Shown: one piece after another, positions 1 to 64,000 of the stretch
Numbering within the stretch: the stretch's first letter is position 1
Layout: every line of letters begins with the position of its first letter
DNA from: Opitutaceae bacterium EW11
Lineage (GTDB): Bacteria > Verrucomicrobiota > Verrucomicrobiia > Opitutales > Opitutaceae
Assembly: GCA_003054665.1 (NCBI GenBank)
Contig: QAYY01000011.1
Span: 160,654-224,653, forward strand
DNA: 64,000 nucleotides
Direction: 5' to 3'
Program-made: the position numbers and the translations under genes
The notes under the pieces: generated by a model
Databases searched by the model: none
What the model was told of the DNA's origin: nothing
Seen by the model: the letters and a program-made list of their open reading frames with translations, nothing else

Positions 1-2
1 TC

Positions 3-1061
3 ACCCTGCGCACCCTTCTGGCCGCAGGGACGGCGATGGTCATCGGCTTCATCATCGGGCCCTGGCTGATCCGCCAGCTCAAGATCCTGAAGTTTGGGCA
101 GCACTATGACGACGATCGCACGGGCGACCTCGCGCAGCGGTTCGACAAGAAAAACACGCCCACGATGGGCGGCCTGCTGATTTTCGTCTCGGTGCTGCTT
201 TCGACGCTGCTGTGGGCGCAGCCGAACATCTGGGTGTTCGTTTCCCTGTTTGTCTATTCGGCGCTGACCGCCGTGGGCTTCCGCGACGACTATCTGAAGG
301 CGGTGAAAAAGAACCGCGCAGGTATTTCCTCCCGCGAAAAGATGGGCTGGCAAACGCTCATCACGATTCTGGCGTTGGCGGCGCTGATGTGGCACCCGCA
401 GAGCGCGCACAAGATCCGCGAACTCTGGGTGCCGTTCGTCAAGGAGCCGGTGTTCATCTTCGCCGGAGCGATCGGAGGCTTGGCCCTCTTTGCGATGGTC
501 TTCTTCTGGTTGGTCGGGTTCAGCAACTTCATCAACCTGACCGACGGGCTCGACGGCTTGGCGATCGGCTGCACCATCACGGTCGCGCTGGTGTATGGAA
601 TCATGGCCTACATCGCCAGCAACGTGAAGGTTTCCGACTACCTGCTGATCAGCCATGTGCCGGGCTCCGGCGAATTGTCCGTTGTCTGCGGCGCCTTGGT
701 GGGCGCCGGCGTCGCGTTTCTCTGGTATAATTCGCATCCGGCCGAAGTATTCATGGGCGACACGGGGTCGCTCGCGCTCGGCGGACTCATCGGAATGATC
801 GCCTTCATGGTACAGCAGCCCCTGACGCTCCTGATCGTGGGCGGCGTTTTTGTCGCCGAGGGGCTCTCGGTGGTCATCCAGGTCGGCTATTTCAAGATCA
901 CCAAGCGCCGCTACGGCGAAGGACGTCGGTTCTTCCGGATGGCGCCGATTCACCATCATTTCCAGAAACTCGGCTGGCCGGAGACCAAGGTCGTCGCGCG
1001 TTTCTGGATCATCTCGCTGCTCTGCGCCCTCGCCGGGCTCGGCACGTTGAAACTGCGGTGA
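3..1061 (+). CDS. mraY: MraY, phospho-N-acetylmuramoyl-pentapeptide transferase (5' truncated by window edge)
   Basis: Transfers phospho-MurNAc-pentapeptide from UDP to undecaprenyl phosphate at the inner membrane, making lipid I. The frame is open from the first complete codon, and the residues before the first ATG at 36 (TLRTLLAAGTA) match the usual MraY N-terminal helix. The gene therefore begins outside the window and roughly 20-30 residues are missing. Family signatures seen: TPTMGGLLI near the N-terminus, NLTDGLDGLAIG in the middle, FMGDTGSLALGG, and the histidine cluster APIHHHFQ near the C-terminus. Many hydrophobic segments are present. It is the first gene seen of the dcw cluster and is followed by murD on the same strand. 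Confidence 0.97.
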   Translation, partial: TLRTLLAAGTAMVIGFIIGPWLIRQLKILKFGQHYDDDRTGDLAQRFDKKNTPTMGGLLIFVSVLLSTLLWAQPNIWVFVSLFVYSALTAVGFRDDYLKAVKKNRAGISSREKMGWQTLITILALAALMWHPQSAHKIRELWVPFVKEPVFIFAGAIGGLALFAMVFFWLVGFSNFINLTDGLDGLAIGCTITVALVYGIMAYIASNVKVSDYLLISHVPGSGELSVVCGALVGAGVAFLWYNSHPAEVFMGDTGSLALGGLIGMIAFMVQQPLTLLIVGGVFVAEGLSVVIQVGYFKITKRRYGEGRRFFRMAPIHHHFQKLGWPETKVVARFWIISLLCALAGLGTLKLR

Positions 1062-1170
1062 AGAAGACGAACCAATTTCATCTGCTGAAAGCGCCGGTGC
1101 CCCGCCGGCCGTCCGTTGGGTGCCGCCGCGGCGCCGGCGCTCCCAAGGTCTGCCGCACCTGAGTTTCCCC

Positions 1171-2445
1171 ATGTCCCTTCCGATTCCAGAACTCCTGAAG
1201 CCGTTGCTCGCGCAGCCCGTCGCCGTGTTTGGCGGCGGGGTGAGCGGTCAAGCGGTCTTGGCTCTGCTCAAGCGGATCGGCGCCCACGCGAATCTTTTCG
1301 ACGAACGCCAGCCGGGAGCGCATCGGGAATTCACGCCTCCGGAGGCTTGGACGCATCGCCTGGTTGTCTTCAGCCCTGGCTTTTCGATCGATCATCCGTG
1401 GCTGCGGCTCGCGCGTTCTGCCGGCTGCACCTGCCTCGGCGAACTCGATTTTGCCGGACTCTTCTGGCGCGGCACGGTGATCGCCATCACCGGTACGAAC
1501 GGCAAGACGACGCTGACGGAGTTTCTCGCGTTTGCGCTCGGCCGGGTGCGCCGCGACGCGCGGGCCACCGGCAACGTGGGGTATTCCTTTACCAAGCTCG
1601 TCGACGAAACCGACGGCGGAGTGTTCGACGAAGTGGCGGTGTGCGAGGTCAGCTCCTTCCAGGCGGAAACGCTGGTGCACTTCCGCGCCGACTCGGCGAT
1701 CTGGACCAACATCGCGGAGGATCACCTCGAGCGCCACCCGAGCATGCGCGCCTACTTCGAAGCGAAGTGGCGGCTTTTCGACCGCACCGTGGGCGGCGTC
1801 ATGCTTGCCGGCTCGTCGGTCCAGCGTTTTGCGGCGGAGTTCGGACGCGTCCTGCCGCCGGACGCCGCGGTCGCCACGGAAGGGCAGCCGGCTGACGTGC
1901 TCCTCGCCGGAACCGTCTTCGACCACTACCCGCAGCGTGAAAACTTTCTTCTCGCCGCGGCCTGGTGGCATCGCGCGGGTCTGCCCGAGATGGAGCTCTA
2001 CGCGGCGGCGCAGGCGTTCAAGCTGGGCCGCCACCGGCTCTCGAAAGTCGCGGTGCGCAGCGGCGTGACCTACTGGAACGATTCGAAAGCGACCAACTTT
2101 CATGCCGTGGAAGGTGCGCTGACCTACTTCTCGCAGCCGGTTCTTCTCATCCTCGGCGGCAAGTCGAAGGGCGGAGACATCGCGGCCTTTCTTCAGCGCA
2201 TCGCGCCGAAGACAAAACACGCCTTTCTCATCGGCGCCACGAGCGACGCGCTTGCCGAAGCTTGCGTGCGAGCCGGCGTGGCTCATTCGCTCTGCGGTAC
2301 ACTATCTGAAGCGGTGAAACGCGCCGCAAAAACTGCGGTCAGCGGCGACCACCTGCTTCTCAGTCCAGGCTTCGCCAGCTTCGACCAGTTTCAGAGCTAC
2401 GAAGACCGCGGTAACCAATTTGAACAGCTCGTCTCGAGTCTGTGA
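1171..2445 (+). CDS. murD: MurD, UDP-N-acetylmuramoylalanine-D-glutamate ligase
   Basis: Cytoplasmic ATP-dependent ligase that adds D-glutamate to UDP-MurNAc-L-Ala. About 424 residues. An N-terminal Rossmann glycine motif (FGGGVSGQAV, residues 20-29) is followed by the Mur ligase P-loop TGTNGKTT (residues 107-114), by NIAEDHLERH and by the C-terminal motif WNDSKATN. The reading frame extends upstream to 1120, but the Pro/Arg-rich extra residues are not MurD-like, so I start at the ATG at 1171 (MSLPIPELLK). No Shine-Dalgarno sequence precedes it. The 109-nt gap to mraY holds only GC-rich sequence with a short imperfect hairpin. Confidence 0.96.
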   Translation: MSLPIPELLKPLLAQPVAVFGGGVSGQAVLALLKRIGAHANLFDERQPGAHREFTPPEAWTHRLVVFSPGFSIDHPWLRLARSAGCTCLGELDFAGLFWRGTVIAITGTNGKTTLTEFLAFALGRVRRDARATGNVGYSFTKLVDETDGGVFDEVAVCEVSSFQAETLVHFRADSAIWTNIAEDHLERHPSMRAYFEAKWRLFDRTVGGVMLAGSSVQRFAAEFGRVLPPDAAVATEGQPADVLLAGTVFDHYPQRENFLLAAAWWHRAGLPEMELYAAAQAFKLGRHRLSKVAVRSGVTYWNDSKATNFHAVEGALTYFSQPVLLILGGKSKGGDIAAFLQRIAPKTKHAFLIGATSDALAEACVRAGVAHSLCGTLSEAVKRAAKTAVSGDHLLLSPGFASFDQFQSYEDRGNQFEQLVSSL

Positions 2446-2488
2446 GAACCCAGTTTGATCAAGAATTCGAAGTAGATCGGAGCACGCT

Positions 2489-3628
2489 ATGAAAATCCTG
2501 AAGATTTTTGGCCTCGTGGTAGGCATCCATGTGGTCGCCTTCATGTTCGTCTTTGCCATCCCCGGCTGTCGTTCGACGAGCCGGCATTCGCCGCGTCCCG
2601 GCACACCCGATACGAGCATGGCGCCGGCGACCGGAGCCTACAGCGCGCCGGAGAGCGCGAGCCCGATCACGAGCAGCAGTCTGCCGCCGTCGAGCGACGC
2701 CTCGCTCAATCCGCCCGTGTCGAGCGCGTCGCCCACGGTGAGCTTCAACCCGAACCCCGCGCCGACGGTGCACTTTAATCCGACGCGTCCGGGCTCGCCT
2801 GCGGCCGCCGCCGCGGGAGCCGGAGGCGAATCGACGCCGGCCACGACCTACACGGTTGCGAGCGGAGACACGCTTTGGAAGATCGCTAAGCAGAACGGCC
2901 TCTCCGTAAAGGAACTCGCGGCCGCCAACAAACTGCGCGCCGACGCGCCGCTGCATCAGGGGCAGAAGCTCATGATTCCGGGGAAGACCGCTCCGATGTC
3001 GACCGGCGCCGCGCCGTCGGTCGCGGGTGCCGCCGAATCGCTGACGTACAAAGTGAAGGCGGGCGACACGCTTGCGATCATTGCCCGCCGCGCGGGCACG
3101 ACTCCGGCGGCGATCAAGTCGCTCAATCATCTCCGCAGCGACACCGTTCGCGCCGGCCAGGAACTCATCCTTCCCGCCGGAGCGAGCACGGCCGCCGCTC
3201 TGGCCAGCACGCCCGAGCCCGAAGCCGCGGCCAGCGCCGCTCGCACCAGCTCGGGAAGTGTGAAGCACATCGTGAAATCCGGTGAAACGCTAAGCGTGAT
3301 CGCCAAGAAGTATGGCGTGACCCGCAGCGCGATTTCGGTGGCGAACAACATCGCCGACCCCCTGAAGATTCGCGCCGGGCAGGAGCTCATCATCCCGAAC
3401 CCGAAGACGACTCCGCCGCATAACGGCGCCAATCACGCGGCTCCGGCCGAGACGACGCCGGCACAGACGGCTCCGGCGCCCGCTCCCGAATCCCAACCCG
3501 CGAGCCCGATCGCTCCGGCCGGGGACACGGGCGCGAGCCCGATTGCTGCTCCGTCCAACGAGCAGCCCGCGCCTCCCGTCATCCAGGTGCAGGACAGCAA
3601 CAGCCCCGTTTCCGCTCCGAAACCCTGA
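2489..3628 (+). CDS. Triple-LysM lipoprotein encoded inside the dcw cluster
   Basis: 379-residue exported protein. The N-terminal hydrophobic segment ends in IPGC (Cys27), which resembles a lipobox. A Ser/Pro-rich linker follows, then three LysM peptidoglycan-binding repeats at about residues 121-164, 187-229 and 260-303, each with the GDTL/GETL...IA...N core. The Pro/Ala-rich tail has no catalytic domain. A good Shine-Dalgarno (GGAG at 2479-2482) lies 6 nt before the ATG. Its place between murD and ftsW suggests a wall-anchoring or divisome-associated role, but that is inference from context. It could also help localise wall enzymes to the septum. Confidence 0.9.
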   Translation: MKILKIFGLVVGIHVVAFMFVFAIPGCRSTSRHSPRPGTPDTSMAPATGAYSAPESASPITSSSLPPSSDASLNPPVSSASPTVSFNPNPAPTVHFNPTRPGSPAAAAAGAGGESTPATTYTVASGDTLWKIAKQNGLSVKELAAANKLRADAPLHQGQKLMIPGKTAPMSTGAAPSVAGAAESLTYKVKAGDTLAIIARRAGTTPAAIKSLNHLRSDTVRAGQELILPAGASTAAALASTPEPEAAASAARTSSGSVKHIVKSGETLSVIAKKYGVTRSAISVANNIADPLKIRAGQELIIPNPKTTPPHNGANHAAPAETTPAQTAPAPAPESQPASPIAPAGDTGASPIAAPSNEQPAPPVIQVQDSNSPVSAPKP

Positions 3629-3672
3629 CCGTCACGCACGCCCAGGGATTGTAACATCCGTTTCACTACATC

Positions 3673-4842
3673 ATGGCGAAAGCCGCCCGTGACACCGAGG
3701 AGAGCCGCAACCGCATTACCTTCAATTCGGCGGCGGTCATCGTCGTCTGCGCCATCGCGCTGACGTTTCTCGGGCTCACCATCCTCTTCAGCGCCAGCGC
3801 CTCCTTCAAACAGGGACCGTTCTACTATCTCCACAAGCAGCTGATGGGCGTCGGACTGGCCACCGTCGTGGCGTTTGTCGCCAGTCGCGTCGATCTCGAG
3901 GAGATGCGCCGCTATGTCGTTTTCATCGGCGTGGCGTCGCTCGTCCTCCTGGTGCTGGTGCTGGTGCCGCACCTGGGAATCTCGGTGAAGGGAAGCCGTC
4001 GCTGGCTCGGCTACGGGCCGCTTCGCCTGCAGGTGTCCGAGTTCGCCAAGATCGCGATGGTGTTCTGCCTGGCTCACTACCTGGCGATCAACCAGACGCG
4101 CATCGGCGAGTTCCGTCGCGGTTATGTCATTCCTCTGGCGATCATCGGCGGTTTTGCCGGGCTGATCGTGCTCGAGCCCGATTTCGGCACGGCAGCGCTC
4201 ACGCTAAGCATCGGCGTGATCCTGCTCTTCCTCGCCGGCGCGCGTTGGCGTTACGTGCTCCCGACCATCGCGGTGGCTGCGGCGGGGTTCGCGGTGCTCG
4301 TCATCCACAATCCGAATCGGCTGCGCCGCTTCACCGCGTTTCTCGACGTGGAGGGCAACAAGAGCTCGGGCACCTACCAGCTCTATCAATCGCTCGCGGC
4401 GTTCGCGGTGGGCGGAACGGAGGGCGCCGGCCTCGGGCAAGGGCGCCAGCAGATCAATTTCCTGCCGGAAGCGCACACCGATTTCATCTTCGCCGTCGTC
4501 GGTGAGGAGCTCGGTCTCGTGTTCACGCTAGGGGTGGTTGCGGTGTTCATCATCATGTTCATCGCGGGGCTGATTCATCTCCGCCGCGCTCCGAATCTCT
4601 TCCAATTCCTCCTCGTGACCGGCTGCCTGCTTCTCATCTGCCTGCAGTCGATCATCAACCTCGGCGTGGTGACCGGAATCTTCCCGACGAAAGGCATGTC
4701 GCTTCCGTTCATCAGCGCCGGTCTGTCGAATCTGCTGCTGATGGGCCTGCTCGTCGGCGTCATCGTCAATACCCAGCGTTCCTGGCCTCGACCCGTGCTG
4801 TCGCGCCGTCAGCGAGCGATGAAGGAGGTCGTGGCGGCATGA
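3673..4842 (+). CDS. ftsW: FtsW, SEDS-family septal peptidoglycan polymerase
   Basis: Polytopic membrane protein (389 aa) of the SEDS family, which polymerises lipid II at the septum together with a class B PBP. Visible marks are the long run of transmembrane helices, the loop GYGPLRLQVSEFAKIA, and LPEAHTDFIFAVVGEELG, which carries the loop aspartate associated with SEDS catalysis. The late motif reads LPFISAGLSN where most FtsW/RodA proteins have FISYGGS. The name FtsW rather than RodA follows from its position between murD and murG. The start ATG has a pyrimidine-rich leader without a Shine-Dalgarno. Confidence 0.95.
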   Translation: MAKAARDTEESRNRITFNSAAVIVVCAIALTFLGLTILFSASASFKQGPFYYLHKQLMGVGLATVVAFVASRVDLEEMRRYVVFIGVASLVLLVLVLVPHLGISVKGSRRWLGYGPLRLQVSEFAKIAMVFCLAHYLAINQTRIGEFRRGYVIPLAIIGGFAGLIVLEPDFGTAALTLSIGVILLFLAGARWRYVLPTIAVAAAGFAVLVIHNPNRLRRFTAFLDVEGNKSSGTYQLYQSLAAFAVGGTEGAGLGQGRQQINFLPEAHTDFIFAVVGEELGLVFTLGVVAVFIIMFIAGLIHLRRAPNLFQFLLVTGCLLLICLQSIINLGVVTGIFPTKGMSLPFISAGLSNLLLMGLLVGVIVNTQRSWPRPVLSRRQRAMKEVVAA

Positions 4843-4944
4843 GGAACAGCGCTGTCATTGCTGTCTCGTCGCAGACTTTCGCCGGGTGCGAAGCCGTCCC
4901 GGCCGCATCCTCTTGGCAACCGTGCAGTCGCTCCGACTCTGCCC

Positions 4945-4975
4945 ATTCTGCATTCTTCCTTCTGCATTCTTCATT
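4945..4975 (+). repeat. Solo arm of an iterated-heptamer element upstream of murG
   Basis: 31 nt made of four successive heptamers of the form ATTCTNC (one reads CTTCTGC) plus a terminal ATT. It has the same length and phase as the right arm of the inverted repeat before ddl (8748-8778). I see no complementary left arm in the ftsW-murG spacer. It ends 39 nt before the murG ATG. Confidence 0.75.
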
Positions 4976-5014
4976 AGGTCAGCGGTGCGGCGGTTGTCCG
5001 AAAGGCGGCGCTCG

Positions 5015-6148
5015 ATGAGCCGGTTTCTTCTCTCCTGCGGCGGCACCGGCGGGCACCTCTCGCCGGGCATCGCTCTGGCGGAAGGGCTTCAGGCGCGGGG
5101 CCACGAGCCGGTGCTACTCATCAGCCAGAAAAAAGTGGATACGCGGCTGATCGAAAAGTACCCGCACTTGAGATTCGTCCGGATTTCCGGCGCGCCGTTC
5201 TCGCTCAGTCCGATCGGTTTTGCGCGGTTTTTGGTGAGGCAGAGCCTGGGCTTTTTTCAGGGCTTTCGTCTGGTGCGGAGTCCGCGGCCCGACGCAATTG
5301 TCGGCTTCGGAGGTTTCACCACTGCCGCGGTGATTCTGGCGGGCGCGCTTTTCAAGGTTCCGGTCGCCCTGCATGAGGCGAACCGCGTGCCTGGACGGGC
5401 CATCCGCCTGCTCGGCCGTCTGGCGCGGCGCGTCTACGTGCCGCCCGGCGTGCGCATGCCGGAGTTGTCCAAATCGGTTCTTTGCCCGATGGGGCTTCCG
5501 GTGCGTAAGGAAATCGTCCGCCTTCCCCGCGAGGCGGCCCGCACGAGCCTGGGGCTCGATCCGCAGCAGGCCGTCGTGGTCGTGCTCGGTGGAAGCCAGG
5601 GGGCCTCCAAACTCAACGACTGGGCCCGCGACAAGGCCGAGGCGCTCGCCTACGAAGGCATTCAGATCTACTGCGTCACCGGATTGGGCAAAGGCGAGGG
5701 CGGGGAGACGCTCTTCACGGCCCGGAACGGCCAGCCCGTGAAACGCGTGCTGGTCCCGTTCAGCGACCGGATGGGCGAACTGCTCTCCGCCGCTGATCTC
5801 GTGATTTCGCGGGCGGGTGCCGGGACGATCGCGGAATTGATCCGCTGCCAGACGCCCGCGGTGCTCGTGCCGTATCCGCACGCCGCGGACAACCATCAGG
5901 CGGCGAACGCCCGGTATTTCGAACAGCAGGGCGGCGGCATCGTCGTCGCGCAGGAGCACCTCGGCGACCTGACGAAGGAAGTGCTCGACATCATTTTCAA
6001 CGATTGGCTGCTCCGCAAATTTCGCTCCAACCTCGAGCGCATGGATCGGGCAAACTCGCTCGACGAAATGCTCGGCGACCTGGAACAGATCGCGTCGCAC
6101 ACGGAACCTCCGGCGGCACCTGAGGTGACACGGAAGGAGGCGGCATGA
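5015..6148 (+). CDS. murG: MurG, undecaprenyl-PP-MurNAc-pentapeptide GlcNAc transferase
   Basis: GT-B (GT28) enzyme that adds GlcNAc to lipid I, making lipid II at the cytoplasmic face of the membrane. About 377 residues from the ATG at 5015. Motifs: GGTGGHLSPGIALAEGL at the N-terminus, HEANRVPGR, GGSQGASKLN at the start of the second Rossmann domain, then SRAGAGTIAEL and the UDP-sugar-binding PYPHAADNHQ. The frame extends upstream to 4886, but that part runs through the heptamer repeat and is not MurG-like. The leader has an AAAGGCGG stretch before the start. Confidence 0.96.
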   Translation: MSRFLLSCGGTGGHLSPGIALAEGLQARGHEPVLLISQKKVDTRLIEKYPHLRFVRISGAPFSLSPIGFARFLVRQSLGFFQGFRLVRSPRPDAIVGFGGFTTAAVILAGALFKVPVALHEANRVPGRAIRLLGRLARRVYVPPGVRMPELSKSVLCPMGLPVRKEIVRLPREAARTSLGLDPQQAVVVVLGGSQGASKLNDWARDKAEALAYEGIQIYCVTGLGKGEGGETLFTARNGQPVKRVLVPFSDRMGELLSAADLVISRAGAGTIAELIRCQTPAVLVPYPHAADNHQAANARYFEQQGGGIVVAQEHLGDLTKEVLDIIFNDWLLRKFRSNLERMDRANSLDEMLGDLEQIASHTEPPAAPEVTRKEAA

Positions 6149-6260
6149 TCGGGCGAGCCTTCTCGAACGCGTGGGAGGGACGGCTCGCCGCTTTTCTCTC
6201 CGAGCTCCGCCGCAGCAAGGACACCCGGAGGACGACGGAGCCGGCCTCGAGGCTTTTTTC

Positions 6261-8597
6261 ATGAGACGCGAACCGTTGCCGCTTCTCTTCTCTCGCGATG
6301 TCGCTGCGATCCACTGCGTGGGCGTGGCCGGCATGGGCGTGGGTCCCCTTGCGATCTATCTCGCACAGCGGGGCTTTCGCGTATCCGGCGAAGACGACGG
6401 CATGACCGAAGCGATGCGCGACCAGCTTCAGGCGGAGAGGATCATTCTCACGCCGCCGGGCGCGATTCCGCCGGAATGCGAGCTGGTGGCCTACTCGTCT
6501 GCGATCTCCGAAAAACATCCCGCTTACATCGCGGCCCGAGCCCGGGGGCTGCCGCTGGTCCGCCGCGGCGAACTGCTGGCCGAAGTCACCCGCGACAAGA
6601 AGCTCGTGGCGATCTGCGGCTCGCACGGGAAAACCACCACGACCGCGATGCTGATCACCGCGGTGCGCGAGGCCGGCTTCCCGGCCGGTTACGTGCTCGG
6701 CGGACTTTTCAATGACGCGTCGATCGCTCCCGCGCGCGCCGGCTCGAACGAGTGGGTGATCGCGGAAATCGACGAGAGCGACGGCACGATCGATCGGTTT
6801 TCGCCGGAGATCACCGTGGCGACCAACCTCGACTGGGACCATCCCGACCGGTATCGGCGGCTCGAGGACATCCAGGCGACGTTCGAGGCCCTGTTCCGGC
6901 GCACGCACCTTGCTTCTCTCCTGAACGACGCGTGCGCGCTTTCGGCCCGCATCGCGGCCCGCCCCGAGGGGAAACGGTTTCTCAGCTTCGGCCGCACGGG
7001 CGAGTTCAGGAGCCGGATCGAACGCGAGCACGATGGTCTCCTCACACTCGGGCTCAACGGCTGTTTCCCCCTCGCGAGCGCCACTGTCCGGGCCCAGGGC
7101 GAATTCAACGCCAGCAACGCCACCGCGGCTCTCGCCGCGGCGCATCTCATGGGAGTGCCCCTTTCCTCCAGCCTACTGGCTGACTACCCGGGCGTGCGGC
7201 GCCGCCAAACGGTGCTGCACGCCGCGGATGGAATCACGGTGCTCGACGATTACGCGCACCATCCCGCCGAAATTCGGGCGCTCCTCGCGAGCCTTCGGCG
7301 GCGGGCCTCGGGCGGAGGGCTTCTGGTTGTTTTCCAGCCTCACCGCTTCAGCCGCACGGCTCAGTTCAAGGGCGAATTCGCCGCGGCGCTCGCGGGCGCC
7401 GATCGCGTGTATCTGCTCGACGTCTACGGTGCAGGCGAGGGCCCGATCTCGGGCGGCACGACGGCCGATCTCTACGCCGAGCTGCGCGGCCGGGCGCCGT
7501 CGCTCCCGGTTGTCTACACGCCGGGCCATCCCTCGGCTGCTCTCCAGTCCCTGGGCTTGGAAGCCAAGGCGGGCGACGTGATTGCCTTTGTCGGCGCGGG
7601 CGACATCGACCAGCACGCTCACGCCTGGGTGACTGCCCTGGCGGAGCGGAATAAGTCGGCCGAGCGCTGGGACGATCTTGCAGTGGCCTTTATCGGCGTG
7701 GTTTCGACCGCGACGAAGGTGAAGCGAGAGGAACCGTTGGCGGAAAAAACGACGATGCGGGTCGGCGGGGCCGCGCGCATCTATGCGGAACCGGCCAGTG
7801 CGGAGGATTTGGGCGGACTGCTCCGGACGGCCGGTCAGCAGGGAGTGCCCGTTTTTGTGCTTGGACGCGGCTCGAATCTCATCGTGCCGGACGAAGGGGT
7901 CGACGGCTTGGTGATTTCCCTCAACCACGCGGCTTGGCAAACGTTCGATGTCCGATCCGACGGTCGTGTCTGGGTGGGCGCCGGACTCCGGCTGAAGAAT
8001 CTCTGCGGGCTCGCGAAAAAAGCCGGTTTTGCCGGATTTGAGTTTCTGGAAGGCATCCCAGGCGCCGTGGGCGGCGCGCTGCGCATGAACGCCGGCGCGA
8101 TGGGCGGCTGGATGTTCGACGTGGTGGACGAGGTCCAGCTCATGACTCGAGGCGGCGACCTCCGCGTCTTGAAGAAGGCGCAGATGCACGTCGACTACCG
8201 GCACTGTTCGGAGTTGGACGACGCGATCGCGCTCGGCGCGCTCCTGCAGCCGAGGGCGGCGGCCGTATCCGACGACATCGGACGTCAAATCGACACCTAC
8301 CGGGACAAACGGCAGAAGACCCAGCCGCGCGAACCGAGCGCCGGCTGCATCTTCAAGAATCCGCCTGGAAACTCCGCCGGCCGGTTGATCGACGAGGCCG
8401 GCCTGAAAGGCGAGCGGGTGGGGGACGCGGAAGTCTCGCCGGTGCATGCGAATTTCATCGTCAACGTCGGCCACGCGACGAGCGCCGACATCATCGAACT
8501 CGTTCGCCGGGTGCGCGCCCGGGTCGAGGAGGTCAAAGGCGTCAAACTCGAACCCGAGGTGATGTTGTACGGGAAAAAGTGGAAGGACGTGCTCTGA
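6261..8597 (+). CDS. murC-murB: MurC-MurB fusion: UDP-MurNAc-L-alanine ligase plus UDP-N-acetylenolpyruvoylglucosamine reductase
   Basis: 778-residue two-enzyme polypeptide. Residues 1 to about 465 are MurC: dinucleotide-like GVAGMGVGPLAIYL (21-34), P-loop GSHGKTTTT (120-128), NLDWDHPDRY, DDYAHHPAEIR (329-339) and VFQPHRFSRT. Residues from about 480 on are MurB: FAD-site GRGSNLIVPDEGVDGLVISL (535-554), FLEGIPGAVGGALRMNAGA (595-613) and PSAGCIFKNPPG (692-703). MurB's catalytic Ser in AGSVFKNP is Cys696 here. Both steps act on UDP-MurNAc precursors: MurB makes UDP-MurNAc and MurC adds L-Ala. The ATG at 6261 is chosen because MRREPLPLLF precedes the MurC core directly. An in-frame codon at 6171 would add 30 low-complexity residues. 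Confidence 0.95.
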   Translation: MRREPLPLLFSRDVAAIHCVGVAGMGVGPLAIYLAQRGFRVSGEDDGMTEAMRDQLQAERIILTPPGAIPPECELVAYSSAISEKHPAYIAARARGLPLVRRGELLAEVTRDKKLVAICGSHGKTTTTAMLITAVREAGFPAGYVLGGLFNDASIAPARAGSNEWVIAEIDESDGTIDRFSPEITVATNLDWDHPDRYRRLEDIQATFEALFRRTHLASLLNDACALSARIAARPEGKRFLSFGRTGEFRSRIEREHDGLLTLGLNGCFPLASATVRAQGEFNASNATAALAAAHLMGVPLSSSLLADYPGVRRRQTVLHAADGITVLDDYAHHPAEIRALLASLRRRASGGGLLVVFQPHRFSRTAQFKGEFAAALAGADRVYLLDVYGAGEGPISGGTTADLYAELRGRAPSLPVVYTPGHPSAALQSLGLEAKAGDVIAFVGAGDIDQHAHAWVTALAERNKSAERWDDLAVAFIGVVSTATKVKREEPLAEKTTMRVGGAARIYAEPASAEDLGGLLRTAGQQGVPVFVLGRGSNLIVPDEGVDGLVISLNHAAWQTFDVRSDGRVWVGAGLRLKNLCGLAKKAGFAGFEFLEGIPGAVGGALRMNAGAMGGWMFDVVDEVQLMTRGGDLRVLKKAQMHVDYRHCSELDDAIALGALLQPRAAAVSDDIGRQIDTYRDKRQKTQPREPSAGCIFKNPPGNSAGRLIDEAGLKGERVGDAEVSPVHANFIVNVGHATSADIIELVRRVRARVEEVKGVKLEPEVMLYGKKWKDVL

Positions 8598-8626
8598 CGG
8601 CGCGCTGGTGGCGGCTTCGCGCGCCC

Positions 8627-8778
8627 AATGAAGAAGGAAGAATGGAGAATGAAGAATTTGAATACCGCTGAATCGCTTTCCTGCCGGGCGGAGAACCCGA
8701 CCCGCCGTGGGGCACCCCGGAACGCCGGGTCGCCTGCGCTTCGACCCATTCTTCATTCTGCATTCTCCATTCTTCATT
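8627..8778. repeat. Long inverted repeat built from iterated heptamers, murC-murB/ddl spacer
   Basis: Left arm 8627-8657 and right arm 8748-8778 are each 31 nt. By hand alignment the left arm matches the reverse complement of the right arm at 28 of 31 positions. Each arm is a tandem of AATGNAG-type heptamers (ATTCTNC on the other strand). The 90-nt loop contains a further GC-rich hairpin. The right arm ends 13 nt before the ddl ATG, so the whole structure would lie in the ddl leader RNA. Confidence 0.85.
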
Positions 8779-8791
8779 AGCTCTGCGCCTC

Positions 8792-9724
8792 ATGTCTCCC
8801 ATCATTGCAGTTTTTTCCGGCGGCACCTCTTCCGAGCGTGATGTTTCCCTTGGCTCGGGAGCGGCGTGTGCGGCCGGACTCTCCAAAGCTTTTCAGGTCG
8901 AGCTGATCGACGTGAAGGAAAACGCCATCCCGCCGGGTGTCGATCCGGCGCGCCATGTCGTCTTTTCGACGCTGCATGGCACGTTCGGCGAGGACGGAGG
9001 CATGCAGGGCCTGCTGGACAAGGCGGGCTTCCACTACACCGGATGCGATGCGGCCGGCAGCGCGCTGACGATGAACAAGACGCTGACGAAGCAGACGGTC
9101 TCCAGCAGAGGCGTGCAGGTGGCTCCGGGCGTGGCGTTTTCGGCCAAGGCGAAACCCACGGTCGATGATCTCGTGACCAAGCTCGGCGAGCGAGTCGTGG
9201 TGAAGCCCAACGCGGAGGGCAGCAGCGTCGGCCTGAAGCTCCCGGAAAACCGCCGCGATATCGCCCGGGCTCTCGACGAGATCAGGTCCGGCGAATGGCT
9301 CGCGGAGAAACGCATCTTCGGCCGGGAATTGTCCATCGGCGTGCTCAACGGAAAGGCGATGGGTGTTGTCGAGATCCGCCCCAAGGGCGGCGTCTACGAC
9401 TACACCAGCAAATACACGAAGGGCATGACCGAGTATTTTGCTCCAGCGCCGCTGCCGGAAGCCGTGACGGCCAAGGCGCGTTCCGCGGCGGAGACGGCAT
9501 TCGCGGCGTGCGGCTGCCGCGACTACGCGCGCGTCGACTTCATTTTTTCTGAAACGGAAGGCCTGTTTTTACTCGAAATAAACACGCTGCCCGGCATGAA
9601 AGAAACCAGCCTGCTGCCGATGAGTGCGCGCTGTGTCGGGCTCGATTTCGCCGCCCTGGTCCAGGAGATGGTGAAACCCGCGCTGAATCGCTTCCGGAAA
9701 GGCCAGACTTTGCCCGTGACATGA
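8792..9724 (+). CDS. ddl: Ddl, D-alanine-D-alanine ligase
   Basis: ATP-grasp enzyme that makes the D-Ala-D-Ala dipeptide for the peptidoglycan stem; 310 residues. Seen: FSGGTSSERDVSL at the N-terminus, LHGTFGEDGGMQGLL, the ATP-grasp strand VVVKPNAEGSSVGL, the omega-loop-like YDYTSKYTKGMTEY, and the metal-site region FLLEINTLPGM. Its stop overlaps the ftsQ start (ATGA), so translational coupling is likely. The start lies just after the inverted repeat, with no Shine-Dalgarno. Confidence 0.96.
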   Translation: MSPIIAVFSGGTSSERDVSLGSGAACAAGLSKAFQVELIDVKENAIPPGVDPARHVVFSTLHGTFGEDGGMQGLLDKAGFHYTGCDAAGSALTMNKTLTKQTVSSRGVQVAPGVAFSAKAKPTVDDLVTKLGERVVVKPNAEGSSVGLKLPENRRDIARALDEIRSGEWLAEKRIFGRELSIGVLNGKAMGVVEIRPKGGVYDYTSKYTKGMTEYFAPAPLPEAVTAKARSAAETAFAACGCRDYARVDFIFSETEGLFLLEINTLPGMKETSLLPMSARCVGLDFAALVQEMVKPALNRFRKGQTLPVT

Positions 9725-10803
9725 GTCCTTCTGCTTCCATTTCTCCACCCGCGCGCACCTGGCGCGACATCCCGCAAACCATCGCTCCACGTGCCATGTC
9801 CTCCACCGGCCGAAAGCGCATGATCTTCGCCACTGCCAAAAGCGTCGCTGTGCTGGTGTTCGCCTGCGCGTGTTTGTGGGGTGGATACGAAGTGTACGTC
9901 ACCTGGCAGGAGAATCCCGCCAAGATCAAGGCGCCCGTAAAGAGCGCCCCCGTCAAAACCATCTCCCTCCGCACCGACGGCGTGCTCGATCAGGCCTGGG
10001 TCACCCGCACGCTCTCCCTGCCCAAGACCGCCGATCTGATGGAGCTGGACCTCTACGCCCTGCGCGAGCGGTTGCTCGAGAGCGGTCAGGTCAGCGCCGC
10101 CGTGCTCAGCCGCAAGTTTCCCGACACCCTCGTCGTGTCCATCGAGGAGCGCAGCCCGATTGCCCGCGTCAACGCCCGTTTCGGCGAGGGTGATCCCGAG
10201 ACGTTCCTTGTCGCCCGCGACGGCGTGGTTTTCCGCGGTTCGTGTTTCAAGGACGAACTCGTGCAGACGCTGCCGTTCCTCGGCGGCATCGCGCTCAAGC
10301 GCTCGGGCAACAAGCTTCTCCCACTCCAGGGCATGTCGACCGTGGCCGATCTGCTCGGCACGGCTCGCGTGAACGCTCCGGGCCTTTACCGTAACTGGAC
10401 CGTCGTCTCGCTGGAAAAGCTGCAGAGCGACGGTGAGATCGTCGTTCATTCTCCCGACGCCGCCGAGATCGTGTTCGGCACGCGCGACGACTTCTACAAG
10501 CAGATCGCGCGGCTCGACTACATCCTCGACGAGGCGAAGAAGAATCCCGCGCCCGCACCGCTGAAGAGCATCAACCTCGCGGTGGGCGAGCAGGTCCCGG
10601 TTTCGTTCGAGCTTCCCGCAGTGGAGAACTCGGATCAGGGGGCGAAGACGCCTTCCCGGTCGGGCCGGCCGGCCGCAAACCACCTCGCCTCCGCCTCGAA
10701 CCCTGCCGCTCGTCCCGCCGTTTTCCGCGCCCCGCCGACTCGTCCTGCCTCGGCGACGCCCACCGCTCCCGCCCATCGCCCTCTTCCCAGACGTGACTTC
10801 TAG
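9721..10803 (+). CDS. ftsQ: FtsQ/DivIB-like divisome protein
   Basis: 360-residue bitopic membrane protein. A cytoplasmic N-terminus of about 35 residues is followed by one transmembrane helix (AVLVFACACLWGGYEVYV) and a periplasmic POTRA/FtsQ domain with the typical LPKTADLMELDLYALRERL and FPDTLVVSIEERSPIARV segments. The last 60 or so residues are Pro/Ala/Ser/Arg-rich and not FtsQ-like. It overlaps ddl by 4 nt and ftsA by 11 nt. Several in-frame ATGs lie near the N-terminus; the overlapping one is used here. The assignment combines weak sequence conservation with strong context. Confidence 0.88.
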   Translation: MSPSASISPPARTWRDIPQTIAPRAMSSTGRKRMIFATAKSVAVLVFACACLWGGYEVYVTWQENPAKIKAPVKSAPVKTISLRTDGVLDQAWVTRTLSLPKTADLMELDLYALRERLLESGQVSAAVLSRKFPDTLVVSIEERSPIARVNARFGEGDPETFLVARDGVVFRGSCFKDELVQTLPFLGGIALKRSGNKLLPLQGMSTVADLLGTARVNAPGLYRNWTVVSLEKLQSDGEIVVHSPDAAEIVFGTRDDFYKQIARLDYILDEAKKNPAPAPLKSINLAVGEQVPVSFELPAVENSDQGAKTPSRSGRPAANHLASASNPAARPAVFRAPPTRPASATPTAPAHRPLPRRDF

Positions 10804-11998
10804 AACCAAGTACATCGGCGCCGTTGAAATCGGCACCGCAAAGGTGACGGTTCTCATCGGAGAACTCAGCCAGAACCGCAGCCTGCACATCATCGGACTC
10901 GGCGAATGCCAGTCGCGAGGCGTGATCAAAGGCACGGTCGTGGATTTTCGCGCCGCCAGCGACGCCACGCACAGCGCGCTTCTCTCCGCCGAGAGCAGCG
11001 CCGGCACCCGAATCGACGAGGTCTACATGGCCCAAACGGGTGGTCACCTGGAGGGTTTCTACAACGAAGCCTCGGTCAGCGTTTCCGCTGCGGACAACAT
11101 GGTCAGCGCGATGGACATCGACACCGTGTGCCGTCTCGCCAAGGCCAAGTCGCTTCCGGACGGCCGCATGGTCGTGCACCACATTCGCCGCCCCTTCCGT
11201 CTCGACGGACGCCTGGTTCCCGATCCGGAGAACCTGGTCGGCCACCGCCTCGACGTCGGCTACTGGACCGTTCATGGCCAGGAGACGAAAATCGCCGACC
11301 TGATCCACGTGATCCGCGGATTCAACGTGCCGGTCGCGGAGCTCATTCTCTCCAGCCTCGCCTCGGGTACGATGGTCACGTCGGCGGAGGATCGGCAGAA
11401 CGGCGTTCTCGTCCTCGACATAGGCGCGGGCACGACGGATTTCGCCCTCTACCGAGACGGCTGTGCGCACGCGACGGGCGTGATTCCCGTCGGCGGCGGC
11501 CATCTCACCAACGACCTCAGCCTTGGCCTCCGTCTGACGGAAGGGCAGGCGGAGAAACTGAAACTCAGGTTCGGCCGGGCCACCGTGCTGACTCGCGACA
11601 AGGCGGACAAAGTCTGGCTGAACGGCGATTTTGCCATCGGCGATCGCCAGTTCCCCCGCCAAGCCATCGAGCAGATCACTTCGGCCCGCGTTTGGGAAAT
11701 CTTCGAGGTGGTGAAGAAAAAGCTCGGTGCCAGCTTCTCTCCGGAGCGGACCGTCGCGGGCGTCGTCGTTACCGGCGGCACCTCCAAACTGCCCGGCATC
11801 GCCGAGGCCGCGGCGAAGGTGTTCGGCGTCGTTTCCCGCGTCGGCGAAGCCCCCGGCTACGTCAACGAGAGCCTCCGCGACCCGGGGTATGCGGCGAGCC
11901 TCGGCCTGCTCTATTTCGGACTGAACTCGAACGCGGAAACCGCCACGGCGCAGCGGCGGCGCGGAAACTTCCTGACCAAGCTCTTTGCCAGCGCCTGA
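10793..11998 (+). CDS. ftsA: FtsA, actin-like membrane tether of the Z-ring
   Basis: 401-residue actin/Hsp70-fold protein that anchors FtsZ to the membrane. The start is GTG at 10793, inside the end of ftsQ. Seen: the phosphate-1 region YIGAVEIGTAKVTVLIGE, a 1C-domain region, phosphate-2 VLVLDIGAGTTDFALYRDG, the adenosine motif VVVTGGTSKLPGI, and a basic, probably amphipathic C-terminal tail (RRRGNFLTKLFASA) that fits the membrane-targeting sequence. ftsZ follows after a 126-nt spacer that carries a repeat arm. Confidence 0.95.
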   Translation: MTSRTKYIGAVEIGTAKVTVLIGELSQNRSLHIIGLGECQSRGVIKGTVVDFRAASDATHSALLSAESSAGTRIDEVYMAQTGGHLEGFYNEASVSVSAADNMVSAMDIDTVCRLAKAKSLPDGRMVVHHIRRPFRLDGRLVPDPENLVGHRLDVGYWTVHGQETKIADLIHVIRGFNVPVAELILSSLASGTMVTSAEDRQNGVLVLDIGAGTTDFALYRDGCAHATGVIPVGGGHLTNDLSLGLRLTEGQAEKLKLRFGRATVLTRDKADKVWLNGDFAIGDRQFPRQAIEQITSARVWEIFEVVKKKLGASFSPERTVAGVVVTGGTSKLPGIAEAAAKVFGVVSRVGEAPGYVNESLRDPGYAASLGLLYFGLNSNAETATAQRRRGNFLTKLFASA

Positions 11999-12067
11999 GG
12001 CGCACCGGGCGGCCTTGCGGGCCGGCGTTTTCGGGCGCCGATCCTGACGCGGGCCGCGTTTGTCGCC

Positions 12068-12094
12068 AATTTCCCATTACCAACTTTCAACTCC
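12068..12094 (+). repeat. Pyrimidine-rich iterated-motif arm upstream of ftsZ
   Basis: The stretch from AATTTCCC through TTACC, AACTTTC and AACTCC looks like a degenerate tandem of 7-8-mers, similar in style to the elements before murG and ddl but with a different unit. No complementary arm is evident. It ends about 30 nt before the ftsZ ATG. Confidence 0.4.
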
Positions 12095-12124
12095 TCGCCC
12101 GGCCCCCCCGGCAGGGCGCACAGA

Positions 12125-13426
12125 ATGAATCCCAACGAACTTCCCCTCACGCCGGAAATCCTCACCGACCGCAGCATTGCGATCAAATTGGTGGGCGTGG
12201 GCGGCGCCGGCTCCAACGCCGTCGATCGGCTGAAAATGGAGAACCTGGAGCGGCTGCAGATGGCCGTGATCAACACCGACTACCAGGCTCTCTCTTCCTC
12301 GCCCGTTCAGGACAAGGTCCTCATCGGTACGAGCGTGACCCGCGGGCTCGGCGCCGGCGGCGATCCTGAGCTGGGGCGTGAGGCCGCGGAGGCGGACCGC
12401 GAGAAAATCGCCGCAGTCGTCAAGGGCTGCGACCTGGTCTTTCTCGTCGCCGGGATGGGCGGGGGCACCGGCAGCGGCGCCTCGCCGATTGTCGCGGAGA
12501 TCGCGTCCGAAGCGGACGCGCTGGTGATCGCGTTTGTGACGATGCCGTTCAGCTTCGAGGGCGGTCGCCGCCAGAAGCAGGCCGAGGAAGGCTTGGCTGC
12601 GCTCCGCCGCTGCTGCGACGCGGTGATCCCGCTGCCGAACGACGTTTTGCTTCAGGAGGCGGAGGAGAACGAAACCGCGCTTGATTCGTTTGCCCGGGCC
12701 GACGAGTGGATCGGCCGCGGCGTGCGTTCGATTTGGTCGATGCTATTTCGCACCGGGCTCATCAACCTCGACTTTTCCACGCTCCGCCAGGCTTTCTACC
12801 AGCGCGGCGGAAAGACGCTTTTTGGTCTGGGCACCGGGGAGGGCGAAAACGCCGCGACCCAGGCGATCGAGAGCCTGAAGATGTGCCCGCTCCTGCACAC
12901 GCCGGAGTTTTCCCGCAAAGCCGACCGGCTGTTGGTCAACATCGTCGGCGGCACCGATCTCACGCTTCCCAAAGTGAACGAGATGATGACGGCCGTGACC
13001 GACCAGTTCGGTCGCGATTCCCATGTCATCATGGGCGCCGTGATCGACGAGAGCATGCAGCAGCGCGTTGAAATCTGCGTGCTCGGGACGACCGACGTCA
13101 TCGGCCGCGGGGTCATGCCGCGCCGCCCGCACCAGACCGCCCGCGGCCGCGCGGCGTCGGCGCCAGCAACCCAGCCGCCAGCGGCGGAAAACGTCGAACC
13201 GGCGTTGTCGGTCCCCGCTGGGAAAACGAAGGGCGACGCGAAGGGGGCGCAGACAGCCGAGCTTCCGTTGGTCTCCACCGGAGCGAAGCCGGTGGCCCAG
13301 GACGAATTCACCTTCGGCGAAATCGAGAGCCGCGGTTTTTTCGACAAGACGGACCGCAACCTTTTCGAAGGTCAGGACCTCGACGTCCCCACTTATCTGC
13401 GCAAGGGGATCAAAATCTCCGTCTAG
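12125..13426 (+). CDS. ftsZ: FtsZ, tubulin-like division GTPase
   Basis: 433-residue cytoplasmic GTPase that forms the Z-ring. Seen: GVGGAGSNAVDRL (about residues 23-35), NTDYQAL, TRGLGAGGDPELG, the tubulin signature GMGGGTGSGASP, and the T7-loop NLDFSTLRQAF with the catalytic Asp. A Pro/Ala-rich linker follows, then a C-terminal peptide DVPTYLRKG resembling the conserved FtsA-binding tail. The usual AGGNP is AGGDP. It is the last gene of the dcw cluster and faces the convergent gene ending at 13554. Confidence 0.97.
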   Translation: MNPNELPLTPEILTDRSIAIKLVGVGGAGSNAVDRLKMENLERLQMAVINTDYQALSSSPVQDKVLIGTSVTRGLGAGGDPELGREAAEADREKIAAVVKGCDLVFLVAGMGGGTGSGASPIVAEIASEADALVIAFVTMPFSFEGGRRQKQAEEGLAALRRCCDAVIPLPNDVLLQEAEENETALDSFARADEWIGRGVRSIWSMLFRTGLINLDFSTLRQAFYQRGGKTLFGLGTGEGENAATQAIESLKMCPLLHTPEFSRKADRLLVNIVGGTDLTLPKVNEMMTAVTDQFGRDSHVIMGAVIDESMQQRVEICVLGTTDVIGRGVMPRRPHQTARGRAASAPATQPPAAENVEPALSVPAGKTKGDAKGAQTAELPLVSTGAKPVAQDEFTFGEIESRGFFDKTDRNLFEGQDLDVPTYLRKGIKISV

Positions 13427-13495
13427 ACGGCGGAGCGAAACGCGCGGCGTTTTCGAGACGAGAGCGGGGCGGCTGCGCAGGCAGCGCGCCCTGTG

Positions 13496-13521
13496 CTCCG
13501 CGGCATTTTTCAACCGCGGAG
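13496..13521. terminator. Hairpin between convergent ftsZ and a hypothetical gene
   Basis: An 8-bp perfect stem (CTCCGCGG / CCGCGGAG) has a 10-nt loop that contains TTTTT. It lies between two convergent genes. No U-tract follows the stem on either strand, so intrinsic termination is uncertain. Confidence 0.4.
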
Positions 13522-13553
13522 TGAGCGGTCCGGAAGCGGCCTGCAGTGCCGGG

Positions 13554-14096
13554 CTACTTCTCGCGCTTCACAGGCACGGCCAGCTCGGCCAACGCCTCGG
13601 AGCGCACGAAAGACTTGCGGTGAAACTCCTGCGCGGCTTCGGCGTCGTCGCTCTTCATCTGTTCGGTGAAGACGTAGGTCTTGATGCCGTCCGTGCCGGA
13701 TTCCGCCACGAAGCGATTCAGGCTCGCTTCCACCATGCCGGGTGCGGCTGCCATGCGCCACGTTTCGACGATCACGTCGGCGTCGCTTCGAGCGTTCGGC
13801 GTGCGGCTGGCTTCCCATTTCCGCGTGAGCTGCCCCCGGATGCTCTGCAGCCAGGGATTGATCGCCGCGTTGATCGTGGTGGCGGAAGGAGTGAGGCGGA
13901 CCGTCAGTCGAGTAGTCCACTTGTCGATACTTTCGCCTTCCTTGACGTACTCGTTCGTGGTGGCGCCGTCGGTCGCGACGGTCACGGCGGCAAGCTCATA
14001 GTTTGCCCCGTCGAACTTCACTGCGGCGTCCTCCGCGTGCAGGGTGCTGCAGGCGAGAAGCAGAGCCGCCGGTAACCAATTCCATCGTATGTTCAC
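13554..14096 (-). CDS. Secreted hypothetical protein
   Basis: 180-residue protein I do not recognise. A GTG start at 14096 gives NIRWNWLPAALLLACSTLHA followed by EDA, a good type I signal peptide. The frame continues upstream to 14138, but that part is not signal-like. The mature part is soluble, with alternating beta-like segments (AVKFDGANYELAAVTV, LTVRLTPSATTINAAI) and a helical C-terminus. It has no Cys and no recognisable catalytic motif. It is convergent with ftsZ and probably monocistronic. Confidence 0.7.
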   Translation of the reverse strand: MNIRWNWLPAALLLACSTLHAEDAAVKFDGANYELAAVTVATDGATTNEYVKEGESIDKWTTRLTVRLTPSATTINAAINPWLQSIRGQLTRKWEASRTPNARSDADVIVETWRMAAAPGMVEASLNRFVAESGTDGIKTYVFTEQMKSDDAEAAQEFHRKSFVRSEALAELAVPVKREK

Positions 14097-14528
14097 AGTT
14101 CTGGGCGGAGGGGTTGCCCGGTGTCCTGGCGGACTCATTCGTGAACGGCGGCGATCGGACGAAGCCCGATCGTGCGTCGCGAGCGGATGGGGTGATCCGT
14201 CGGAAATCGCCGGCTTTGTTGGACTGGATTAAGGCACGAGACCGGCCGCACGGCCAGAAGAATGGCGGCCGTTTGCCGCCAAAACTCACGTTGCCCGGCG
14301 GTGCTCCCGAGCAGCTCGCGCGCTTGGTGTGCTCCGCGACGGCGGACGGCATAGGGCCTTAACCCTGGGTGCGCTCGTGCCGATGTAGCGACAGGGCTTG
14401 TTGGCGTTTTTCTTTGCGCGCTGGATGGGTCGGCTTCCATAAACGACTGGGCCGTCTCTTTCTTCGCGTCTGTGCGTCGTCGAGAACCGTCCCTTGTCCT
14501 GACTCCTGTTTCTCCCTTTTCTCGTTTC
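14097..14528. other. Intergenic region between divergent hypothetical gene and obg
   Basis: About 430 nt in which I find no convincing gene on either strand. The short frames present lack coding character. The last 80 nt before obg are strongly pyrimidine-rich (TCTCTTTCTTCGCGTCT and CTCCTGTTTCTCCC), like the leaders of other genes here. Promoters for both flanking genes probably lie in this region, but I cannot place them. Confidence 0.5.
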
Positions 14529-15554
14529 ATGTTCATCGACGAATGCGTCATCAAAGTTCAGGCCGGCGACGGCGGTCGCGGCTGCATCAGCTTTCGCCGT
14601 GAGAAGTACGAACCGTGGGGCGGACCGAACGGGGGCGACGGCGGTCGCGGCGGCGACGTCGTGCTCGTCGGCAACGACGACACGAACAACCTGATCGACT
14701 ACAAGTACAAGCCGCACTGGAAGGCGGAGCGCGGCGAACACGGCCAGGGCGCCGATTGTCACGGTCGCGACGGCAAGTCGTGCATCCTGAAGATGCCGCT
14801 GGGCACGGTCGTGATCGACGACGAAACCGGCAAGGCCGTCGCGGAGGTGATCGAGGACGGCGAGCAGATCGTGCTCTGCAAGGGGGGCAACGGAGGCTGG
14901 GGCAACACGCATTTCAAGACGTCGACCAACCGCGCTCCGAAGCGGGCGAATCCCGGGCAACCGGGCGAAGGCGGAACCTTTCGCTTGGTGCTGAAGAGCA
15001 TCGCCGACATCGGTCTCGTGGGTTTTCCGAACGCCGGCAAATCGTCCCTCACCGGACGCATCACCAAGGCGCATCCGAAAACCGCCGCCTATCCGTTCAC
15101 CACGCTTCATCCGCAGATCGGCGTCATCGAGTATCCGAAGGAGTATGACCGTCTGTTGCTGGCGGACGTACCGGGCCTGATCGAAGGAGCGAGCGAAAAC
15201 CGCGGCCTCGGCCACCGGTTCCTGCGCCACATCGAGCGCTGCGCGCTGCTCATGTTCCTCATCGACATGGCGGGGATGGACGGACGCGATCCGCGCGAGG
15301 ACTACGCCACGCTGCTGAAGGAACTCGAGCTCTACGATCCGGAGATGCTGAAGAAGCCGCGCGTCGTCGTGGCGAACAAGATGGATCTCGACACCGCGGC
15401 GGCGAACCTCGCGAAGTTCAAGCGCCGGCACAAAGTCGACGTGATCAAGATTTCCTGCCTCACCGGCGACGGCTTGGAGGAGCTGAAGCGCGAATTGCGC
15501 AAGCGGGTGAGGGCGCATCGCGCCGCAAAGGTATCGCCAACTCCGGCCGCCTGA
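14529..15554 (+). CDS. obg: Obg/CgtA, ribosome-associated GTPase
   Basis: 341-residue GTPase linked to 50S ribosome maturation and the stress response. The glycine-rich Obg fold occupies residues 1-157 (MFIDECVIKVQAGDGGRGC, then GGPNGGDGGRGGDV). The G domain follows, with G1 GFPNAGKSSL, G3 DVPGLIEGA and G4 NKMDLD. There is no long C-terminal OCT-type extension. The frame begins upstream at 14472, but the family N-terminus is MFIDE at 14529, so that start is chosen. No Shine-Dalgarno; the leader is pyrimidine-rich. First gene of a likely operon with the next two or three genes. Confidence 0.96.
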   Translation: MFIDECVIKVQAGDGGRGCISFRREKYEPWGGPNGGDGGRGGDVVLVGNDDTNNLIDYKYKPHWKAERGEHGQGADCHGRDGKSCILKMPLGTVVIDDETGKAVAEVIEDGEQIVLCKGGNGGWGNTHFKTSTNRAPKRANPGQPGEGGTFRLVLKSIADIGLVGFPNAGKSSLTGRITKAHPKTAAYPFTTLHPQIGVIEYPKEYDRLLLADVPGLIEGASENRGLGHRFLRHIERCALLMFLIDMAGMDGRDPREDYATLLKELELYDPEMLKKPRVVVANKMDLDTAAANLAKFKRRHKVDVIKISCLTGDGLEELKRELRKRVRAHRAAKVSPTPAA

Positions 15555-15588
15555 CTTAGTCCTCCAGCCCTTCATTCCCCAGCCAAAC

Positions 15589-16092
15589 ATGTCCCAGGAA
15601 CACCGTTCTCTGCTCATGCGCGCCAATCGGCTCCTTGGCGCCAACTTGGTTGAGCAGAACCTCGTGAAAATCGAGCACCTGGAGGCCGCGAACGAGCGGC
15701 TCCTGGAGCTGATCGCGGCCGAGAATCCGCGGCAGAGCACGGTGCTCGGCGTCTTGGCCTACGAGATGAAAGTCGTGAAGGAGGAGGACATCCTTCACCA
15801 TATGGTGGAGGACAACGGCCTCGGGCTGATCGATCTCAAATCGTACGACGTTTCCGAGGACCTCCGGAAGACCGTCGATATCGGCGCGTGCTGGGCGACA
15901 TGGTCCGTGCCCTTCGACAAGGACGAGAACTTTTATTCGATCGCGACCGCCTACTACATGAGCCCCGCGGTGCGGACGTTCTGGGAAAAGCAGTTCGATG
16001 GAAATGTGATCTGGTACGGGACGACCCTCGAAGTCGTCGCCGATTACCTGGAAAAACTCGAAGCCGCGCGGGGCCCCGCGTCGGTAGGATAA
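15589..16092 (+). CDS. Stand-alone MshEN-like (GspE/PilB N-terminal) domain protein
   Basis: 167-residue cytoplasmic protein. The N-terminal part [22 protein letters not shown] resembles the LGxxL...L...L pattern of MshEN domains, which in some type II secretion and type IV pilus ATPases bind cyclic di-GMP. The ATPase domain itself is absent. It lies 11 nt upstream of a full PilB/GspE ATPase that has its own N-terminal domain, so the two probably work together. The arginines that contact cyclic di-GMP are not clearly all present, so ligand binding is inference only. Confidence 0.65.
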
Positions 16093-16103
16093 CCGGACAC
16101 CCC

Positions 16104-17813
16104 ATGCCGCTAGGAAAATTCCAGCTTCAGATCGTCACCCAACTCGAGGAGATGGGCCGCCTCACCGAGGAGCAGCGGGAAACCATCGCCAACGTGCCCG
16201 AGGAAATGACGGGCGAGGAGTTGGACAAGCTGCTCCAGGAAAAATACGGCGTCGGACCTTTCCAACTACTGGTTGCCAAGGGGCGCGCCTTCGGTCTTCC
16301 GCCGTACAATGTCAGCCGCTACCGCGTCGGACCGGCGACTTTCGAGCGGCTTCCGCAGGATTTCTGCCTGGAGCACCTCGTGCTCCCCGTGGGGCAGGTG
16401 GGCGACTTCCTCCTCGTCGCGTTTGCGAACCCCTTCGAAGTGTCCCTCCCGGCGAAGATTCACGAGATGACCGGCATGCGGGTCGTCCGCATGCTGGGCC
16501 GCGAGAAGGACATCAAGGAGAAGTTCTCGGTCACCAACCAGGCGGCCGGCTTTGCCGACGTCGTCGAGCAGATCGGTGAGGAGTACGGCACCAAGGAAGC
16601 CGCCGAACTCGAAGGCGCTCAGGGCGTCGACGAGGACTCCGGACCGATCATCCAGCTCGCCAACCGGATCATCGAAGACGCGTTCTACAGCGGCACGAGC
16701 GATATTCATATCGAGCCGTGGGAGAAGGAAATCGTGGTCCGGTACCGCATCGACGGCATCTGCCATGAGAAGCTGCGTCTTCCGGCGAAAGTCGGACCCG
16801 CGTTGGTGGCCCGCCTCAAGATCATGTGCAACCTGGACATCGCCGAACGCCGGCTGCCGCAGGACGGACGCATCGTCTTCAAGCAGTTCACCAAAAAAAC
16901 CATCGACATCGATCTCCGCGTATCGACCGCGCCCCTGAATCACGGCGAGGGCGTGGTCATGCGTATTCTCGACAAACAGAAGTCGACGCTGCCGCTGCCG
17001 ATGCTCGGATTCTCCGAGGAAAACCTGGCCAAGTACCGCGAAGTGATCCGCCAGCCGTACGGCATGATCCTTCACTGCGGTCCGACCGGCTCCGGCAAGT
17101 CGATGACGCTGTACTCCGCTCTCAACGAAGTGAATTCGCCGGAGCTCGTCATCCGCACGGCGGAAGACCCGATCGAATACACGCTCGCCGGCATCAACCA
17201 GATGCAGATGCACCGGCAGATCGGCCTCACCTTTGCGAACGCGCTCCGCGCCTTCCTCCGCCAGGATCCCGACATCATCCTCGTGGGCGAAATCCGCGAC
17301 AAGGAGACGGCCAACATCGCCGTCGAGGCGGCGCTCACCGGCCACCTTCTGCTCAGCACGCTCCACACGAACGACGCTCCGAGCACCATTGCCCGTCTCA
17401 CCGACATGGGCATCGAGCCGTTCATGATTTCCTCCTCGCTTCTCTGCGTCTGCGCGCAGCGACTGATGCGCCGCGTCTGCAAGGCGTGCCGCCAGGAGAT
17501 CGAACCGACGGAGCGCGAAAAGGAGATCCTGCAGAAAGCGATCGGCTGGTCTGGACCGATTTTCAAGGCCAACACCCGCGGCTGCCCGAAGTGCGGGGGC
17601 AGCGGCTACAAGGGCCGCGTCGGTATCCACGAACTCATGATCGTGAGCGAGGAGCTGATCGAAGGCATCAACAAGGAGCTCGAGACGGCCGAGCTGAAAA
17701 AGGTGGCCATGCGCAACGGCATGAAGACCCTGCACCAGGACAGCATGCTGAAGGTGAAGGAGGGGTTCTCCACGATGGAGGAGGCGGTCGCCACCGTCCC
17801 GCCCGACCTTTGA
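16104..17813 (+). CDS. PilB/GspE-type assembly ATPase
   Basis: 569-residue hexameric ATPase that drives type IV pilus or type II secretion pseudopilus assembly at the cytoplasmic membrane face. An N-terminal MshEN-like region spans about residues 1-145. Walker [10 protein letters not shown] is at 326-334, the Asp box in between, Walker [13 protein letters not shown] at 388-399, and the His box [10 protein letters not shown] follows. A zinc-binding set, CKAC and [12 protein letters not shown], lies near the C-terminus. The start at 16104 ([10 protein letters not shown]) fits the domain boundary; the frame is open far upstream but that part is not coding. No pilin, PilC or PilD gene is in this window, so pilus versus secretion role is unresolved. 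Confidence 0.92.
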
Positions 17814-17836
17814 AACCAGGATCCGTGAACCGAGCC

Positions 17837-18346
17837 ATGAAACGTACCACCATCGTCCTCCTCGCCGCGCTGGCGCTCTCCGCCGCCGGTTGCGGACCGG
17901 GCAAACCGAAAGAGATCTCGAAAGCGGCGCGCGCCGAAGCCGCCCAGAACGCCAGCGAGGCGGAATTCGCCTCGCAGATTCGCGATTGGGGTCGCGCGGA
18001 ATCGCTGCTCTCGCGCTCGGTGGAGCTCGATCCCGAGAACTCGCAATATTGGCTGCACCTCGGCGTGATCCGCCGGCGGCTCAACAATACCAGTGGCGCG
18101 AGAAAGGCGTACGAACGCGCCCGAGACCTGCTCCGCACGGACTACAAGCGCGACAAGTCGTCGCCCGCGCCGCTGTTGGTCGAGATCGAAGTCTGCATCC
18201 TTCTCGGCAAGCCGGACGACGCGAAGAAGGTCCTCGAGATGGCGAAGCGAGAGCACGGGGACGACCCGAACGTCCGCGCCTTCGTCGACAACAACGTTCT
18301 CCAGAAGATGATGGAGAACCCGGATCTCAAGTCGATCGGCCTCTGA
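17837..18346 (+). CDS. TPR-repeat lipoprotein
   Basis: 169-residue protein with a lipoprotein signal (MKRTTIVLLAALALSAAGC, Cys19). About two to three TPR-like helical repeats follow: ASQIRDWGRAESLLSRSVEL, SQYWLHLGVIRRRLNN, and a later LLVEIEVCILLGKPDDAKKV. It follows the ATPase by 23 nt and precedes the LysE gene by 13 nt, so it may be co-transcribed. TPR lipoproteins such as PilF/PilW assist pilus secretin assembly, which would suit the upstream ATPase, but the resemblance is only general. Confidence 0.82.
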   Translation: MKRTTIVLLAALALSAAGCGPGKPKEISKAARAEAAQNASEAEFASQIRDWGRAESLLSRSVELDPENSQYWLHLGVIRRRLNNTSGARKAYERARDLLRTDYKRDKSSPAPLLVEIEVCILLGKPDDAKKVLEMAKREHGDDPNVRAFVDNNVLQKMMENPDLKSIGL

Positions 18347-18359
18347 GCCGGCGTAGTCG

Positions 18360-18995
18360 ATGATCGACTACACAACCCAGTTTCTGACGCTCTGCGGTCT
18401 GCACATCCTCGCGGTGATGAGCCCGGGGCCGGACTTCGCGATGGTCCTCCGGCAGAGCGTGACCCACGGCCGGCGCACCGCCCTTTGGACGAGTGTCGGC
18501 ATCGGCTCGGGCATCCTGGTGCACACGGCGTATTCGCTGCTCGGCATCGGGGTGATCGTGAAGAGCTCGATCCTGGCGTTCACCGTAATGAAATACGCCG
18601 CGGCGCTTTACCTTGCCTGGATCGGGGTGAAGGCGCTCCGCGCCAAACCTGTCGACGTGCGCCGGATCAACTCCTCGGCGGACACGGTGACGCCGACCTG
18701 GCGGTCGGCGTTTATCGTCGGGTTCATGACCAATGCGCTGAATCCGAAAGCCACGCTCTTCTTTCTGTCGGTGTTTTCGGTCGTCGTGGATCCGCACACG
18801 CCTCGGCTGATCTTGGTGGGCTACGGCCTTTGGATGGCAGTGATCACAGCTCTGTGGTTCTGTCTGGTTTCTTTCTTCTTCACTCAGGACCGCGTTCGCA
18901 GCGCCTTCGGCCGGCTCGGCCATTGGTTCGAACGCACGATGGGAGCCATCTTGCTCGCGCTGGGCGTGAGGCTCGCGTTTGCCTCGGTGAAATAG
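18360..18995 (+). CDS. LysE/RhtB-family amino-acid exporter
   Basis: 211-residue inner-membrane protein with about six hydrophobic segments. The N-terminal motif LAVMSPGPDFAMVLRQSVTHGRR is the hallmark of the LysE/RhtB family, and GFMTNALNPKATLFFLSVFS matches the conserved second motif. The family exports basic amino acids, homoserine or threonine, but the substrate cannot be told from sequence. It ends 49 nt from the convergent mnmA. Confidence 0.93.
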   Translation: MIDYTTQFLTLCGLHILAVMSPGPDFAMVLRQSVTHGRRTALWTSVGIGSGILVHTAYSLLGIGVIVKSSILAFTVMKYAAALYLAWIGVKALRAKPVDVRRINSSADTVTPTWRSAFIVGFMTNALNPKATLFFLSVFSVVVDPHTPRLILVGYGLWMAVITALWFCLVSFFFTQDRVRSAFGRLGHWFERTMGAILLALGVRLAFASVK

Positions 18996-19043
18996 TCGCG
19001 GAGACGTTGCCGCCCTCGATGGCGGGCGCGTCCTGCCCGTCGC

Positions 19044-20207
19044 CTACGCGTACACCCCGCCGCCGAGAAGTCGCTCGCCGTCGTAGAGCGCGAGAATCTG
19101 GCCGGAGGCGAGGGCGCGTTGAGGCTCGTCGAAACGAATCAGCGCGGCGTTGCCCTCCTCGGGGACGAAGGTGAGTCCGACGCGCGGATCCCGGTAGCGG
19201 ACCCGACCCTGAATCGCCGCCGTCTGGGTGAGCGGAGACTCCGTCCAGCTCAACGAATGTACCCGGATTTCTGAGACAAACAGGCCCGGCGCGTCGCCGC
19301 TGTCGAACGCGACCAGCAGGGCGTTGTCCGCGGCGCGTTTTCCGACGACGACGTATTTCTGGAAATCCGTATTCGACGGAACTCCGATGCCGCGCCGCTG
19401 GCCGATGGTGTAGTAGTGCAGGCCTCGATGTTTCCCCAGAGTCGTGCCGTCGGTTGCCCGGACGATCGGGCCGGGGCGGTCGGGCACGTATTGGCGGAGG
19501 AAGTCCTGCATCTTCACTTCGCCGATGAAGCAGATGCCCTGGCTGTCTTTCTTCCGGGCGGTCGCGATCCCGTTGGCGGCTGCAAGTTCGCGCAGCTCCG
19601 GTTTCGTGAGATGCCCGATCGGAAAACGCGCCATCCGCAGCTGTTCCTGGTTGAGCAGGGCGAGAAAGTACGACTGGTCCTTGTTCTTGTCCGAGCCTTC
19701 GAGGAGGGAAAAGCGCGATCCGACGGCGGGCGGGATGCCTTCACCCCGCGTTGGCGCGGACTGCGGTGAGCCGTGAGCTGGGGGCACTCCGCCCAAATCC
19801 GACTGCCTCTCCATTCGCCGGGCATAGTGTCCGGTCGCGACGGCGGCGAAGCCATGGTCCTTGGCCCAGGCGCGGAAGACCCCGAACTTGATTTCCCGAT
19901 TGCACATGATGTCGGGGTTCGGCGTGAGCCCGCGTGCGTAACCGTCGAGCAGGTAGTTGACCACCCGATCACGGTAGTCGCCCATCAGGTTGACGACGTG
20001 GAACTCGATTCCGAGCTGGTCGGCGACGGCTCGGGCATCGTCGATGTCCTGCATCCAAGGACAGTGGCCGATGATGTTGTCCTCGTTGATCCAATTCTTC
20101 ATGTACGCGCCCACGACCTCGTACCCCTGCTGTTTGAGCAGGAGCGCGGCGACGGAGCTGTCGACCCCGCCGGACATGGCGACGAGGATCTTTTCGCGAG
20201 GCGGCAC
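19044..20207 (-). CDS. mnmA: MnmA, tRNA-uridine 2-sulfurtransferase
   Basis: ATP-dependent enzyme that thiolates U34 of tRNA-Lys, -Glu and -Gln. Seen: PP-loop [15 protein letters not shown] at the very N-terminus, the first catalytic Cys in [11 protein letters not shown], the second in [11 protein letters not shown], and [13 protein letters not shown]. About 387 residues from GTG at 20207, slightly longer than usual because of a Pro/Gly-rich insert after RRMERQSD. The frame extends upstream to 20375; TTG at 20243 is another possible start. I chose 20207 because the family begins a few residues before the PP-loop. Confidence 0.93.
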
Positions 20208-20299
20208 GGGTTGAGGACGTGAGTTCGGACGCCGATTTGTCAACCGATCGTCACCGGCCGGGACTTTACAGCCGGTCCGGGCGAAGTTTCCTTCCTGGG

Positions 20300-21226
20300 A
20301 TGAAGTCACGAGTTCTGCGGTTGGCGGCGGTGTTGTGGGTGCTGGCGGTAACCGGTGCGCGCGGCGCCGACTCATCGGCGACGCCGTCCCGGCCGATTCC
20401 GGCGATCGAACACGTCTGCATCATCAGCATCGATGGGTTGCGTCCCGACCGCGCTCTCTGGGCCAACACGCCGAACCTGCATCGTCTCGCAAAGGAGGGG
20501 ACGTACACGTTCTGGGCGAAAACCACCGCTGTTTCGATCACGTTGCCCTCGCATGTCAGCATGCTGACCGGCGTGCGCCCGGGAAAACACGGCATCGAAT
20601 GGAACCGCGAACTGCCGTTTTCGGAACCGGTGTATCCGTTTGTCCCGACCGTCTTCGAACTGGCCCGCAAGGCGGGCTACACCACCGCCGTCGTGGCGGG
20701 GAAGGGGAAATTCTCGGTGTTCGCCAAACCAGGGATGTTGACGTGGTCGGCCATGCCGGCGACGGGTTCCTGGACAAACGACCGCGTGTTGTCGGAAGCG
20801 GTCCGGATCGTTCAGGAAGACAAGCCGCAGCTGCTTTTCGTGCATTTCCCCGAGACGGACGCGATCGGCCATGCGAAAGGCTGGGGCTCGCCCGAGCAGC
20901 TCGCCGCGATCGAGCATGTGGACGTCCTGTTGGGGCAGCTCTTCTCGGCGATGGAGAAGGCAGACGTGCGCCGCTCGACCCTGATCATTCTTTCCGCCGA
21001 CCACGGCGGCGCCGGGCTGACCCATGGCGCGGACGATCCACGGAGTCGATACATCCCCTGGATTGCGAACGGCCCCGGCGTGAAAGTGGATTTCGACCTG
21101 ACTCAGCTTGCACAGCTCGAGGTCGCCACCGAGGACACGACGGCGACGACGCTCTTTGTCCTCGGCCTGCCGATTCCCGCGTATTCTGACGGGAAACCCG
21201 TTCTCGACGCCTTCACGCGTCCCTGA
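20300..21226 (+). CDS. Secreted type I phosphodiesterase / alkaline-phosphatase-superfamily protein
   Basis: 308-residue exported enzyme with a signal peptide ([22 protein letters not shown]). The alkaline phosphatase superfamily metal sites are visible: [10 protein letters not shown] (first Asp), the nucleophile Thr/Ser region [25 protein letters not shown] (Asp and His) and [12 protein letters not shown] (Asp-His). This arrangement matches the nucleotide pyrophosphatase/phosphodiesterase group rather than formylglycine sulfatases, since there is no CxPxR. The substrate is unknown. It is divergent from mnmA, with a 92-nt spacer. The upstream in-frame GTG at 20219 would destroy the signal peptide. 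Confidence 0.85.
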
Positions 21227-21385
21227 ACAGGCGCGGGCGGTGCAAAAAAGCGCCCGCTGCTGCGGGAGTGGAACGAAGAATGCAGGAGCCTCCGGCCTTC
21301 CGGAGTTGCCGACGCTGCCCGATGCGCGGCAGTATATGCCTGATATTCCGCGTTTATTCCGACTGCCTCCCTGGACCTGAGAAAC

Positions 21386-23815
21386 ATGCCTCCACGTGAA
21401 AAGAAGATCGCGATGGCTTGGCTCGAGACGCCGACCCGCGGCGTCGTCGAGCTGTCGAGGGATTGGCGTGCCCGCCAGATTCCGCCGGTAACGCTTGGAC
21501 CGAAGGCGCCGGCGTTCACCACGTTCACGAAAGTGCCCGACTACCTGTTCGGTGCGGAGAGCGGTTATTTTGTGAATCGGAAGGGGGAGATCTTTTTCTT
21601 TCTGGCGCTCTCTCGCTATCCCGAACTCGAGGGCGAGGACGTGTATTTGGCCGGCGACTTCAACGGCTGGCAGGATGCGGTCGGCCGGACGGAATGGCGC
21701 TTGCAGCCCGCGCATCTTGCGGGGTCGTCCGTGCTGCTCTGGAGCGCGCGCCGCGCCGAGCGCTTCTACGGGTCGCCGAACCTTCGCTTCAAATTCGTTA
21801 CGGGAAAACATCGATGGATGGAAGTCCCGCCGCACGCGCCGAACGCCGTGCGCGACGAAGCCGGCAATATCAATTACCTGATCGATCCGGAGCGCACCGG
21901 ACAGCATCTGTTCCAATTCACCCTGGCTGCGCCGCTGGATCTGTCGGAGCGCTGGACGGTATCGCTTTTTGACGGCGAACCCGTGCCTCTCCGGCCGGGC
22001 GACTTTTTTTTCAAGCTGTACAGCGAGGCGCGGCTCGGAGCGCTCGCCCGCGGAACGGAAACCGTTTTCCGGTTGTTTGCGCCTCGCGCCAAGCAAGTGA
22101 CGCTCGCGGTGTGCGACAATTTGGAACGTCGTGACGCCGCGCATACATACCTGTTGCGGCGCCGCGAGGACCACGTGTGGGAGATCACGTTGGCGCAGAA
22201 CCTCCACGGCTGGTATTATTGGTACCTCGTCGAGGGCCCGAACGACGCGTTTGGCGCTTTCGATGCGAAACAGCCGATCCTGGATCCGTACGCGATGGCG
22301 GCGGTCGATCGCGAGGGTCCCGGCATTATCTTGGACGCCGAGTGGATTTCACGGCCCGACGACGGATTCAAGACGCCCTCCTGGCACGATTTGGTCATTG
22401 CAGAGGCGCATGTGCGCGATCTCGCCGAGAAAGCGCCGACGCAGCTCACACCCGGGGAGCGCCGCGGATTCGCCGGACTGGCAAAGTGGGTGGAGAGCCC
22501 GGATTTTTATCTGAAGCACCTTGGCGTGAACGCTGTGGAGCTGCAGCCGGTGCACGAGTTCGATAACCGCACGCCCGAAGAGTACCACTGGGGCTACATG
22601 ACCAACAATTACTTCGCCGTGGAAAGCAGCTATTCGCTGGATCCGCGGAGCGCTTCGGGCGTGAAGGAATTCCAGGCGTTGGTGCAGTCCTTTCATCGCC
22701 GTGGAATCGCGGTGTTGATCGACGTCGTCTACAACCACGTCGGCGAGCCGGCCCACCTGATGGGCATCGACAAGCTGTATTACTTCGAGATGGACAGCGC
22801 GGGCCGGCTCTCGAACTGGAGCGGGTGCGGGAACGACCTGCGCGCGCGTTCGGCGATGGCGCGCCGCCTGATCGTCGACAGCTTGACCCACCTGATCGAG
22901 GTGTACGGCGTCGACGGCTTTCGTTTCGATCTGGCGGAGCTGCTAGGCGTGGACGTATTGCGCGAGATCGAGGCGGCGCTGAAACGCGTGAAACCCGACG
23001 TCATCCTGATCGCGGAGCCCTGGAGCTTTCGCGGCCACATCGCCGGGGCCCTGCGCGACACCGGCTGGGCATCGTGGAACGACGGCTACCGCAATTTCCT
23101 CCGGGACTTCGTGCGCGGCGGCGGGACGCGCGAAGGCTATGAGTACTATCTGAAAGGGTCTCCTTGGTATTTCGCCAAATGGCCGTCTCAGACGGTCAAC
23201 TACACGGAGTCGCACGACGACAAGACGTGGATCGACATCATCACCGAGAATCCGGACGGCAATGGCTTCAATCCGACGGCGAACGATCGCAGACGCACGC
23301 ACCTGATGGCGGCGGTGTTATTTGCCTCGGTGGGCATTCCCATGATCGCAGCGGGACAGGACTTCCTCCGCTCGAAACTGGGTGTGAACAACACCTACCT
23401 TCGCGGAGATCTGAACGCTTTGGACTATCGGCGGATTTTCCGTTTTCCCGCGACGCACGCCTATTTCGCCGATTGGATCGACTTCCGCCTTTCCGACGCG
23501 GGGCAGCTGCTCCGCCACTTTTCGCGACCGAGCGAAGGTTACTTCAAATTCTTCTTCGCCCAGGATTCGACGGCGGCTGCCACGGTCTATAACGCGGACC
23601 ATTCGCGCGGCGGCATGCGGATGCTATTCGCCGTCAACCCGACGCTGAACGAGACGGTGATCGGTTTGGACGAGGCGACGGTGCAGGGTGTTTGGCGGCA
23701 GGTCGCCGACCACGAGCACTTCTTCAGCGCCCGTTCGGCCGAGATCATGCAACCGGTCGAACAGGCGTTGTACGTTCCGCCGCTTTCGTGCGGCGTGTGG
23801 TTGTGCCTGGGGTAG
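21386..23815 (+). CDS. GH13 alpha-glucan debranching/pullulanase-like enzyme
   Basis: 809-residue cytoplasmic glycoside hydrolase with no signal peptide. Two N-terminal CBM48/glucan-binding-like modules are suggested by YLAGDFNGWQ (about 88-96) and VFRLFAPRAKQV (about 227-238). The TIM barrel carries DVVYNHVGE (446-454), the nucleophile Asp515 in GFRFDLAELLG, the acid/base Glu544 in LIAEPW, and the transition-state Asp611 in ESHDDKTW. HWGYMTNNYF resembles the YNWGYDP/YWGYN signature of pullulanase and GlgX types. Probable role is alpha-1,6 debranching of glycogen or maltodextrin; a branching or transferase activity cannot be excluded. It is transcribed towards gapA. Confidence 0.85.
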   Translation: MPPREKKIAMAWLETPTRGVVELSRDWRARQIPPVTLGPKAPAFTTFTKVPDYLFGAESGYFVNRKGEIFFFLALSRYPELEGEDVYLAGDFNGWQDAVGRTEWRLQPAHLAGSSVLLWSARRAERFYGSPNLRFKFVTGKHRWMEVPPHAPNAVRDEAGNINYLIDPERTGQHLFQFTLAAPLDLSERWTVSLFDGEPVPLRPGDFFFKLYSEARLGALARGTETVFRLFAPRAKQVTLAVCDNLERRDAAHTYLLRRREDHVWEITLAQNLHGWYYWYLVEGPNDAFGAFDAKQPILDPYAMAAVDREGPGIILDAEWISRPDDGFKTPSWHDLVIAEAHVRDLAEKAPTQLTPGERRGFAGLAKWVESPDFYLKHLGVNAVELQPVHEFDNRTPEEYHWGYMTNNYFAVESSYSLDPRSASGVKEFQALVQSFHRRGIAVLIDVVYNHVGEPAHLMGIDKLYYFEMDSAGRLSNWSGCGNDLRARSAMARRLIVDSLTHLIEVYGVDGFRFDLAELLGVDVLREIEAALKRVKPDVILIAEPWSFRGHIAGALRDTGWASWNDGYRNFLRDFVRGGGTREGYEYYLKGSPWYFAKWPSQTVNYTESHDDKTWIDIITENPDGNGFNPTANDRRRTHLMAAVLFASVGIPMIAAGQDFLRSKLGVNNTYLRGDLNALDYRRIFRFPATHAYFADWIDFRLSDAGQLLRHFSRPSEGYFKFFFAQDSTAAATVYNADHSRGGMRMLFAVNPTLNETVIGLDEATVQGVWRQVADHEHFFSARSAEIMQPVEQALYVPPLSCGVWLCLG

Positions 23816-25158
<1,343 letters not shown>

Positions 25159-25175
25159 TCGCGGCTCCAGCCGCG

Positions 25176-25296
25176 AAAGGGCTGAAAGGCTGAAAGACTG
25201 AAGGGCTGAATACGATCCGTCGTTTCAGCCCGAGGCTTTCAGCCTTTTCCGTTTGGCCCTTTCAATCAGCCCTTCAGCCTTTCATTCAGCCTTTTT
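25176..25296. repeat. Iterated GGCTGAAA-type inverted repeat between gapA and pgk
   Basis: The left arm (25176-25210) is a tandem of GGCTGAAA/GACTGAAG units. The right part (about 25223-25250 and 25255-25296) contains the complementary TTTCAGCC/CTTCAGCC units several times. The last unit ends 3 nt before the pgk ATG, so pgk has no ordinary Shine-Dalgarno. The design matches the element before ddl, but with a different unit. Confidence 0.8.
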
Positions 25297-25299
25297 CCC

Positions 25300-26562
25300 A
25301 TGGCCAAGTTTAAGTCCATTCGTGACCTCAATCTCGCCGGCAAGCGCGTGCTGATGCGCGTCGACTTCAATGTCCCGCAGGACAAAGCGACCGGCGCCAT
25401 CACCAACAATCAGCGCATCGTCGCTGCGCTCCCCACGATCAAGTTCGCGCTCGAAAAGGGCGCTTCCGTGGTGCTGATGAGCCACCTGGGCCGTCCGGAC
25501 GGCAAAGCGATCGCCAAATACTCGCTCAAGCCGGTTGCCGCCGAGCTCTCGAAGCTGCTCAACAAACCCGTCGCCTTCGCGGAAGACTGCGTCGGCCCGG
25601 TGGCTGAGAAGGCAGCCGCCGCGCTGAAGCCCGGCGACGTGCTCCTGCTCGAGAACCTGCGCTTCCACATCGAGGAAGAGGGCAAGGTCAAGAACGAGGA
25701 CGGCACCTCGGTGAAAGCCGACCCGAAAAACGTCGAAACCTTCCGCGCCTCGCTTTCGAAGCTTGGCGACGTGTATGTCAACGACGCGTTCGGCACCGCT
25801 CACCGCGCTCACTCTTCCATGGTCGGCGTGAAGCTGGCCGACAAAGCCGCGGGTTTCCTGATGGAAGCCGAGCTCAAGGCCTTCGCCGCGGTCCTCGAGA
25901 CCCCGAAGCGCCCGCTCCTCGCCATCCTCGGCGGCGCGAAGATCGCCGACAAAATTCCGCTGATCAACAACCTGCTCGAAAAAGCCAACGAGATCATCAT
26001 CGGCGGCGGCATGGCCTTCACGTTCAAAAAGGAACTCCAGGGCATGCAGATCGGCAGCTCTCTCTTTGATGCCGAGGGCGCTAAGCTGGTGAAGGACATC
26101 GTCGCGAAGGCGAAGGCCAAGGGCGTGAATATCACGCTTCCCGTCGATTACGTGACGGCGGATCGTTTCCCGAAGGACGCGGAAGCCACGGCGGCGATGA
26201 AGGTCGGCGCTGCAGACGACAACTCGGGTATTCCTGACGGCTGGATGGGTCTGGACGTTGGCCCGAAGTCGATCGAGCTCTTCAGCCAGGTGATCGCGAA
26301 GTCCAAGACGATCGTCTGGAACGGACCTCCGGGGGTGTTCGAGGTCGAGAAGTTTGCGGTCGCCACCAAGGCGATGGCGGACTCGATCGCGAAGGCCACC
26401 GCGGCCGGCGCGACGACCGTTGTCGGCGGCGGCGACACCGCCACTGCGGCGAAGAAATTCAAGGTGGCCGACAAGGTCACGCACTGCTCCACGGGCGGAG
26501 GCGCCAGCCTCGAGTATCTCGAAGGCAAGATTCTCCCCGGCGTGGCGTATCTCGAAAGCTAA
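25300..26562 (+). CDS. pgk: Pgk, phosphoglycerate kinase
   Basis: 420-residue glycolytic kinase that interconverts 1,3-bisphosphoglycerate/ADP and 3-phosphoglycerate/ATP. Seen: [13 protein letters not shown] near the N-terminus, [16 protein letters not shown], the hinge-side [16 protein letters not shown], and the nucleotide site WNGPPGVFE followed by [10 protein letters not shown]. Slightly longer than the common 390-400 residues, including an acidic/Lys insert after LLLENLRFH. The start follows directly after the repeat arm. Confidence 0.98.
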
Positions 26563-26573
26563 AATCGAAAACG

Positions 26574-26632
26574 ACCGAAAGGTAACGGAGCGACGAGACG
26601 CCCAAACGAGCCCTCCGCTTCGTCACCTCGGT
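26574..26632. repeat. Imperfect inverted repeat between pgk and tpiA
   Basis: The left segment 26574-26593 (ACCGAAAGGTAACGGAGCGA) and the reverse complement of 26615-26632 (ACCGAGGTGACGAAGCGG) align with a 2-nt gap and three mismatches. Position and style resemble the other intergenic elements of this operon, but this is the weakest member. Confidence 0.4.
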
Positions 26633-26654
26633 TCTCCTCTCAAAAATATCTCTC

Positions 26655-27422
26655 ATGATCCGCAAGAAGCTCATCGCCGGTAACTGGAAGATGAACAAGA
26701 CGTCCTCGGACGGCCTCCAACTCACGAAGGAGATCGTCGCCGAGGTCGGCAAAGTCACCGACGTCGATATCGTTGTTTGCCCGCCCTTCACCGCGCTCGA
26801 GAGCGTGGCCAAGGCGGTCGACGGCTCCACTGTGAAGCTCGGCGCGCAGAACATGCACCCCGAGGCCAGCGGCGCCTACACCGGCGAAGTATCCGCTTCG
26901 ATGTTACGCGCGCTCTTCGCGACGCACGTCATCCTCGGCCACAGCGAGCGCCGCGCCTATTTCGGCGAGACCGACGCCTTCATCAACAAGAAGGTGATCG
27001 CTGCGCTGAAGAACCAACTCCGTCCCATCCTCTGCGTGGGCGAGACCCTCGCGGAGCGTGAAGCCGGGTCGACCCTCAAGGTCGTCCAGACCCAGCTTGA
27101 AGGCGGCCTGGAAGGCGTGAGCAAGGATCTCGCGACGAGCGTCGTGATCGCTTACGAACCCGTGTGGGCCATCGGCACCGGCAAGGTCGCGACGACGGCG
27201 CAGGCGCAGGAAGTGCACGCGTTCATCCGCTCCCTCCTGACGAAGCTCTTCGGCGAGCAGGTCGCGCAGAAAGTGCGCATCCTCTATGGCGGCTCCATGA
27301 AGCCGGCCAACGCCCCCGAACTCCTCGCTCAGAAGGATATCGACGGCGGCCTCATCGGTGGCGCGAGCCTCGAGGCCCGCAGCTTCATCGATCTGGTGAA
27401 AGCCGCGGCGGCGGTGAAGTAA
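26655..27422 (+). CDS. tpiA: TpiA, triosephosphate isomerase
   Basis: 255-residue TIM-barrel enzyme that interconverts DHAP and glyceraldehyde-3-phosphate. Catalytic Lys in AGNWKMNK, His in ILGHSERRAYF, Glu in YEPVWAIGTG, and the phosphate-binding GGSMKPANA and GGLIGGASL loops are all present. It is the last gene of gapA-pgk-tpiA, followed by a strong intrinsic terminator. Confidence 0.98.
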   Translation: MIRKKLIAGNWKMNKTSSDGLQLTKEIVAEVGKVTDVDIVVCPPFTALESVAKAVDGSTVKLGAQNMHPEASGAYTGEVSASMLRALFATHVILGHSERRAYFGETDAFINKKVIAALKNQLRPILCVGETLAEREAGSTLKVVQTQLEGGLEGVSKDLATSVVIAYEPVWAIGTGKVATTAQAQEVHAFIRSLLTKLFGEQVAQKVRILYGGSMKPANAPELLAQKDIDGGLIGGASLEARSFIDLVKAAAAVK

Positions 27423-27454
27423 GCGCGAAGCCTAAGTAAACGACTCTAGATCAA

Positions 27455-27486
27455 GCCGCGCCCTCCCCGGGGGGCGCGGCTTTTTT
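27455..27486 (+). terminator. Rho-independent terminator after tpiA
   Basis: A 9-bp perfect GC stem (GCCGCGCCC / GGGCGCGGC) with a short C/G loop is followed at once by six T residues. It closes the glycolytic cluster. Confidence 0.93.
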
Positions 27487-27523
27487 GTGAGGGAGCGCCG
27501 GCCCGCGGCAGTCAAAAAAGATT

Positions 27524-27540
27524 GCCGGTGGGACACCGGC
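27524..27540. repeat. REP-like hairpin upstream of the RAYT gene
   Basis: A 7-bp perfect stem (GCCGGTG / CACCGGC) with a GGA loop is flanked by GTTAC on the 3' side. Short GC palindromes next to RAYT genes are typical REP sequences. A similar but imperfect GCCGGTGCCCCGCCGGC occurs in the mraY-murD spacer near 1092. Confidence 0.5.
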
Positions 27541-27596
27541 GTTACCAGGTTGAGTTCATGCGGGAGTTACTGGGGGAGTGAAGTTCACGCGGCTAT

Positions 27597-28247
27597 TTGC
27601 CGCACTACGAGGCCGGTGCGTGTATTCAGGCGATCACATTTCGGCTGGCAGACGCGTTGCCGGAGGAGGTGTTGCGTAAACTGGAGGAGCTGTCGCGTGA
27701 CGATGCTGCGCGACGGCTGGTGCTCGAAAGGTACCTGGACGCCGGCTCCGGCGCTTGTTTGTTACGGCGCTCCGAAAACGCGCGGTGCGTGGTGAACGCA
27801 TGGCAGTATTTCGACCGACGCCGCTACCTGCTGCACGCCTGGGTCGTGATGCCGAGTCACGCGCATGTGCTGGTCGAGCCGCCGGCCGGCTGGAAGACCC
27901 GGGAGATCGTGCACTCGCGAAAATCATATACGGCAAAGCGGATACTGAACGAGAATCCCCGAGTAGCGACGACTGGCCCTGGGAGCACGGGCGTCCCGCA
28001 CGCCTCTCAAAAGGATGCGGCCAGGACGGCCGCGTTCCCAGCGGCGGCACGCCGGGTCTGGCATAGAGACTACTTTGACCGCTACGTCCGCGACGAGGGC
28101 CAATACCTTTCGGCGGTTGCCTACATTCAACACAACCCGGTCCGAGCTGGCCTCTGCAGACGCGCCGGACAATGGCCCTGGAGCAGCGCTTCTTCTCCAG
28201 CCCCGATCCTCCCGCCTCCCGCCTTGCCCTCTGCATCGCCGCCGTAG
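27597..28247 (+). CDS. REP-associated tyrosine transposase (RAYT, IS200/IS605-like)
   Basis: 216-residue Y1-type HUH nuclease. Seen: the N-terminal FRLADALPEEVL, AWVVMPSHAHVLVEP with the His-x-His metal motif, and the C-terminal helix HRDYFDRYVRDEGQYLSAVAYIQHNPVRAGL, which carries candidate catalytic tyrosines. The only usable start is TTG at 27597, because a stop lies just upstream (27579). The family usually begins a few residues earlier (RGYLPHY), and SSRGY is encoded before the TTG, so the 5' end may be slightly degraded. RAYTs are normally domesticated single-copy genes linked to REP hairpins, and such a hairpin lies 57 nt upstream. Confidence 0.85.
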   Translation: MPHYEAGACIQAITFRLADALPEEVLRKLEELSRDDAARRLVLERYLDAGSGACLLRRSENARCVVNAWQYFDRRRYLLHAWVVMPSHAHVLVEPPAGWKTREIVHSRKSYTAKRILNENPRVATTGPGSTGVPHASQKDAARTAAFPAAARRVWHRDYFDRYVRDEGQYLSAVAYIQHNPVRAGLCRRAGQWPWSSASSPAPILPPPALPSASPP

Positions 28248-28262
28248 ACGCTCTCGGTCCGC

Positions 28263-29690
28263 ATGGCTGCCCGGCCGATCACCGCCCTCGCTCAGGAGCA
28301 TCTCCAGAACGTCCGCGCGTTTTATGAGGACGCTGCTTCGCCGCGTGGCCGCATCAGCCGCTTCTACCGCCGTAATCTTGCGCGGCAGTACCGGTATTTG
28401 ATACCTGAAGACGCGTCGGTCCTCGAAGTGGGCTGCGGCTCCGGCGAACTGCTTGCCCTGCTGCCGAATCGCGACGTTGCCGGCGTGGATCTTTCCGCTC
28501 AACAGATCGAGCGCGCCCGCACCCTCGTCCCGCACGGCGTTTTCCAGGTTGCGGCAGGCGAGACCCTCGAGTTGGGACGCACCTTCGACGCGATTATCGT
28601 CTCGGATACCCTCAACCTCGCGGCCGACGTTCAATCGCTCCTGGAGTCGCTCCTTGCGGTTTCGAATCCCCGAACGCGGTTGTTCATCAACTACCAGAAT
28701 CACCTGTGGCGTCCGGCCCTGAACCTGGCGGTCCGGCTCGGACTGAAGCAGCCGCAGCCCGTGAACAACTGGCTTGGTCAGCTCGACGTCGCGAACCTGC
28801 TTCAGTTGTCGAATTGGCAGCGCATCTCCTCGTGGCAGATCCTTCTCCTGCCTGCGCCGTTGTTGGGAATCGAATACGTGGTGAACCGCTGGCTGACGCC
28901 GCTGTTCCAGCCGCTCGGTGCGGTGGTCTTCACCGTGGCGCGTCCGTACCAACTTGCGGAGGCCACGCCGCGCTCGGTTTCGGTGGTGGTCCCCGCCCGC
29001 AACGAAGCTGGAAACATCGAAGCGGCGGTTGTCCGCACGCCACAGATGGGTGCGTGGACCGAACTCATCTTCGTCGAGGGGAATTCCACCGACGACACTT
29101 GGGCCGAGATCCAGCGGGTGAAGTCCGCATACCCCGACCGTCGGATCAAGGTCCTGCAGCAGAGTGGGCGAGGGAAGGGCAACGCCGTTCGTGATGGTTT
29201 CGCGGTGGCCGAAGGCGAGATCCTGATGATCCTCGACGCAGACCTGACGATGCCGCCGGAGGAGCTTCCCAAGTTCTACGATGCGCTCGTGTCCAATCGT
29301 GCCGAGTTCGCGAACGGGTCGCGCCTCGTGTATCCGATGGAGAAGCGCGCGATGCGTTTCCTGAACATGTGCGCGAACAAGGGTTTCGGCCTGCTCTTCA
29401 GCTGGCTCGTCGGCCAGCCCCTGAAGGATACCCTGTGCGGGACCAAAGTCCTCTATCGGGGCGACTACCAGCGCATCGCCGCGAATCGCGCATATTTCGG
29501 CGACTTCGATCCGTTCGGCGACTTCGACCTGCTTTTCGGCGCCAGCAAGTTGAGCCTGAGGATCGCCGATATCCCCATTCGGTATCGCGAACGGAAATAC
29601 GGCGAAACGAACATCCAGCGTTGGCGCCACGGCTGGATTCTTCTCCGCATGGTGATGTTTGCCGCGCGGAAAATGAAGTTCGTGGCCTAG
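28263..29690 (+). CDS. Fused SAM-dependent methyltransferase and family 2 glycosyltransferase
   Basis: 475-residue protein. Residues 1 to about 230 are a class I methyltransferase: SAM motif I VLEVGCGSGELL at 53-64, then AGVDLSAQQIERA and VSDTLNLAADV. From about residue 238 to the end it is a GT2 of the dolichol-phosphate-sugar synthase type: VSVVVPARNEAGNIEAAV, DxD in ILDADLTMPPEEL (324-336), CGTKVLYRGDYQRI and the C-terminal IPIRYRERKYGETNI. No transmembrane C-terminal extension is obvious. It probably makes a polyprenyl- or lipid-linked, methylated glycan intermediate; this is inference. It starts 15 nt after the RAYT stop. Confidence 0.88.
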   Translation: MAARPITALAQEHLQNVRAFYEDAASPRGRISRFYRRNLARQYRYLIPEDASVLEVGCGSGELLALLPNRDVAGVDLSAQQIERARTLVPHGVFQVAAGETLELGRTFDAIIVSDTLNLAADVQSLLESLLAVSNPRTRLFINYQNHLWRPALNLAVRLGLKQPQPVNNWLGQLDVANLLQLSNWQRISSWQILLLPAPLLGIEYVVNRWLTPLFQPLGAVVFTVARPYQLAEATPRSVSVVVPARNEAGNIEAAVVRTPQMGAWTELIFVEGNSTDDTWAEIQRVKSAYPDRRIKVLQQSGRGKGNAVRDGFAVAEGEILMILDADLTMPPEELPKFYDALVSNRAEFANGSRLVYPMEKRAMRFLNMCANKGFGLLFSWLVGQPLKDTLCGTKVLYRGDYQRIAANRAYFGDFDPFGDFDLLFGASKLSLRIADIPIRYRERKYGETNIQRWRHGWILLRMVMFAARKMKFVA

Positions 29691-29771
29691 AGTCTGCCCT
29701 TAACGTGGGTTGAAATTCGCCCGCTCCGAGGGAAGCACCATTCCGACTGTCGGGACGCGCTCGTGTTTCCG

Positions 29772-30659
29772 CTACTTCCTTCGCTCGAGCATGGTCGCGA
29801 CAAGCTGGTGGAGGAAGGCCGTGTCGCCGGCGAGCTTGTCGAGGACGTCGAGCGCGATCGCGGTGTGCTGTTCTGCATACCGGCGAGCACCGTCGATTCC
29901 GTAGAGTTTCACGAAGGTGGTCTTGTCGGCTTTGGCATCTTTGCCGACGGTTTTTCCGAGGGTCGCGGTATCGGACGTGGCGTCGAGAATGTCGTCGACG
30001 ATCTGGAAGGCTATGCCCAGCTCGCGTCCGAGCCGGCGCAGCGAATCGAGTTCAGGACCCGGGCGCATCCGCCCGCAGAGTCCGCCCATGACGAGCGAGA
30101 CCTCGATCATGGCCGCGGTTTTGTTCAGGTGAATGAACTCGAGTTGGTCGGCCGTGGGATGAGCGCATTTCTCGGCTTGCAGATCCTCCATTTGCCCGCC
30201 GATCAGCCGCTCGCTGCCGGCAGCGTGAGCCAGTTCCCGCACGAGAGCAGACGCGAGTTCGGCGTTGCCGATGTAGGCATCGGTGAGGATCTGGAAGGCG
30301 AACGTCAGAAGCGCATCGCCCGCCAGCAGGGCGGTGGCCTCGTCGAACTGTTTGTGCGCCGTCGGACGCCCTCGACGAAGGTCGTCGTTGTCCATACACG
30401 GCAAGTCATCATGGATGAGCGAATACGTGTGGATGCACTCGACGGCGACGGCCGCCGCGCGAGGGTCAAACGCGGGACGTCCGTTCAATTCCGCAGCGGC
30501 GAGAACGAGCACGGGCCGAAGTCGCTTGCCTCCGGCCTGGAGGCTGTAGCGCATCGCCTCGTGGATACGAGCCGGACGGACTGTTGAAGGCGGAACCAAT
30601 TCATGGATCGCTTGTTCCACCTGCGAGATGAGGGCGTTTAATTTGGTTGAGAAGTCCAT
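29772..30659 (-). CDS. Short-chain trans-polyprenyl diphosphate synthase (IspA/GGPPS type)
   Basis: 295-residue cytoplasmic prenyltransferase. First Asp-rich motif DDLPCMDNDD followed by RRGRPTAHK, second motif FQIVDDILDATSD, and GGKRLRPVLVLAA. The FARM region looks like farnesyl/geranylgeranyl diphosphate synthases (IspA-like, with the DDxxxxD spacing). Chain length cannot be decided by eye. The ATG at 30659 (MDFSTKLNALI) is chosen; the frame extends upstream to 30872 through the divergent gene. A 41-nt spacer separates it from that gene. Confidence 0.93.
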   Translation of the reverse strand: MDFSTKLNALISQVEQAIHELVPPSTVRPARIHEAMRYSLQAGGKRLRPVLVLAAAELNGRPAFDPRAAAVAVECIHTYSLIHDDLPCMDNDDLRRGRPTAHKQFDEATALLAGDALLTFAFQILTDAYIGNAELASALVRELAHAAGSERLIGGQMEDLQAEKCAHPTADQLEFIHLNKTAAMIEVSLVMGGLCGRMRPGPELDSLRRLGRELGIAFQIVDDILDATSDTATLGKTVGKDAKADKTTFVKLYGIDGARRYAEQHTAIALDVLDKLAGDTAFLHQLVATMLERRK

Positions 30660-30700
30660 CAGCGCACGGCCTACTTTTTGCGAATACTTCCTCTGCTGCA

Positions 30701-31309
30701 ATGCCGACGCTTGAACAAGTCTGCAAACGTCTCTTCGCCGAGAGGGCCTGGTTCGTCCGCTGCATCGTTGGTGCGTTGCTGTTGGCAATCCCGGTCGCGC
30801 ACTTCTTCGCGTTCGGATATATGTACGAGATGATCGCTCGCGCGCGGCGGGGCGACAGCCTGGATTTCCCACCCTGGGACGACTGGCGTCGCATGTTCGT
30901 CAACGGCGTGCCTGCGTTCATCATCTTCGTGATCCTGGGGCTCCTTCCGATCGGTTTGGGATGGGTTCTGACATGGCCCCTGCGCTGGCTCAACTGGGGC
31001 GTGTTCGTGTACCTGCCCATCGTGCCTTTTGTGATCCTGGCGGCTCCGCTTTCGGCGGCTGGAATATATCAGTACCAGAAACGCGAGGAGTACCGGGATG
31101 CGTTTCGTATCTGGCTCCTCGCAAGGATGCTGCGATCGACGAAGGCCCGGTTTTATGTGCCGACGTTTGCGGTGATCGGCTTCGTCGCCGCGGCGTATCC
31201 GCTGATGTCGTTCACGATCTTTGTCGCTCTAGCGGTCGGCTGGACCTTCTACGGAGCCTTTTTCCGTGCCGTGGAAGAGTCTCGCAAAGGGGGTATCCGC
31301 CCGTCATAA
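30701..31309 (+). CDS. DUF4013-like integral membrane protein
   Basis: 202-residue membrane protein with about four to five hydrophobic segments (VGALLLAIPVAHFFAFGYMY, FIIFVILGLLPIGLGWVL, VYLPIVPFVILAAPLSAAG, VIGFVAAAYPLM, FVALAVGWTFYGAFF). The FGYMYEMIARARRGD and PPWDDWRRMFVNG segments match the pattern of DUF4013 proteins, whose function is unknown. It is divergent from the prenyl synthase and followed by fmdB-like and membrane-anchored genes. Confidence 0.75.
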   Translation: MPTLEQVCKRLFAERAWFVRCIVGALLLAIPVAHFFAFGYMYEMIARARRGDSLDFPPWDDWRRMFVNGVPAFIIFVILGLLPIGLGWVLTWPLRWLNWGVFVYLPIVPFVILAAPLSAAGIYQYQKREEYRDAFRIWLLARMLRSTKARFYVPTFAVIGFVAAAYPLMSFTIFVALAVGWTFYGAFFRAVEESRKGGIRPS

Positions 31310-31326
31310 CCCGCCCCATCTTTTGT

Positions 31327-31593
31327 ATGCCGACGTACGAGTACGCGTGTTCCGCGTGTGGAAAAGAGTTCGAAGTGTTTCAGTCCATCAAAGACCAGCC
31401 GTTGAAGACCTGCACGCTGTGTGGGCAATCGGGCCAAGTTCGCCGTAAAATAGGCAGAGGCGCCGGAGTGATCTTCAAAGGCAGTGGTTTTTACGAGACG
31501 GACTACAAACGCAGCTCGAGCAGCGGCGGCTCGGCGTCGACCGAAAGCAAGCCTTCCACCCCTTCCACCCCGTCAGCCACGCCAGCGAGTTAA
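31327..31593 (+). CDS. FmdB-family zinc-ribbon protein
   Basis: 88-residue protein with MPTYEYACSACGKEFEVFQS, CTLCGQ and GVIFKGSGFYETDY, the full FmdB/regulatory-protein signature with two CxxC pairs that probably bind zinc. A Ser/Thr/Pro-rich tail follows. The family was named after a putative formamidase regulator, but its true function is unsettled. It lies 17 nt after the membrane protein gene and 15 nt before the next gene. Confidence 0.9.
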   Translation: MPTYEYACSACGKEFEVFQSIKDQPLKTCTLCGQSGQVRRKIGRGAGVIFKGSGFYETDYKRSSSSGGSASTESKPSTPSTPSATPAS

Positions 31594-31608
31594 GCAAGGA
31601 ATCACCCC

Positions 31609-32397
31609 ATGAGCCGCTCGAAGATCGATCGCGCACTGTATGGCCCGTCTCTTTTCGAGGTCACCCTCGGAGCCGCCCTGAGCATCGCGTTGGGCGCGGT
31701 TGTCGCGTTCGTCTTCCTGGTTCTCAAGCCGGTGATTGTGGTGAAGGACACTCCGAAAGAGGAGGAGCGAGTTCAAGGGGCGGTTTATTTCGTCGAGGGC
31801 AACCGTGACCCGCTTCGCAGCAAACAACTGCCGAAAAAGCGCCAGCTCCTGAACGAGGGGACACCCGGCGAGATCGCGTTCACCGAAGAAGAGCTCAATG
31901 CGTGGTTCTCTTCCGCGATGCCGGAAAAGCCCGAGAAGGTGCAGAAGCCCGTTCCCGCAAAACCGGCACCGGCCCCCAAGGGCGGAAAAGCAGCTCCCGC
32001 TCCGGCGCCCGCTCCCGATATTCCCGAAGAGCTGCTGACGTTTGAGGCGTTGAACGTCCGGATTCGCGACGGTGTTTTCCAAGTGGGCATTCCGACGAGC
32101 ATCAACCTGAAGATGCTCACGATGGCCCTTCCCGTGGTCGTGCAGACGCGCGGCACCTTCGAGAAGCAGGCGGATATGTGGATGTTCAAGCCGTCGGAAA
32201 TGTACCTTGGTTCGATGCCGTTGCATCGGATTCCCGGGTTCACCGACGCGCTGGTGAAGCGCGTCATGCGCTCGAGTCTCGTGCCGGATGAAGCGCTCAC
32301 CGTCTGGAAACGCGTTTCAAACGTGGCGGTCGATGGCAAGCAGCTGAAGCTCACGATCGAACAACCGGCAGCGCCAGCGCCGGAGACGACCGGCTGA
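31609..32397 (+). CDS. Membrane-anchored hypothetical protein
   Basis: 262-residue protein I do not recognise. One N-terminal transmembrane helix (AALSIALGAVVAFVFLVLKPVIVV) is followed by a periplasmic segment with TPGEIAFTEEELNAWFSS, a Pro/Ala/Lys linker (about residues 105-135), and a beta-rich C-terminal domain (LNVRIRDGVFQVGIPTSI, VVQTRGTFEKQ, DMWMFKPSEMYLGSMPLHR). The EEELN...F pattern is seen in some DUF proteins of envelope lipid-binding type, but I cannot make that call. Probably co-transcribed with the FmdB gene. Confidence 0.75.
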   Translation: MSRSKIDRALYGPSLFEVTLGAALSIALGAVVAFVFLVLKPVIVVKDTPKEEERVQGAVYFVEGNRDPLRSKQLPKKRQLLNEGTPGEIAFTEEELNAWFSSAMPEKPEKVQKPVPAKPAPAPKGGKAAPAPAPAPDIPEELLTFEALNVRIRDGVFQVGIPTSINLKMLTMALPVVVQTRGTFEKQADMWMFKPSEMYLGSMPLHRIPGFTDALVKRVMRSSLVPDEALTVWKRVSNVAVDGKQLKLTIEQPAAPAPETTG

Positions 32398-32613
32398 TGC
32401 CGGCAGATTCGTTGCCTTGGCTACCGGTGAATTCCGGCAGCTTCTGCATCCGGTGCCGCTCGGCTCGCTTCCGAGCCCCAACTCGTTCTGCGAGTTCCTG
32501 CCTGACCGCTCGACTCCCGTAATCTCCGGTAGCGGATCGGGGTGAAACTCCAGCAGGCGCAGCGGTCAAATCCAGGCGTGTTGGGCATGCCGCCCGGCAC
32601 AACCAAGGGAACC

Positions 32614-33636
32614 ATGATCGCTCGCTGCCTGCTTCTATTGCTCGTCCTGGCCTGTTCCGTTTCGCTGAGCTCCGCCCAACCCGCCGCGGAAACCGGCCCC
32701 GACTACACGGAGCCGCTCGGAATCGCCCTCGAGGGCGTCGAGTATCCGTATCCTGTCCAGTATTACTCGTTCATCCTCGAGGGGCAGCTCGTGCGGATGG
32801 CGTACATGGTCGTGGAGCCGGCGGGGACGCCGCTTGGACGCGATGTCGTTCTGCTCCACGGGAAGAACTTCTACGGCGGCTATTGGGGAGGACCGGCCCA
32901 GGCGCTGTCCCGGGCCGGGTTTCGCGTGATCATCCCCGATCAAATTGGCTTTGGAAAGTCGTCGAAGCCGGATGTGAACTACTCTTTTGACCTGCTGGCC
33001 GAAACAACCGCGAAGCTGCTCGACCAGCTTGGCGCCTCGAAGGTCTCGGTCGTCGGGCATTCGATGGGCGGCATGCTCGCTGTGCGGTTCGCGCGCACGT
33101 TTCCGGAGCGCACAACCCATCTGGTGCTGGAGGATCCGATCGGTCTCGAGGATTACCGAATGTCGATTCCACCCCAGCCGCTCTCCGTCCTGATGGAGGA
33201 CGAGATGACGATGACGTCAGCCGACAAGATTCGGACCTTCTACAAGAACTACGTCGTCAAATGGGATCCCAGCGTGTTTGAGCCATTCGTCGAGACGCGT
33301 ACGCGCGTGACCCTGAGCGGCGAGTATCCCCGATGGGCAAAAGCATCAGCCCGGACCTACCAGATGATCTACCGCGAGCCGGTGCGGTACGAGTTCACGG
33401 CTCTGCGGGTCCCGACGCTTCTTGTGATCGGACTCCAGGATCGGACGGTGGTGGGGAAAAAATACGCGCCTGCCGGATTGGCGGCGAAACTCGGCGACTA
33501 TGCCGAACTCGGCAAAGCGGCGGCCCGCGATATTCCGGGAAGCGAACTTCTCGAGATTCCCAACGTCGGGCACATTCCGCATCTTGAGGCGCCTCAATCC
33601 TTCGACGACGCATTGGTGCGGTTTCTTCAGAAGTGA
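32614..33636 (+). CDS. Secreted alpha/beta hydrolase
   Basis: 340-residue exported hydrolase. A signal peptide (MIARCLLLLLVLACSVSLSSA) precedes an alpha/beta fold with oxyanion-region VVLLHGKNF, nucleophile elbow VVGHSMGGMLA, acid region LVIGLQDRTV and catalytic His in VGHIPHLEAP. It is most like esterase or haloalkane-dehalogenase-type hydrolases, but the substrate is unknown. The ATG at 32614 has AAGGGA just upstream. The frame reaches back to GTG at 32542, which would place non-signal residues in front. Confidence 0.88.
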   Translation: MIARCLLLLLVLACSVSLSSAQPAAETGPDYTEPLGIALEGVEYPYPVQYYSFILEGQLVRMAYMVVEPAGTPLGRDVVLLHGKNFYGGYWGGPAQALSRAGFRVIIPDQIGFGKSSKPDVNYSFDLLAETTAKLLDQLGASKVSVVGHSMGGMLAVRFARTFPERTTHLVLEDPIGLEDYRMSIPPQPLSVLMEDEMTMTSADKIRTFYKNYVVKWDPSVFEPFVETRTRVTLSGEYPRWAKASARTYQMIYREPVRYEFTALRVPTLLVIGLQDRTVVGKKYAPAGLAAKLGDYAELGKAAARDIPGSELLEIPNVGHIPHLEAPQSFDDALVRFLQK

Positions 33637-33637
33637 T

Positions 33638-33657
33638 GCGGGCGTGGTCCGCTTTTT
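33638..33657 (+). terminator. Weak terminator-like hairpin after the hydrolase
   Basis: A 4-bp GC stem (GCGG / CCGC) with a 7-nt loop is followed by five T residues just after the stop codon. The stem is short, so the call is tentative. Confidence 0.3.
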
Positions 33658-33765
33658 AGGCTGGATTCAGCCGAGGTTTCACGTCCGGTGCGCCGGCGGC
33701 CCGCCCATCGCGTTCCCGCGGAATTTCGTTTCCGCGCGGACGGATTTCGCTATGCCCCGGTGGGC

Positions 33766-34980
33766 GTGAAGAGAGATCCCGATCCTTACCTGTGCGATGT
33801 TGCGGTCGTGGGCGCGGGGCCGGCGGGGAGTTCGGCTGCGCTCACTCTGGCCCGGGCAGGATTGCGAGTGGCGCTTGTGGACCGGGCTGTGTTTCCGCGT
33901 CCGAAGACCTGCGGAGGCGGTCTCCTTTTCCGTACAGTGGCTTGGCTGGACCTGGATCTCGGCGGAGTCGTGGAGACGCAATGCTTCGAAGCGAAGCTGC
34001 GCCACCACCGCCCGGACTTGGTGTATTCCACTCGTCGAGACGCGCCGATTGTATCGATGGTGATGCGCGATCGCTTCGACGCCTTCCTGCTCGACGCGGC
34101 GACGCGCGCCGGGGCGAAGCTTTTCCAGGGAGTCACGGTCAAGGCTGTGCGCGTTGAGGTCGACGGCGTCACCGTGCAGACCACGGAGGGAGATTTTGCC
34201 GCGAGCTATGTGATCGCCGCCGACGGGGTGACAAGCATTGTCGCCCGCACCGCGGGCTTTCCCGATCTCCGGAACGTCGTACCGGCAGTGGAAGCGGAGA
34301 TATCCGTGCAGCCGGAGCGGCTGCAGCGGTTCGCAGCGGCGGCGCGATTCGACTTCGGCCTGGTCCCCTGGGGCTACGGTTGGGTGTTTCCGAAACGCGA
34401 TCACCTCTCTGTCGGCGTGCTCACGACGCGCCATGGGAACTGCAATTTGAACGAGGAGTACCGGCGCTACCTCAGCGCGGTGGGGCTCGAACACCCGCTG
34501 AAGGAAACGAAGCGCGGCTACATGATTCCGCTGAGACCTCGGGACGATTTGTTTGCGTTTCCCAGGTGCCTGCTCGTCGGCGATGCTGCGGGTTTGGTTG
34601 ACCCGATCACAGCCGAAGGAATCTCGGCGGCGGTCCGGAGCGGGCAACTTGCTGCGTCCGCGATCGTCGAGGCGCAGGGTGTTCCGGATGCGGTCATGGC
34701 CGGCTATCGGACTTCGCTGGAACGTGAATTCCTGCGCGATCTGCGCGCCGCGCGGTGGCTGGCCCGGGCGCTCTATGGCTTCCCCACGCTGAGAGGCTGG
34801 ATGCTGAGGCGCCACGGTCAGCGTCTGAGTGAGTTCGTCACCGACGTCGTGATGGGCACGGCGCACTATCGAGATGCGGTGCTGAGCCCCGGCAACTACC
34901 TGAAACTGCTTGGCGGACGCACCGCGCCCACGGAGCCGGTGGCCCGCCCGCAACGTCCTGCGGGGGCGGACAACCTCTAG
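33766..34980 (+). CDS. Geranylgeranyl reductase family FAD-dependent oxidoreductase
   Basis: About 404 residues. The N-terminal FAD motif VAVVGAGPAGSSAALTLARAG is followed by the family block KTCGGGLLFRTV, RDRFDAFLLDAA, the substrate-region WGYGWVFPKRDHLSVGV, and the second FAD motif LLVGDAAGLVDPITAEGI. Family members reduce isoprenoid double bonds or act in lipid, menaquinone or carotenoid metabolism, so a role in isoprenoid metabolism is plausible. The frame is open from GTG at 33688; GTG at 33760 or 33766 just before the FAD strand fits the family better. The 3' end overlaps the convergent DTW gene by 4 nt. Confidence 0.87.
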   Translation: MKRDPDPYLCDVAVVGAGPAGSSAALTLARAGLRVALVDRAVFPRPKTCGGGLLFRTVAWLDLDLGGVVETQCFEAKLRHHRPDLVYSTRRDAPIVSMVMRDRFDAFLLDAATRAGAKLFQGVTVKAVRVEVDGVTVQTTEGDFAASYVIAADGVTSIVARTAGFPDLRNVVPAVEAEISVQPERLQRFAAAARFDFGLVPWGYGWVFPKRDHLSVGVLTTRHGNCNLNEEYRRYLSAVGLEHPLKETKRGYMIPLRPRDDLFAFPRCLLVGDAAGLVDPITAEGISAAVRSGQLAASAIVEAQGVPDAVMAGYRTSLEREFLRDLRAARWLARALYGFPTLRGWMLRRHGQRLSEFVTDVVMGTAHYRDAVLSPGNYLKLLGGRTAPTEPVARPQRPAGADNL

Positions 34981-35690
34981 GTCTTGATGAAGAGCCTGCT
35001 CTTTCGGGCGGTGCTGACCGAGCGCGCGGCGGCACGCTGGGCCGGCGGAGTGTAGGGCTTCCGCCGATACCCAGGACGCGACGGATCTGCGGCACACTGG
35101 ATTTGGAATTTCTGCATCCGGTCGAACAGCTCGAGCAGCTGGGACGGTAGAGAGTAGTCGTCGAGACCGGACTGCTGGAGCGCCAGGAACAGCTCGTGCG
35201 TGGCCTCGAGCGTCGAAAGGCAGCCTTCCTGCGGCTGCTGTTTGATGAGGAAGCGGCTCGGGCTGCCAGGCGTGAACATGATGCGGGGCAGTCGCTGCAG
35301 GCTCGGGCTCAACCGAAGCATTTTTCGAGCGCAGCTCCACGTCCCGTCGAGCAGGAGCACCAACAATCTCCGTCCGCCCAACGCCTCGCTCGTGAGCTGT
35401 CCCTTCGAAAGATTCAGCGCCGAAACACCGGGGTAGAGTAGGACGGAAAAGTTGGCCGGATCGCGCAACATCGCCTGCAGATCCTGATCGTCCTCGAAGC
35501 TGACGCCGCAGCGAATCTCACTGTTGGGCAGGCAAAGGTGGGTGAGTCGTCCCGTGCCCGCTTTCTCTTCCTTGAACTCCTTCGGATGCATCAGGAAGAC
35601 GAGACGCGTCTTTGTGGGCATCGGCTGAATCGACCCGCACCAGCATAAAGCCTTTGGCCAGAAACACCGATAACACATGGGCCGGCTCAT
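34977..35690 (-). CDS. DTW-domain tRNA-uridine aminocarboxypropyltransferase (TapT/TuaA-like)
   Basis: 237-residue protein. The N-terminal zinc-ribbon-like CYRCFWPKALCWCG is followed by VFLMHPKEFK, an LLYPG segment and the hallmark LLLDGTWSCARKM (the DTW box, here DGTW). YSLPSQLLELFD and a basic C-terminal tail follow. DTW proteins transfer the 3-amino-3-carboxypropyl group of SAM to uridine in tRNA (acp3U). It is convergent with the FAD reductase, sharing 4 nt at the stops. Confidence 0.88.
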   Translation of the reverse strand: MSRPMCYRCFWPKALCWCGSIQPMPTKTRLVFLMHPKEFKEEKAGTGRLTHLCLPNSEIRCGVSFEDDQDLQAMLRDPANFSVLLYPGVSALNLSKGQLTSEALGGRRLLVLLLDGTWSCARKMLRLSPSLQRLPRIMFTPGSPSRFLIKQQPQEGCLSTLEATHELFLALQQSGLDDYSLPSQLLELFDRMQKFQIQCAADPSRPGYRRKPYTPPAQRAAARSVSTARKSRLFIKT

Positions 35691-35889
35691 GGGTCCAGGG
35701 CCTCCGCCGGCGCTTGCTTCGAAGCACCGGATCGACGCTGCGCTCTGCCAAACTGCCGGTGGGCGTTTGAAGGAGCGGAGAAGGGCGGCAGGATCGGTTG
35801 GTTCGAGGGAATCGTGCCCGAACCTAGGGGCGCACCCGACCGCGAGGCAACACTGGCTCCGCTTCGGGTGCGCACGCGATCCGCCGGTA

Positions 35890-36789
35890 TCAAATCGGAT
35901 TCGACGGAGGGAAGACCGAATCCTCCGAGTCGCCGTCGAAATGGGTGCTGACGGAAAGATGAGGGACTTCGGTGAAGCTCACGGTGTCGAGTTTCTCCAT
36001 CTGTTCGAAGCGTTCACGAACTGGCTTCGGAAGGGCTTCGATCTGCTCGGGCGTGCTCACGGGACCGTCGAAGATCGTTTCACCCTTGGCGTTCTTCGCG
36101 ACGAGATTCTTGACGCCGTCCTTCATTGAAACCGCGAACGAGCCCTCGTCGTCGGAAAACATCAACTGACTGTTTTCGGGAGCGACTGCGGTTGCTTCGG
36201 CCACCCCCGTCGAGCCCTTGCGAATGATCCGGATCGATTGGCCGCGTTCTCCGGCGGCAGGGGCGAGATTGCGCAGGAGTTGATCGCCTTCGCCAGGAAC
36301 CATCCGGCCCCGAAAGAAGCGTTGGTTTATCGGATGGGGAAACGTGCGGAAAAATGCCTGGGGAAGTTCGCGCTTGGTGAGCTTCACCTTGGCGGTCGCT
36401 TCCTTTCCCCCGCGGACGTAGGTCAGCGTGATCTCGTCACCCTCCTTGTAGCCTCGCACGAGCACGGCGAGCTGGCGCGTTTCGATCAGAACCTGATCGT
36501 TCAACTTGGTGAGAATATCGTGCTGTTTGAGGATGCCCGCCGCGGGACTGTCCGGCACGATGTTTTGGACAACAAGCCCCACGCCGTTGGGCAATCCGAG
36601 CTGTTCGGTCAGGGTGGCTCCGACGGGACGCGTCTCCACCCCGAGAAAAGTCACCGGTTTCGCTGGGCGTTCGGCGTGGGGGGCGCCGAGCACGCGGAGG
36701 TCCTTCTGCTCGGGTTGGGCGTGAAGGAGCGACGATCCGACAACGAGGAGAGCGGCCGCAGCCGCGGTGGCGATGAATGAACGTTTCAT
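35890..36789 (-). CDS. Exported PDZ-domain protein
   Basis: 299-residue exported protein with a signal peptide (MKRSFIATAAAAALLVVGSSLLHA). One PDZ domain spans about residues 45-135 (FLGVETRPVG, then VQNIVPDSPAAGILKQHDIL and IETRQLAVLVRGYKEGDEI). No protease domain is present, so this is not an HtrA. The C-terminal half is charged and unfamiliar. It is encoded just downstream of a sigma factor and a single-pass membrane protein, with a 9-nt gap, so the three probably form one envelope-response operon. Confidence 0.85.
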   Translation of the reverse strand: MKRSFIATAAAAALLVVGSSLLHAQPEQKDLRVLGAPHAERPAKPVTFLGVETRPVGATLTEQLGLPNGVGLVVQNIVPDSPAAGILKQHDILTKLNDQVLIETRQLAVLVRGYKEGDEITLTYVRGGKEATAKVKLTKRELPQAFFRTFPHPINQRFFRGRMVPGEGDQLLRNLAPAAGERGQSIRIIRKGSTGVAEATAVAPENSQLMFSDDEGSFAVSMKDGVKNLVAKNAKGETIFDGPVSTPEQIEALPKPVRERFEQMEKLDTVSFTEVPHLSVSTHFDGDSEDSVFPPSNPI

Positions 36790-36798
36790 GATGGAGAT

Positions 36799-37236
36799 TC
36801 AGTAGAAATGGACCGGCTCGATGCGCACGTCCTCGCGGGGGACGATCCAGCGGACCGAGGCGTTGGTGGCTGGGTCGTGCCAGCTCACGATATCGGCGGA
36901 CCGGATACGGAAGCGCCGCGCCGTGGATCCGTCGGGCAGAGAGATCATTCCCTCTTCAGCGCCGTCGAGGACCACGTTTTCAACGGTGGCCGGAATGAGG
37001 GGCCGGGCTGATTGGGGCGCCGGATGCGTGACCGGCGGACGCAGAGACAACGACGTGACTCCCACGAGCAGGCCGGCGGCGCACGACCAGGCGGTCCAAC
37101 GGCGCCACTCCAGGAGCTTGGCCGGACTCGAGCCGGGCAGGGGAGCGGGGGCGGAGTCGAACACGGCTGCGAGCCGCGGCGACACTCGGCGCGGTTTGAG
37201 AGCTTTCAGCTCAGTCTCGAGTTCGAGATCATCCAT
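36799..37236 (-). CDS. Single-pass membrane protein, candidate anti-sigma factor
   Basis: 145-residue protein. A charged N-terminal cytoplasmic part of about 45 residues is followed by one transmembrane helix (WTAWSCAAGLLVGVTSLSL) and a small periplasmic domain (LPDGSTARRFRIRSADIVSW). Its ATG overlaps the sigma-factor stop by 8 nt, which suggests translational coupling and an anti-sigma role. The zinc anti-sigma HxxxCxxC motif is missing, so the function rests on position and topology only. Confidence 0.7.
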   Translation of the reverse strand: MDDLELETELKALKPRRVSPRLAAVFDSAPAPLPGSSPAKLLEWRRWTAWSCAAGLLVGVTSLSLRPPVTHPAPQSARPLIPATVENVVLDGAEEGMISLPDGSTARRFRIRSADIVSWHDPATNASVRWIVPREDVRIEPVHFY

Positions 37237-37738
37237 GGGGAAGGGCGGGAGTTAGTTTCTTGCGCAACGCGGCGAGCGCATAGCGGTAGCGCGAGGCGGC
37301 GGTGTTGGGTGAAATGCCGAGCTCGACAGCGATCTGCTCAAAGGTGCGTTCGCCCCAAATCTTCAATACAAGCACTTCGCGTTGTTCTTGGGGCAGGTGG
37401 CTGAGGACGGATTCGATCTCCAGACGGCGCTCGTCGTCGTCGACCGACGGTTCGAACAGCTCGGGCTCTGCGAATTGTTGCATCTCGGTTTCGCGGGCGG
37501 TTCGGCGCTGGTCGCTGCGCGCGAGATCGAACGCCGCTCTCCGGATCGAAGTGAGCACGAGCCCCATCGGATCTCCTCCGAGTTCTCGTTGGTGGCGCCA
37601 AAACCGGAGGAAGGCCTCTTGAACGACGTCCTCGGCATCGCTGGCAGTCCGGGTCCACTGCCGGGCGCAAAGAACCAGGCGAGCACCGTGCTCCTGAAAC
37701 CAGCTTCTCCACGTGTCATGGCCCGAAGAGTCCTCCAT
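37229..37738 (-). CDS. ECF-type sigma-70 family RNA polymerase sigma factor
   Basis: 169-residue sigma factor made of regions 2 and 4 only. Region 2: CARQWTRTASDAEDVVQEAF followed by LRFWRHQ. Region 4: LSHLPQEQREVLVLKIWGE and a helix-turn-helix TFEQIAVELGISPNTAASRY. The ATG at 37738 (MEDSSGHDTW) is used; the frame extends upstream to 37900 without sigma-like sequence. First gene of the sigma / membrane protein / PDZ operon; extracytoplasmic signalling is inferred. Confidence 0.9.
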   Translation of the reverse strand: MEDSSGHDTWRSWFQEHGARLVLCARQWTRTASDAEDVVQEAFLRFWRHQRELGGDPMGLVLTSIRRAAFDLARSDQRRTARETEMQQFAEPELFEPSVDDDERRLEIESVLSHLPQEQREVLVLKIWGERTFEQIAVELGISPNTAASRYRYALAALRKKLTPALPHG

Positions 37739-37946
37739 GTTGGTTGTTTCGATGAGGTATTGACCGATTGTAAGCGGAGCGGAGGCGGGGATTTGTCTAC
37801 CTGGCGACGAAAATCGTGCCGCCGACTTTCGGCATGACGCAGGCATCGGCGTCATGGATTCGCCGTTGGGGCATAGCGGGTCTCCGCCGGCTGCTGGCAT
37901 GCAGGCCGTGGGAGCGGTCTCAGGGCGCTGCCGCGGTCACGGAGGC

Positions 37947-37963
37947 AGGCCGGGAGCCGGCCT
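37947..37963 (-). terminator. Hairpin downstream of the M3 peptidase gene
   Basis: A 7-bp perfect stem (AGGCCGG / CCGGCCT) with a 3-nt loop lies 44 nt after the peptidase stop on the minus strand, next to a second small GCTCCC/GGGAGC hairpin. There is no U-run, so it may protect the RNA end rather than terminate. Confidence 0.3.
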
Positions 37964-38006
37964 CAATGACCGCAGAAGGAGCTCCCGTGCGAGGGAGCCC
38001 GAGACC

Positions 38007-40154
38007 TCAGTTCGCCGCGCTCGCCGGGGCTTCCAGCCCGCGGCGTTTGAGGAGCGGGCCGATCTCCGGCTCGCTGCCATAGAACTCACGGAAGAGCGCC
38101 ATTGCATCGACGCTTCCTCCGCGGCTCAAAAGGACGGTCCGCAGCCGGTCTCCGTTTTGCCGCGTCAGCCCGCCGTGCGCCTTGAACCAGTCGACCGTGT
38201 CGGCATCCAGCACCTCGGCCCAGATGTAGGAGTAGTATCCGGCGGAATACGAATTCGAGAAGACGTGGCTAAAGTAGGTGCTGCGGTAGCGCGGCGGCAC
38301 GGGCGGAAAATCGACACCGGCGCGGGCGAGAGAAGCGGCCTCGAACACAAGGACGTCCTGCGGGAGCTTCCCCGGCGTGAGTTGATGCCAGGCTTGGTCG
38401 AGCAGAACGGCGGCCAGATACTCCGTGGTCATGAAACCCTGATTGAACGTTTCCGCCGCCTTCAGTTTTGCCACGAGCTCGGCGGGGATCGGAGCGCCCG
38501 TCTGATAGTGCTTGGCGTAGTTCGCGAGCACCTCCGGCCAGACGGCCCACATCTCGTTCACCTGGGAAGGGAATTCGACGAAATCCCGAGGCACGCTCGT
38601 GCCGCTGAAGCGCGGATACGTCACGTTGGAGAACATTCCGTGAAGTGCGTGGCCGAATTCGTGAAACATCGTCGTGACCTCGTCGAAGGTCATCAACGTC
38701 GGTTCGCCCGCGGGCGGCTTCGGGATGTTGAGGTGGTTCGCGATGACCGGCTTCGTGCCGAGCAGACGCGACTGCTGAACGTAGGCGCTCATCCACGCGC
38801 CGCCTCGTTTGGTGGGCCGCGCATAGAGGTCGACCAGGAAGAGGGCGAGCGGAGAGCCGTCCGCGTCGAGGACGTCGAATACCCGCACGTCCGGATCGTA
38901 CACCGGCAGGTCCTTGCGCTCTTGAAAACGGAGGCCGTAGAGCTTTCCGGCGGCGAAGAAAACGCCGTCTTGCAGCACGCGGTTCACCTCGAAATACGGG
39001 CGGAGTTCGGACTCATCGAACGCGTACCGCGCGCGCCGGACTTTCTCCGCGTAATACGCCCAATCCCACGCTGCGAGTTGGAAGCCGCCGCTTTCGCCGT
39101 CGATGATGGCCTGCATGTCCGCGGCTTCGCGCCTGGCGTTGGCGACGGCGGGCGGCGTCAGCTTGGAGAGCATGGAGTTGACCGCATCCACGGTGAGCGC
39201 CGTCTGTTCCTCGAGCACGTAGGCGGCGTGGGTCGGATAGCCGAGCAGACGCGCACGTTCGAGGCGCAGTTCCGCCAGTCGCGCGACCGTGGCGCGATTG
39301 TCGTATTCGCCGCCGTGGCTGCAGCGTTCGAGCGAGGTTTTCAGCAGGCGTTCGCGCAAGGTCCGATTCTCGAGCGACGCGAGAGGCGGCTGCCCGGTCG
39401 TATTCATCAACCGGATCAGATACTTCCCCGCCTTGCCGGCGGCTTTGGCTGCGTCCGCGGCGGCGGCGATCTGGCTTTCCGTCAGCCCCTTCAGTTCAGC
39501 TGCCGTGTCCACTACGAGTCCGGAGGCGTTGCTCTCGTTCAGCACGTTCTGGCTGAAACGGGTTTCAAGCGTGGCCAGTTCGGCGTTGATCGCCCGGAGC
39601 GAGGCTTTGTCCGCTTCGGAAAGTTTTGCGCCCGACCGCACAAAATCGGCGTGGACCCTTTCCAGAAGACGGTCGTCCTCCGGATTGAGATGCAGATCGG
39701 CGCGATGATTGAAGAGTTCGTCAATCCGCGCGAAGAGCGCCGGGTTCATCCGGATCGTGTCTCGGTGTGCGGCGAGGCGCGGCGACATCTGTTTTTCGAT
39801 CGCCCGCATCTCCGGCGAGGAGTTTACCCCGACCAGATTCGAGAACGTGCGGTCGACCGACGCCCGGAGCTGGCCGGCGCGCTGGAGCGCCACGAGCGTA
39901 TTGCCGAAGCTCGGTTTTTCGGGGTTCTTGGAGATCGCATCGATCTCCTTCAGTTCTTCGGCGAAGCCCGCTTCGTAAGCCGGAACGAAATGTTCGGTCT
40001 TGATTTGGTCGAAGACCGGATAACCGAACGGAAGAGGACTCGGCGCGAGCAGCGGATTGGTTTCGGCGGCAGAGGTCGGTGTCATTGAGCAGGTGATCAT
40101 CGCGAGGGCGGCGATCCCGGCCCTGCGAACGCCGTCGAGAGCGGCGAGACGCAT
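38007..40154 (-). CDS. M3-family zinc oligopeptidase (Dcp/oligopeptidase A-like), exported
   Basis: About 715 residues. The zinc-site helix TMFHEFGHALHGM (HExxH type) is followed by the conserved PRDFVEFPSQVNEMW, which holds the third ligand region, and the late block SYSAGYYSYIWAEVLDAD (peptidyl-dipeptidase signature). The start at 40154 gives MRLAALDGVRR plus a hydrophobic stretch ending in TSAAE, a plausible signal peptide. ATG at 40220 (MENPFAIHD) is an alternative and would bury that signal. Likely role: degradation of small peptides in the periplasm. Confidence 0.93.
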   Translation of the reverse strand: MRLAALDGVRRAGIAALAMITCSMTPTSAAETNPLLAPSPLPFGYPVFDQIKTEHFVPAYEAGFAEELKEIDAISKNPEKPSFGNTLVALQRAGQLRASVDRTFSNLVGVNSSPEMRAIEKQMSPRLAAHRDTIRMNPALFARIDELFNHRADLHLNPEDDRLLERVHADFVRSGAKLSEADKASLRAINAELATLETRFSQNVLNESNASGLVVDTAAELKGLTESQIAAAADAAKAAGKAGKYLIRLMNTTGQPPLASLENRTLRERLLKTSLERCSHGGEYDNRATVARLAELRLERARLLGYPTHAAYVLEEQTALTVDAVNSMLSKLTPPAVANARREAADMQAIIDGESGGFQLAAWDWAYYAEKVRRARYAFDESELRPYFEVNRVLQDGVFFAAGKLYGLRFQERKDLPVYDPDVRVFDVLDADGSPLALFLVDLYARPTKRGGAWMSAYVQQSRLLGTKPVIANHLNIPKPPAGEPTLMTFDEVTTMFHEFGHALHGMFSNVTYPRFSGTSVPRDFVEFPSQVNEMWAVWPEVLANYAKHYQTGAPIPAELVAKLKAAETFNQGFMTTEYLAAVLLDQAWHQLTPGKLPQDVLVFEAASLARAGVDFPPVPPRYRSTYFSHVFSNSYSAGYYSYIWAEVLDADTVDWFKAHGGLTRQNGDRLRTVLLSRGGSVDAMALFREFYGSEPEIGPLLKRRGLEAPASAAN

Positions 40155-40408
40155 GCGGCTGTCGGCGGATTCGGACGCTCGGCGGGTTCGAGGATCGTGG
40201 ATGGCAAACGGGTTCTCCATAGGACGTTTTGTTTGCACCACATGAATGCACCTTTCGCCGCGGGGCAAAGGCTTTGGCCTTCGTGCGGGAGGAATAAGGG
40301 AGTGTTTGGCTCGCCACAAAATCCGAACGCCACCGCTTTCATTCGTTCGAGGTCGGCTCCGCTTTCCGAATACTGCCGGGCCGGACGCCTGCTGCACGCG
40401 AGGACTGT

Positions 40409-40435
40409 CGGGAGGGCAGCTAAGCCGCCCTCCCG
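40409..40435. repeat. Perfect 9-bp inverted repeat
   Basis: CGGGAGGGC and GCCCTCCCG are separated by 9 nt. There is no T-run on either side, so it is not a standard terminator. It lies upstream of the minus-strand peptidase gene. Confidence 0.5.
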
Positions 40436-41130
40436 ATTCCCATTTGACTAACACTAACCTTCAACCTCTCGCCGATACGTTCCCCCCAAGATATTCATCC
40501 CAGGCATATCGGCGGATGGTCCGAAGAAGTCCGACCGTCAGGAGGAATCGAGCGTTGGAGCACTCTGACTGCTGAGTGGTGCCGAAACGGGGCCGGCGGA
40601 CAGCGGCGGCGGAAAGCAGCATCCGCTAGGTCAATATTGGCGACCATCCAGCCGGGAGTCGGCTGCAGCGCTCGTTGTCAAGGGTGTGACGGCAGGAGAC
40701 GCGCAGTCCGATGCTGACCGCGTCTGGGTTATATAACATCTCCCAGCGATCTATAGACCAGCGACCGTGCTCATACAGAGAGTTTCTACGATTCCGGATA
40801 TTGGCTTCCGCGGCGTGGAGTGGACGGGTACTCATCGGATAATACAACCCGACGACCAGGAGGGGCTTCAATCCGGTGGGTTCTCTATAAAAGAGAGTGG
40901 CCGATACGGGTGCCGTCGCTTTCCCGTCGTCGGTACGCAACCCTTGCACGAGAGCTCCGTTCACGACTCTTTTGGCCGCCAGAATGACTACCAGGCGACC
41001 GTTTTTATTTGCTCGGTCGTCTTAACGAATAGCTGAATCCACGCAGAAATAATGAGTTGCGGGACTCTGATGTTAGAACGCCCACGCCGTTGCCGCTTAG
41101 GGATGCTGGCAGTGCGATGCCGCTGCTTTA

Positions 41131-41151
41131 GCGCCCCCTACCCAGGGGCGC
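41131..41151. repeat. Hairpin in the TonB receptor leader
   Basis: GCGCCCC and GGGGCGC form a 7-bp stem with a 7-nt loop, 76 nt upstream of the receptor ATG. It could be a regulatory structure in the leader or simply a chance GC hairpin. Confidence 0.4.
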
Positions 41152-41227
41152 CCCTCGTTACCAAGCAGGCTTCGTTGCATTCCGGATGCAGCGATGACTG
41201 TGCGTAAGAACCAGAACGAACCCTAAC

Positions 41228-44200
41228 ATGAAGCTACAGCAGAAGATTCCAGTCGTCTTGCTCGCGGCGTCCGCCACCTGGCAACTGGCGCTCGCTCAGA
41301 ACCCTCCCGGTGTCGCTAACAAGGCGCAAGAGGAGGAGTTGATCGAACTCTCGCCCTTTGAGGTGAGTGCGGAAAAGGATACCGGATATCAAGCCACGAC
41401 GACGCTTGCGGGCACGCGCATCCGCACGGATCTGCGCGATGTCGGAGCAGCGATCTCCGTTATAACAAGAGATTTCCTCAACGATATCGGCGCGACCGAC
41501 AACGGCTCGCTGCTTCAGTATACGACCAACGCGGAAGTTGCCGGCACACGTGGCACGTACACGGGACTGGGCAACGGGACGAGTGTTGACGAGACTGCCA
41601 ACCTGCGCGCCCCAGGCGGGACCAGCAACCGCGTCCGCGGTTTGAGCTCCGCAGATAACACCCGCGACTTCTTTGTCTCCGACATTCCGTGGGACGGATA
41701 CAACGTCGACCGCGTGGACATTCAGCGCGGACCGAATTCGATTCTTTTCGGCCTCGGCAAACCTGCCGGCATCGTCAACGCCACGCTGCGGAACGCGGAG
41801 TTCCGCAACTTCGGCGAAGTCCAGTTCCGCACGGGATCCTATGGGAGCGTTCGCGGATCGATCGACGCCAACCAGGAACTGATCCACAACACGCTCTCAA
41901 TTCGCGTCGACGGCTTGTGGGACCACGAGAAATTCCGCCAGGACCCGGCGTACGAGAATGACGAACGCATCTACGGGACGGTCCGCTGGGATCCGCAGCT
42001 GTTCAAGGACCGCACCTGGCGCACGAGCGTCAAGGTGAAGGCCGAACACGGGAAGATCGAAGCCAACCGGCCCCGCATTGTCCCGCCCAACGATCACATT
42101 TCGACGTGGTTCAGGCCGGTCGGCACCACGGCGGACAGCGGTCTCGGAAAACTCCTGCTGACGAACGGCTACACCGCGGAACGCGAGGACACTCCGGCGG
42201 TGGGTGGCGACAACATGGGTCAGACTCGCCAGGCCGATCCCGACTACAACGCCTGGCTCTCGGGCCGCGGCAACCAGCAGCAGCCGTTCTATTTCTACGA
42301 CGGCTCCAGCGGCCAGCTCTACAGCCTGTACGGCGGATACGTAAACAAGGGCGCCCGCAATGCGGATGGCTCGCTGCGTTCTTCCTCCTCCTCGCTGGTA
42401 GGACTGCGTTACTCGGGTGTGTTTTACGGAGTCGGCGGTCTGCCGACCTACGCGACCAACGCGAAGCTCCCGGGTTATCAATATGGTCAGTATCGCGAAC
42501 AGTCCCTGACGGATCCCTCCATCTTCGACTTCTATACCCAGCTCATCGACGGCCCGAACAAGGCCGAGTGGGAGAATTGGGACACCTACAACATCAATCT
42601 CTCGCAGACGGCCTTCGACGACCGCGTGGCGGTCGAGTTGGTGTATGACCGGCAAAACTACCGCCGCGGCGGCGAATCGTTGCTCGGTTGGGCGCCCACG
42701 CTCGATATCGACATCCTGCGGCAGTTCCAGGACCTGAGTGCGAATCCGAATGTCGCTCGCCCCTACGTCCAGGCCAACGGCAACGGCAGCTCTTACGACA
42801 GTCGGCGCGAGTACAAGCGCGCGTCGCTCTTCGGCGAGTTCCGCGCCTCGGACGTGATTGGCAACGAGTTCTTCCGAAAACTGATCGGCAAACACCGCTT
42901 CAACGGCGTCTATAGCGACGAGGAGTACCGTTCCGAGAACCGCACGTGGCAGCTCTACGCGACCACAAAGGCGTGGGACGACTACACCGGCGCCGCTCTG
43001 CCCTTCAATGATCGTCCTCCGATCGCGATGATCTACCTCGGACCTTCGCTCGGCTCAAAGACCACGGCGGCCGGCGCCAACATCCCGGGAATCTCGAACG
43101 CCATCGATCTCAACGACGGCGCAATCTACCAGTTCAGCTCTCAGTGGACGGCCAGCGGCGTGAACTTCGGCGATCCCTGGACGGTGCCTGCGAACCTGGC
43201 GAATGTGTTCAACTCGACCTCGGGTTTGCCGACCGGCCAGACCCAGCTCCTGCAGAATTCGAATCCCGCCAACTACAAGGGCTGGAACAGCGACTACTAC
43301 CTCGACATCGCCCGCTACCACGATGGCGATCAGAGCCTCACGACCAACGCCCAGAAGGCGCTGCGCAAAACGAAGTCCTGGGCCGGCACCTGGCAGAGTT
43401 TCTGGTGGGATGGTGCGCTCGTCGGCACCCTCGGCTGGCGCTACGACGTCGTGCAAGGCAAGGACGTGACCGCGGCCTCCACGGGCCCGCGTTCGACGCT
43501 CAACCTCAGCCCTGGCGTCTACGAACTGCCGACGACGTACAACAGCGAGATCAAGGATCACTCCCTCAGTTGGGGCGTGGTCGCGCACCTGAACAAATTC
43601 CTCAAGCGCGACCCGCTGCCGATCAACATCAGCCTGTCGTACAACACGTCCAACAACTTCGAAATCGCAGGCACCCGCCGCAATCTTTACGGCGACGTGA
43701 TCGGAAATCCGACGGGCGAGACGAAGGATTACGGCATCCTGCTGGCGACGAAGGACAACAAGTACTCGCTGCGCGTCGTGAAGTACGAAGCCAAGGTTGC
43801 GGGCTCGAGCACGCAGATGAGCAATCTCAGCATGTTCGGCGACATCGTGAGCTACGGCCTGCGTTGGAGAAACGTGATGCTGTATAACCTGAACACCTAC
43901 ACGCTCGACAGCGCCAACGGCTCCAACGAGTGGCGCTACAACTTCGATCCCGACACGACGATCGGAGAAACGCAGGAACAGGCCACGGCCCGCGAAAATG
44001 CCTCGATCGCCGCGTGGAACGAGATCCAGAAGCACCTTCCGGCGAGGTTCTACCAGTATTGGGGCTTCACGCCGCCGGCGAATCTCGACAACCCGGATCC
44101 GTCGCAGGTCCAGCCCTACAAACTCTGGGGCGCGGTCACCCCGCAGGGCCTCACGATGACGTCCGACACCAAGTCGGAAGGCTACGAATTCGAGTTCACC

Positions 44201-44827
44201 GCGAATCCGACGCCGGACTGGCGCATCTCGTTCAATGCCTCCAAGACGAAGGCGACCCGCACGAACGTCGGTTCCGAAGACACCGTCGCCTTCATCGACT
44301 ACATGAACACGATGATGGCCGGGCCTGCCGGCGAGATGCGCATGTATTCCGGCGGACCGACCGCCGCGACGCTTCGCCAGCAGTGGAACAGCACGCTGGG
44401 CAGCTGGACGCTGCTGAAGCTGCAGGAAGGATCTTCCACCTCCGAGATCCGCCCGTGGCGCTACAACGTGGTTACGAACTACTCGTTCCGCCACGGCTGG
44501 ACCAAGGGGCTCGGCGTGGGCGGCAGCTACCGTTGGGAAGACAAGGTGGTAATCGGCTATCCGGTGGTCGCCGTATCCGGGTCGGCCTACACGTTCGATC
44601 TCAACAAACCTTACTACGGCCCCGCGGAAGACGCGGTCGACCTCTGGATCAGCTACGAACGGAAGCTCACCAAGAAGCTCACGTGGAAAATCCAGCTGAA
44701 CGGTCGCAACGTGCTCGGCAAGGATGGGTTGATCCCCGTCTCCGTCGAACCTGACGGCAAGACATGGGCGACCGTGCGTGTGAAGCCGAATCGCGAGTGG
44801 TTCGTGACCAACACGCTCTCGTTCTGA
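41228..44827 (+). CDS. Large TonB-dependent outer-membrane receptor
   Basis: 1199 residues, much longer than a typical siderophore receptor. A signal peptide ends at about residue 23 (WQLALA). A TonB-box-like segment ELIELSPFEVSAEKD follows. The plug domain (about 50-230) contains GTRIRTDLRDVGAAISVITR and VDRVDIQRGPNSILFGLGKP. A long beta-barrel ends in the aromatic terminus WFVTNTLSF. No N-terminal carboxypeptidase-like or STN domain is seen. The LSPFEVSAEKDTGY...TLAGTR start is of the kind I associate with Opitutaceae receptors. The neighbouring GH2 enzyme, LacI and sensor kinase suggest an oligosaccharide substrate, but no SusD partner is present. Confidence 0.93.
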   Translation: MKLQQKIPVVLLAASATWQLALAQNPPGVANKAQEEELIELSPFEVSAEKDTGYQATTTLAGTRIRTDLRDVGAAISVITRDFLNDIGATDNGSLLQYTTNAEVAGTRGTYTGLGNGTSVDETANLRAPGGTSNRVRGLSSADNTRDFFVSDIPWDGYNVDRVDIQRGPNSILFGLGKPAGIVNATLRNAEFRNFGEVQFRTGSYGSVRGSIDANQELIHNTLSIRVDGLWDHEKFRQDPAYENDERIYGTVRWDPQLFKDRTWRTSVKVKAEHGKIEANRPRIVPPNDHISTWFRPVGTTADSGLGKLLLTNGYTAEREDTPAVGGDNMGQTRQADPDYNAWLSGRGNQQQPFYFYDGSSGQLYSLYGGYVNKGARNADGSLRSSSSSLVGLRYSGVFYGVGGLPTYATNAKLPGYQYGQYREQSLTDPSIFDFYTQLIDGPNKAEWENWDTYNINLSQTAFDDRVAVELVYDRQNYRRGGESLLGWAPTLDIDILRQFQDLSANPNVARPYVQANGNGSSYDSRREYKRASLFGEFRASDVIGNEFFRKLIGKHRFNGVYSDEEYRSENRTWQLYATTKAWDDYTGAALPFNDRPPIAMIYLGPSLGSKTTAAGANIPGISNAIDLNDGAIYQFSSQWTASGVNFGDPWTVPANLANVFNSTSGLPTGQTQLLQNSNPANYKGWNSDYYLDIARYHDGDQSLTTNAQKALRKTKSWAGTWQSFWWDGALVGTLGWRYDVVQGKDVTAASTGPRSTLNLSPGVYELPTTYNSEIKDHSLSWGVVAHLNKFLKRDPLPINISLSYNTSNNFEIAGTRRNLYGDVIGNPTGETKDYGILLATKDNKYSLRVVKYEAKVAGSSTQMSNLSMFGDIVSYGLRWRNVMLYNLNTYTLDSANGSNEWRYNFDPDTTIGETQEQATARENASIAAWNEIQKHLPARFYQYWGFTPPANLDNPDPSQVQPYKLWGAVTPQGLTMTSDTKSEGYEFEFTANPTPDWRISFNASKTKATRTNVGSEDTVAFIDYMNTMMAGPAGEMRMYSGGPTAATLRQQWNSTLGSWTLLKLQEGSSTSEIRPWRYNVVTNYSFRHGWTKGLGVGGSYRWEDKVVIGYPVVAVSGSAYTFDLNKPYYGPAEDAVDLWISYERKLTKKLTWKIQLNGRNVLGKDGLIPVSVEPDGKTWATVRVKPNREWFVTNTLSF

Positions 44828-44842
44828 TTCGCCCGACGACTC

Positions 44843-44874
44843 GCCGGCCCTCCGCCACGGAGGGCCGGCTTTTT
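44843..44874 (+). terminator. Rho-independent terminator after the TonB receptor
   Basis: An 11-bp perfect stem (GCCGGCCCTCC / GGAGGGCCGGC) with a 5-nt loop is followed by TTTTT. It separates the receptor gene from the GH2 gene, which therefore needs its own promoter in the 245-nt spacer. Confidence 0.94.
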
Positions 44875-45119
44875 GTTATTCTGCCGCCGGACGGTTGTCG
44901 CGGGGCGGACGTATTCAGAAGTCCGAGTGAAATTCCCGGCACTGATTTGCTGACGCGTCTTGCTTCGAAGGTGCTGCGAATTAGCCCGGTAGTGCTGATG
45001 CTCGGGCGAGCCCGTCAACCAACGGTGCCGGATGCCGCGTTCTATTGATGGATCGCGCTCCGCCTGGGCCGCACCGATTTGTCCGAGTTGCCTCCCGATT
45101 CGGCGGTCGTTCTTGAGCC

Positions 45120-47876
45120 ATGAGGAATCCATTCACGTCGGCCTTTTCATCCATTCCCGTTTCGGCGCTCGCCGCCCTGTGTCTGTGCGTCGCCGCGCCC
45201 GCTGTCGCGGCTGCCGGCGAGACTCCCGCCCGGGAGCGGATTTCGATCAACGAAGGCTGGCGGTTCCACAAGGGGGATCCGGTGGGCGAGGGCGCGGAAC
45301 TGGTTTACGACGTGCGTCCGGCGGCGACCAGTGTGCGCGACGACAAACCGGCGGACTCAAAGCCCGAGGAGTCGGAGGAAACTGCACGACCTTCTCGTCC
45401 GGTGCTCAAACCGTGGATACTTCCGACGGGTAATCCCTTCATCAAGGATCCGGCTCGGAGGTTCGTGCGTCCCGACGGGAATCCCGGCAGCGAGGTGGCG
45501 TATGTGAAAGGCGATTTCGACGACAGCTCCTGGCGTCCGGTGACGCTGCCGCACGACTGGGCGATTGAAGGACCGTTCATCCCGACAGGCGACGTCGGCG
45601 GTATGGGCCGTCTTCCGAGCCCCGGGATCGGATGGTATCGGAAGGCGCTGGACATTCCGAAGACGGACGCGGGCAGGTGCGTGTACCTCGAAATCGATGG
45701 TGCGATGTCGTATGCGACCGTCTGGCTCAACGGTCATCTCGTCGGCGGCTGGCCCTACGGCTATTCCTCCTGGAACGTCGACCTCACGCCGTACCTCATG
45801 TTTGGCGGCGACAATCAGCTGGCCATCCGCCTGGATAATCCTCCGGCGTCGTCCCGCTGGTATCCAGGTGGCGGTCTCTATCGAAACGTCTGGCTCACGA
45901 AGACACGGCCGGTGCACGTCGGACAGTGGGGTACTTTTGTGACCGCGCGGGACGTCTCGACTGCGTCCGCCACGGTCGAATTGGAAGTCACGGTTGCAAA
46001 CGCCTGCGAGCGGCAGGCCACCGTGCAGGTTTCGACTCAGTTATTCGCCCTCGACTCCCTCGGGCGAAAAACGGGCGAGGCCGTGGCGAGTATCGGTTCG
46101 GCTGAGACTCGCGTTGCGTCGAAGTCGGCCGCCACGGTCAAAGGCTTGGTCCTGGTGCGGAATCCGAGATTGTGGGGGCCTCCGCCGGAACAGAAGCCAC
46201 AGCGGTATGTGGCAGTGACGTCGGTGACCCAGGAGGGGCAGCTGGTCGACCTCTACGAAACGCGCTTTGGGATTCGGTCGCTGCGCTTCGACCCTGCCTC
46301 GGGCCTCCTGGTCAACGGCCAGCTGGTGAAAATCCGTGGTGTGAACAACCACCACGATCTGGGCGCCTTGGGCGCCGCGTTCAACCGCCGTGCTGCCCAA
46401 CGTCAGCTGGAGATTCTTCGGGAGATGGGGTGCAACGCGGTTCGCATGAGCCACAATCCGCCGGCTCCCGAACTCCTGGAGCTGACCGACGAGATGGGAT
46501 TCTTGGTCATGGACGAGGCGTTCGACATATGGGAGCTGAGGAAGAACCCGCTGGATTTTCACCTCATCTTTCCGGACTGGCATGAGCAGGACCTACGAGC
46601 GATGGTCCGTCGCGACCGGAATTCTCCGTCGGTCGTGATCTGGAGCGTGGGCAACGAGGTGGGCGAGCAGTACACCGGGGAAGAAGGCGCCCGCCTGGGG
46701 AAGGAGCTCTGCGAGATCGTGCACGAGGAAGATCCCACACGCCCCACAACCGCCGCGTTGAATTTCGCCAGTCCGGACATGCCGCTGCCCGCGGCGATCG
46801 ACGTGATCGGCTTGAACTACCAGGGCGAGGGGATCCGCGACAATCCGGAGTTTGCCGGGACGGACAGGATCCGAAAGAGCCCGCAGTATTCCGCCTTCCA
46901 CGCGCGATTCCCCGGCAAGGTGATTGTCAGCACCGAAACGGCCTCCGCCTTCAGCAGCCGCGGCGTGTACCTCTTCCCTGTCTCGGACAAAACGAGCGAC
47001 ATCGTGCGCGATGGGCGCGGAGGCGATCCGTCCCTCCGTCAAGTGACGGCTTACGAGCTGCACGCGGTGGACTTCGGCTCCTCGGCGGACAAGGTGTTCG
47101 GCTCGCTTGCCCGGCATCCGTTCGTGGCCGGCGAATTCGTCTGGACCGGTTTCGATTACCTCGGCGAGCCGACTCCATACTACACCTCGCGAAGCTCGTA
47201 CTCCGGAATCGTCGACCTGGCGGGGTTCAAGAAAGACCGATTCTACCTGTACCAGTCGGTATGGCGTCCGGATCTTCCGCTGGCCCACATCCTGCCGCAC
47301 TGGACCTGGCCGGAGCGTCGCGGGCAAGTCACTCCTGTTCACGTCTTCACCTCCGGCGACGCCGCCGAGTTGTTTCTCAACGGGCGTTCACTCGGTCGCA
47401 AGGCGAAGGGGAACTTTGAATACAGGCTGCGTTGGGACGACGTCGTTTACGAGCCGGGCAAGCTGGAGGTTGTCGCCTACAAGGATGGAGCGGTGTGGGC
47501 AAAGGACGCCGTCGTCACCGCCCAGGCTCCGGCGATGATCGACTTGGTGCCGGATCGGGCGGAGATTGCGGCCGACGGCTGCGATCTGGCGTTCGTGACG
47601 GCGCGAGTCGCCGACGCGGAGGGGGTAACCGCTCCGCGTGCGGACAACCGGATCGTTTTCAGGGTGGACGGCCCCGGCGAGCTTGTCGCGACGGACAACG
47701 GCGATCCCACCGATCTCGAAGCTTTTCCCAATCCCGAGCGGAAAGCGTTTAGTGGACTTTGCCTCGCCATCGTTCGTGCGAAGCGGGGGCAGGCGGGAAA
47801 GATCGTGATTACCGCATCAAGCGATGGCCTGAAGGCGGGAAGCGCGTCTGTGATTGCGGCCGGCAGCGGGGAGTAA
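45120..47876 (+). CDS. Secreted GH2 beta-galactosidase-family glycoside hydrolase
   Basis: 918 residues with a signal peptide (LAALCLCVAAPAVAAAG). The jelly-roll sugar-binding domain includes LPHDWAIEGPF (143-153), WYRKALDIP and the RWYPGGGLYRNVWL block. An Ig-like domain follows, then the TIM barrel with GVNNHHDLGALG (407-418), acid/base Glu513 in SVGNEVGEQ and nucleophile Glu606 in VSTETAS. C-terminal Ig-like modules follow (TPVHVFTSGDAAELFLNG, then a domain near 800-900). About 50 residues after GDPVGEGAE are an unusual charged insert. It most resembles exo-beta-galactosidases, but GH2 substrate cannot be fixed by eye. Confidence 0.92.
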   Translation: MRNPFTSAFSSIPVSALAALCLCVAAPAVAAAGETPARERISINEGWRFHKGDPVGEGAELVYDVRPAATSVRDDKPADSKPEESEETARPSRPVLKPWILPTGNPFIKDPARRFVRPDGNPGSEVAYVKGDFDDSSWRPVTLPHDWAIEGPFIPTGDVGGMGRLPSPGIGWYRKALDIPKTDAGRCVYLEIDGAMSYATVWLNGHLVGGWPYGYSSWNVDLTPYLMFGGDNQLAIRLDNPPASSRWYPGGGLYRNVWLTKTRPVHVGQWGTFVTARDVSTASATVELEVTVANACERQATVQVSTQLFALDSLGRKTGEAVASIGSAETRVASKSAATVKGLVLVRNPRLWGPPPEQKPQRYVAVTSVTQEGQLVDLYETRFGIRSLRFDPASGLLVNGQLVKIRGVNNHHDLGALGAAFNRRAAQRQLEILREMGCNAVRMSHNPPAPELLELTDEMGFLVMDEAFDIWELRKNPLDFHLIFPDWHEQDLRAMVRRDRNSPSVVIWSVGNEVGEQYTGEEGARLGKELCEIVHEEDPTRPTTAALNFASPDMPLPAAIDVIGLNYQGEGIRDNPEFAGTDRIRKSPQYSAFHARFPGKVIVSTETASAFSSRGVYLFPVSDKTSDIVRDGRGGDPSLRQVTAYELHAVDFGSSADKVFGSLARHPFVAGEFVWTGFDYLGEPTPYYTSRSSYSGIVDLAGFKKDRFYLYQSVWRPDLPLAHILPHWTWPERRGQVTPVHVFTSGDAAELFLNGRSLGRKAKGNFEYRLRWDDVVYEPGKLEVVAYKDGAVWAKDAVVTAQAPAMIDLVPDRAEIAADGCDLAFVTARVADAEGVTAPRADNRIVFRVDGPGELVATDNGDPTDLEAFPNPERKAFSGLCLAIVRAKRGQAGKIVITASSDGLKAGSASVIAAGSGE

Positions 47877-48021
47877 CCGAGAATTGCCGGGCGAAATCCC
47901 GGAATTGTGTCTGCCACGGCAAGCAGCTCACGGAGAGCGGCCTGCGGAGGTACGTGCTAGAACCTGAGTTGCCGTCGCGGTGCTCATGCTGTTTCGGCGA
48001 GGCTGGCTTAGCCAAGGAAGC

Positions 48022-48660
48022 TCACTCGATCTGGATGATTCCCCGCTTCACGGCCGCGATGATGGCCTGGGTGCGATCCGAGACCTGGAGTTTCCCGAGG
48101 ATGCTCTTCACGTGGAGCTTGATCGTGCCTTCGGCCACCTGAAGGGCGGCGCCGATTTCTTTGTTGCTGAGCCCCTTCGCCACGAGCTTCAGCACCTCCG
48201 ACTCGCGGGGCGACAGTTGCGAGAGCACGCGCCCGTTCATCCGCGTCGAGATTTCCGGAGGCAGGTATTGCTCCCCGCGATACACTTCGCGGATGGCTTC
48301 GAGCAGGCGCTCGAGGGCCATTTCCTTCACGACGAACCCGCAGGCCCCGGCGGTAAACGCCTGGAACACCTCGTCGCCGCTCGCGTAGTTGCTGAAGACC
48401 AGGATACGGGCTTCGGCGAATTCCCGGCGCAGGATCTTGATGGTCTCGATCCCGTTCTGCTTGGGCATCCGGAGATCGAGGACAACGACGTCGGGACGAT
48501 GCGCGCGGTAGGCGGCGACCGCCTCGACGCCGTTTTCGGCTTCAGCCACCACTTTCATGTCGGGTTCGCCGTTGGTGGCGGTTGCGAGCCCCATCCGCAT
48601 CACGATGTGGTCGTCGACGAGCAGGATTCTGATCTTAGCGGGCTGCGGGGTCGGCTGCAT
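48022..48660 (-). CDS. NarL/LuxR-type response regulator
   Basis: 212-residue two-component regulator. Receiver domain: ILLVDDHIVMR (acidic pair), phospho-acceptor Asp62 in VVVLDLRMPKQNG, and conserved Lys in CGFVVKEM. The C-terminal LuxR helix-turn-helix is LSPRESEVLKLVAKGLSNKE followed by GTIKLHVKSILGKL. It overlaps the upstream sensor kinase gene by 26 nt, so the two are translationally coupled and almost certainly cognate partners. Confidence 0.95.
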   Translation of the reverse strand: MQPTPQPAKIRILLVDDHIVMRMGLATATNGEPDMKVVAEAENGVEAVAAYRAHRPDVVVLDLRMPKQNGIETIKILRREFAEARILVFSNYASGDEVFQAFTAGACGFVVKEMALERLLEAIREVYRGEQYLPPEISTRMNGRVLSQLSPRESEVLKLVAKGLSNKEIGAALQVAEGTIKLHVKSILGKLQVSDRTQAIIAAVKRGIIQIE

Positions 48661-51600
48661 GGCTGGAGGAACTGGTTTCGCTTTGGGTCGGTGCGGTGAC
48701 GCGGATGGATGTGCCTTTCCCGGGGGCGCTCCGGATTTTCACGTCTCCGCCGATTTTTGCGGCGCGGCCTCGGAGCCCGCGCAGGCCAAAGTGGCCGAGA
48801 CCGTTGGCGAGCATCTCGTCCGCATCGAAGCCCTTCCCGTCGTCCTCGACCGTGAGCGTCACCGAGTCCGCTTGGTAATCGATATGGACGTCGATCTTCC
48901 CCGCAGCGGCGTGCCGCACGGCATTGGTGATCGCTTCCTGCGCGATGCGGAGCAGGTGGTGTTTCGTGGAGGAGGAGAGGGGACACGGCGCGCCCGAAGC
49001 CGATACCTGGATACGGACCGTGCCGGGGCTGATCAGCGCCGTGAGCTTGCGGAGAGCTTCCTGGAGTTCGGTGCCCTCGAGCAGGGGCGTTTCCATGTCC
49101 CAGACGGCATGTTGCACCTCATGCCGGGTGAACGAGACCATGTTTCTCGCCACGGAAAGCCGCGACCGCACGTCGGAGGTGAGCGACGGGAGCTTCAGCG
49201 TGGCGTCGAGCTGCAAAATCAGACCGCTGAGCCCCTGTTGGAGGCTGTCGTGGATCTCGCACGCGAGTCGATCCCGCTCCGCCAGCGTCGCTGCGTTTCG
49301 CGTCTCTTCGTTCAGCTTCTCCATGGCGACCTTCAGCTCGTTTGTCCGGTCCTGAACCAGCTTCTCGAGCACGGCGTTACGGGCCTTGGCCTGCTGCCCG
49401 GTCCATCGTACCACGCCGTAGAGAGAAAGCACCGCGGCAAGACCGTAGAGCGTGTAGGCGTACGATGTCCGATACCAGGGAGGCAGAATCTCGAAGGTGA
49501 AGCGTGCCGGTGTCCCGAGAGGGCCGTGATTGTCCCGCACCCTGACGTCGAGTTGGTAGTGACCCTCGTGCAGTTCCGGGAAACTGAGGAGTGATCCGGT
49601 GCCGAGCGAAGCCCACGTATCCGTTTCCTGGTTGAGCCGGTACTCGTACATCGGCGAACGGTAGGAGGAATAGCTTCCGGCGAAGAAACGCAGACTGAGA
49701 TTGTTCGCCCCGAACGGCACCCGGCCGAGCGAGGCGGTGGGTGTCGAGCCGAGGAAGGATTCGTCCGTGTTGCGGGCGTTCACCGCCGAGACGAGGATGG
49801 GGGTGAAGGGATTTCTCGTTTCCTGCGCCGACTGGCGGTCCACGTGGTACAGGGCATAGCCCGTCGATATCCAGACCTCGCCGTCGGGCAGGGACTGCAC
49901 GAACGGTGTCCGATCGTCCAGGATATCGAAGGTGGTCGTGTCGAAACGGTAGGTGTGGTTTTCGGGTACGAGGGTAAAAACTCCGTGTTCGTGCGACGCC
50001 CAGAGCGTCCCGTCTTTCGCTTTGCGGACCCGCTCGACGGGGTAGGGCGAACGGTCGAGGAGCTGACGGAGCTCGGGAGCCTCGCTGAAGTCTTCCGTTT
50101 GCTCGCTGAAGAAAAGCCGCACGTCCGGGGGGCCGCTCAGCATCACCGTATCGTCGACCGTGCTGACGTTCACCCAGCGCAGTTCCGTCCACGGAAATTT
50201 GTCGAACAGTCGCGCCTGCAGTTTGCCGTCTCGAAGAACGACTCGCGCCGCGCGATTGGCTCCGAGTTCGATCCACGCCGAGGATTTTGTCGCGTGGACG
50301 ATGGACGGATATCCGAGACCCGGAATTCGCGGGGCGCACTCGATCCAGCGCTCGCCGTCCCGGCGCAGGACGGCGATCTCCGAAGCGCCGATCGCGTAGC
50401 AGATCTCTCCTTCCACCATCACCAGCCGCGAAACGTCCATCTGCGTCAGCACCTGCACGGACCGCCCGTCGGGCTCGACGGCCAGGACGCCCTGGGAGTT
50501 TCCAATCAGGAGCTGGGAGCCCGAAGCGGCGATGCCCCAGGAGCCCGCGATGGGCTGAGCGGGGACGGCTTGAAAGCGGGTGACCCCTGCACCGCTGTCG
50601 GGAATCGGCTCATAGAGGCGTCCGCCCGAGGCGACGATGATGCTGTTTCTCCAACGCACCACCTGGGGCCAGCTGATCGGAAGGCCGAGAGGTTGTCCGA
50701 AACGGCTGACGGGTTTTTCGTAGAGGATCTTTTCGACTCCGCTCTCGGACGAGATCCAGAGCACGCCGGGCTCGCTGGTCGCGATATCGGCGATGTTTTG
50801 GTACTCCGGGTTCGTGAGCGAGAGCAGCACGTCGCCGCCGCGGGAAATCAGGAATAGTCCCTTGCCGTTGATCGCGATGGCCATGGAGGCATCGAGCAGC
50901 TGCTTGATCGCCGAAACCCGGCCCGTGAGATCGTCCCGCTGCTGCGGGGCCCACGGCGTCAGAGCCGTGCCGTCAAAAACCTGGATTCGGCCGTCGCGGG
51001 TGGAGATGAGCGCCCGGTCGTGGTCCAGCGTTCCGACCCGATCTGCGGCCAGCCCGCCCAAGTCCGTTCCCGGAATGGGCCGGAGTTCCCCCGAGGAGAT
51101 ATCGATATACTGGATACTCTTCTGGTGGCAGGAAACGTAGGCGCGATCGCCGAGGGCGAAGATCCTCGACACGCCGGCAGTCGGAAAGAACTGGTGCCGC
51201 CGGGTTCGGATATCGAAATACACCACGCCGTTGAAACCCGCGAAATAGAGCCCGCCCGGAGTGACGACGATCTCGGAAAAGTTCGTCATCGCGACCCAGC
51301 CGGGGGCGCCCGCCGGCACCAGGGAACGAGGGCGGAGCTTCCCGTTCGCACCGAGCTCCGCGATCCCCCACGAACCATAGGCGCCGTAGTAAGCGTGCCC
51401 GTCCGTGCCTTGGACGACGTTGATCATGCGGGCCCAGCCTCCCGAGTGCTCCGCGATTTCGATCCACGTGGCGTCGTTGAGGACCGAATACGTGCCGTCC
51501 TGAATGATCGCCACCCGGCCGAAAGAATCGAAGCCGAGCCGTCCGCCCCTGGAGATGTTGCCGATGTCCTCGAAGGCGTAGCGGCGGATGAAGGGCAAGC

Positions 51601-51775
51601 CGCGGATGGTGGCGGTGCGTTCGGCCGCGGCAACGGAGCCCATGCCAAGCAGCAGCAGTGCCACGAGCGTACGCGGTCCCGGTCCCGCCGCCCCGGGCGA
51701 GCGTGCTCGGTGGCGCCGGAGAAACGGGATCCGGATACGAGCAGTGATATCGGACCGGCACATCGGGGGAGGCAC
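48635..51775 (-). CDS. Propeller/Y_Y_Y sensor histidine kinase
   Basis: 1046-residue membrane sensor. An N-terminal signal or anchor (LVALLLLGMGSVAAA) precedes a large extracellular region of repeated Reg_prop-like blades (for example EDIGNISRGGRLGFDSFGRV and KAKDGTLWASHEHGVF). A Y_Y_Y domain follows (NLSLRFFAGSYSSYRSPMYE, YRLNQETDTWASLG), then one transmembrane helix (YAYTLYGLAAVLSLYGVV). The kinase core has a HisKA_3 phospho-His at about 842 (ACEIHDSLQQGLSGLILQLD) and HATPase motifs EAITNAVRHA, VEDDGKGFD and GLRGLRGRA. The sensor resembles those of Bacteroides hybrid HTCS regulators of polysaccharide use, but here the output is a separate NarL protein. Confidence 0.94.
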   Translation of the reverse strand: MPPPMCRSDITARIRIPFLRRHRARSPGAAGPGPRTLVALLLLGMGSVAAAERTATIRGLPFIRRYAFEDIGNISRGGRLGFDSFGRVAIIQDGTYSVLNDATWIEIAEHSGGWARMINVVQGTDGHAYYGAYGSWGIAELGANGKLRPRSLVPAGAPGWVAMTNFSEIVVTPGGLYFAGFNGVVYFDIRTRRHQFFPTAGVSRIFALGDRAYVSCHQKSIQYIDISSGELRPIPGTDLGGLAADRVGTLDHDRALISTRDGRIQVFDGTALTPWAPQQRDDLTGRVSAIKQLLDASMAIAINGKGLFLISRGGDVLLSLTNPEYQNIADIATSEPGVLWISSESGVEKILYEKPVSRFGQPLGLPISWPQVVRWRNSIIVASGGRLYEPIPDSGAGVTRFQAVPAQPIAGSWGIAASGSQLLIGNSQGVLAVEPDGRSVQVLTQMDVSRLVMVEGEICYAIGASEIAVLRRDGERWIECAPRIPGLGYPSIVHATKSSAWIELGANRAARVVLRDGKLQARLFDKFPWTELRWVNVSTVDDTVMLSGPPDVRLFFSEQTEDFSEAPELRQLLDRSPYPVERVRKAKDGTLWASHEHGVFTLVPENHTYRFDTTTFDILDDRTPFVQSLPDGEVWISTGYALYHVDRQSAQETRNPFTPILVSAVNARNTDESFLGSTPTASLGRVPFGANNLSLRFFAGSYSSYRSPMYEYRLNQETDTWASLGTGSLLSFPELHEGHYQLDVRVRDNHGPLGTPARFTFEILPPWYRTSYAYTLYGLAAVLSLYGVVRWTGQQAKARNAVLEKLVQDRTNELKVAMEKLNEETRNAATLAERDRLACEIHDSLQQGLSGLILQLDATLKLPSLTSDVRSRLSVARNMVSFTRHEVQHAVWDMETPLLEGTELQEALRKLTALISPGTVRIQVSASGAPCPLSSSTKHHLLRIAQEAITNAVRHAAAGKIDVHIDYQADSVTLTVEDDGKGFDADEMLANGLGHFGLRGLRGRAAKIGGDVKIRSAPGKGTSIRVTAPTQSETSSSSHAADPAAR

Positions 51776-52294
51776 GGCAATCGTGCGCCCGGCGCGGTGG
51801 ACCGTAAAGGCGTTTTCGCCCCGTGATGACGCTGCGTCCTGCAGGGCGGGTGCGCCGTATATTACCTAGGTGATATCGCGGATTGTACCAACGTGCCGTT
51901 GCTGGCGTGGGTCGAGTTGCGCCGGAATCGCAGCACCGGTCTTTTCCCCTCAGTCGTTTTCCCCCTCTCGCTCGCTGGCTTCGCAACCCGGCTGTGAGTT
52001 CCCCGGCTGAGCCGAAGCACGCCCTGTGGCTGTGGAAACGCCCGGCTGTTCGTTTCCGTTGCCCATGAGACTGACCCTGCCCGCCCGATCTCCTCGCGCT
52101 GCCCGGAGCCGTAACCGCTGTGCCTCGACCTGGGTGGAGCCTGCGCGCTTCGGCTGCGCGCCGTCGCGACTCCCTTCGAAGGAAGAGCACTCCGTAGCGA
52201 AGACGGAACTACGAACCGAAGAACGAGACCTTTGATCGAATGCCGTTCCGACGGACCGCCCAAAGCACGGGAGCGAACACCTCACTTTGATCCG
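51776..52294. other. Divergent intergenic region between sensor kinase and LacI regulator
   Basis: About 520 nt with no gene I can support on either strand. It contains an 18-bp near-perfect palindrome, listed separately, and must hold the two divergent promoters. The rest shows nothing I can name. Confidence 0.5.
51859..51876. promoter_or_regulatory. Candidate operator palindrome
   Basis: ATATTACCTAGGTGATAT is symmetrical at 16 of 18 positions around the centre CCTAGG and lies 84 nt upstream of the kinase start. LacI-family regulators bind palindromes of about this size, and a LacI gene is transcribed away from the site. That the regulator binds here is inference. Confidence 0.45.
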
Positions 52295-53437
52295 ATGAAT
52301 GCGCGCGTAACCCAGTCCGACATCGCGCGAGTCGCCGGTGTGCACAACACGACGGTCTCGCTGGCCCTGCGGAACAGTCCCGTCATCCCGGAAGCGACGC
52401 GGAAGCGGATTCAATCGATTGCCGAACAGATGGGTTATTGTCCGGATCCCGCGCTGCAGGCACTGGTAGCGTATCGAAACGGCCGGATGCCCAATCGCCG
52501 GCAGCAGACGTTGGCGTACGTGACCAACTGGGAATCCAAGTGGGGCTGGCGGGAGATACCGAACCACGCCCGCTGCTACCTTGCGGCCCAGAACAAGGCG
52601 GCGCAGCTCGGCTTTCAGCTCGAGCATTTCTGGCTGGGGGAGCCTGGAATGAGCGAGCGACGGTTGAGCAACATGCTTTTTCATCGGGGCATCACCGGCA
52701 TGATCCTCGCGTCGCACCGCCGGGATGTGGAATCTTTGGGCGGCGTCGACTGGTCGCGATTTAGCGCGGTTCAGATCGGCTGCGATCCGCGCGCCCCCGG
52801 ATTACATCGCGTCATGTACCATCACACAGGCGCCATCCGGCTTGCGATGAAGCGGATTCTAGCAGCGGGCTATCGAAGGGTGGGAATGATCGTGCCCTCC
52901 GGATGGAATGCGTCGGCCGACCAGGCGTGGTCGGCTGGTTTTTTTGGCGAACAGTCGAGGCTTCCCGCGTCCGACCGCGTTCCGGTCCTGCTCTACGCCC
53001 CTTCTCAATCCTGCAGCCCGGGCCCGGCGGCGGGCGGGGACCATCCTGTCGCAGCATCCGTATTGGAAGATTGGATTTCGCGCTATCGCCCGGAGGTGAT
53101 CGTCAGCGTCGCGTCGTTTGTACTCGGCCAGCTGAAAGCGCTCGGCCTGTCGGTCCCGCAGGACGTCGCGTATGTGGATCTGCAGCTTGATGACGCGGGG
53201 AGCGGACTATCCGGCGTGCGCGAGAATTCCGAGAGAGTGGGGGAAGTCGCGATCGAGGTGCTCGTCGGTCACCTGCAGCAGAACCTTTGCGGGGTTCCCG
53301 CAATTGCCACGACGACGCTGGTTGACGGAACGTGGCGCCAAGGCGAAACCTTGCCGCGTGCGTCGCGCAGCGACTGGAATGTTGAACCCCGCCGATCCGA
53401 AACGCATGAACCCGGGCAGCTGACGAGCGTGCCGTGA
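52295..53437 (+). CDS. LacI-family transcriptional regulator
   Basis: 380-residue regulator. The N-terminal LacI helix-turn-helix TQSDIARVAGVHNTTVSLAL is at residues 6-25, with hinge region PEATRKRIQSIAEQMGY. A periplasmic-binding-like effector domain follows (MLFHRGITGMILASHRRDVE, AGYRRVGMIVPSG, DLQLDDAGSGLSGV). The ATG at 52295 is chosen; an upstream in-frame ATG at 52232 would add 21 residues before the DNA-binding domain. It is the first gene of a likely two-gene unit with the SGNH esterase and divergent from the sensor kinase. A sugar effector is likely from the context. Confidence 0.92.
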   Translation: MNARVTQSDIARVAGVHNTTVSLALRNSPVIPEATRKRIQSIAEQMGYCPDPALQALVAYRNGRMPNRRQQTLAYVTNWESKWGWREIPNHARCYLAAQNKAAQLGFQLEHFWLGEPGMSERRLSNMLFHRGITGMILASHRRDVESLGGVDWSRFSAVQIGCDPRAPGLHRVMYHHTGAIRLAMKRILAAGYRRVGMIVPSGWNASADQAWSAGFFGEQSRLPASDRVPVLLYAPSQSCSPGPAAGGDHPVAASVLEDWISRYRPEVIVSVASFVLGQLKALGLSVPQDVAYVDLQLDDAGSGLSGVRENSERVGEVAIEVLVGHLQQNLCGVPAIATTTLVDGTWRQGETLPRASRSDWNVEPRRSETHEPGQLTSVP

Positions 53438-53471
53438 ACGCCGCCACTCCCGGAATACCTTTCTGACGCTT

Positions 53472-54260
53472 ATGCCTAGTAACTGTCCTCGAATTCTCCG
53501 GTGTCTCGCCGTTCTCAGCGTTGTTTTTCCGGTGGTTGCGTTTGCCGCAATCCCCGCGGATCAACCTGCGCCCCGCAGCGACCCGAACTCAAAACTGGCG
53601 CACGAGCAGCTGGTCGCGAAGACGCGCCAGGGTCGTATCGACCTCTATTTTCTCGGCGACTCGATCACGCGCCGCTGGGGCGCGACGGACTACCCTGCAT
53701 TCCTGGCGCACTGGAAAAAGACCTTCACGGGCTGGAATGCCGCGGATTTCGGCTGGGGCGGCGACACGACCCAGAACATCCTCTGGCGCCTGCAGAATGG
53801 AGAGCTCGACGGGCTGAATCCCAAGGTGATCGTCCTCCTCGCCGGCACTAACAACGTGGGCCGTTCGCCCGCCGCCAACGCGGCCGACGACGTGCCCAAA
53901 GGCATCCGGGCGATCATCGACCTCTGCAGAAAGAAAGTGCCCGGCGCCACGATCGTATTGACGGCCGTTTTCCCACGGAACGACAGCCCGAAGGCAAATC
54001 CGGTCATCGAGAAGATCAACGCCAAGATCGCTACGTTTGCCGACGGAAGGTCCGTGCGGTTCATCAACATCAACGATCGTCTGGCCGACAAGAACGGGCA
54101 GCTCTTCGAAGGCATGACGGTCGACAAGCTTCACCCGAGCCTGAAAGGGTACGAAATTTGGGCGGAAGCCCTTGAACCGGTGTTGACCGAGCTCCTTGGG
54201 CCGCGCTCGGCGACCGACTCGGCCCCGCCGCCGACCGGAGACCCTGCTGCGAAAAAGTGA
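53472..54260 (+). CDS. Secreted SGNH/GDSL-type hydrolase
   Basis: 262-residue exported esterase with a signal peptide (LRCLAVLSVVFPVVAFAA). SGNH blocks: DLYFLGDSITRRWG (Ser nucleophile), FGWGGDTTQNILW (Gly), VIVLLAGTNNVG (Asn) and VDKLHPSLKGY (Asp/His). The sequence resembles the platelet-activating-factor acetylhydrolase-like group that includes carbohydrate acetylesterases. It follows lacI by 34 nt on the same strand. With the nearby GH2 enzyme it may deacetylate a glycan, which is inference. Confidence 0.92.
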   Translation: MPSNCPRILRCLAVLSVVFPVVAFAAIPADQPAPRSDPNSKLAHEQLVAKTRQGRIDLYFLGDSITRRWGATDYPAFLAHWKKTFTGWNAADFGWGGDTTQNILWRLQNGELDGLNPKVIVLLAGTNNVGRSPAANAADDVPKGIRAIIDLCRKKVPGATIVLTAVFPRNDSPKANPVIEKINAKIATFADGRSVRFININDRLADKNGQLFEGMTVDKLHPSLKGYEIWAEALEPVLTELLGPRSATDSAPPPTGDPAAKK

Positions 54261-54309
54261 TTCGCTCGCCCGGGCGTTCCGAACGCCCCAAGCGCACACT
54301 CCGCGGAGA

Positions 54310-54335
54310 CGAGGCCGGTCCAAACCGGCCTCTTT
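54310..54335 (+). terminator. Rho-independent terminator after the SGNH hydrolase
   Basis: A 9-bp perfect stem (GAGGCCGGT / ACCGGCCTC) with a CCAA loop is followed by TTTT. It lies 49 nt after the stop codon. Confidence 0.88.
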
Positions 54336-54453
54336 TCGTGTATGCTGCCCGTCAGGCGTTGGATTGCTGCTCCGGCGTGCGGGTAAATCCGGCTGGCTGT
54401 GAGGGGCCTACTCGCCGAGGTCCATATCTCCCTTGGAATCACAGCTTCGGAAG

Positions 54454-54529
<76 letters not shown>

Positions 54530-54803
54530 GTCACCTAAGAGGGCGGATGATAAAGGGTGCGGTTTTACGGGCGTCAATGGCAATTTATCGCGCTTTGCTG
54601 CGGAAGGTTCCGAAGCTTCTCCCCGCGTTTCCTCCGCATGAATTGGCGAGCGGCATGGGGAATCGCCGGACGCCCGGTGGTGAACTCGCCCGAGCTCCGA
54701 TTGGGGCGACGCTGGAGTAACGCCCGTTCCGGGCTGCAGTCAGTGAGAAAAACGCCTGGCGCGCAGGATGCGCCGGCTCACGACAACCTCACATTCCGCC
54801 ACC

Positions 54804-55757
54804 ATGGCCAACATCGTCACCGACCAACAAGAGCAGGCTCGCGAACAACGCACCCAGGGAGGTTTCACCCGCGAAAAGCCCCAGGTCACCAACGAACCCA
54901 AGCCGCCGTTTCCCGAGCAGCATCAGGAAGGCGTTGGCATCGAGTCGGAGATTTCGCCGCGTCCGAGATACCAAGCACTGAACTACAAACCGGCGGGCAA
55001 GCTGGAGGGTAAGGCGTGCCTCGTCACGGGTGCAGACTCGGGAATCGGGCGGGCCGTGGCGGTGCTCTATGCGCGAGAAGGAGCGGACGTGGCCATCACC
55101 TACCTTCCCGAAGAGCAATCCGATGCGGAAGAAACCCGCGGAGCAATCGAGGCTGAAGGCCGTAAATGTCTTCTCTTGCCGAGCGACCTCACCGAGGCCG
55201 ACCACTGCCGCGAGGTGGTTGAGAGAGTGGTCGAGGAGTTTGGGAAGATCGACGTCCTCGTCTCCAACGCAGCACACCAGAATCGAAAGCCGAGGCTCGA
55301 GGAGGTCTCGGACGAAGAATTCGACACGACATTCAAGACGAACATCTACGCCTACTTCTGGCTGGTGAAGGCTGCCCTCAAGCACATGAGGCCGGGATCG
55401 GCGATCATCGCCACGAGTTCGGAAACGGGGATTTTTGGCGCGAAGCAGCTGCCCGACTATTCCGCGACGAAGGGTGCCATCAACGCGTTTACCAAGGCGC
55501 TCTCTATGGACCTGCTCAAACGCGGCATTCGCGCCAACGTCGTCGCTCCTGGACCGGTCTGGACCCCTCTCAACCCGGCGGACGCCGGCCTAGAGGCGGA
55601 GGACGTCGCCAAATTCGGCTCGAGCGTCCCCTATGGTCGTCCCGCGCAACCGGAAGAACTGGCGCCCTCGTACGTGTTTTTGGCCTCTGACGCCGACTCG
55701 TCCTATATCACTGGAATTGTGCTGCCCGTGATGGGCGGCGAAACGACGGGCGGGTGA
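54804..55757 (+). CDS. SDR-family oxidoreductase (general-stress/glucose-dehydrogenase-like)
   Basis: 317-residue short-chain dehydrogenase with an N-terminal extension of about 65 residues before the Rossmann fold, as in YdaD/YhdF-type stress SDRs. Cofactor motif CLVTGADSGIGRAVAV, NAA motif VLVSNAAHQN, catalytic Ser in IATSSETG, and the Tyr-Lys pair in DYSATKGAIN. The C-terminus VMGGETTGG is typical. The ATG at 54804 (MANIVTDQQEQ) is used; the in-frame codon at 54768 adds an unlikely leader. Substrate unknown. Confidence 0.92.
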   Translation: MANIVTDQQEQAREQRTQGGFTREKPQVTNEPKPPFPEQHQEGVGIESEISPRPRYQALNYKPAGKLEGKACLVTGADSGIGRAVAVLYAREGADVAITYLPEEQSDAEETRGAIEAEGRKCLLLPSDLTEADHCREVVERVVEEFGKIDVLVSNAAHQNRKPRLEEVSDEEFDTTFKTNIYAYFWLVKAALKHMRPGSAIIATSSETGIFGAKQLPDYSATKGAINAFTKALSMDLLKRGIRANVVAPGPVWTPLNPADAGLEAEDVAKFGSSVPYGRPAQPEELAPSYVFLASDADSSYITGIVLPVMGGETTGG

Positions 55758-56011
55758 GTGCGCTCGACGAACCTGCATCGGCGAGCGGTTCTCCGCGCGG
55801 TGTTCGGGCTGGTGAAGGAGCTTGGCCGAGGAGCGGCCGCTCGGTAAATCTTTCCTCAAATCTGGCTGCTGGGCTTTACGGAACTGGCGGACGGGTGAAA
55901 ATGTCTGTGCCCGTGCCGATTATCTAGTTGGCCGATGGGCCGTGGGGTTCCTCAGGGTCTGTCGGCAAGAGTCCGACTTGAACACCGATGCTGCTTGGGG
56001 AGACACCTTTT

Positions 56012-56305
56012 ATGGCCACCCATCTGAGCGGAGACACCGCTTGGGTCGATGTGCTGTTTGTGCCTCGCGATCAGCGCAGAAACGGCTGGGGACGCCGGAT
56101 GTTTCTCCGGTGGGCTCGAGCGCTGCCGGAGGAGATCAAAAAAATACAGCTCCTCGCGGTGGATTTGGACGGCGGCTCTCCGCTCGGCTTTTGGACGAAG
56201 ATGGGGTTCGAGGTCGAGGACCAGGATTTTCCGGATCTGCCCGAGACAGGGTGTTACATGATCCGGCCGGCCCACGAGCAGCAGAAGGACGAATCTGCGC
56301 GATGA
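56012..56305 (+). CDS. Small GNAT-family N-acetyltransferase
   Basis: 97-residue protein with the core GNAT pattern: WVDVLFVPRDQRRNGWGRRM (acetyl-CoA pyrophosphate loop of the R/Q-x-x-G-x-G/A type), then LLAVDLDGGSPLGFWTKMGF (final strand and helix). It lacks the first GNAT strands, so it is short for the family. GGGGAG at 55997-56002 lies 9 nt before the ATG at 56012; ATG at 55988 is an alternative start. Substrate unknown. It is convergent with the SNF2 gene. Confidence 0.75.
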   Translation: MATHLSGDTAWVDVLFVPRDQRRNGWGRRMFLRWARALPEEIKKIQLLAVDLDGGSPLGFWTKMGFEVEDQDFPDLPETGCYMIRPAHEQQKDESAR

Positions 56306-56407
56306 GACGACGGGCGCACCTGAGTGCTCCGCGTCACAGATGCCCGGATACAGGCTCCGGGTTTGCCAGCCGCCATTGTTCCCGACTGCCGTTCTCAATG
56401 ACCCGGC

Positions 56408-58864
56408 TCAGGAAGCCAGGAGGGATTTCAAATCCGCCAAGCTGATCTTCGCTGCCGCCGCATCGCTGGCTTCAAAGACGTCGGCCAACAGGGCGCGTTT
56501 GGTTTCCTGCAGCTGAAGCACCTTTTCTTCGACTGAGCCGACGCAGATCAGTTTGTAGCTCGTGACGACGCGTGTCTGGCCGATGCGGTGCGCGCGATCC
56601 GTCGCCTGAGCCTCGACGGCGGGATTCCACCACGGATCGAAGTGCACGACGGTGTCGGCGGCCGTGAGATTGAGTCCAGTGCCGCCGGCCTTGAGCGAGA
56701 TGAGGAATACGGGAATCTCGGAGGACTCGTTGAAACGGTCGACCTCCGCCTGACGCGCTTTGGGCGCCATCGATCCGTCGAGGTAACAGAAGGGGAGTTC
56801 CTGCGCTTCCATTTCGGCCCGGAGGAGCGCGAGCAGGGAGGTGAACTGGGAAAACACCAGCAGCCGATGCCCGTCGTCGACGGCTTCGGCGAGCAGTTCG
56901 CGGAAAGACTCGAGCTTGGCCGAGTCGGAATAGGAAGCGGCCTCAGTCGGAGCATCGCGCCGATCCAGCAGACGTGGGTCGCAGCAGACCTGACGCAACC
57001 GGAGCAGCTGGGTGAGTGTTGCCATGCGCACCGCATTCTCGGATGCGCCCTTCGCCTCCAGGTCCAGGATGGCGCGTTCGGATTCCTGCTGCACGCGGTG
57101 GTACAAGGCCGCCTGGGCGTCGGTGAATTCGCAATACAGCACCTGTTCGATTTTCTCCGGCAACTCCGGGGCGACGGACCGCTTGGTGCGGCGCAGGATG
57201 TAGGGAGCGGTCTTGGCCCGAAGACGCTCGTCGAACCAGAGGCGTTCGTCTCCGCGTGTGCCGGGGGGGACCTTGTCGAGATACCCCGGCATCAGCACCT
57301 CGAACAGCGAACGAAGGTCGTCGAGGCTGTTTTCGAGCGGAGTGCCCGTGAGCAAAAAACGCCCCCGTGCGTTCAGGGCGCGCAACGCCTGGGCATTCTG
57401 GGTGCGGCGGTTTTTCAGGTGCTGCGCTTCGTCGGCTATCAGGCAGGAAAACTCGGCGTCGGAGAACAGCTCGCGATCCCGCGTAAGTGTGCCGTACGAC
57501 GTGACGATCAGATCGTAGTGGCCCGTTTGCGACACATCGGCAATGCGTTGGCCGGCGTGGTGGACGAATGTCCTCAGGTGCGGAGTGAAACGCGCTGCTT
57601 CACGGCGCCAGTTCTCCACCAGCGAAGCCGGACAGACCACGAGTGCGGCCGACGATGTGCCGCCTCCGGATCCGGTGCGTGGCGCGACGGCGGAGAGGAG
57701 AGCCAGGGCCTGGAGCGTTTTGCCCAGGCCCATCTCATCGGCAAGAATGCCGCCGAGTCGATTGCGGTAGAGATGCCAGAGCCAGGCGGCGCCGATGCGC
57801 TGATATGGACGGAGCTGTGCGTCGAAGTCCGGCGAGATCGGGGCGGGCGCGAGCTTCGACAGGTCCCGCAGGGCTTCGCTGCGCGCTTTCCACGCATCGG
57901 GCGGTTGGAAGTGCGGGGCAATCTCCTCGAGGATGTCCTCGGTTTCGGCGAGCCGGCTGGAAGAAATGCGGTGCGTGCGCCGGGTGGCCAAACCGGCGCC
58001 GCTGTCGCCCGCCAGGGCGCGCTGAGCGCGGGACAGCTGCTGAAGCTTTGCAGGCGGGATCAGGAAAACCTGTCCGTTGTCCTCGACGTACCCTCGATTC
58101 GAAGCGGCCGCGGAAAGGATCTGATCGTCGGAAACGCGGCCGGCGCGGAGGGCCACGGTCACGTTGTAGCCGTCGCCGTTGTCGATCGCGTCGCAGACGA
58201 TTTCCGCCTGTTTCAGCTTCGCGGTGTTCCGCTCGAAGTTCGGCGTGAAGCTGGCGCCAAACTCGACGCGAAGCCGGTCGCCGTGCGACGCGAGGAAATT
58301 GAGCACCTTGTGGCGGTCGCGCAGCCACCATTTGCGGTTCGACGGCTCCAGGACAAAGCCGTTCGTCTTGAGCAGTTCAAGGGCCGCCGCATAGGCGACG
58401 TGCTCCCGGGACGGCAGGTTGACCGCGAGGAAGTTCTCGGAGCCGTCGACGACCATGCCGGTGCGTGTTTCTTCGCCGGCGGATGAACGCCTCGGCATCG
58501 ATGGCGCGCTGCGCGGAGTCGCGGGCTCGTCCGGCTTCGACGCCGTGGCTGCGGGTTCCGGCGCGTCCAGATGTTCGCTCACGCCGCGCAACCTCGGCCC
58601 CACCCAGAGTAGCGGGGTTGCCGGCTGCTGCACCCAGAAGAAAGCGCGCTGGCCGGCGAGCAGAGTGACGAGCTGCCGCAACTGGGCCCGCGTGAGCTGC
58701 ATGAATGGCGGCGGCTGCGGAGTTCGGCACCAGCTTTGGAGAAGCGCCAGCGCGGGCAGCAACTCCGGCTCGGGGGGGCCGGCGAACTCCAACTCCACCT
58801 TGACTGCGATCGCATCGCGCATCGACGCAGCAGGCAGATTGGGTGGAAGGAGCAGTCGGAGCAT
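56408..58864 (-). CDS. SNF2-family DEAD-like helicase/ATPase
   Basis: 818-residue Swi2/Snf2 protein. The C-terminal half has the two RecA-like lobes: motif I ILADEMGLGKTLQALALL, motif II LIADEAQHLKN, motif III FLLTGTPLENSLDDLRSLFE, motif V GGTGLNLTAADTVVHFD and motif VI QATDRAHRIGQ. The N-terminal 350 or so residues are a less conserved, bacterial-type extension with basic and Pro-rich linkers, and no SWIM zinc motif is obvious. The start ATG at 58864 (MLRLLLPPNL) is chosen; the frame stays open into the next gene. Bacterial SNF2 proteins may help recycle RNA polymerase or repair DNA. Confidence 0.92.
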   Translation of the reverse strand: MLRLLLPPNLPAASMRDAIAVKVELEFAGPPEPELLPALALLQSWCRTPQPPPFMQLTRAQLRQLVTLLAGQRAFFWVQQPATPLLWVGPRLRGVSEHLDAPEPAATASKPDEPATPRSAPSMPRRSSAGEETRTGMVVDGSENFLAVNLPSREHVAYAAALELLKTNGFVLEPSNRKWWLRDRHKVLNFLASHGDRLRVEFGASFTPNFERNTAKLKQAEIVCDAIDNGDGYNVTVALRAGRVSDDQILSAAASNRGYVEDNGQVFLIPPAKLQQLSRAQRALAGDSGAGLATRRTHRISSSRLAETEDILEEIAPHFQPPDAWKARSEALRDLSKLAPAPISPDFDAQLRPYQRIGAAWLWHLYRNRLGGILADEMGLGKTLQALALLSAVAPRTGSGGGTSSAALVVCPASLVENWRREAARFTPHLRTFVHHAGQRIADVSQTGHYDLIVTSYGTLTRDRELFSDAEFSCLIADEAQHLKNRRTQNAQALRALNARGRFLLTGTPLENSLDDLRSLFEVLMPGYLDKVPPGTRGDERLWFDERLRAKTAPYILRRTKRSVAPELPEKIEQVLYCEFTDAQAALYHRVQQESERAILDLEAKGASENAVRMATLTQLLRLRQVCCDPRLLDRRDAPTEAASYSDSAKLESFRELLAEAVDDGHRLLVFSQFTSLLALLRAEMEAQELPFCYLDGSMAPKARQAEVDRFNESSEIPVFLISLKAGGTGLNLTAADTVVHFDPWWNPAVEAQATDRAHRIGQTRVVTSYKLICVGSVEEKVLQLQETKRALLADVFEASDAAAAKISLADLKSLLAS

Positions 58865-58965
58865 CGCGCTAAACTCCGAGGGCGGCGCGTGCTGGCGAGA
58901 AGAAAAGCGGAGGGAAGAATGCCGGGCTCCTCGGTCTTCCGTGTCCCCCGGAACTCGGCGCAGGT

Positions 58966-59703
58966 CTAGGCGCCCGGCACGGCGCATTGGGCGTAGGTTC
59001 GGGGCACTCGACCGGCGTCGATCGCTTGCCTGGTCAACCGGAGTATCTGGAGCCACGTTCCACTGTACAGGATATCCGACGGATGAATACTCACCCTGAG
59101 CAGGCTTCGGTGCCGCAGCGAACGGGCGAGGAGCGGGTTCCAGATTTGCGAGCCAAGGCGGCGCCACGCGCTGCGCGCGCTGTAGCAAAGGCTGGAGCTT
59201 TGCAGGGGACGGGTGCCGGTTCGGAGCGGAATCAAAGCGGTTCGCGTGTTGGTGTAGGCGAACCCCAGGGTTCTCAGCACGTCGATGGTGTGCGGAGCCA
59301 GCAACCACGCGGGAGCGATGAAGCCCACGGGAGACCATCCGAAGCTTTCGAGCAGCGCCCGGCCCGTAGCGATCCGCGAGCGGGTCTCTTCGGCGCTTGC
59401 CACGAGGAACTCGGCCTCGCGATTCGTGTAGAAGCGGGTCCAGAACAGGTGCCGGGGCTTCTCCTTCAGCCCCTCGATGCTGTGGGTCCAGCCGTGCAGC
59501 GTGATCTCGTCGCCTTCGTCTCTCCATCGGCTGATCGTCGAAACGAACTCCGGCGCCGACTCCACCGGCTCCGCGCCGTGCCAGCGTGGGACGACGAGCA
59601 GGTTCAACCGGGAAACGCCGAGCCGGCGCAGGTCGGCTCTTTGGCGTTCGACCAGCACGAGGCTGGAGGGATGGACGTCGTGAAGCGAAACGACCATGTT
59701 CAT
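58966..59703 (-). CDS. DUF2334-type polysaccharide deacetylase
   Basis: 245-residue NodB-like deacetylase without signal peptide. The N-terminal MNMVVSLHDVHPSS carries the first metal/catalytic His-Asp, EITLHGWTHSIEG holds the HxxxH-like metal site, then FIAPAWLLAPHT and a C-terminal VSIHPSDIL His. This order fits the DUF2334 branch of carbohydrate esterase 4-like enzymes. It overlaps the upstream GT4-GNAT gene by 4 nt (ATGA), so it is translationally coupled and probably removes an N-acetyl group from that enzyme's product. Confidence 0.87.
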   Translation of the reverse strand: MNMVVSLHDVHPSSLVLVERQRADLRRLGVSRLNLLVVPRWHGAEPVESAPEFVSTISRWRDEGDEITLHGWTHSIEGLKEKPRHLFWTRFYTNREAEFLVASAEETRSRIATGRALLESFGWSPVGFIAPAWLLAPHTIDVLRTLGFAYTNTRTALIPLRTGTRPLQSSSLCYSARSAWRRLGSQIWNPLLARSLRHRSLLRVSIHPSDILYSGTWLQILRLTRQAIDAGRVPRTYAQCAVPGA

Positions 59704-61601
59704 GCCTCACTCGTACTCAGAAATCGGATGCGCGCTCCGTGGAGGCGGCTTTGTTGCGACAGGTCTTTCCACGCGGTGCAGAGAAAAACCCGGCCAGGAA
59801 AGTGCCGCTGGTATTTCGTGATCTCGCGGCGATTGAGTACGACGAAACCGAAACGGGAAAAGAGGGCGTCGGTGCGGCGGTCTTCGTAGACTACCATCTG
59901 ACCGTAGACCGCGGTTTCGCCGTGAACGCGGAGGTAGGCAAGGAAGGCATCGATCAGGGCCTTCGTCCCGGCCATGCTGCGCGCCGCCGGAAGCACGTTG
60001 ACGTGGAAATGCGGCGTGCGCGGAGGACGCGGGGGTGTTTCCTTCAGCGCCCGCGTCGCCAGCCACCGTACGTAGCGGCGGCTGGACGCGTTGTAGCGCC
60101 CGGAAAAGTACCGCCAGGCGATGCGTGCCACCATTCGCGGCAGGTTCCAGAGGAGCCGAGCTTCGCGCCGACGCGAATGACGGCATCCGCATAGGTAACC
60201 CGCAACCTGGCCGTCGCATTCGAGGACGAAGAGAGACTCCGGCTCGTAATCCGAGTAGTAGCCCGTGAGGTAGTCGGCAAAGAGCTCCCGATCCTCAAAA
60301 ACCGTGTCGATCGGGCTGCCGAGAAACCCCGTCTCGCAACAGATCCGGCGGACCGCGGCGCGGTCGCGAGGCTGGTAGGACCGGATGCGGATTTCGCGGC
60401 CTCCCTCGATTCGAGCGCCCTCGGGAGATGCCTTGCGGGCGGAGTGGTTCGCCAGGGACCGATATTCCTCCCACAGGTGGTTGAGAACGACGGGCCAGGC
60501 GTATCGCTGGCGAACGATGGCGGACGCGAGTCCGCCGAGATCGGCGCGGTTGCGGCGACGCATGCGTTCAATCGCGGCCGCGAGGTGTGCCGGGCGGTTG
60601 GTGTCGGCCCAGCATTCGAGGCCTGCCAGGATGTTCTCGTCGAGGCAGCTCCCACGGATCCCGCACACGGGCAGCCCGCAAGCCTGCTCCTCGAGCGGTA
60701 CGAGGCCGAATGTCTCGTTGACGCTGGGGTGGACCGCCAAGTCTGCCGCGCGATAGAGTCGGGCCAGCTCGGCCGAGTCGGAAATGTGGGGAATCCACGT
60801 GACGCAACCGCCGGTGCGTTCGCGCAGGTCTAGCAGTTGTTCCCGCCACGGTCCCTGGCCGACGCAAACCAGGCGGTAGTCGTGGGCGCTGTGCCTCCGA
60901 AGCCGTTCGAACGCGGCGAGCAGCGTCTGGATGTTCTTTTCCCCCGCCAGTCGGCCCACGTACAACAGCAGTACCGCGGTTTCCGGGATTCCCAGGCGCG
61001 CGCGCAACGCCGGGTCGGGAGGACCGGGCCGAAAAGCCTCGGCGTCGATCCCGAGTTTGATCGGGCGAACCGTCTCGACGCCCCAGTCGCGGAGGACTGT
61101 CTGGAGTTTCTGTGCGCAGACGAATGTCACGTCGAACTCGTTGTACAGTTTCCGCACATAACGCCGCGCAAGGGCCAAGATGGCGTCGCGGAACAAGGGC
61201 CCGCCGAATTTCGCCGCGGTCCGCAGGTAAGCTTCCGGAAAGTGCGAGTGGTAGAAACCCACGACCGGCACGCCGAGCCCACGGGCTTCTCGGATTGTGG
61301 TCCACGCCACTTGATAGGGATCTCCGGATTCGACGATGTCGGGCCGCGCTCGACGGAGCGCATCGCGAACCGCCCCCTGGTTGAGAAGCACGCGGTACCG
61401 AGAAGTGGAGCTGACCGGCGGCGACTTGATCGTGTACGTATGCAGACGGCCCTCTCGGACGTAGTCGGTTCGCGCACCTGGAACGATCAGCACGTGTTCG
61501 TCGTCCGTCCACCGTTCGACGAAGCGCCTCTTTTCGGTGAGGTACCGACGGACGCCGCCTCCGAAGGGCGAGTAGAATTGGGTGACGTCGCAGACGATCA
61601 T
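59700..61601 (-). CDS. Fusion of a GT4 glycosyltransferase with a GNAT acyltransferase
   Basis: 633 residues. Positions 1 to about 385 form a GT-B glycosyltransferase of family 4: FYSPFGGGVRRYL at 9-21, VGFYHSHFPEAYL, LLYVGRLAGEKNIQTLLAAF (212-231) and the donor-site HPSVNETFGLVPLEEQACG (291-309, ExxxxxxxE). After a linker, residues about 404-610 are a GNAT domain: IRIRSYQPRDRAAVRRIC, LFVLECDGQVAGYLCG, HFHVNVLPAARSMAGTKALI (acyl-CoA-loop position) and DALFSRFGFVVLNRREIT. The start at 61601 (MIVCDVTQFY) fits GT4; the frame reaches upstream to 61805. It lies 7 nt after the MFS gene and overlaps the deacetylase gene. Confidence 0.88.
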   Translation of the reverse strand: MIVCDVTQFYSPFGGGVRRYLTEKRRFVERWTDDEHVLIVPGARTDYVREGRLHTYTIKSPPVSSTSRYRVLLNQGAVRDALRRARPDIVESGDPYQVAWTTIREARGLGVPVVGFYHSHFPEAYLRTAAKFGGPLFRDAILALARRYVRKLYNEFDVTFVCAQKLQTVLRDWGVETVRPIKLGIDAEAFRPGPPDPALRARLGIPETAVLLLYVGRLAGEKNIQTLLAAFERLRRHSAHDYRLVCVGQGPWREQLLDLRERTGGCVTWIPHISDSAELARLYRAADLAVHPSVNETFGLVPLEEQACGLPVCGIRGSCLDENILAGLECWADTNRPAHLAAAIERMRRRNRADLGGLASAIVRQRYAWPVVLNHLWEEYRSLANHSARKASPEGARIEGGREIRIRSYQPRDRAAVRRICCETGFLGSPIDTVFEDRELFADYLTGYYSDYEPESLFVLECDGQVAGYLCGCRHSRRREARLLWNLPRMVARIAWRYFSGRYNASSRRYVRWLATRALKETPPRPPRTPHFHVNVLPAARSMAGTKALIDAFLAYLRVHGETAVYGQMVVYEDRRTDALFSRFGFVVLNRREITKYQRHFPGRVFLCTAWKDLSQQSRLHGARIRFLSTSEA

Positions 61602-61608
61602 GGCGCGT

Positions 61609-62937
61609 CTACCGAGGCGAGAGCGGGACCGGAACCTCGACCGCGGTGGAACCCCAGCAACCGCGCAGCCGCTTGCCTGCGGCGAACCAGAAACCGAGCG
61701 CGAGGACGATGGAGAACAGGCCGAGATACTTGAGCATCGTTTCCGAGCCGAATGTCCGGAGGAGCTGGCCATTGAGGTTGAGCGCGAGGCCGGCCAGGAA
61801 CGCAATGTTGCTCAACGCAAGCCGCCGGGCAAACACGCGCCCGTGGCGTTCGCCCGCGACCTCGTGTTGCAGGCGCGCGTCGGCAGGGATCGTGATCAGC
61901 CCCGTGGCGCAGCCGGCGAAAAAGCACAGGACGCACGCCGATGCGTACGCCGTCGTGGCGCCGAGTTTCCAGGTGGCTGCGCCCCACACAGCGAGCATGA
62001 GCACGGGAAGCGCGCGCTGATGCGCGATACGCGGGATTTTGCCGGCCGTGAGCATTCCGGCGAACAGCCCGATGCCCGTCACCCCCAGCAGGACGACGAG
62101 GCCGGCAAAGGTCGCGTCCGTGCGCTGGGACAGCCAGGGCTTCAGCCACGAGCTGTCGATCTCGACCGCGGCGTGTTGGGCGAAAAAGGGGAGAAAAAGG
62201 CCGGTCACGAAGGTGAAGGCGACCGTGAGCCAGACGAGCAGGCGCACGGTGAAAAGCGTCGGCTGGGCGATCGGCGTCTCCGGTTCGTCCGCCGGATGCC
62301 CCGCCGGCGTGGGAAGCAGCTGAGTGCGTATCCGGAAAATCATCACCGTCGAGAACGCATAGCCGAGTGCGGCGGCGAGAAAACTGAACGATTCTCCGAC
62401 GAGCGCGATCGCCAGGCCGGCGGTCGCTCCGGCAAGCTCGGCGGCGATTCCGGCAAACGTCATGAGCGCGTTGCCGCGAACCAGGTGATCGCGCGGCACC
62501 AGCATCGGAAGCGCGGCTTGCCGAGCTGGGATGAACAATCCGGTGAGCAGTCCGCTTGCGGCGACGAAAATCAGCAGAAACGAGAGAGGAAGGCCGGCGG
62601 CCCATGCGAGAAGAAGCAGCAGCGCGATCAATCCGCGTCCTGCTTCCGCCCAAAGGAGGATTTTCCGACGGTCGTGTGTGTCGACCTGATGTCCGATCCA
62701 GGGGGCGAGCACCACCGGTAGGATCATCCCGCAGAATACCACGCGAGCCGCATCGCGGCCGAACGAGCCCATAAACCCGCCTGTGGAGCCCAGAAAGAGA
62801 TGGAGGAGGGCGAATTGGTAAAAGCGGTCGCCCGACGACGACACAATCTGCCCCAGCCAAAGCTTCGTGAAGTCTCCGTGGCGAAGCGTGGCACGCAAAC
62901 CGCCGGAGCGGCTGTCAGTCGAAGGAGGAACGGCCAT
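61609..62937 (-). CDS. MFS transporter (DHA3/LplT-like)
   Basis: 442-residue polytopic membrane protein with about 12 helices. GHQVDTHDRRKILLWAEAGR is the MFS A-like loop between helices 2 and 3, followed by FVAASGLLTGLFIPARQAAL and LVPRDHLVRGNALMTFAG, which recall LplT and DHA3 drug:proton members. ATG at 62937 (MAVPPSTDSR) is used. It is the first gene of the minus-strand unit with the GT4-GNAT and deacetylase genes (7-nt spacing to the next). It may export the glycan or glycolipid product, or import a lysolipid; this is inference. Confidence 0.87.
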   Translation of the reverse strand: MAVPPSTDSRSGGLRATLRHGDFTKLWLGQIVSSSGDRFYQFALLHLFLGSTGGFMGSFGRDAARVVFCGMILPVVLAPWIGHQVDTHDRRKILLWAEAGRGLIALLLLLAWAAGLPLSFLLIFVAASGLLTGLFIPARQAALPMLVPRDHLVRGNALMTFAGIAAELAGATAGLAIALVGESFSFLAAALGYAFSTVMIFRIRTQLLPTPAGHPADEPETPIAQPTLFTVRLLVWLTVAFTFVTGLFLPFFAQHAAVEIDSSWLKPWLSQRTDATFAGLVVLLGVTGIGLFAGMLTAGKIPRIAHQRALPVLMLAVWGAATWKLGATTAYASACVLCFFAGCATGLITIPADARLQHEVAGERHGRVFARRLALSNIAFLAGLALNLNGQLLRTFGSETMLKYLGLFSIVLALGFWFAAGKRLRGCWGSTAVEVPVPLSPR

Positions 62938-63095
62938 GGCGGCGGATTGCAGGGCAATGAAGTCTGGCCCGGCAGGGGCAAATGAAACACGCGCTGATAA
63001 CATGTTCCAACGCAGGACCGAACCGGCTGCAAGCCCCCGGACAGGCTGCTTTCTCGTCTGACAACGCGACGCGGGTCTGCTCGATTCGTCCGCTG

Positions 63096-63743
63096 ATGAA
63101 ATCCATGCGATGCCTGATCACGGCCGGCCCGACTCGCGAGCACCTCGATCCGGTGCGTTTTCTCAGCAACGGATCCAGTGGAAAAATGGGCTATGCCATT
63201 GCTGACGCCGCGGCGTCGCTCGGATGGACCGTTGAACTGGTGAGCGGCCCCGTCAGTCTCCGGGCTCCGGCAGGGGTGCGTCTTCATTCGGTGGTTTCCG
63301 CACAGGAAATGTTCGAGGCGTGCGAACCACTTTTCCCGAACTGCGACGTTTTCATCGCGGTCGCCGCGGTGGCGGATTTTCGGCCGCGCGTGTCGGCGGG
63401 TCAGAAGGTCAAGAAGAGCGAGCAATCGCTCGTGCTGGAACTCGAACCCACGGTCGATATCCTGAAGACGCTCGCCGCACGCAAGCGCCCCGACCAAGTC
63501 GTGGTCGGCTTTGCGGCCGAGACACAAGACGTGGAAAACTATGCACGGCGCAAGCTGACGGAGAAGAATCTGGACTGGATCGTGGCGAACGATGTCAGCC
63601 GGCCAGAGCTGGGCATGAATGCGGACGACAATGCCGTGGCGATCCTGTCACGGTCTGGAAACCGAGTGGTTTTCGGGCCGGCGCCGAAGCCTGAGGTCGC
63701 TCGCTTTATTCTTCATACGATCGCGTTGCCGCTTCCCGTGTAA
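63096..63743 (+). CDS. coaB: CoaB, stand-alone phosphopantothenate-cysteine ligase
   Basis: 215-residue coenzyme A biosynthesis enzyme. ITAGPTREHLDPVRFLSNGS and SSGKMGYAIADAA form the nucleotide loop, followed by VAAVADFRP, KVKKSEQSLVLEL (substrate Lys), VGFAAET and WIVANDVSRP. In most bacteria CoaB is fused behind the flavin-dependent decarboxylase CoaC (Dfp); here only the ligase domain is present, so coaC must lie elsewhere. The start ATG at 63096 (MKSMRCLI) directly precedes the first strand; an upstream in-frame ATG at 62982 would add a poor leader. Confidence 0.9.
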   Translation: MKSMRCLITAGPTREHLDPVRFLSNGSSGKMGYAIADAAASLGWTVELVSGPVSLRAPAGVRLHSVVSAQEMFEACEPLFPNCDVFIAVAAVADFRPRVSAGQKVKKSEQSLVLELEPTVDILKTLAARKRPDQVVVGFAAETQDVENYARRKLTEKNLDWIVANDVSRPELGMNADDNAVAILSRSGNRVVFGPAPKPEVARFILHTIALPLPV

Positions 63744-64000
63744 AATGCAAAGGTACCCGGAATCCGGATACGAAATCAGGGGTTTTCGGACTGCGTTTCC
63801 GGGCAAGGCAGTTGCGGCATTACGGTTGTAAACAACCGGCAGAAATCAGGGCTCGCATTTGCCGGGCTTCGGAGTAAGTCGGGCGAGATCAATCGTTTGT
63901 TCTGGAGCGGCCCGACCGCTCAAGGCGTCCAGGAGAATTGCGGCGGTGCATTTTGCACGGCGTAGTTGTAAAAAAATACCTGTCTGAACCACTTTTTGAA
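63744..64000. other. Right-edge intergenic sequence
   Basis: 257 nt with no gene I can support. The last 40 nt are A/T-richer and contain a small GTGCA/TGCAC hairpin around 63947. It may be the upstream region of a gene beyond the window. Confidence 0.4.

Follow-up and report, generated by a model that had tools for sequence, protein, structure and literature searches.

Glucosaminyl-phosphatidylglycerol (GlcN-PG) has been known since the 1960s, but the genes for its synthesis were named only in 2025, in a paper that describes its functions as uncharacterised (PMC12713373). As reported there, P. aeruginosa mutants and expression in E. coli establish that GlcNAc-PG is made through gpgS and GlcN-PG through gpgD, and gpgF is a predicted UPF0104 flippase (PMC12713373). 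The arrangement, a GT4 synthase, a COG3233-type deacetylase and a membrane transporter encoded in one operon, is like that of the locus described here (PMC12713373). HexSDF of Clostridioides difficile, which resembles it too, is described as a synthase, a deacetylase and a flippase that are required for an amino-sugar lipid (PMC10128005). Mycothiol synthesis (MshA/MshB/MshD) is similar in that a GT attaches GlcNAc, after which a deacetylase releases the amine and an acetyltransferase acts later, but its product is a soluble thiol, a phosphatase and a cysteine ligase are also involved, and the acetyltransferase acylates the added Cys (PMC4360819).

Compared with GpgSDF, the locus found in the window (the whole 64,000-nt stretch of the Opitutaceae bacterium EW11 genome that was analysed) has an additional GNAT domain fused to its GpgS homologue and an MFS gene in place of the UPF0104 flippase, and its synthase and deacetylase fall below both equivalog cut-offs. 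A sequence-only reading of the window had stated that no characterised pathway with this gene set was known. This was too broad, since GpgSDF and HexSDF (synthase, deacetylase and flippase) and the mycothiol route (GT, deacetylase and acetyltransferase) are known, though none of them is the exact set. The GpgS/GpgD core is already known in kind; what is new is the GNAT that co-evolves with it and is fused to GpgS here. Among the matches listed in a literature search, covering largely journals open without subscription, none dealt with a GNAT that takes part in GlcN-PG synthesis.

Gene layout and the GpgS- and GpgD-like proteins

The three genes occupy positions 58966-62937 of the window and are all located on the minus strand: an MFS transporter gene (61609..62937, 442 aa, or 464 aa from an alternative upstream ATG at 63003) is followed by a continuous frame for a 633-aa GT4-GNAT fusion protein (59700..61601) and by a gene for a 245-aa DUF2334 protein (58966..59703). 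The MFS and fusion genes are spaced by 7 nt, and the fusion and DUF2334 genes overlap by a 4-nt ATGA; the gene coordinates thus bear out the strand, gap and overlap given in the sequence-only reading. Its description of the middle gene as a GT4 enzyme fused to a GNAT also holds, with Pfam (for the GT) and a profile and predicted fold (for the GNAT) in agreement. The promoter and terminator scan returned nothing clearly above shuffled sequences (0 vs. 0.5 and 6 vs. 4.2, respectively). The tRNA-Phe gene at 54454-54529 is the sole tRNA gene found in the window.

The GT4 domain comprises fusion residues 1-385 (60447..61601, minus strand) and the GNAT domain, which we name GpgN here, residues 396-633 (59700..60416, minus strand). 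Both are confident in the structure model of the fusion, where GT4 extends over residues 1-391 and residues 392-396 have low confidence; the overall pTM is a modest 0.63, and the orientation of GT4 relative to the GNAT is not fixed by the model. Since the fusion is carried by one assembly, it may stem from a sequencing error.

The GT half matches the Pfam families Glycos_transf_1 (94 bits) and Glyco_transf_4 (58 bits). The top-scoring of the listed models is NF053787 (GlcNAc-PG synthase), of which profile positions 1-360 of 361 are covered at 288 bits, below the equivalog cut-off of 480; the models for the mycothiol GT MshA (TIGR03449, 80 bits) and the bacillithiol GT BshA (TIGR03999, 51 bits) also stay under their cut-offs (462 and 274). 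The EX7E motif of GT4 enzymes is present, with E296 and E304 each kept in 80 of 81 aligned rows. The DUF2334 protein scores 89 bits against PF10096 and 175 bits against its sole NCBIfam match, NF053788 (GlcNAc-PG deacetylase, cut-off 280, not reached), and its HD, HxxxH and HPxD residues (H8, D9, H70, H74, H207 and D210) are kept in 25/25 rows. We take these residues and the EX7E glutamates to be catalytic or metal positions. NF053787 and NF053788 match GpgS and GpgD by name and were, we infer, built on the P. aeruginosa proteins.

Judging by these profile matches, the GT half is distantly related to GpgS and the DUF2334 protein to GpgD. The cut-offs of NF053787 and NF053788 are each reached by 0 of 387 genomes of the phylum, which points to a diverged branch. 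Because both window proteins also score below the NCBI equivalog cut-offs, PG is the probable rather than the assured acceptor lipid, and this counts against the pathway proposed below.

The GNAT domain

The GNAT half misses the Pfam cut-off (Acetyltransf_1, 18.2 vs. 20.7 bits). A profile of its relatives matches the acetyltransferase SsAT of Streptomyces sviceus (4bmh) at 2.5e-24, and its predicted fold (pLDDT 90.4, pTM 0.85) has O-GlcNAcase (OGA) HAT-like domains and SsAT as top matches (Z 19.1 for 3zj0, 18.7 for 4bmh and 16.6 for 6r45, with the first unrelated entry at 14.7). In the model, helices 81-104 and 110-121 are inserted between strands 70-78 and 136-141, and such a long beta3-beta4 insert is described as a feature of the OGA-HAT/SsAT branch (PMC3919268). 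By profile and predicted fold, then, the GNAT half belongs to this branch. The two-helix insert is basic and aromatic, with a net charge of +5 to +12 in 106 rows of the GNAT family; it is not special to the family, because relatives with a mostly ordinary loop share it (+6 to +12, 10 rows).

SsAT is reported to bind acetyl-CoA with a Kd of 20 uM, to have the loop QGRGYG and to use Tyr103, His185 and His187 as proposed catalytic residues; no substrate was assigned to it by the authors (PMC3919268). The same account describes human OGA as having lost the histidines and as having an atypical loop, interpreted as a sign that acetyl-CoA does not serve as its substrate (PMC3919268). Elsewhere, the OGA HAT-like domain is described as being of unknown function (PMC7988489).

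The three SsAT residues align, in a profile alignment, to Y449, H531 and H533, which are invariant in 106/106 family rows. The sequence-only reading had looked to an acyl-CoA binding loop in this domain, and here it stands by half: the proposed catalytic Tyr/His/His are invariant, but the canonical Q/RxxGxG/A pyrophosphate loop is absent from the window GNAT, which has RSMAGT at that place. The family loop is mostly R-x-V/M/L-S/A-T/G-T-R (R-x-V-S-T-T-R, for example), with G at position four in 6 of 106 rows and T, G or A at position six in 82, 7 and 3 rows, respectively. In addition, all 106 family rows keep Y503, W513, P523, Q568, R576, K596 and T609, positions that vary among ten distant relatives, which are GNATs of the same branch with a mostly ordinary loop. 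The window GNAT thus shares its branch with SsAT and the OGA HAT-like domains and its Tyr/His/His with SsAT, and differs from SsAT in the replaced P-loop, in the new invariant residues and in its tie to GpgS and GpgD.

Since the Tyr/His/His are invariant and the new loop is itself conserved, the GNAT looks, by its residues, like an active but re-tooled transferase and not like a decayed one. A pseudo-HAT produced by decay is disfavoured by the invariance of the proposed catalytic residues.

Two stand-alone GNAT genes in relatives are irregular, through decay or sequencing error: that of G035 (L022, 7483-8160) has an in-frame stop, and that of G010 (L021, 5941-6531) is missing a stretch after the first helix. 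Used as a query on plasmids, the GNAT matched ten records, all at most 33% identical.

Distribution of the gene set in the phylum

Among 57 genomes (own and relatives), the GT is found at E <= 1e-40 in eight, own included; six of the seven others have a separate GNAT gene downstream, and one (G039) has no GNAT match. None of 25 GNAT loci from other genomes is a fusion; 18 of them carry GpgS upstream of the GNAT on the same strand, and GpgD lies directly downstream in 18. Both flank the GNAT in 13, in the order GpgS, GNAT, GpgD. Two further loci have GpgS nearby on the opposite strand, and two have neither gene within the stretch covered. In further loci (the best 80 of 244), GpgS is upstream of the GNAT on the same strand in 60, and GpgD is within the covered stretch, on contigs many of which are short, in four.

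None of the other loci with GpgS just upstream (0/18 and 0/60) has a fusion, so the GpgS-GNAT fusion was rejected as a widespread architecture; L063 was not counted as one because the long frame upstream of its GNAT gave no GT match. In relatives the GNAT gene is stand-alone and usually adjoins gpgS, often with gpgD on its other side. Most of the 80 loci carry Verrucomicrobiota names, and the few with other names (e.g., L141, L146 and L174) may be mislabelled metagenome bins.

In several lineages, a gene for a protein of about 800 aa with a GT4 domain at its C-terminal end adjoins the gpg genes (L058 2053-4419 and L066 4653-7133, with similar ones in L059, L060, L158, L159, L074 and L075). By its letters the N-terminus resembles a PHP domain, and Pfam (E 0.001) gives the GT part only; in some loci an M3 peptidase gene comes next.

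Co-occurrence was determined in 387 genomes of the one phylum that was systematically surveyed, taken to be Verrucomicrobiota, with cut-offs of E <= 1e-50 for the GNAT, 1e-40 for GpgD and 1e-50 for GpgS; those for the GNAT and GpgD were chosen after a clear score gap had been seen. At the limits of the searches themselves, the GNAT is found in 30 genomes (1e-10) and GpgD in 22 (1e-25). The searches score only some candidates per genome, so that genes can be missed. At the cut-offs, 20 genomes have the GNAT, 21 a strong GpgD and 24 GpgS, two of the last (G104 and G362) with partial matches. All 20 GNAT-bearing genomes also have GpgS and GpgD, and the GNAT is present in 20 of the 21 genomes with strong GpgD (Fisher test for GNAT with GpgD, 1.5e-32, relatedness ignored). 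The expectation of the sequence-only reading that the gene set be kept together in relatives therefore stands for the GT, the GNAT and the deacetylase and fails for the MFS gene, of which a homologue is present in 3/21 genomes.

In half of the 20 GNAT genomes (G067, G130, G171, G207, G236, G298, G353, G362, G373 and G404, some with short contigs), one or more of the three genes is on a separate contig or at a distance of over 300 kb, and G171 and G298 have them on three different contigs. The tie between the GNAT, GpgS and GpgD is thus not one of mere neighbourhood, and chance neighbourhood was ruled out by the co-occurrence, these ten genomes included. As a control, ten genomes with only a distant GNAT of the same branch (E 1e-14 to 1e-28) were considered: strong GpgS and strong GpgD are absent from all ten, and G349 alone shows a weaker match to GpgD (2.8e-29).

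Four genomes have GpgS without the GNAT (G039, G104, G278 and G354; loci L129, L130, L127 and L132), and all four are without GpgD. Genes of G104 may be missing from its assembly, because it is congeneric with two full-set genomes. Conversely, a single genome in 387, G321 (L094), has a strong GpgD with neither GNAT nor GpgS. The five informative genomes are suggestive of a GNAT that tracks GpgD rather than GpgS alone, as would be expected if the GNAT needs the free amine released by GpgD. The earlier idea of a dedicated GNAT that tracks the deacetylase is in this respect supported by the 387-genome co-occurrence. The deacetylase of G321 may act on another substrate.

The GT, GNAT and GpgD trees share one well-supported split (100/98 or better), which separates a group with five same-family genomes from a group of class-level genomes that includes Methylacidiphilum. 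All three window copies are in the class-level group, away from their own family, and the family label requires at least two changes on each of the three trees. Support within the groups is mixed: the window GpgD is joined to its exact neighbour at 88/86, and the GT tree contains three very long rows. From the shared split and the placement of the window copies, the gene set seems to have moved, or to have been kept, as a unit, which for the window set suggests either joint transfer or descent from a second old lineage.

Proposed pathway, transport and alternatives

We propose an N-acylated glucosaminyl phospholipid as the lipid that the operon produces and transports. By homology, the GpgS half would transfer GlcNAc, presumably from UDP-GlcNAc, onto a phospholipid, most likely PG, and the DUF2334 protein (GpgD) would strip the acetyl group to leave a free amine. 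Transfer followed by deacetylation had been part of the sequence-only reading and is supported by this homology, now by way of GpgS and GpgD and not of BshA and BshB. As the co-occurrence and the conserved residues suggest, the fused GNAT (GpgN) may then N-acylate the freed amine, with an acyl-CoA, acetyl or long-chain, accepted through the unusual loop or another carrier, such as acyl-ACP, as the possible donor. Finally, the MFS protein may stand in for the missing GpgF and move the lipid across the membrane; this step follows from replacement logic and is the weakest of the four. We give the four-step scheme as a whole a probability of about 45%. Besides the uncertain acceptor, several points count against it: the Q/RxxGxG loop is replaced, and an atypical loop in OGA was read as no use of acetyl-CoA (PMC3919268); P. 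aeruginosa makes GlcN-PG from a three-gene operon without a GNAT; and the transport findings are unfavourable.

The MFS protein (PF07690, 59 bits) scores 96 bits against TIGR00900 and 36 bits against LplT, both below cut-off. Of the three genomes with a homologue, one is its own, and the two others have it elsewhere in the genome; the MFS query had no match in 36 and 80 other loci. On these counts the MFS was rejected as a member of a conserved cassette.

The GpgF-type flippase family is, we presume from the UPF0104/YbhN description in PMC12713373, PF03706. No member of it was matched in the own genome, which is 99.99% complete; it is present in 24 of 28 genomes examined and adjoins gpg genes in eight: the gene is located just after gpgD in the operon-bearing, same-family genomes G010, G013, G029, G033 and G035, and it also adjoins gpg genes in G039, G203 and G291. 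Pfam confirmed PF03706 on two of these adjoining genes. Two GpgF queries had no match in the 80 further loci (the best 80 of 244), so that the flippase linkage appears limited to one part of the phylum, and both PF03706 and this MFS are absent from G043, a genome with GpgS, the GNAT and GpgD. Since the own genome is without a GpgF-type flippase, the MFS may replace GpgF, an attractive but weak proposition.

The MFS gene may instead be an unrelated neighbour of a unit made of the GT, the GNAT and the deacetylase, a view that concerns the fourth step alone and is compatible with the other readings. The sparse distribution of its homologues and their absence from the 36 and 80 loci speak for this, and the common strand, the 7-nt spacing and the lack of PF03706 in a genome whose same-family relatives carry it in the operon speak against it. 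We hold it to have slightly less than an even chance.

Two other explanations bear on what the GNAT does. It could re-acetylate GlcN-PG and, by opposing GpgD, set the share of zwitterionic lipid. This would agree with the acetyl-CoA binding of its near relative SsAT (PMC3919268), with the acetylation of glucosamine reported for the GNAT region of a fungal GH3 enzyme (PMC4680927) and with the presence of the GNAT following that of GpgD. We nevertheless find it unlikely: the acetyl-CoA loop of SsAT is not kept in the GNAT family, and it would be wasteful to take off and put back one group within one operon. Alternatively, the GNAT could be a non-catalytic partner, like the pseudo-HAT of human O-GlcNAcase, and serve to anchor GpgS and GpgD at the membrane or to hold the substrate in place; the product would then be plain GlcN-PG. 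In favour, the P-loop is rewritten, as in OGA, the GNAT comes closest in fold to OGA HAT-like domains and to SsAT, and the basic aromatic insert could sit on the membrane, though ordinary relatives share it. On the other hand, Tyr and both His are kept in every family row, the His being described as lost in human OGA (PMC3919268). The new loop is, moreover, conserved and not decayed, and we judge a non-catalytic role improbable.

Very unlikely is a soluble mycothiol- or bacillithiol-like amino-sugar metabolite made by GT, deacetylase and GNAT steps and exported by the MFS: the logic would be like that of MshA, MshB and MshD, and the solved structures nearest by sequence to the GT half are 3c4q and 3c48, which are MshA structures, but the GT half scores far higher with GlcNAc-PG synthase (288 bits) than with MshA (80) or BshA (51), relative scores on which such a pathway was set aside as the leading reading, there is no ligase gene in the operon, PF03706 flippase genes adjoin gpg genes in eight relatives, and the DUF2334 deacetylase of the window is, we assume, outside the MshB/BshB family and different in family from the mycothiol deacetylase.

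N-acylation of a glucosaminyl lipid remains our best guess, from sequence comparisons, for the role of the GNAT, and it makes a lipid amino sugar a candidate substrate within the O-GlcNAcase HAT branch of GNATs. The GNAT accompanies strong GpgD in 20/21 genomes, which suggests that GlcN-PG is an intermediate, not an end product, in these bacteria; carriers of the GNAT include Methylacidiphilum and Chthoniobacter flavus. A broader idea, which we regard as rather doubtful, is that N-acyl-GlcN-PG with three acyl chains is a widespread verrucomicrobial lipid, made by GpgS, GpgD and a GNAT whose loop was rebuilt for long-chain acyl groups from acyl-ACP or acyl-CoA. In lipid A synthesis, LpxC and LpxD likewise carry out deacetylation of a GlcNAc followed by its N-acylation. 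If the idea is true, the deacetylate-then-N-acylate logic of lipid A would have been reinvented on a phospholipid.
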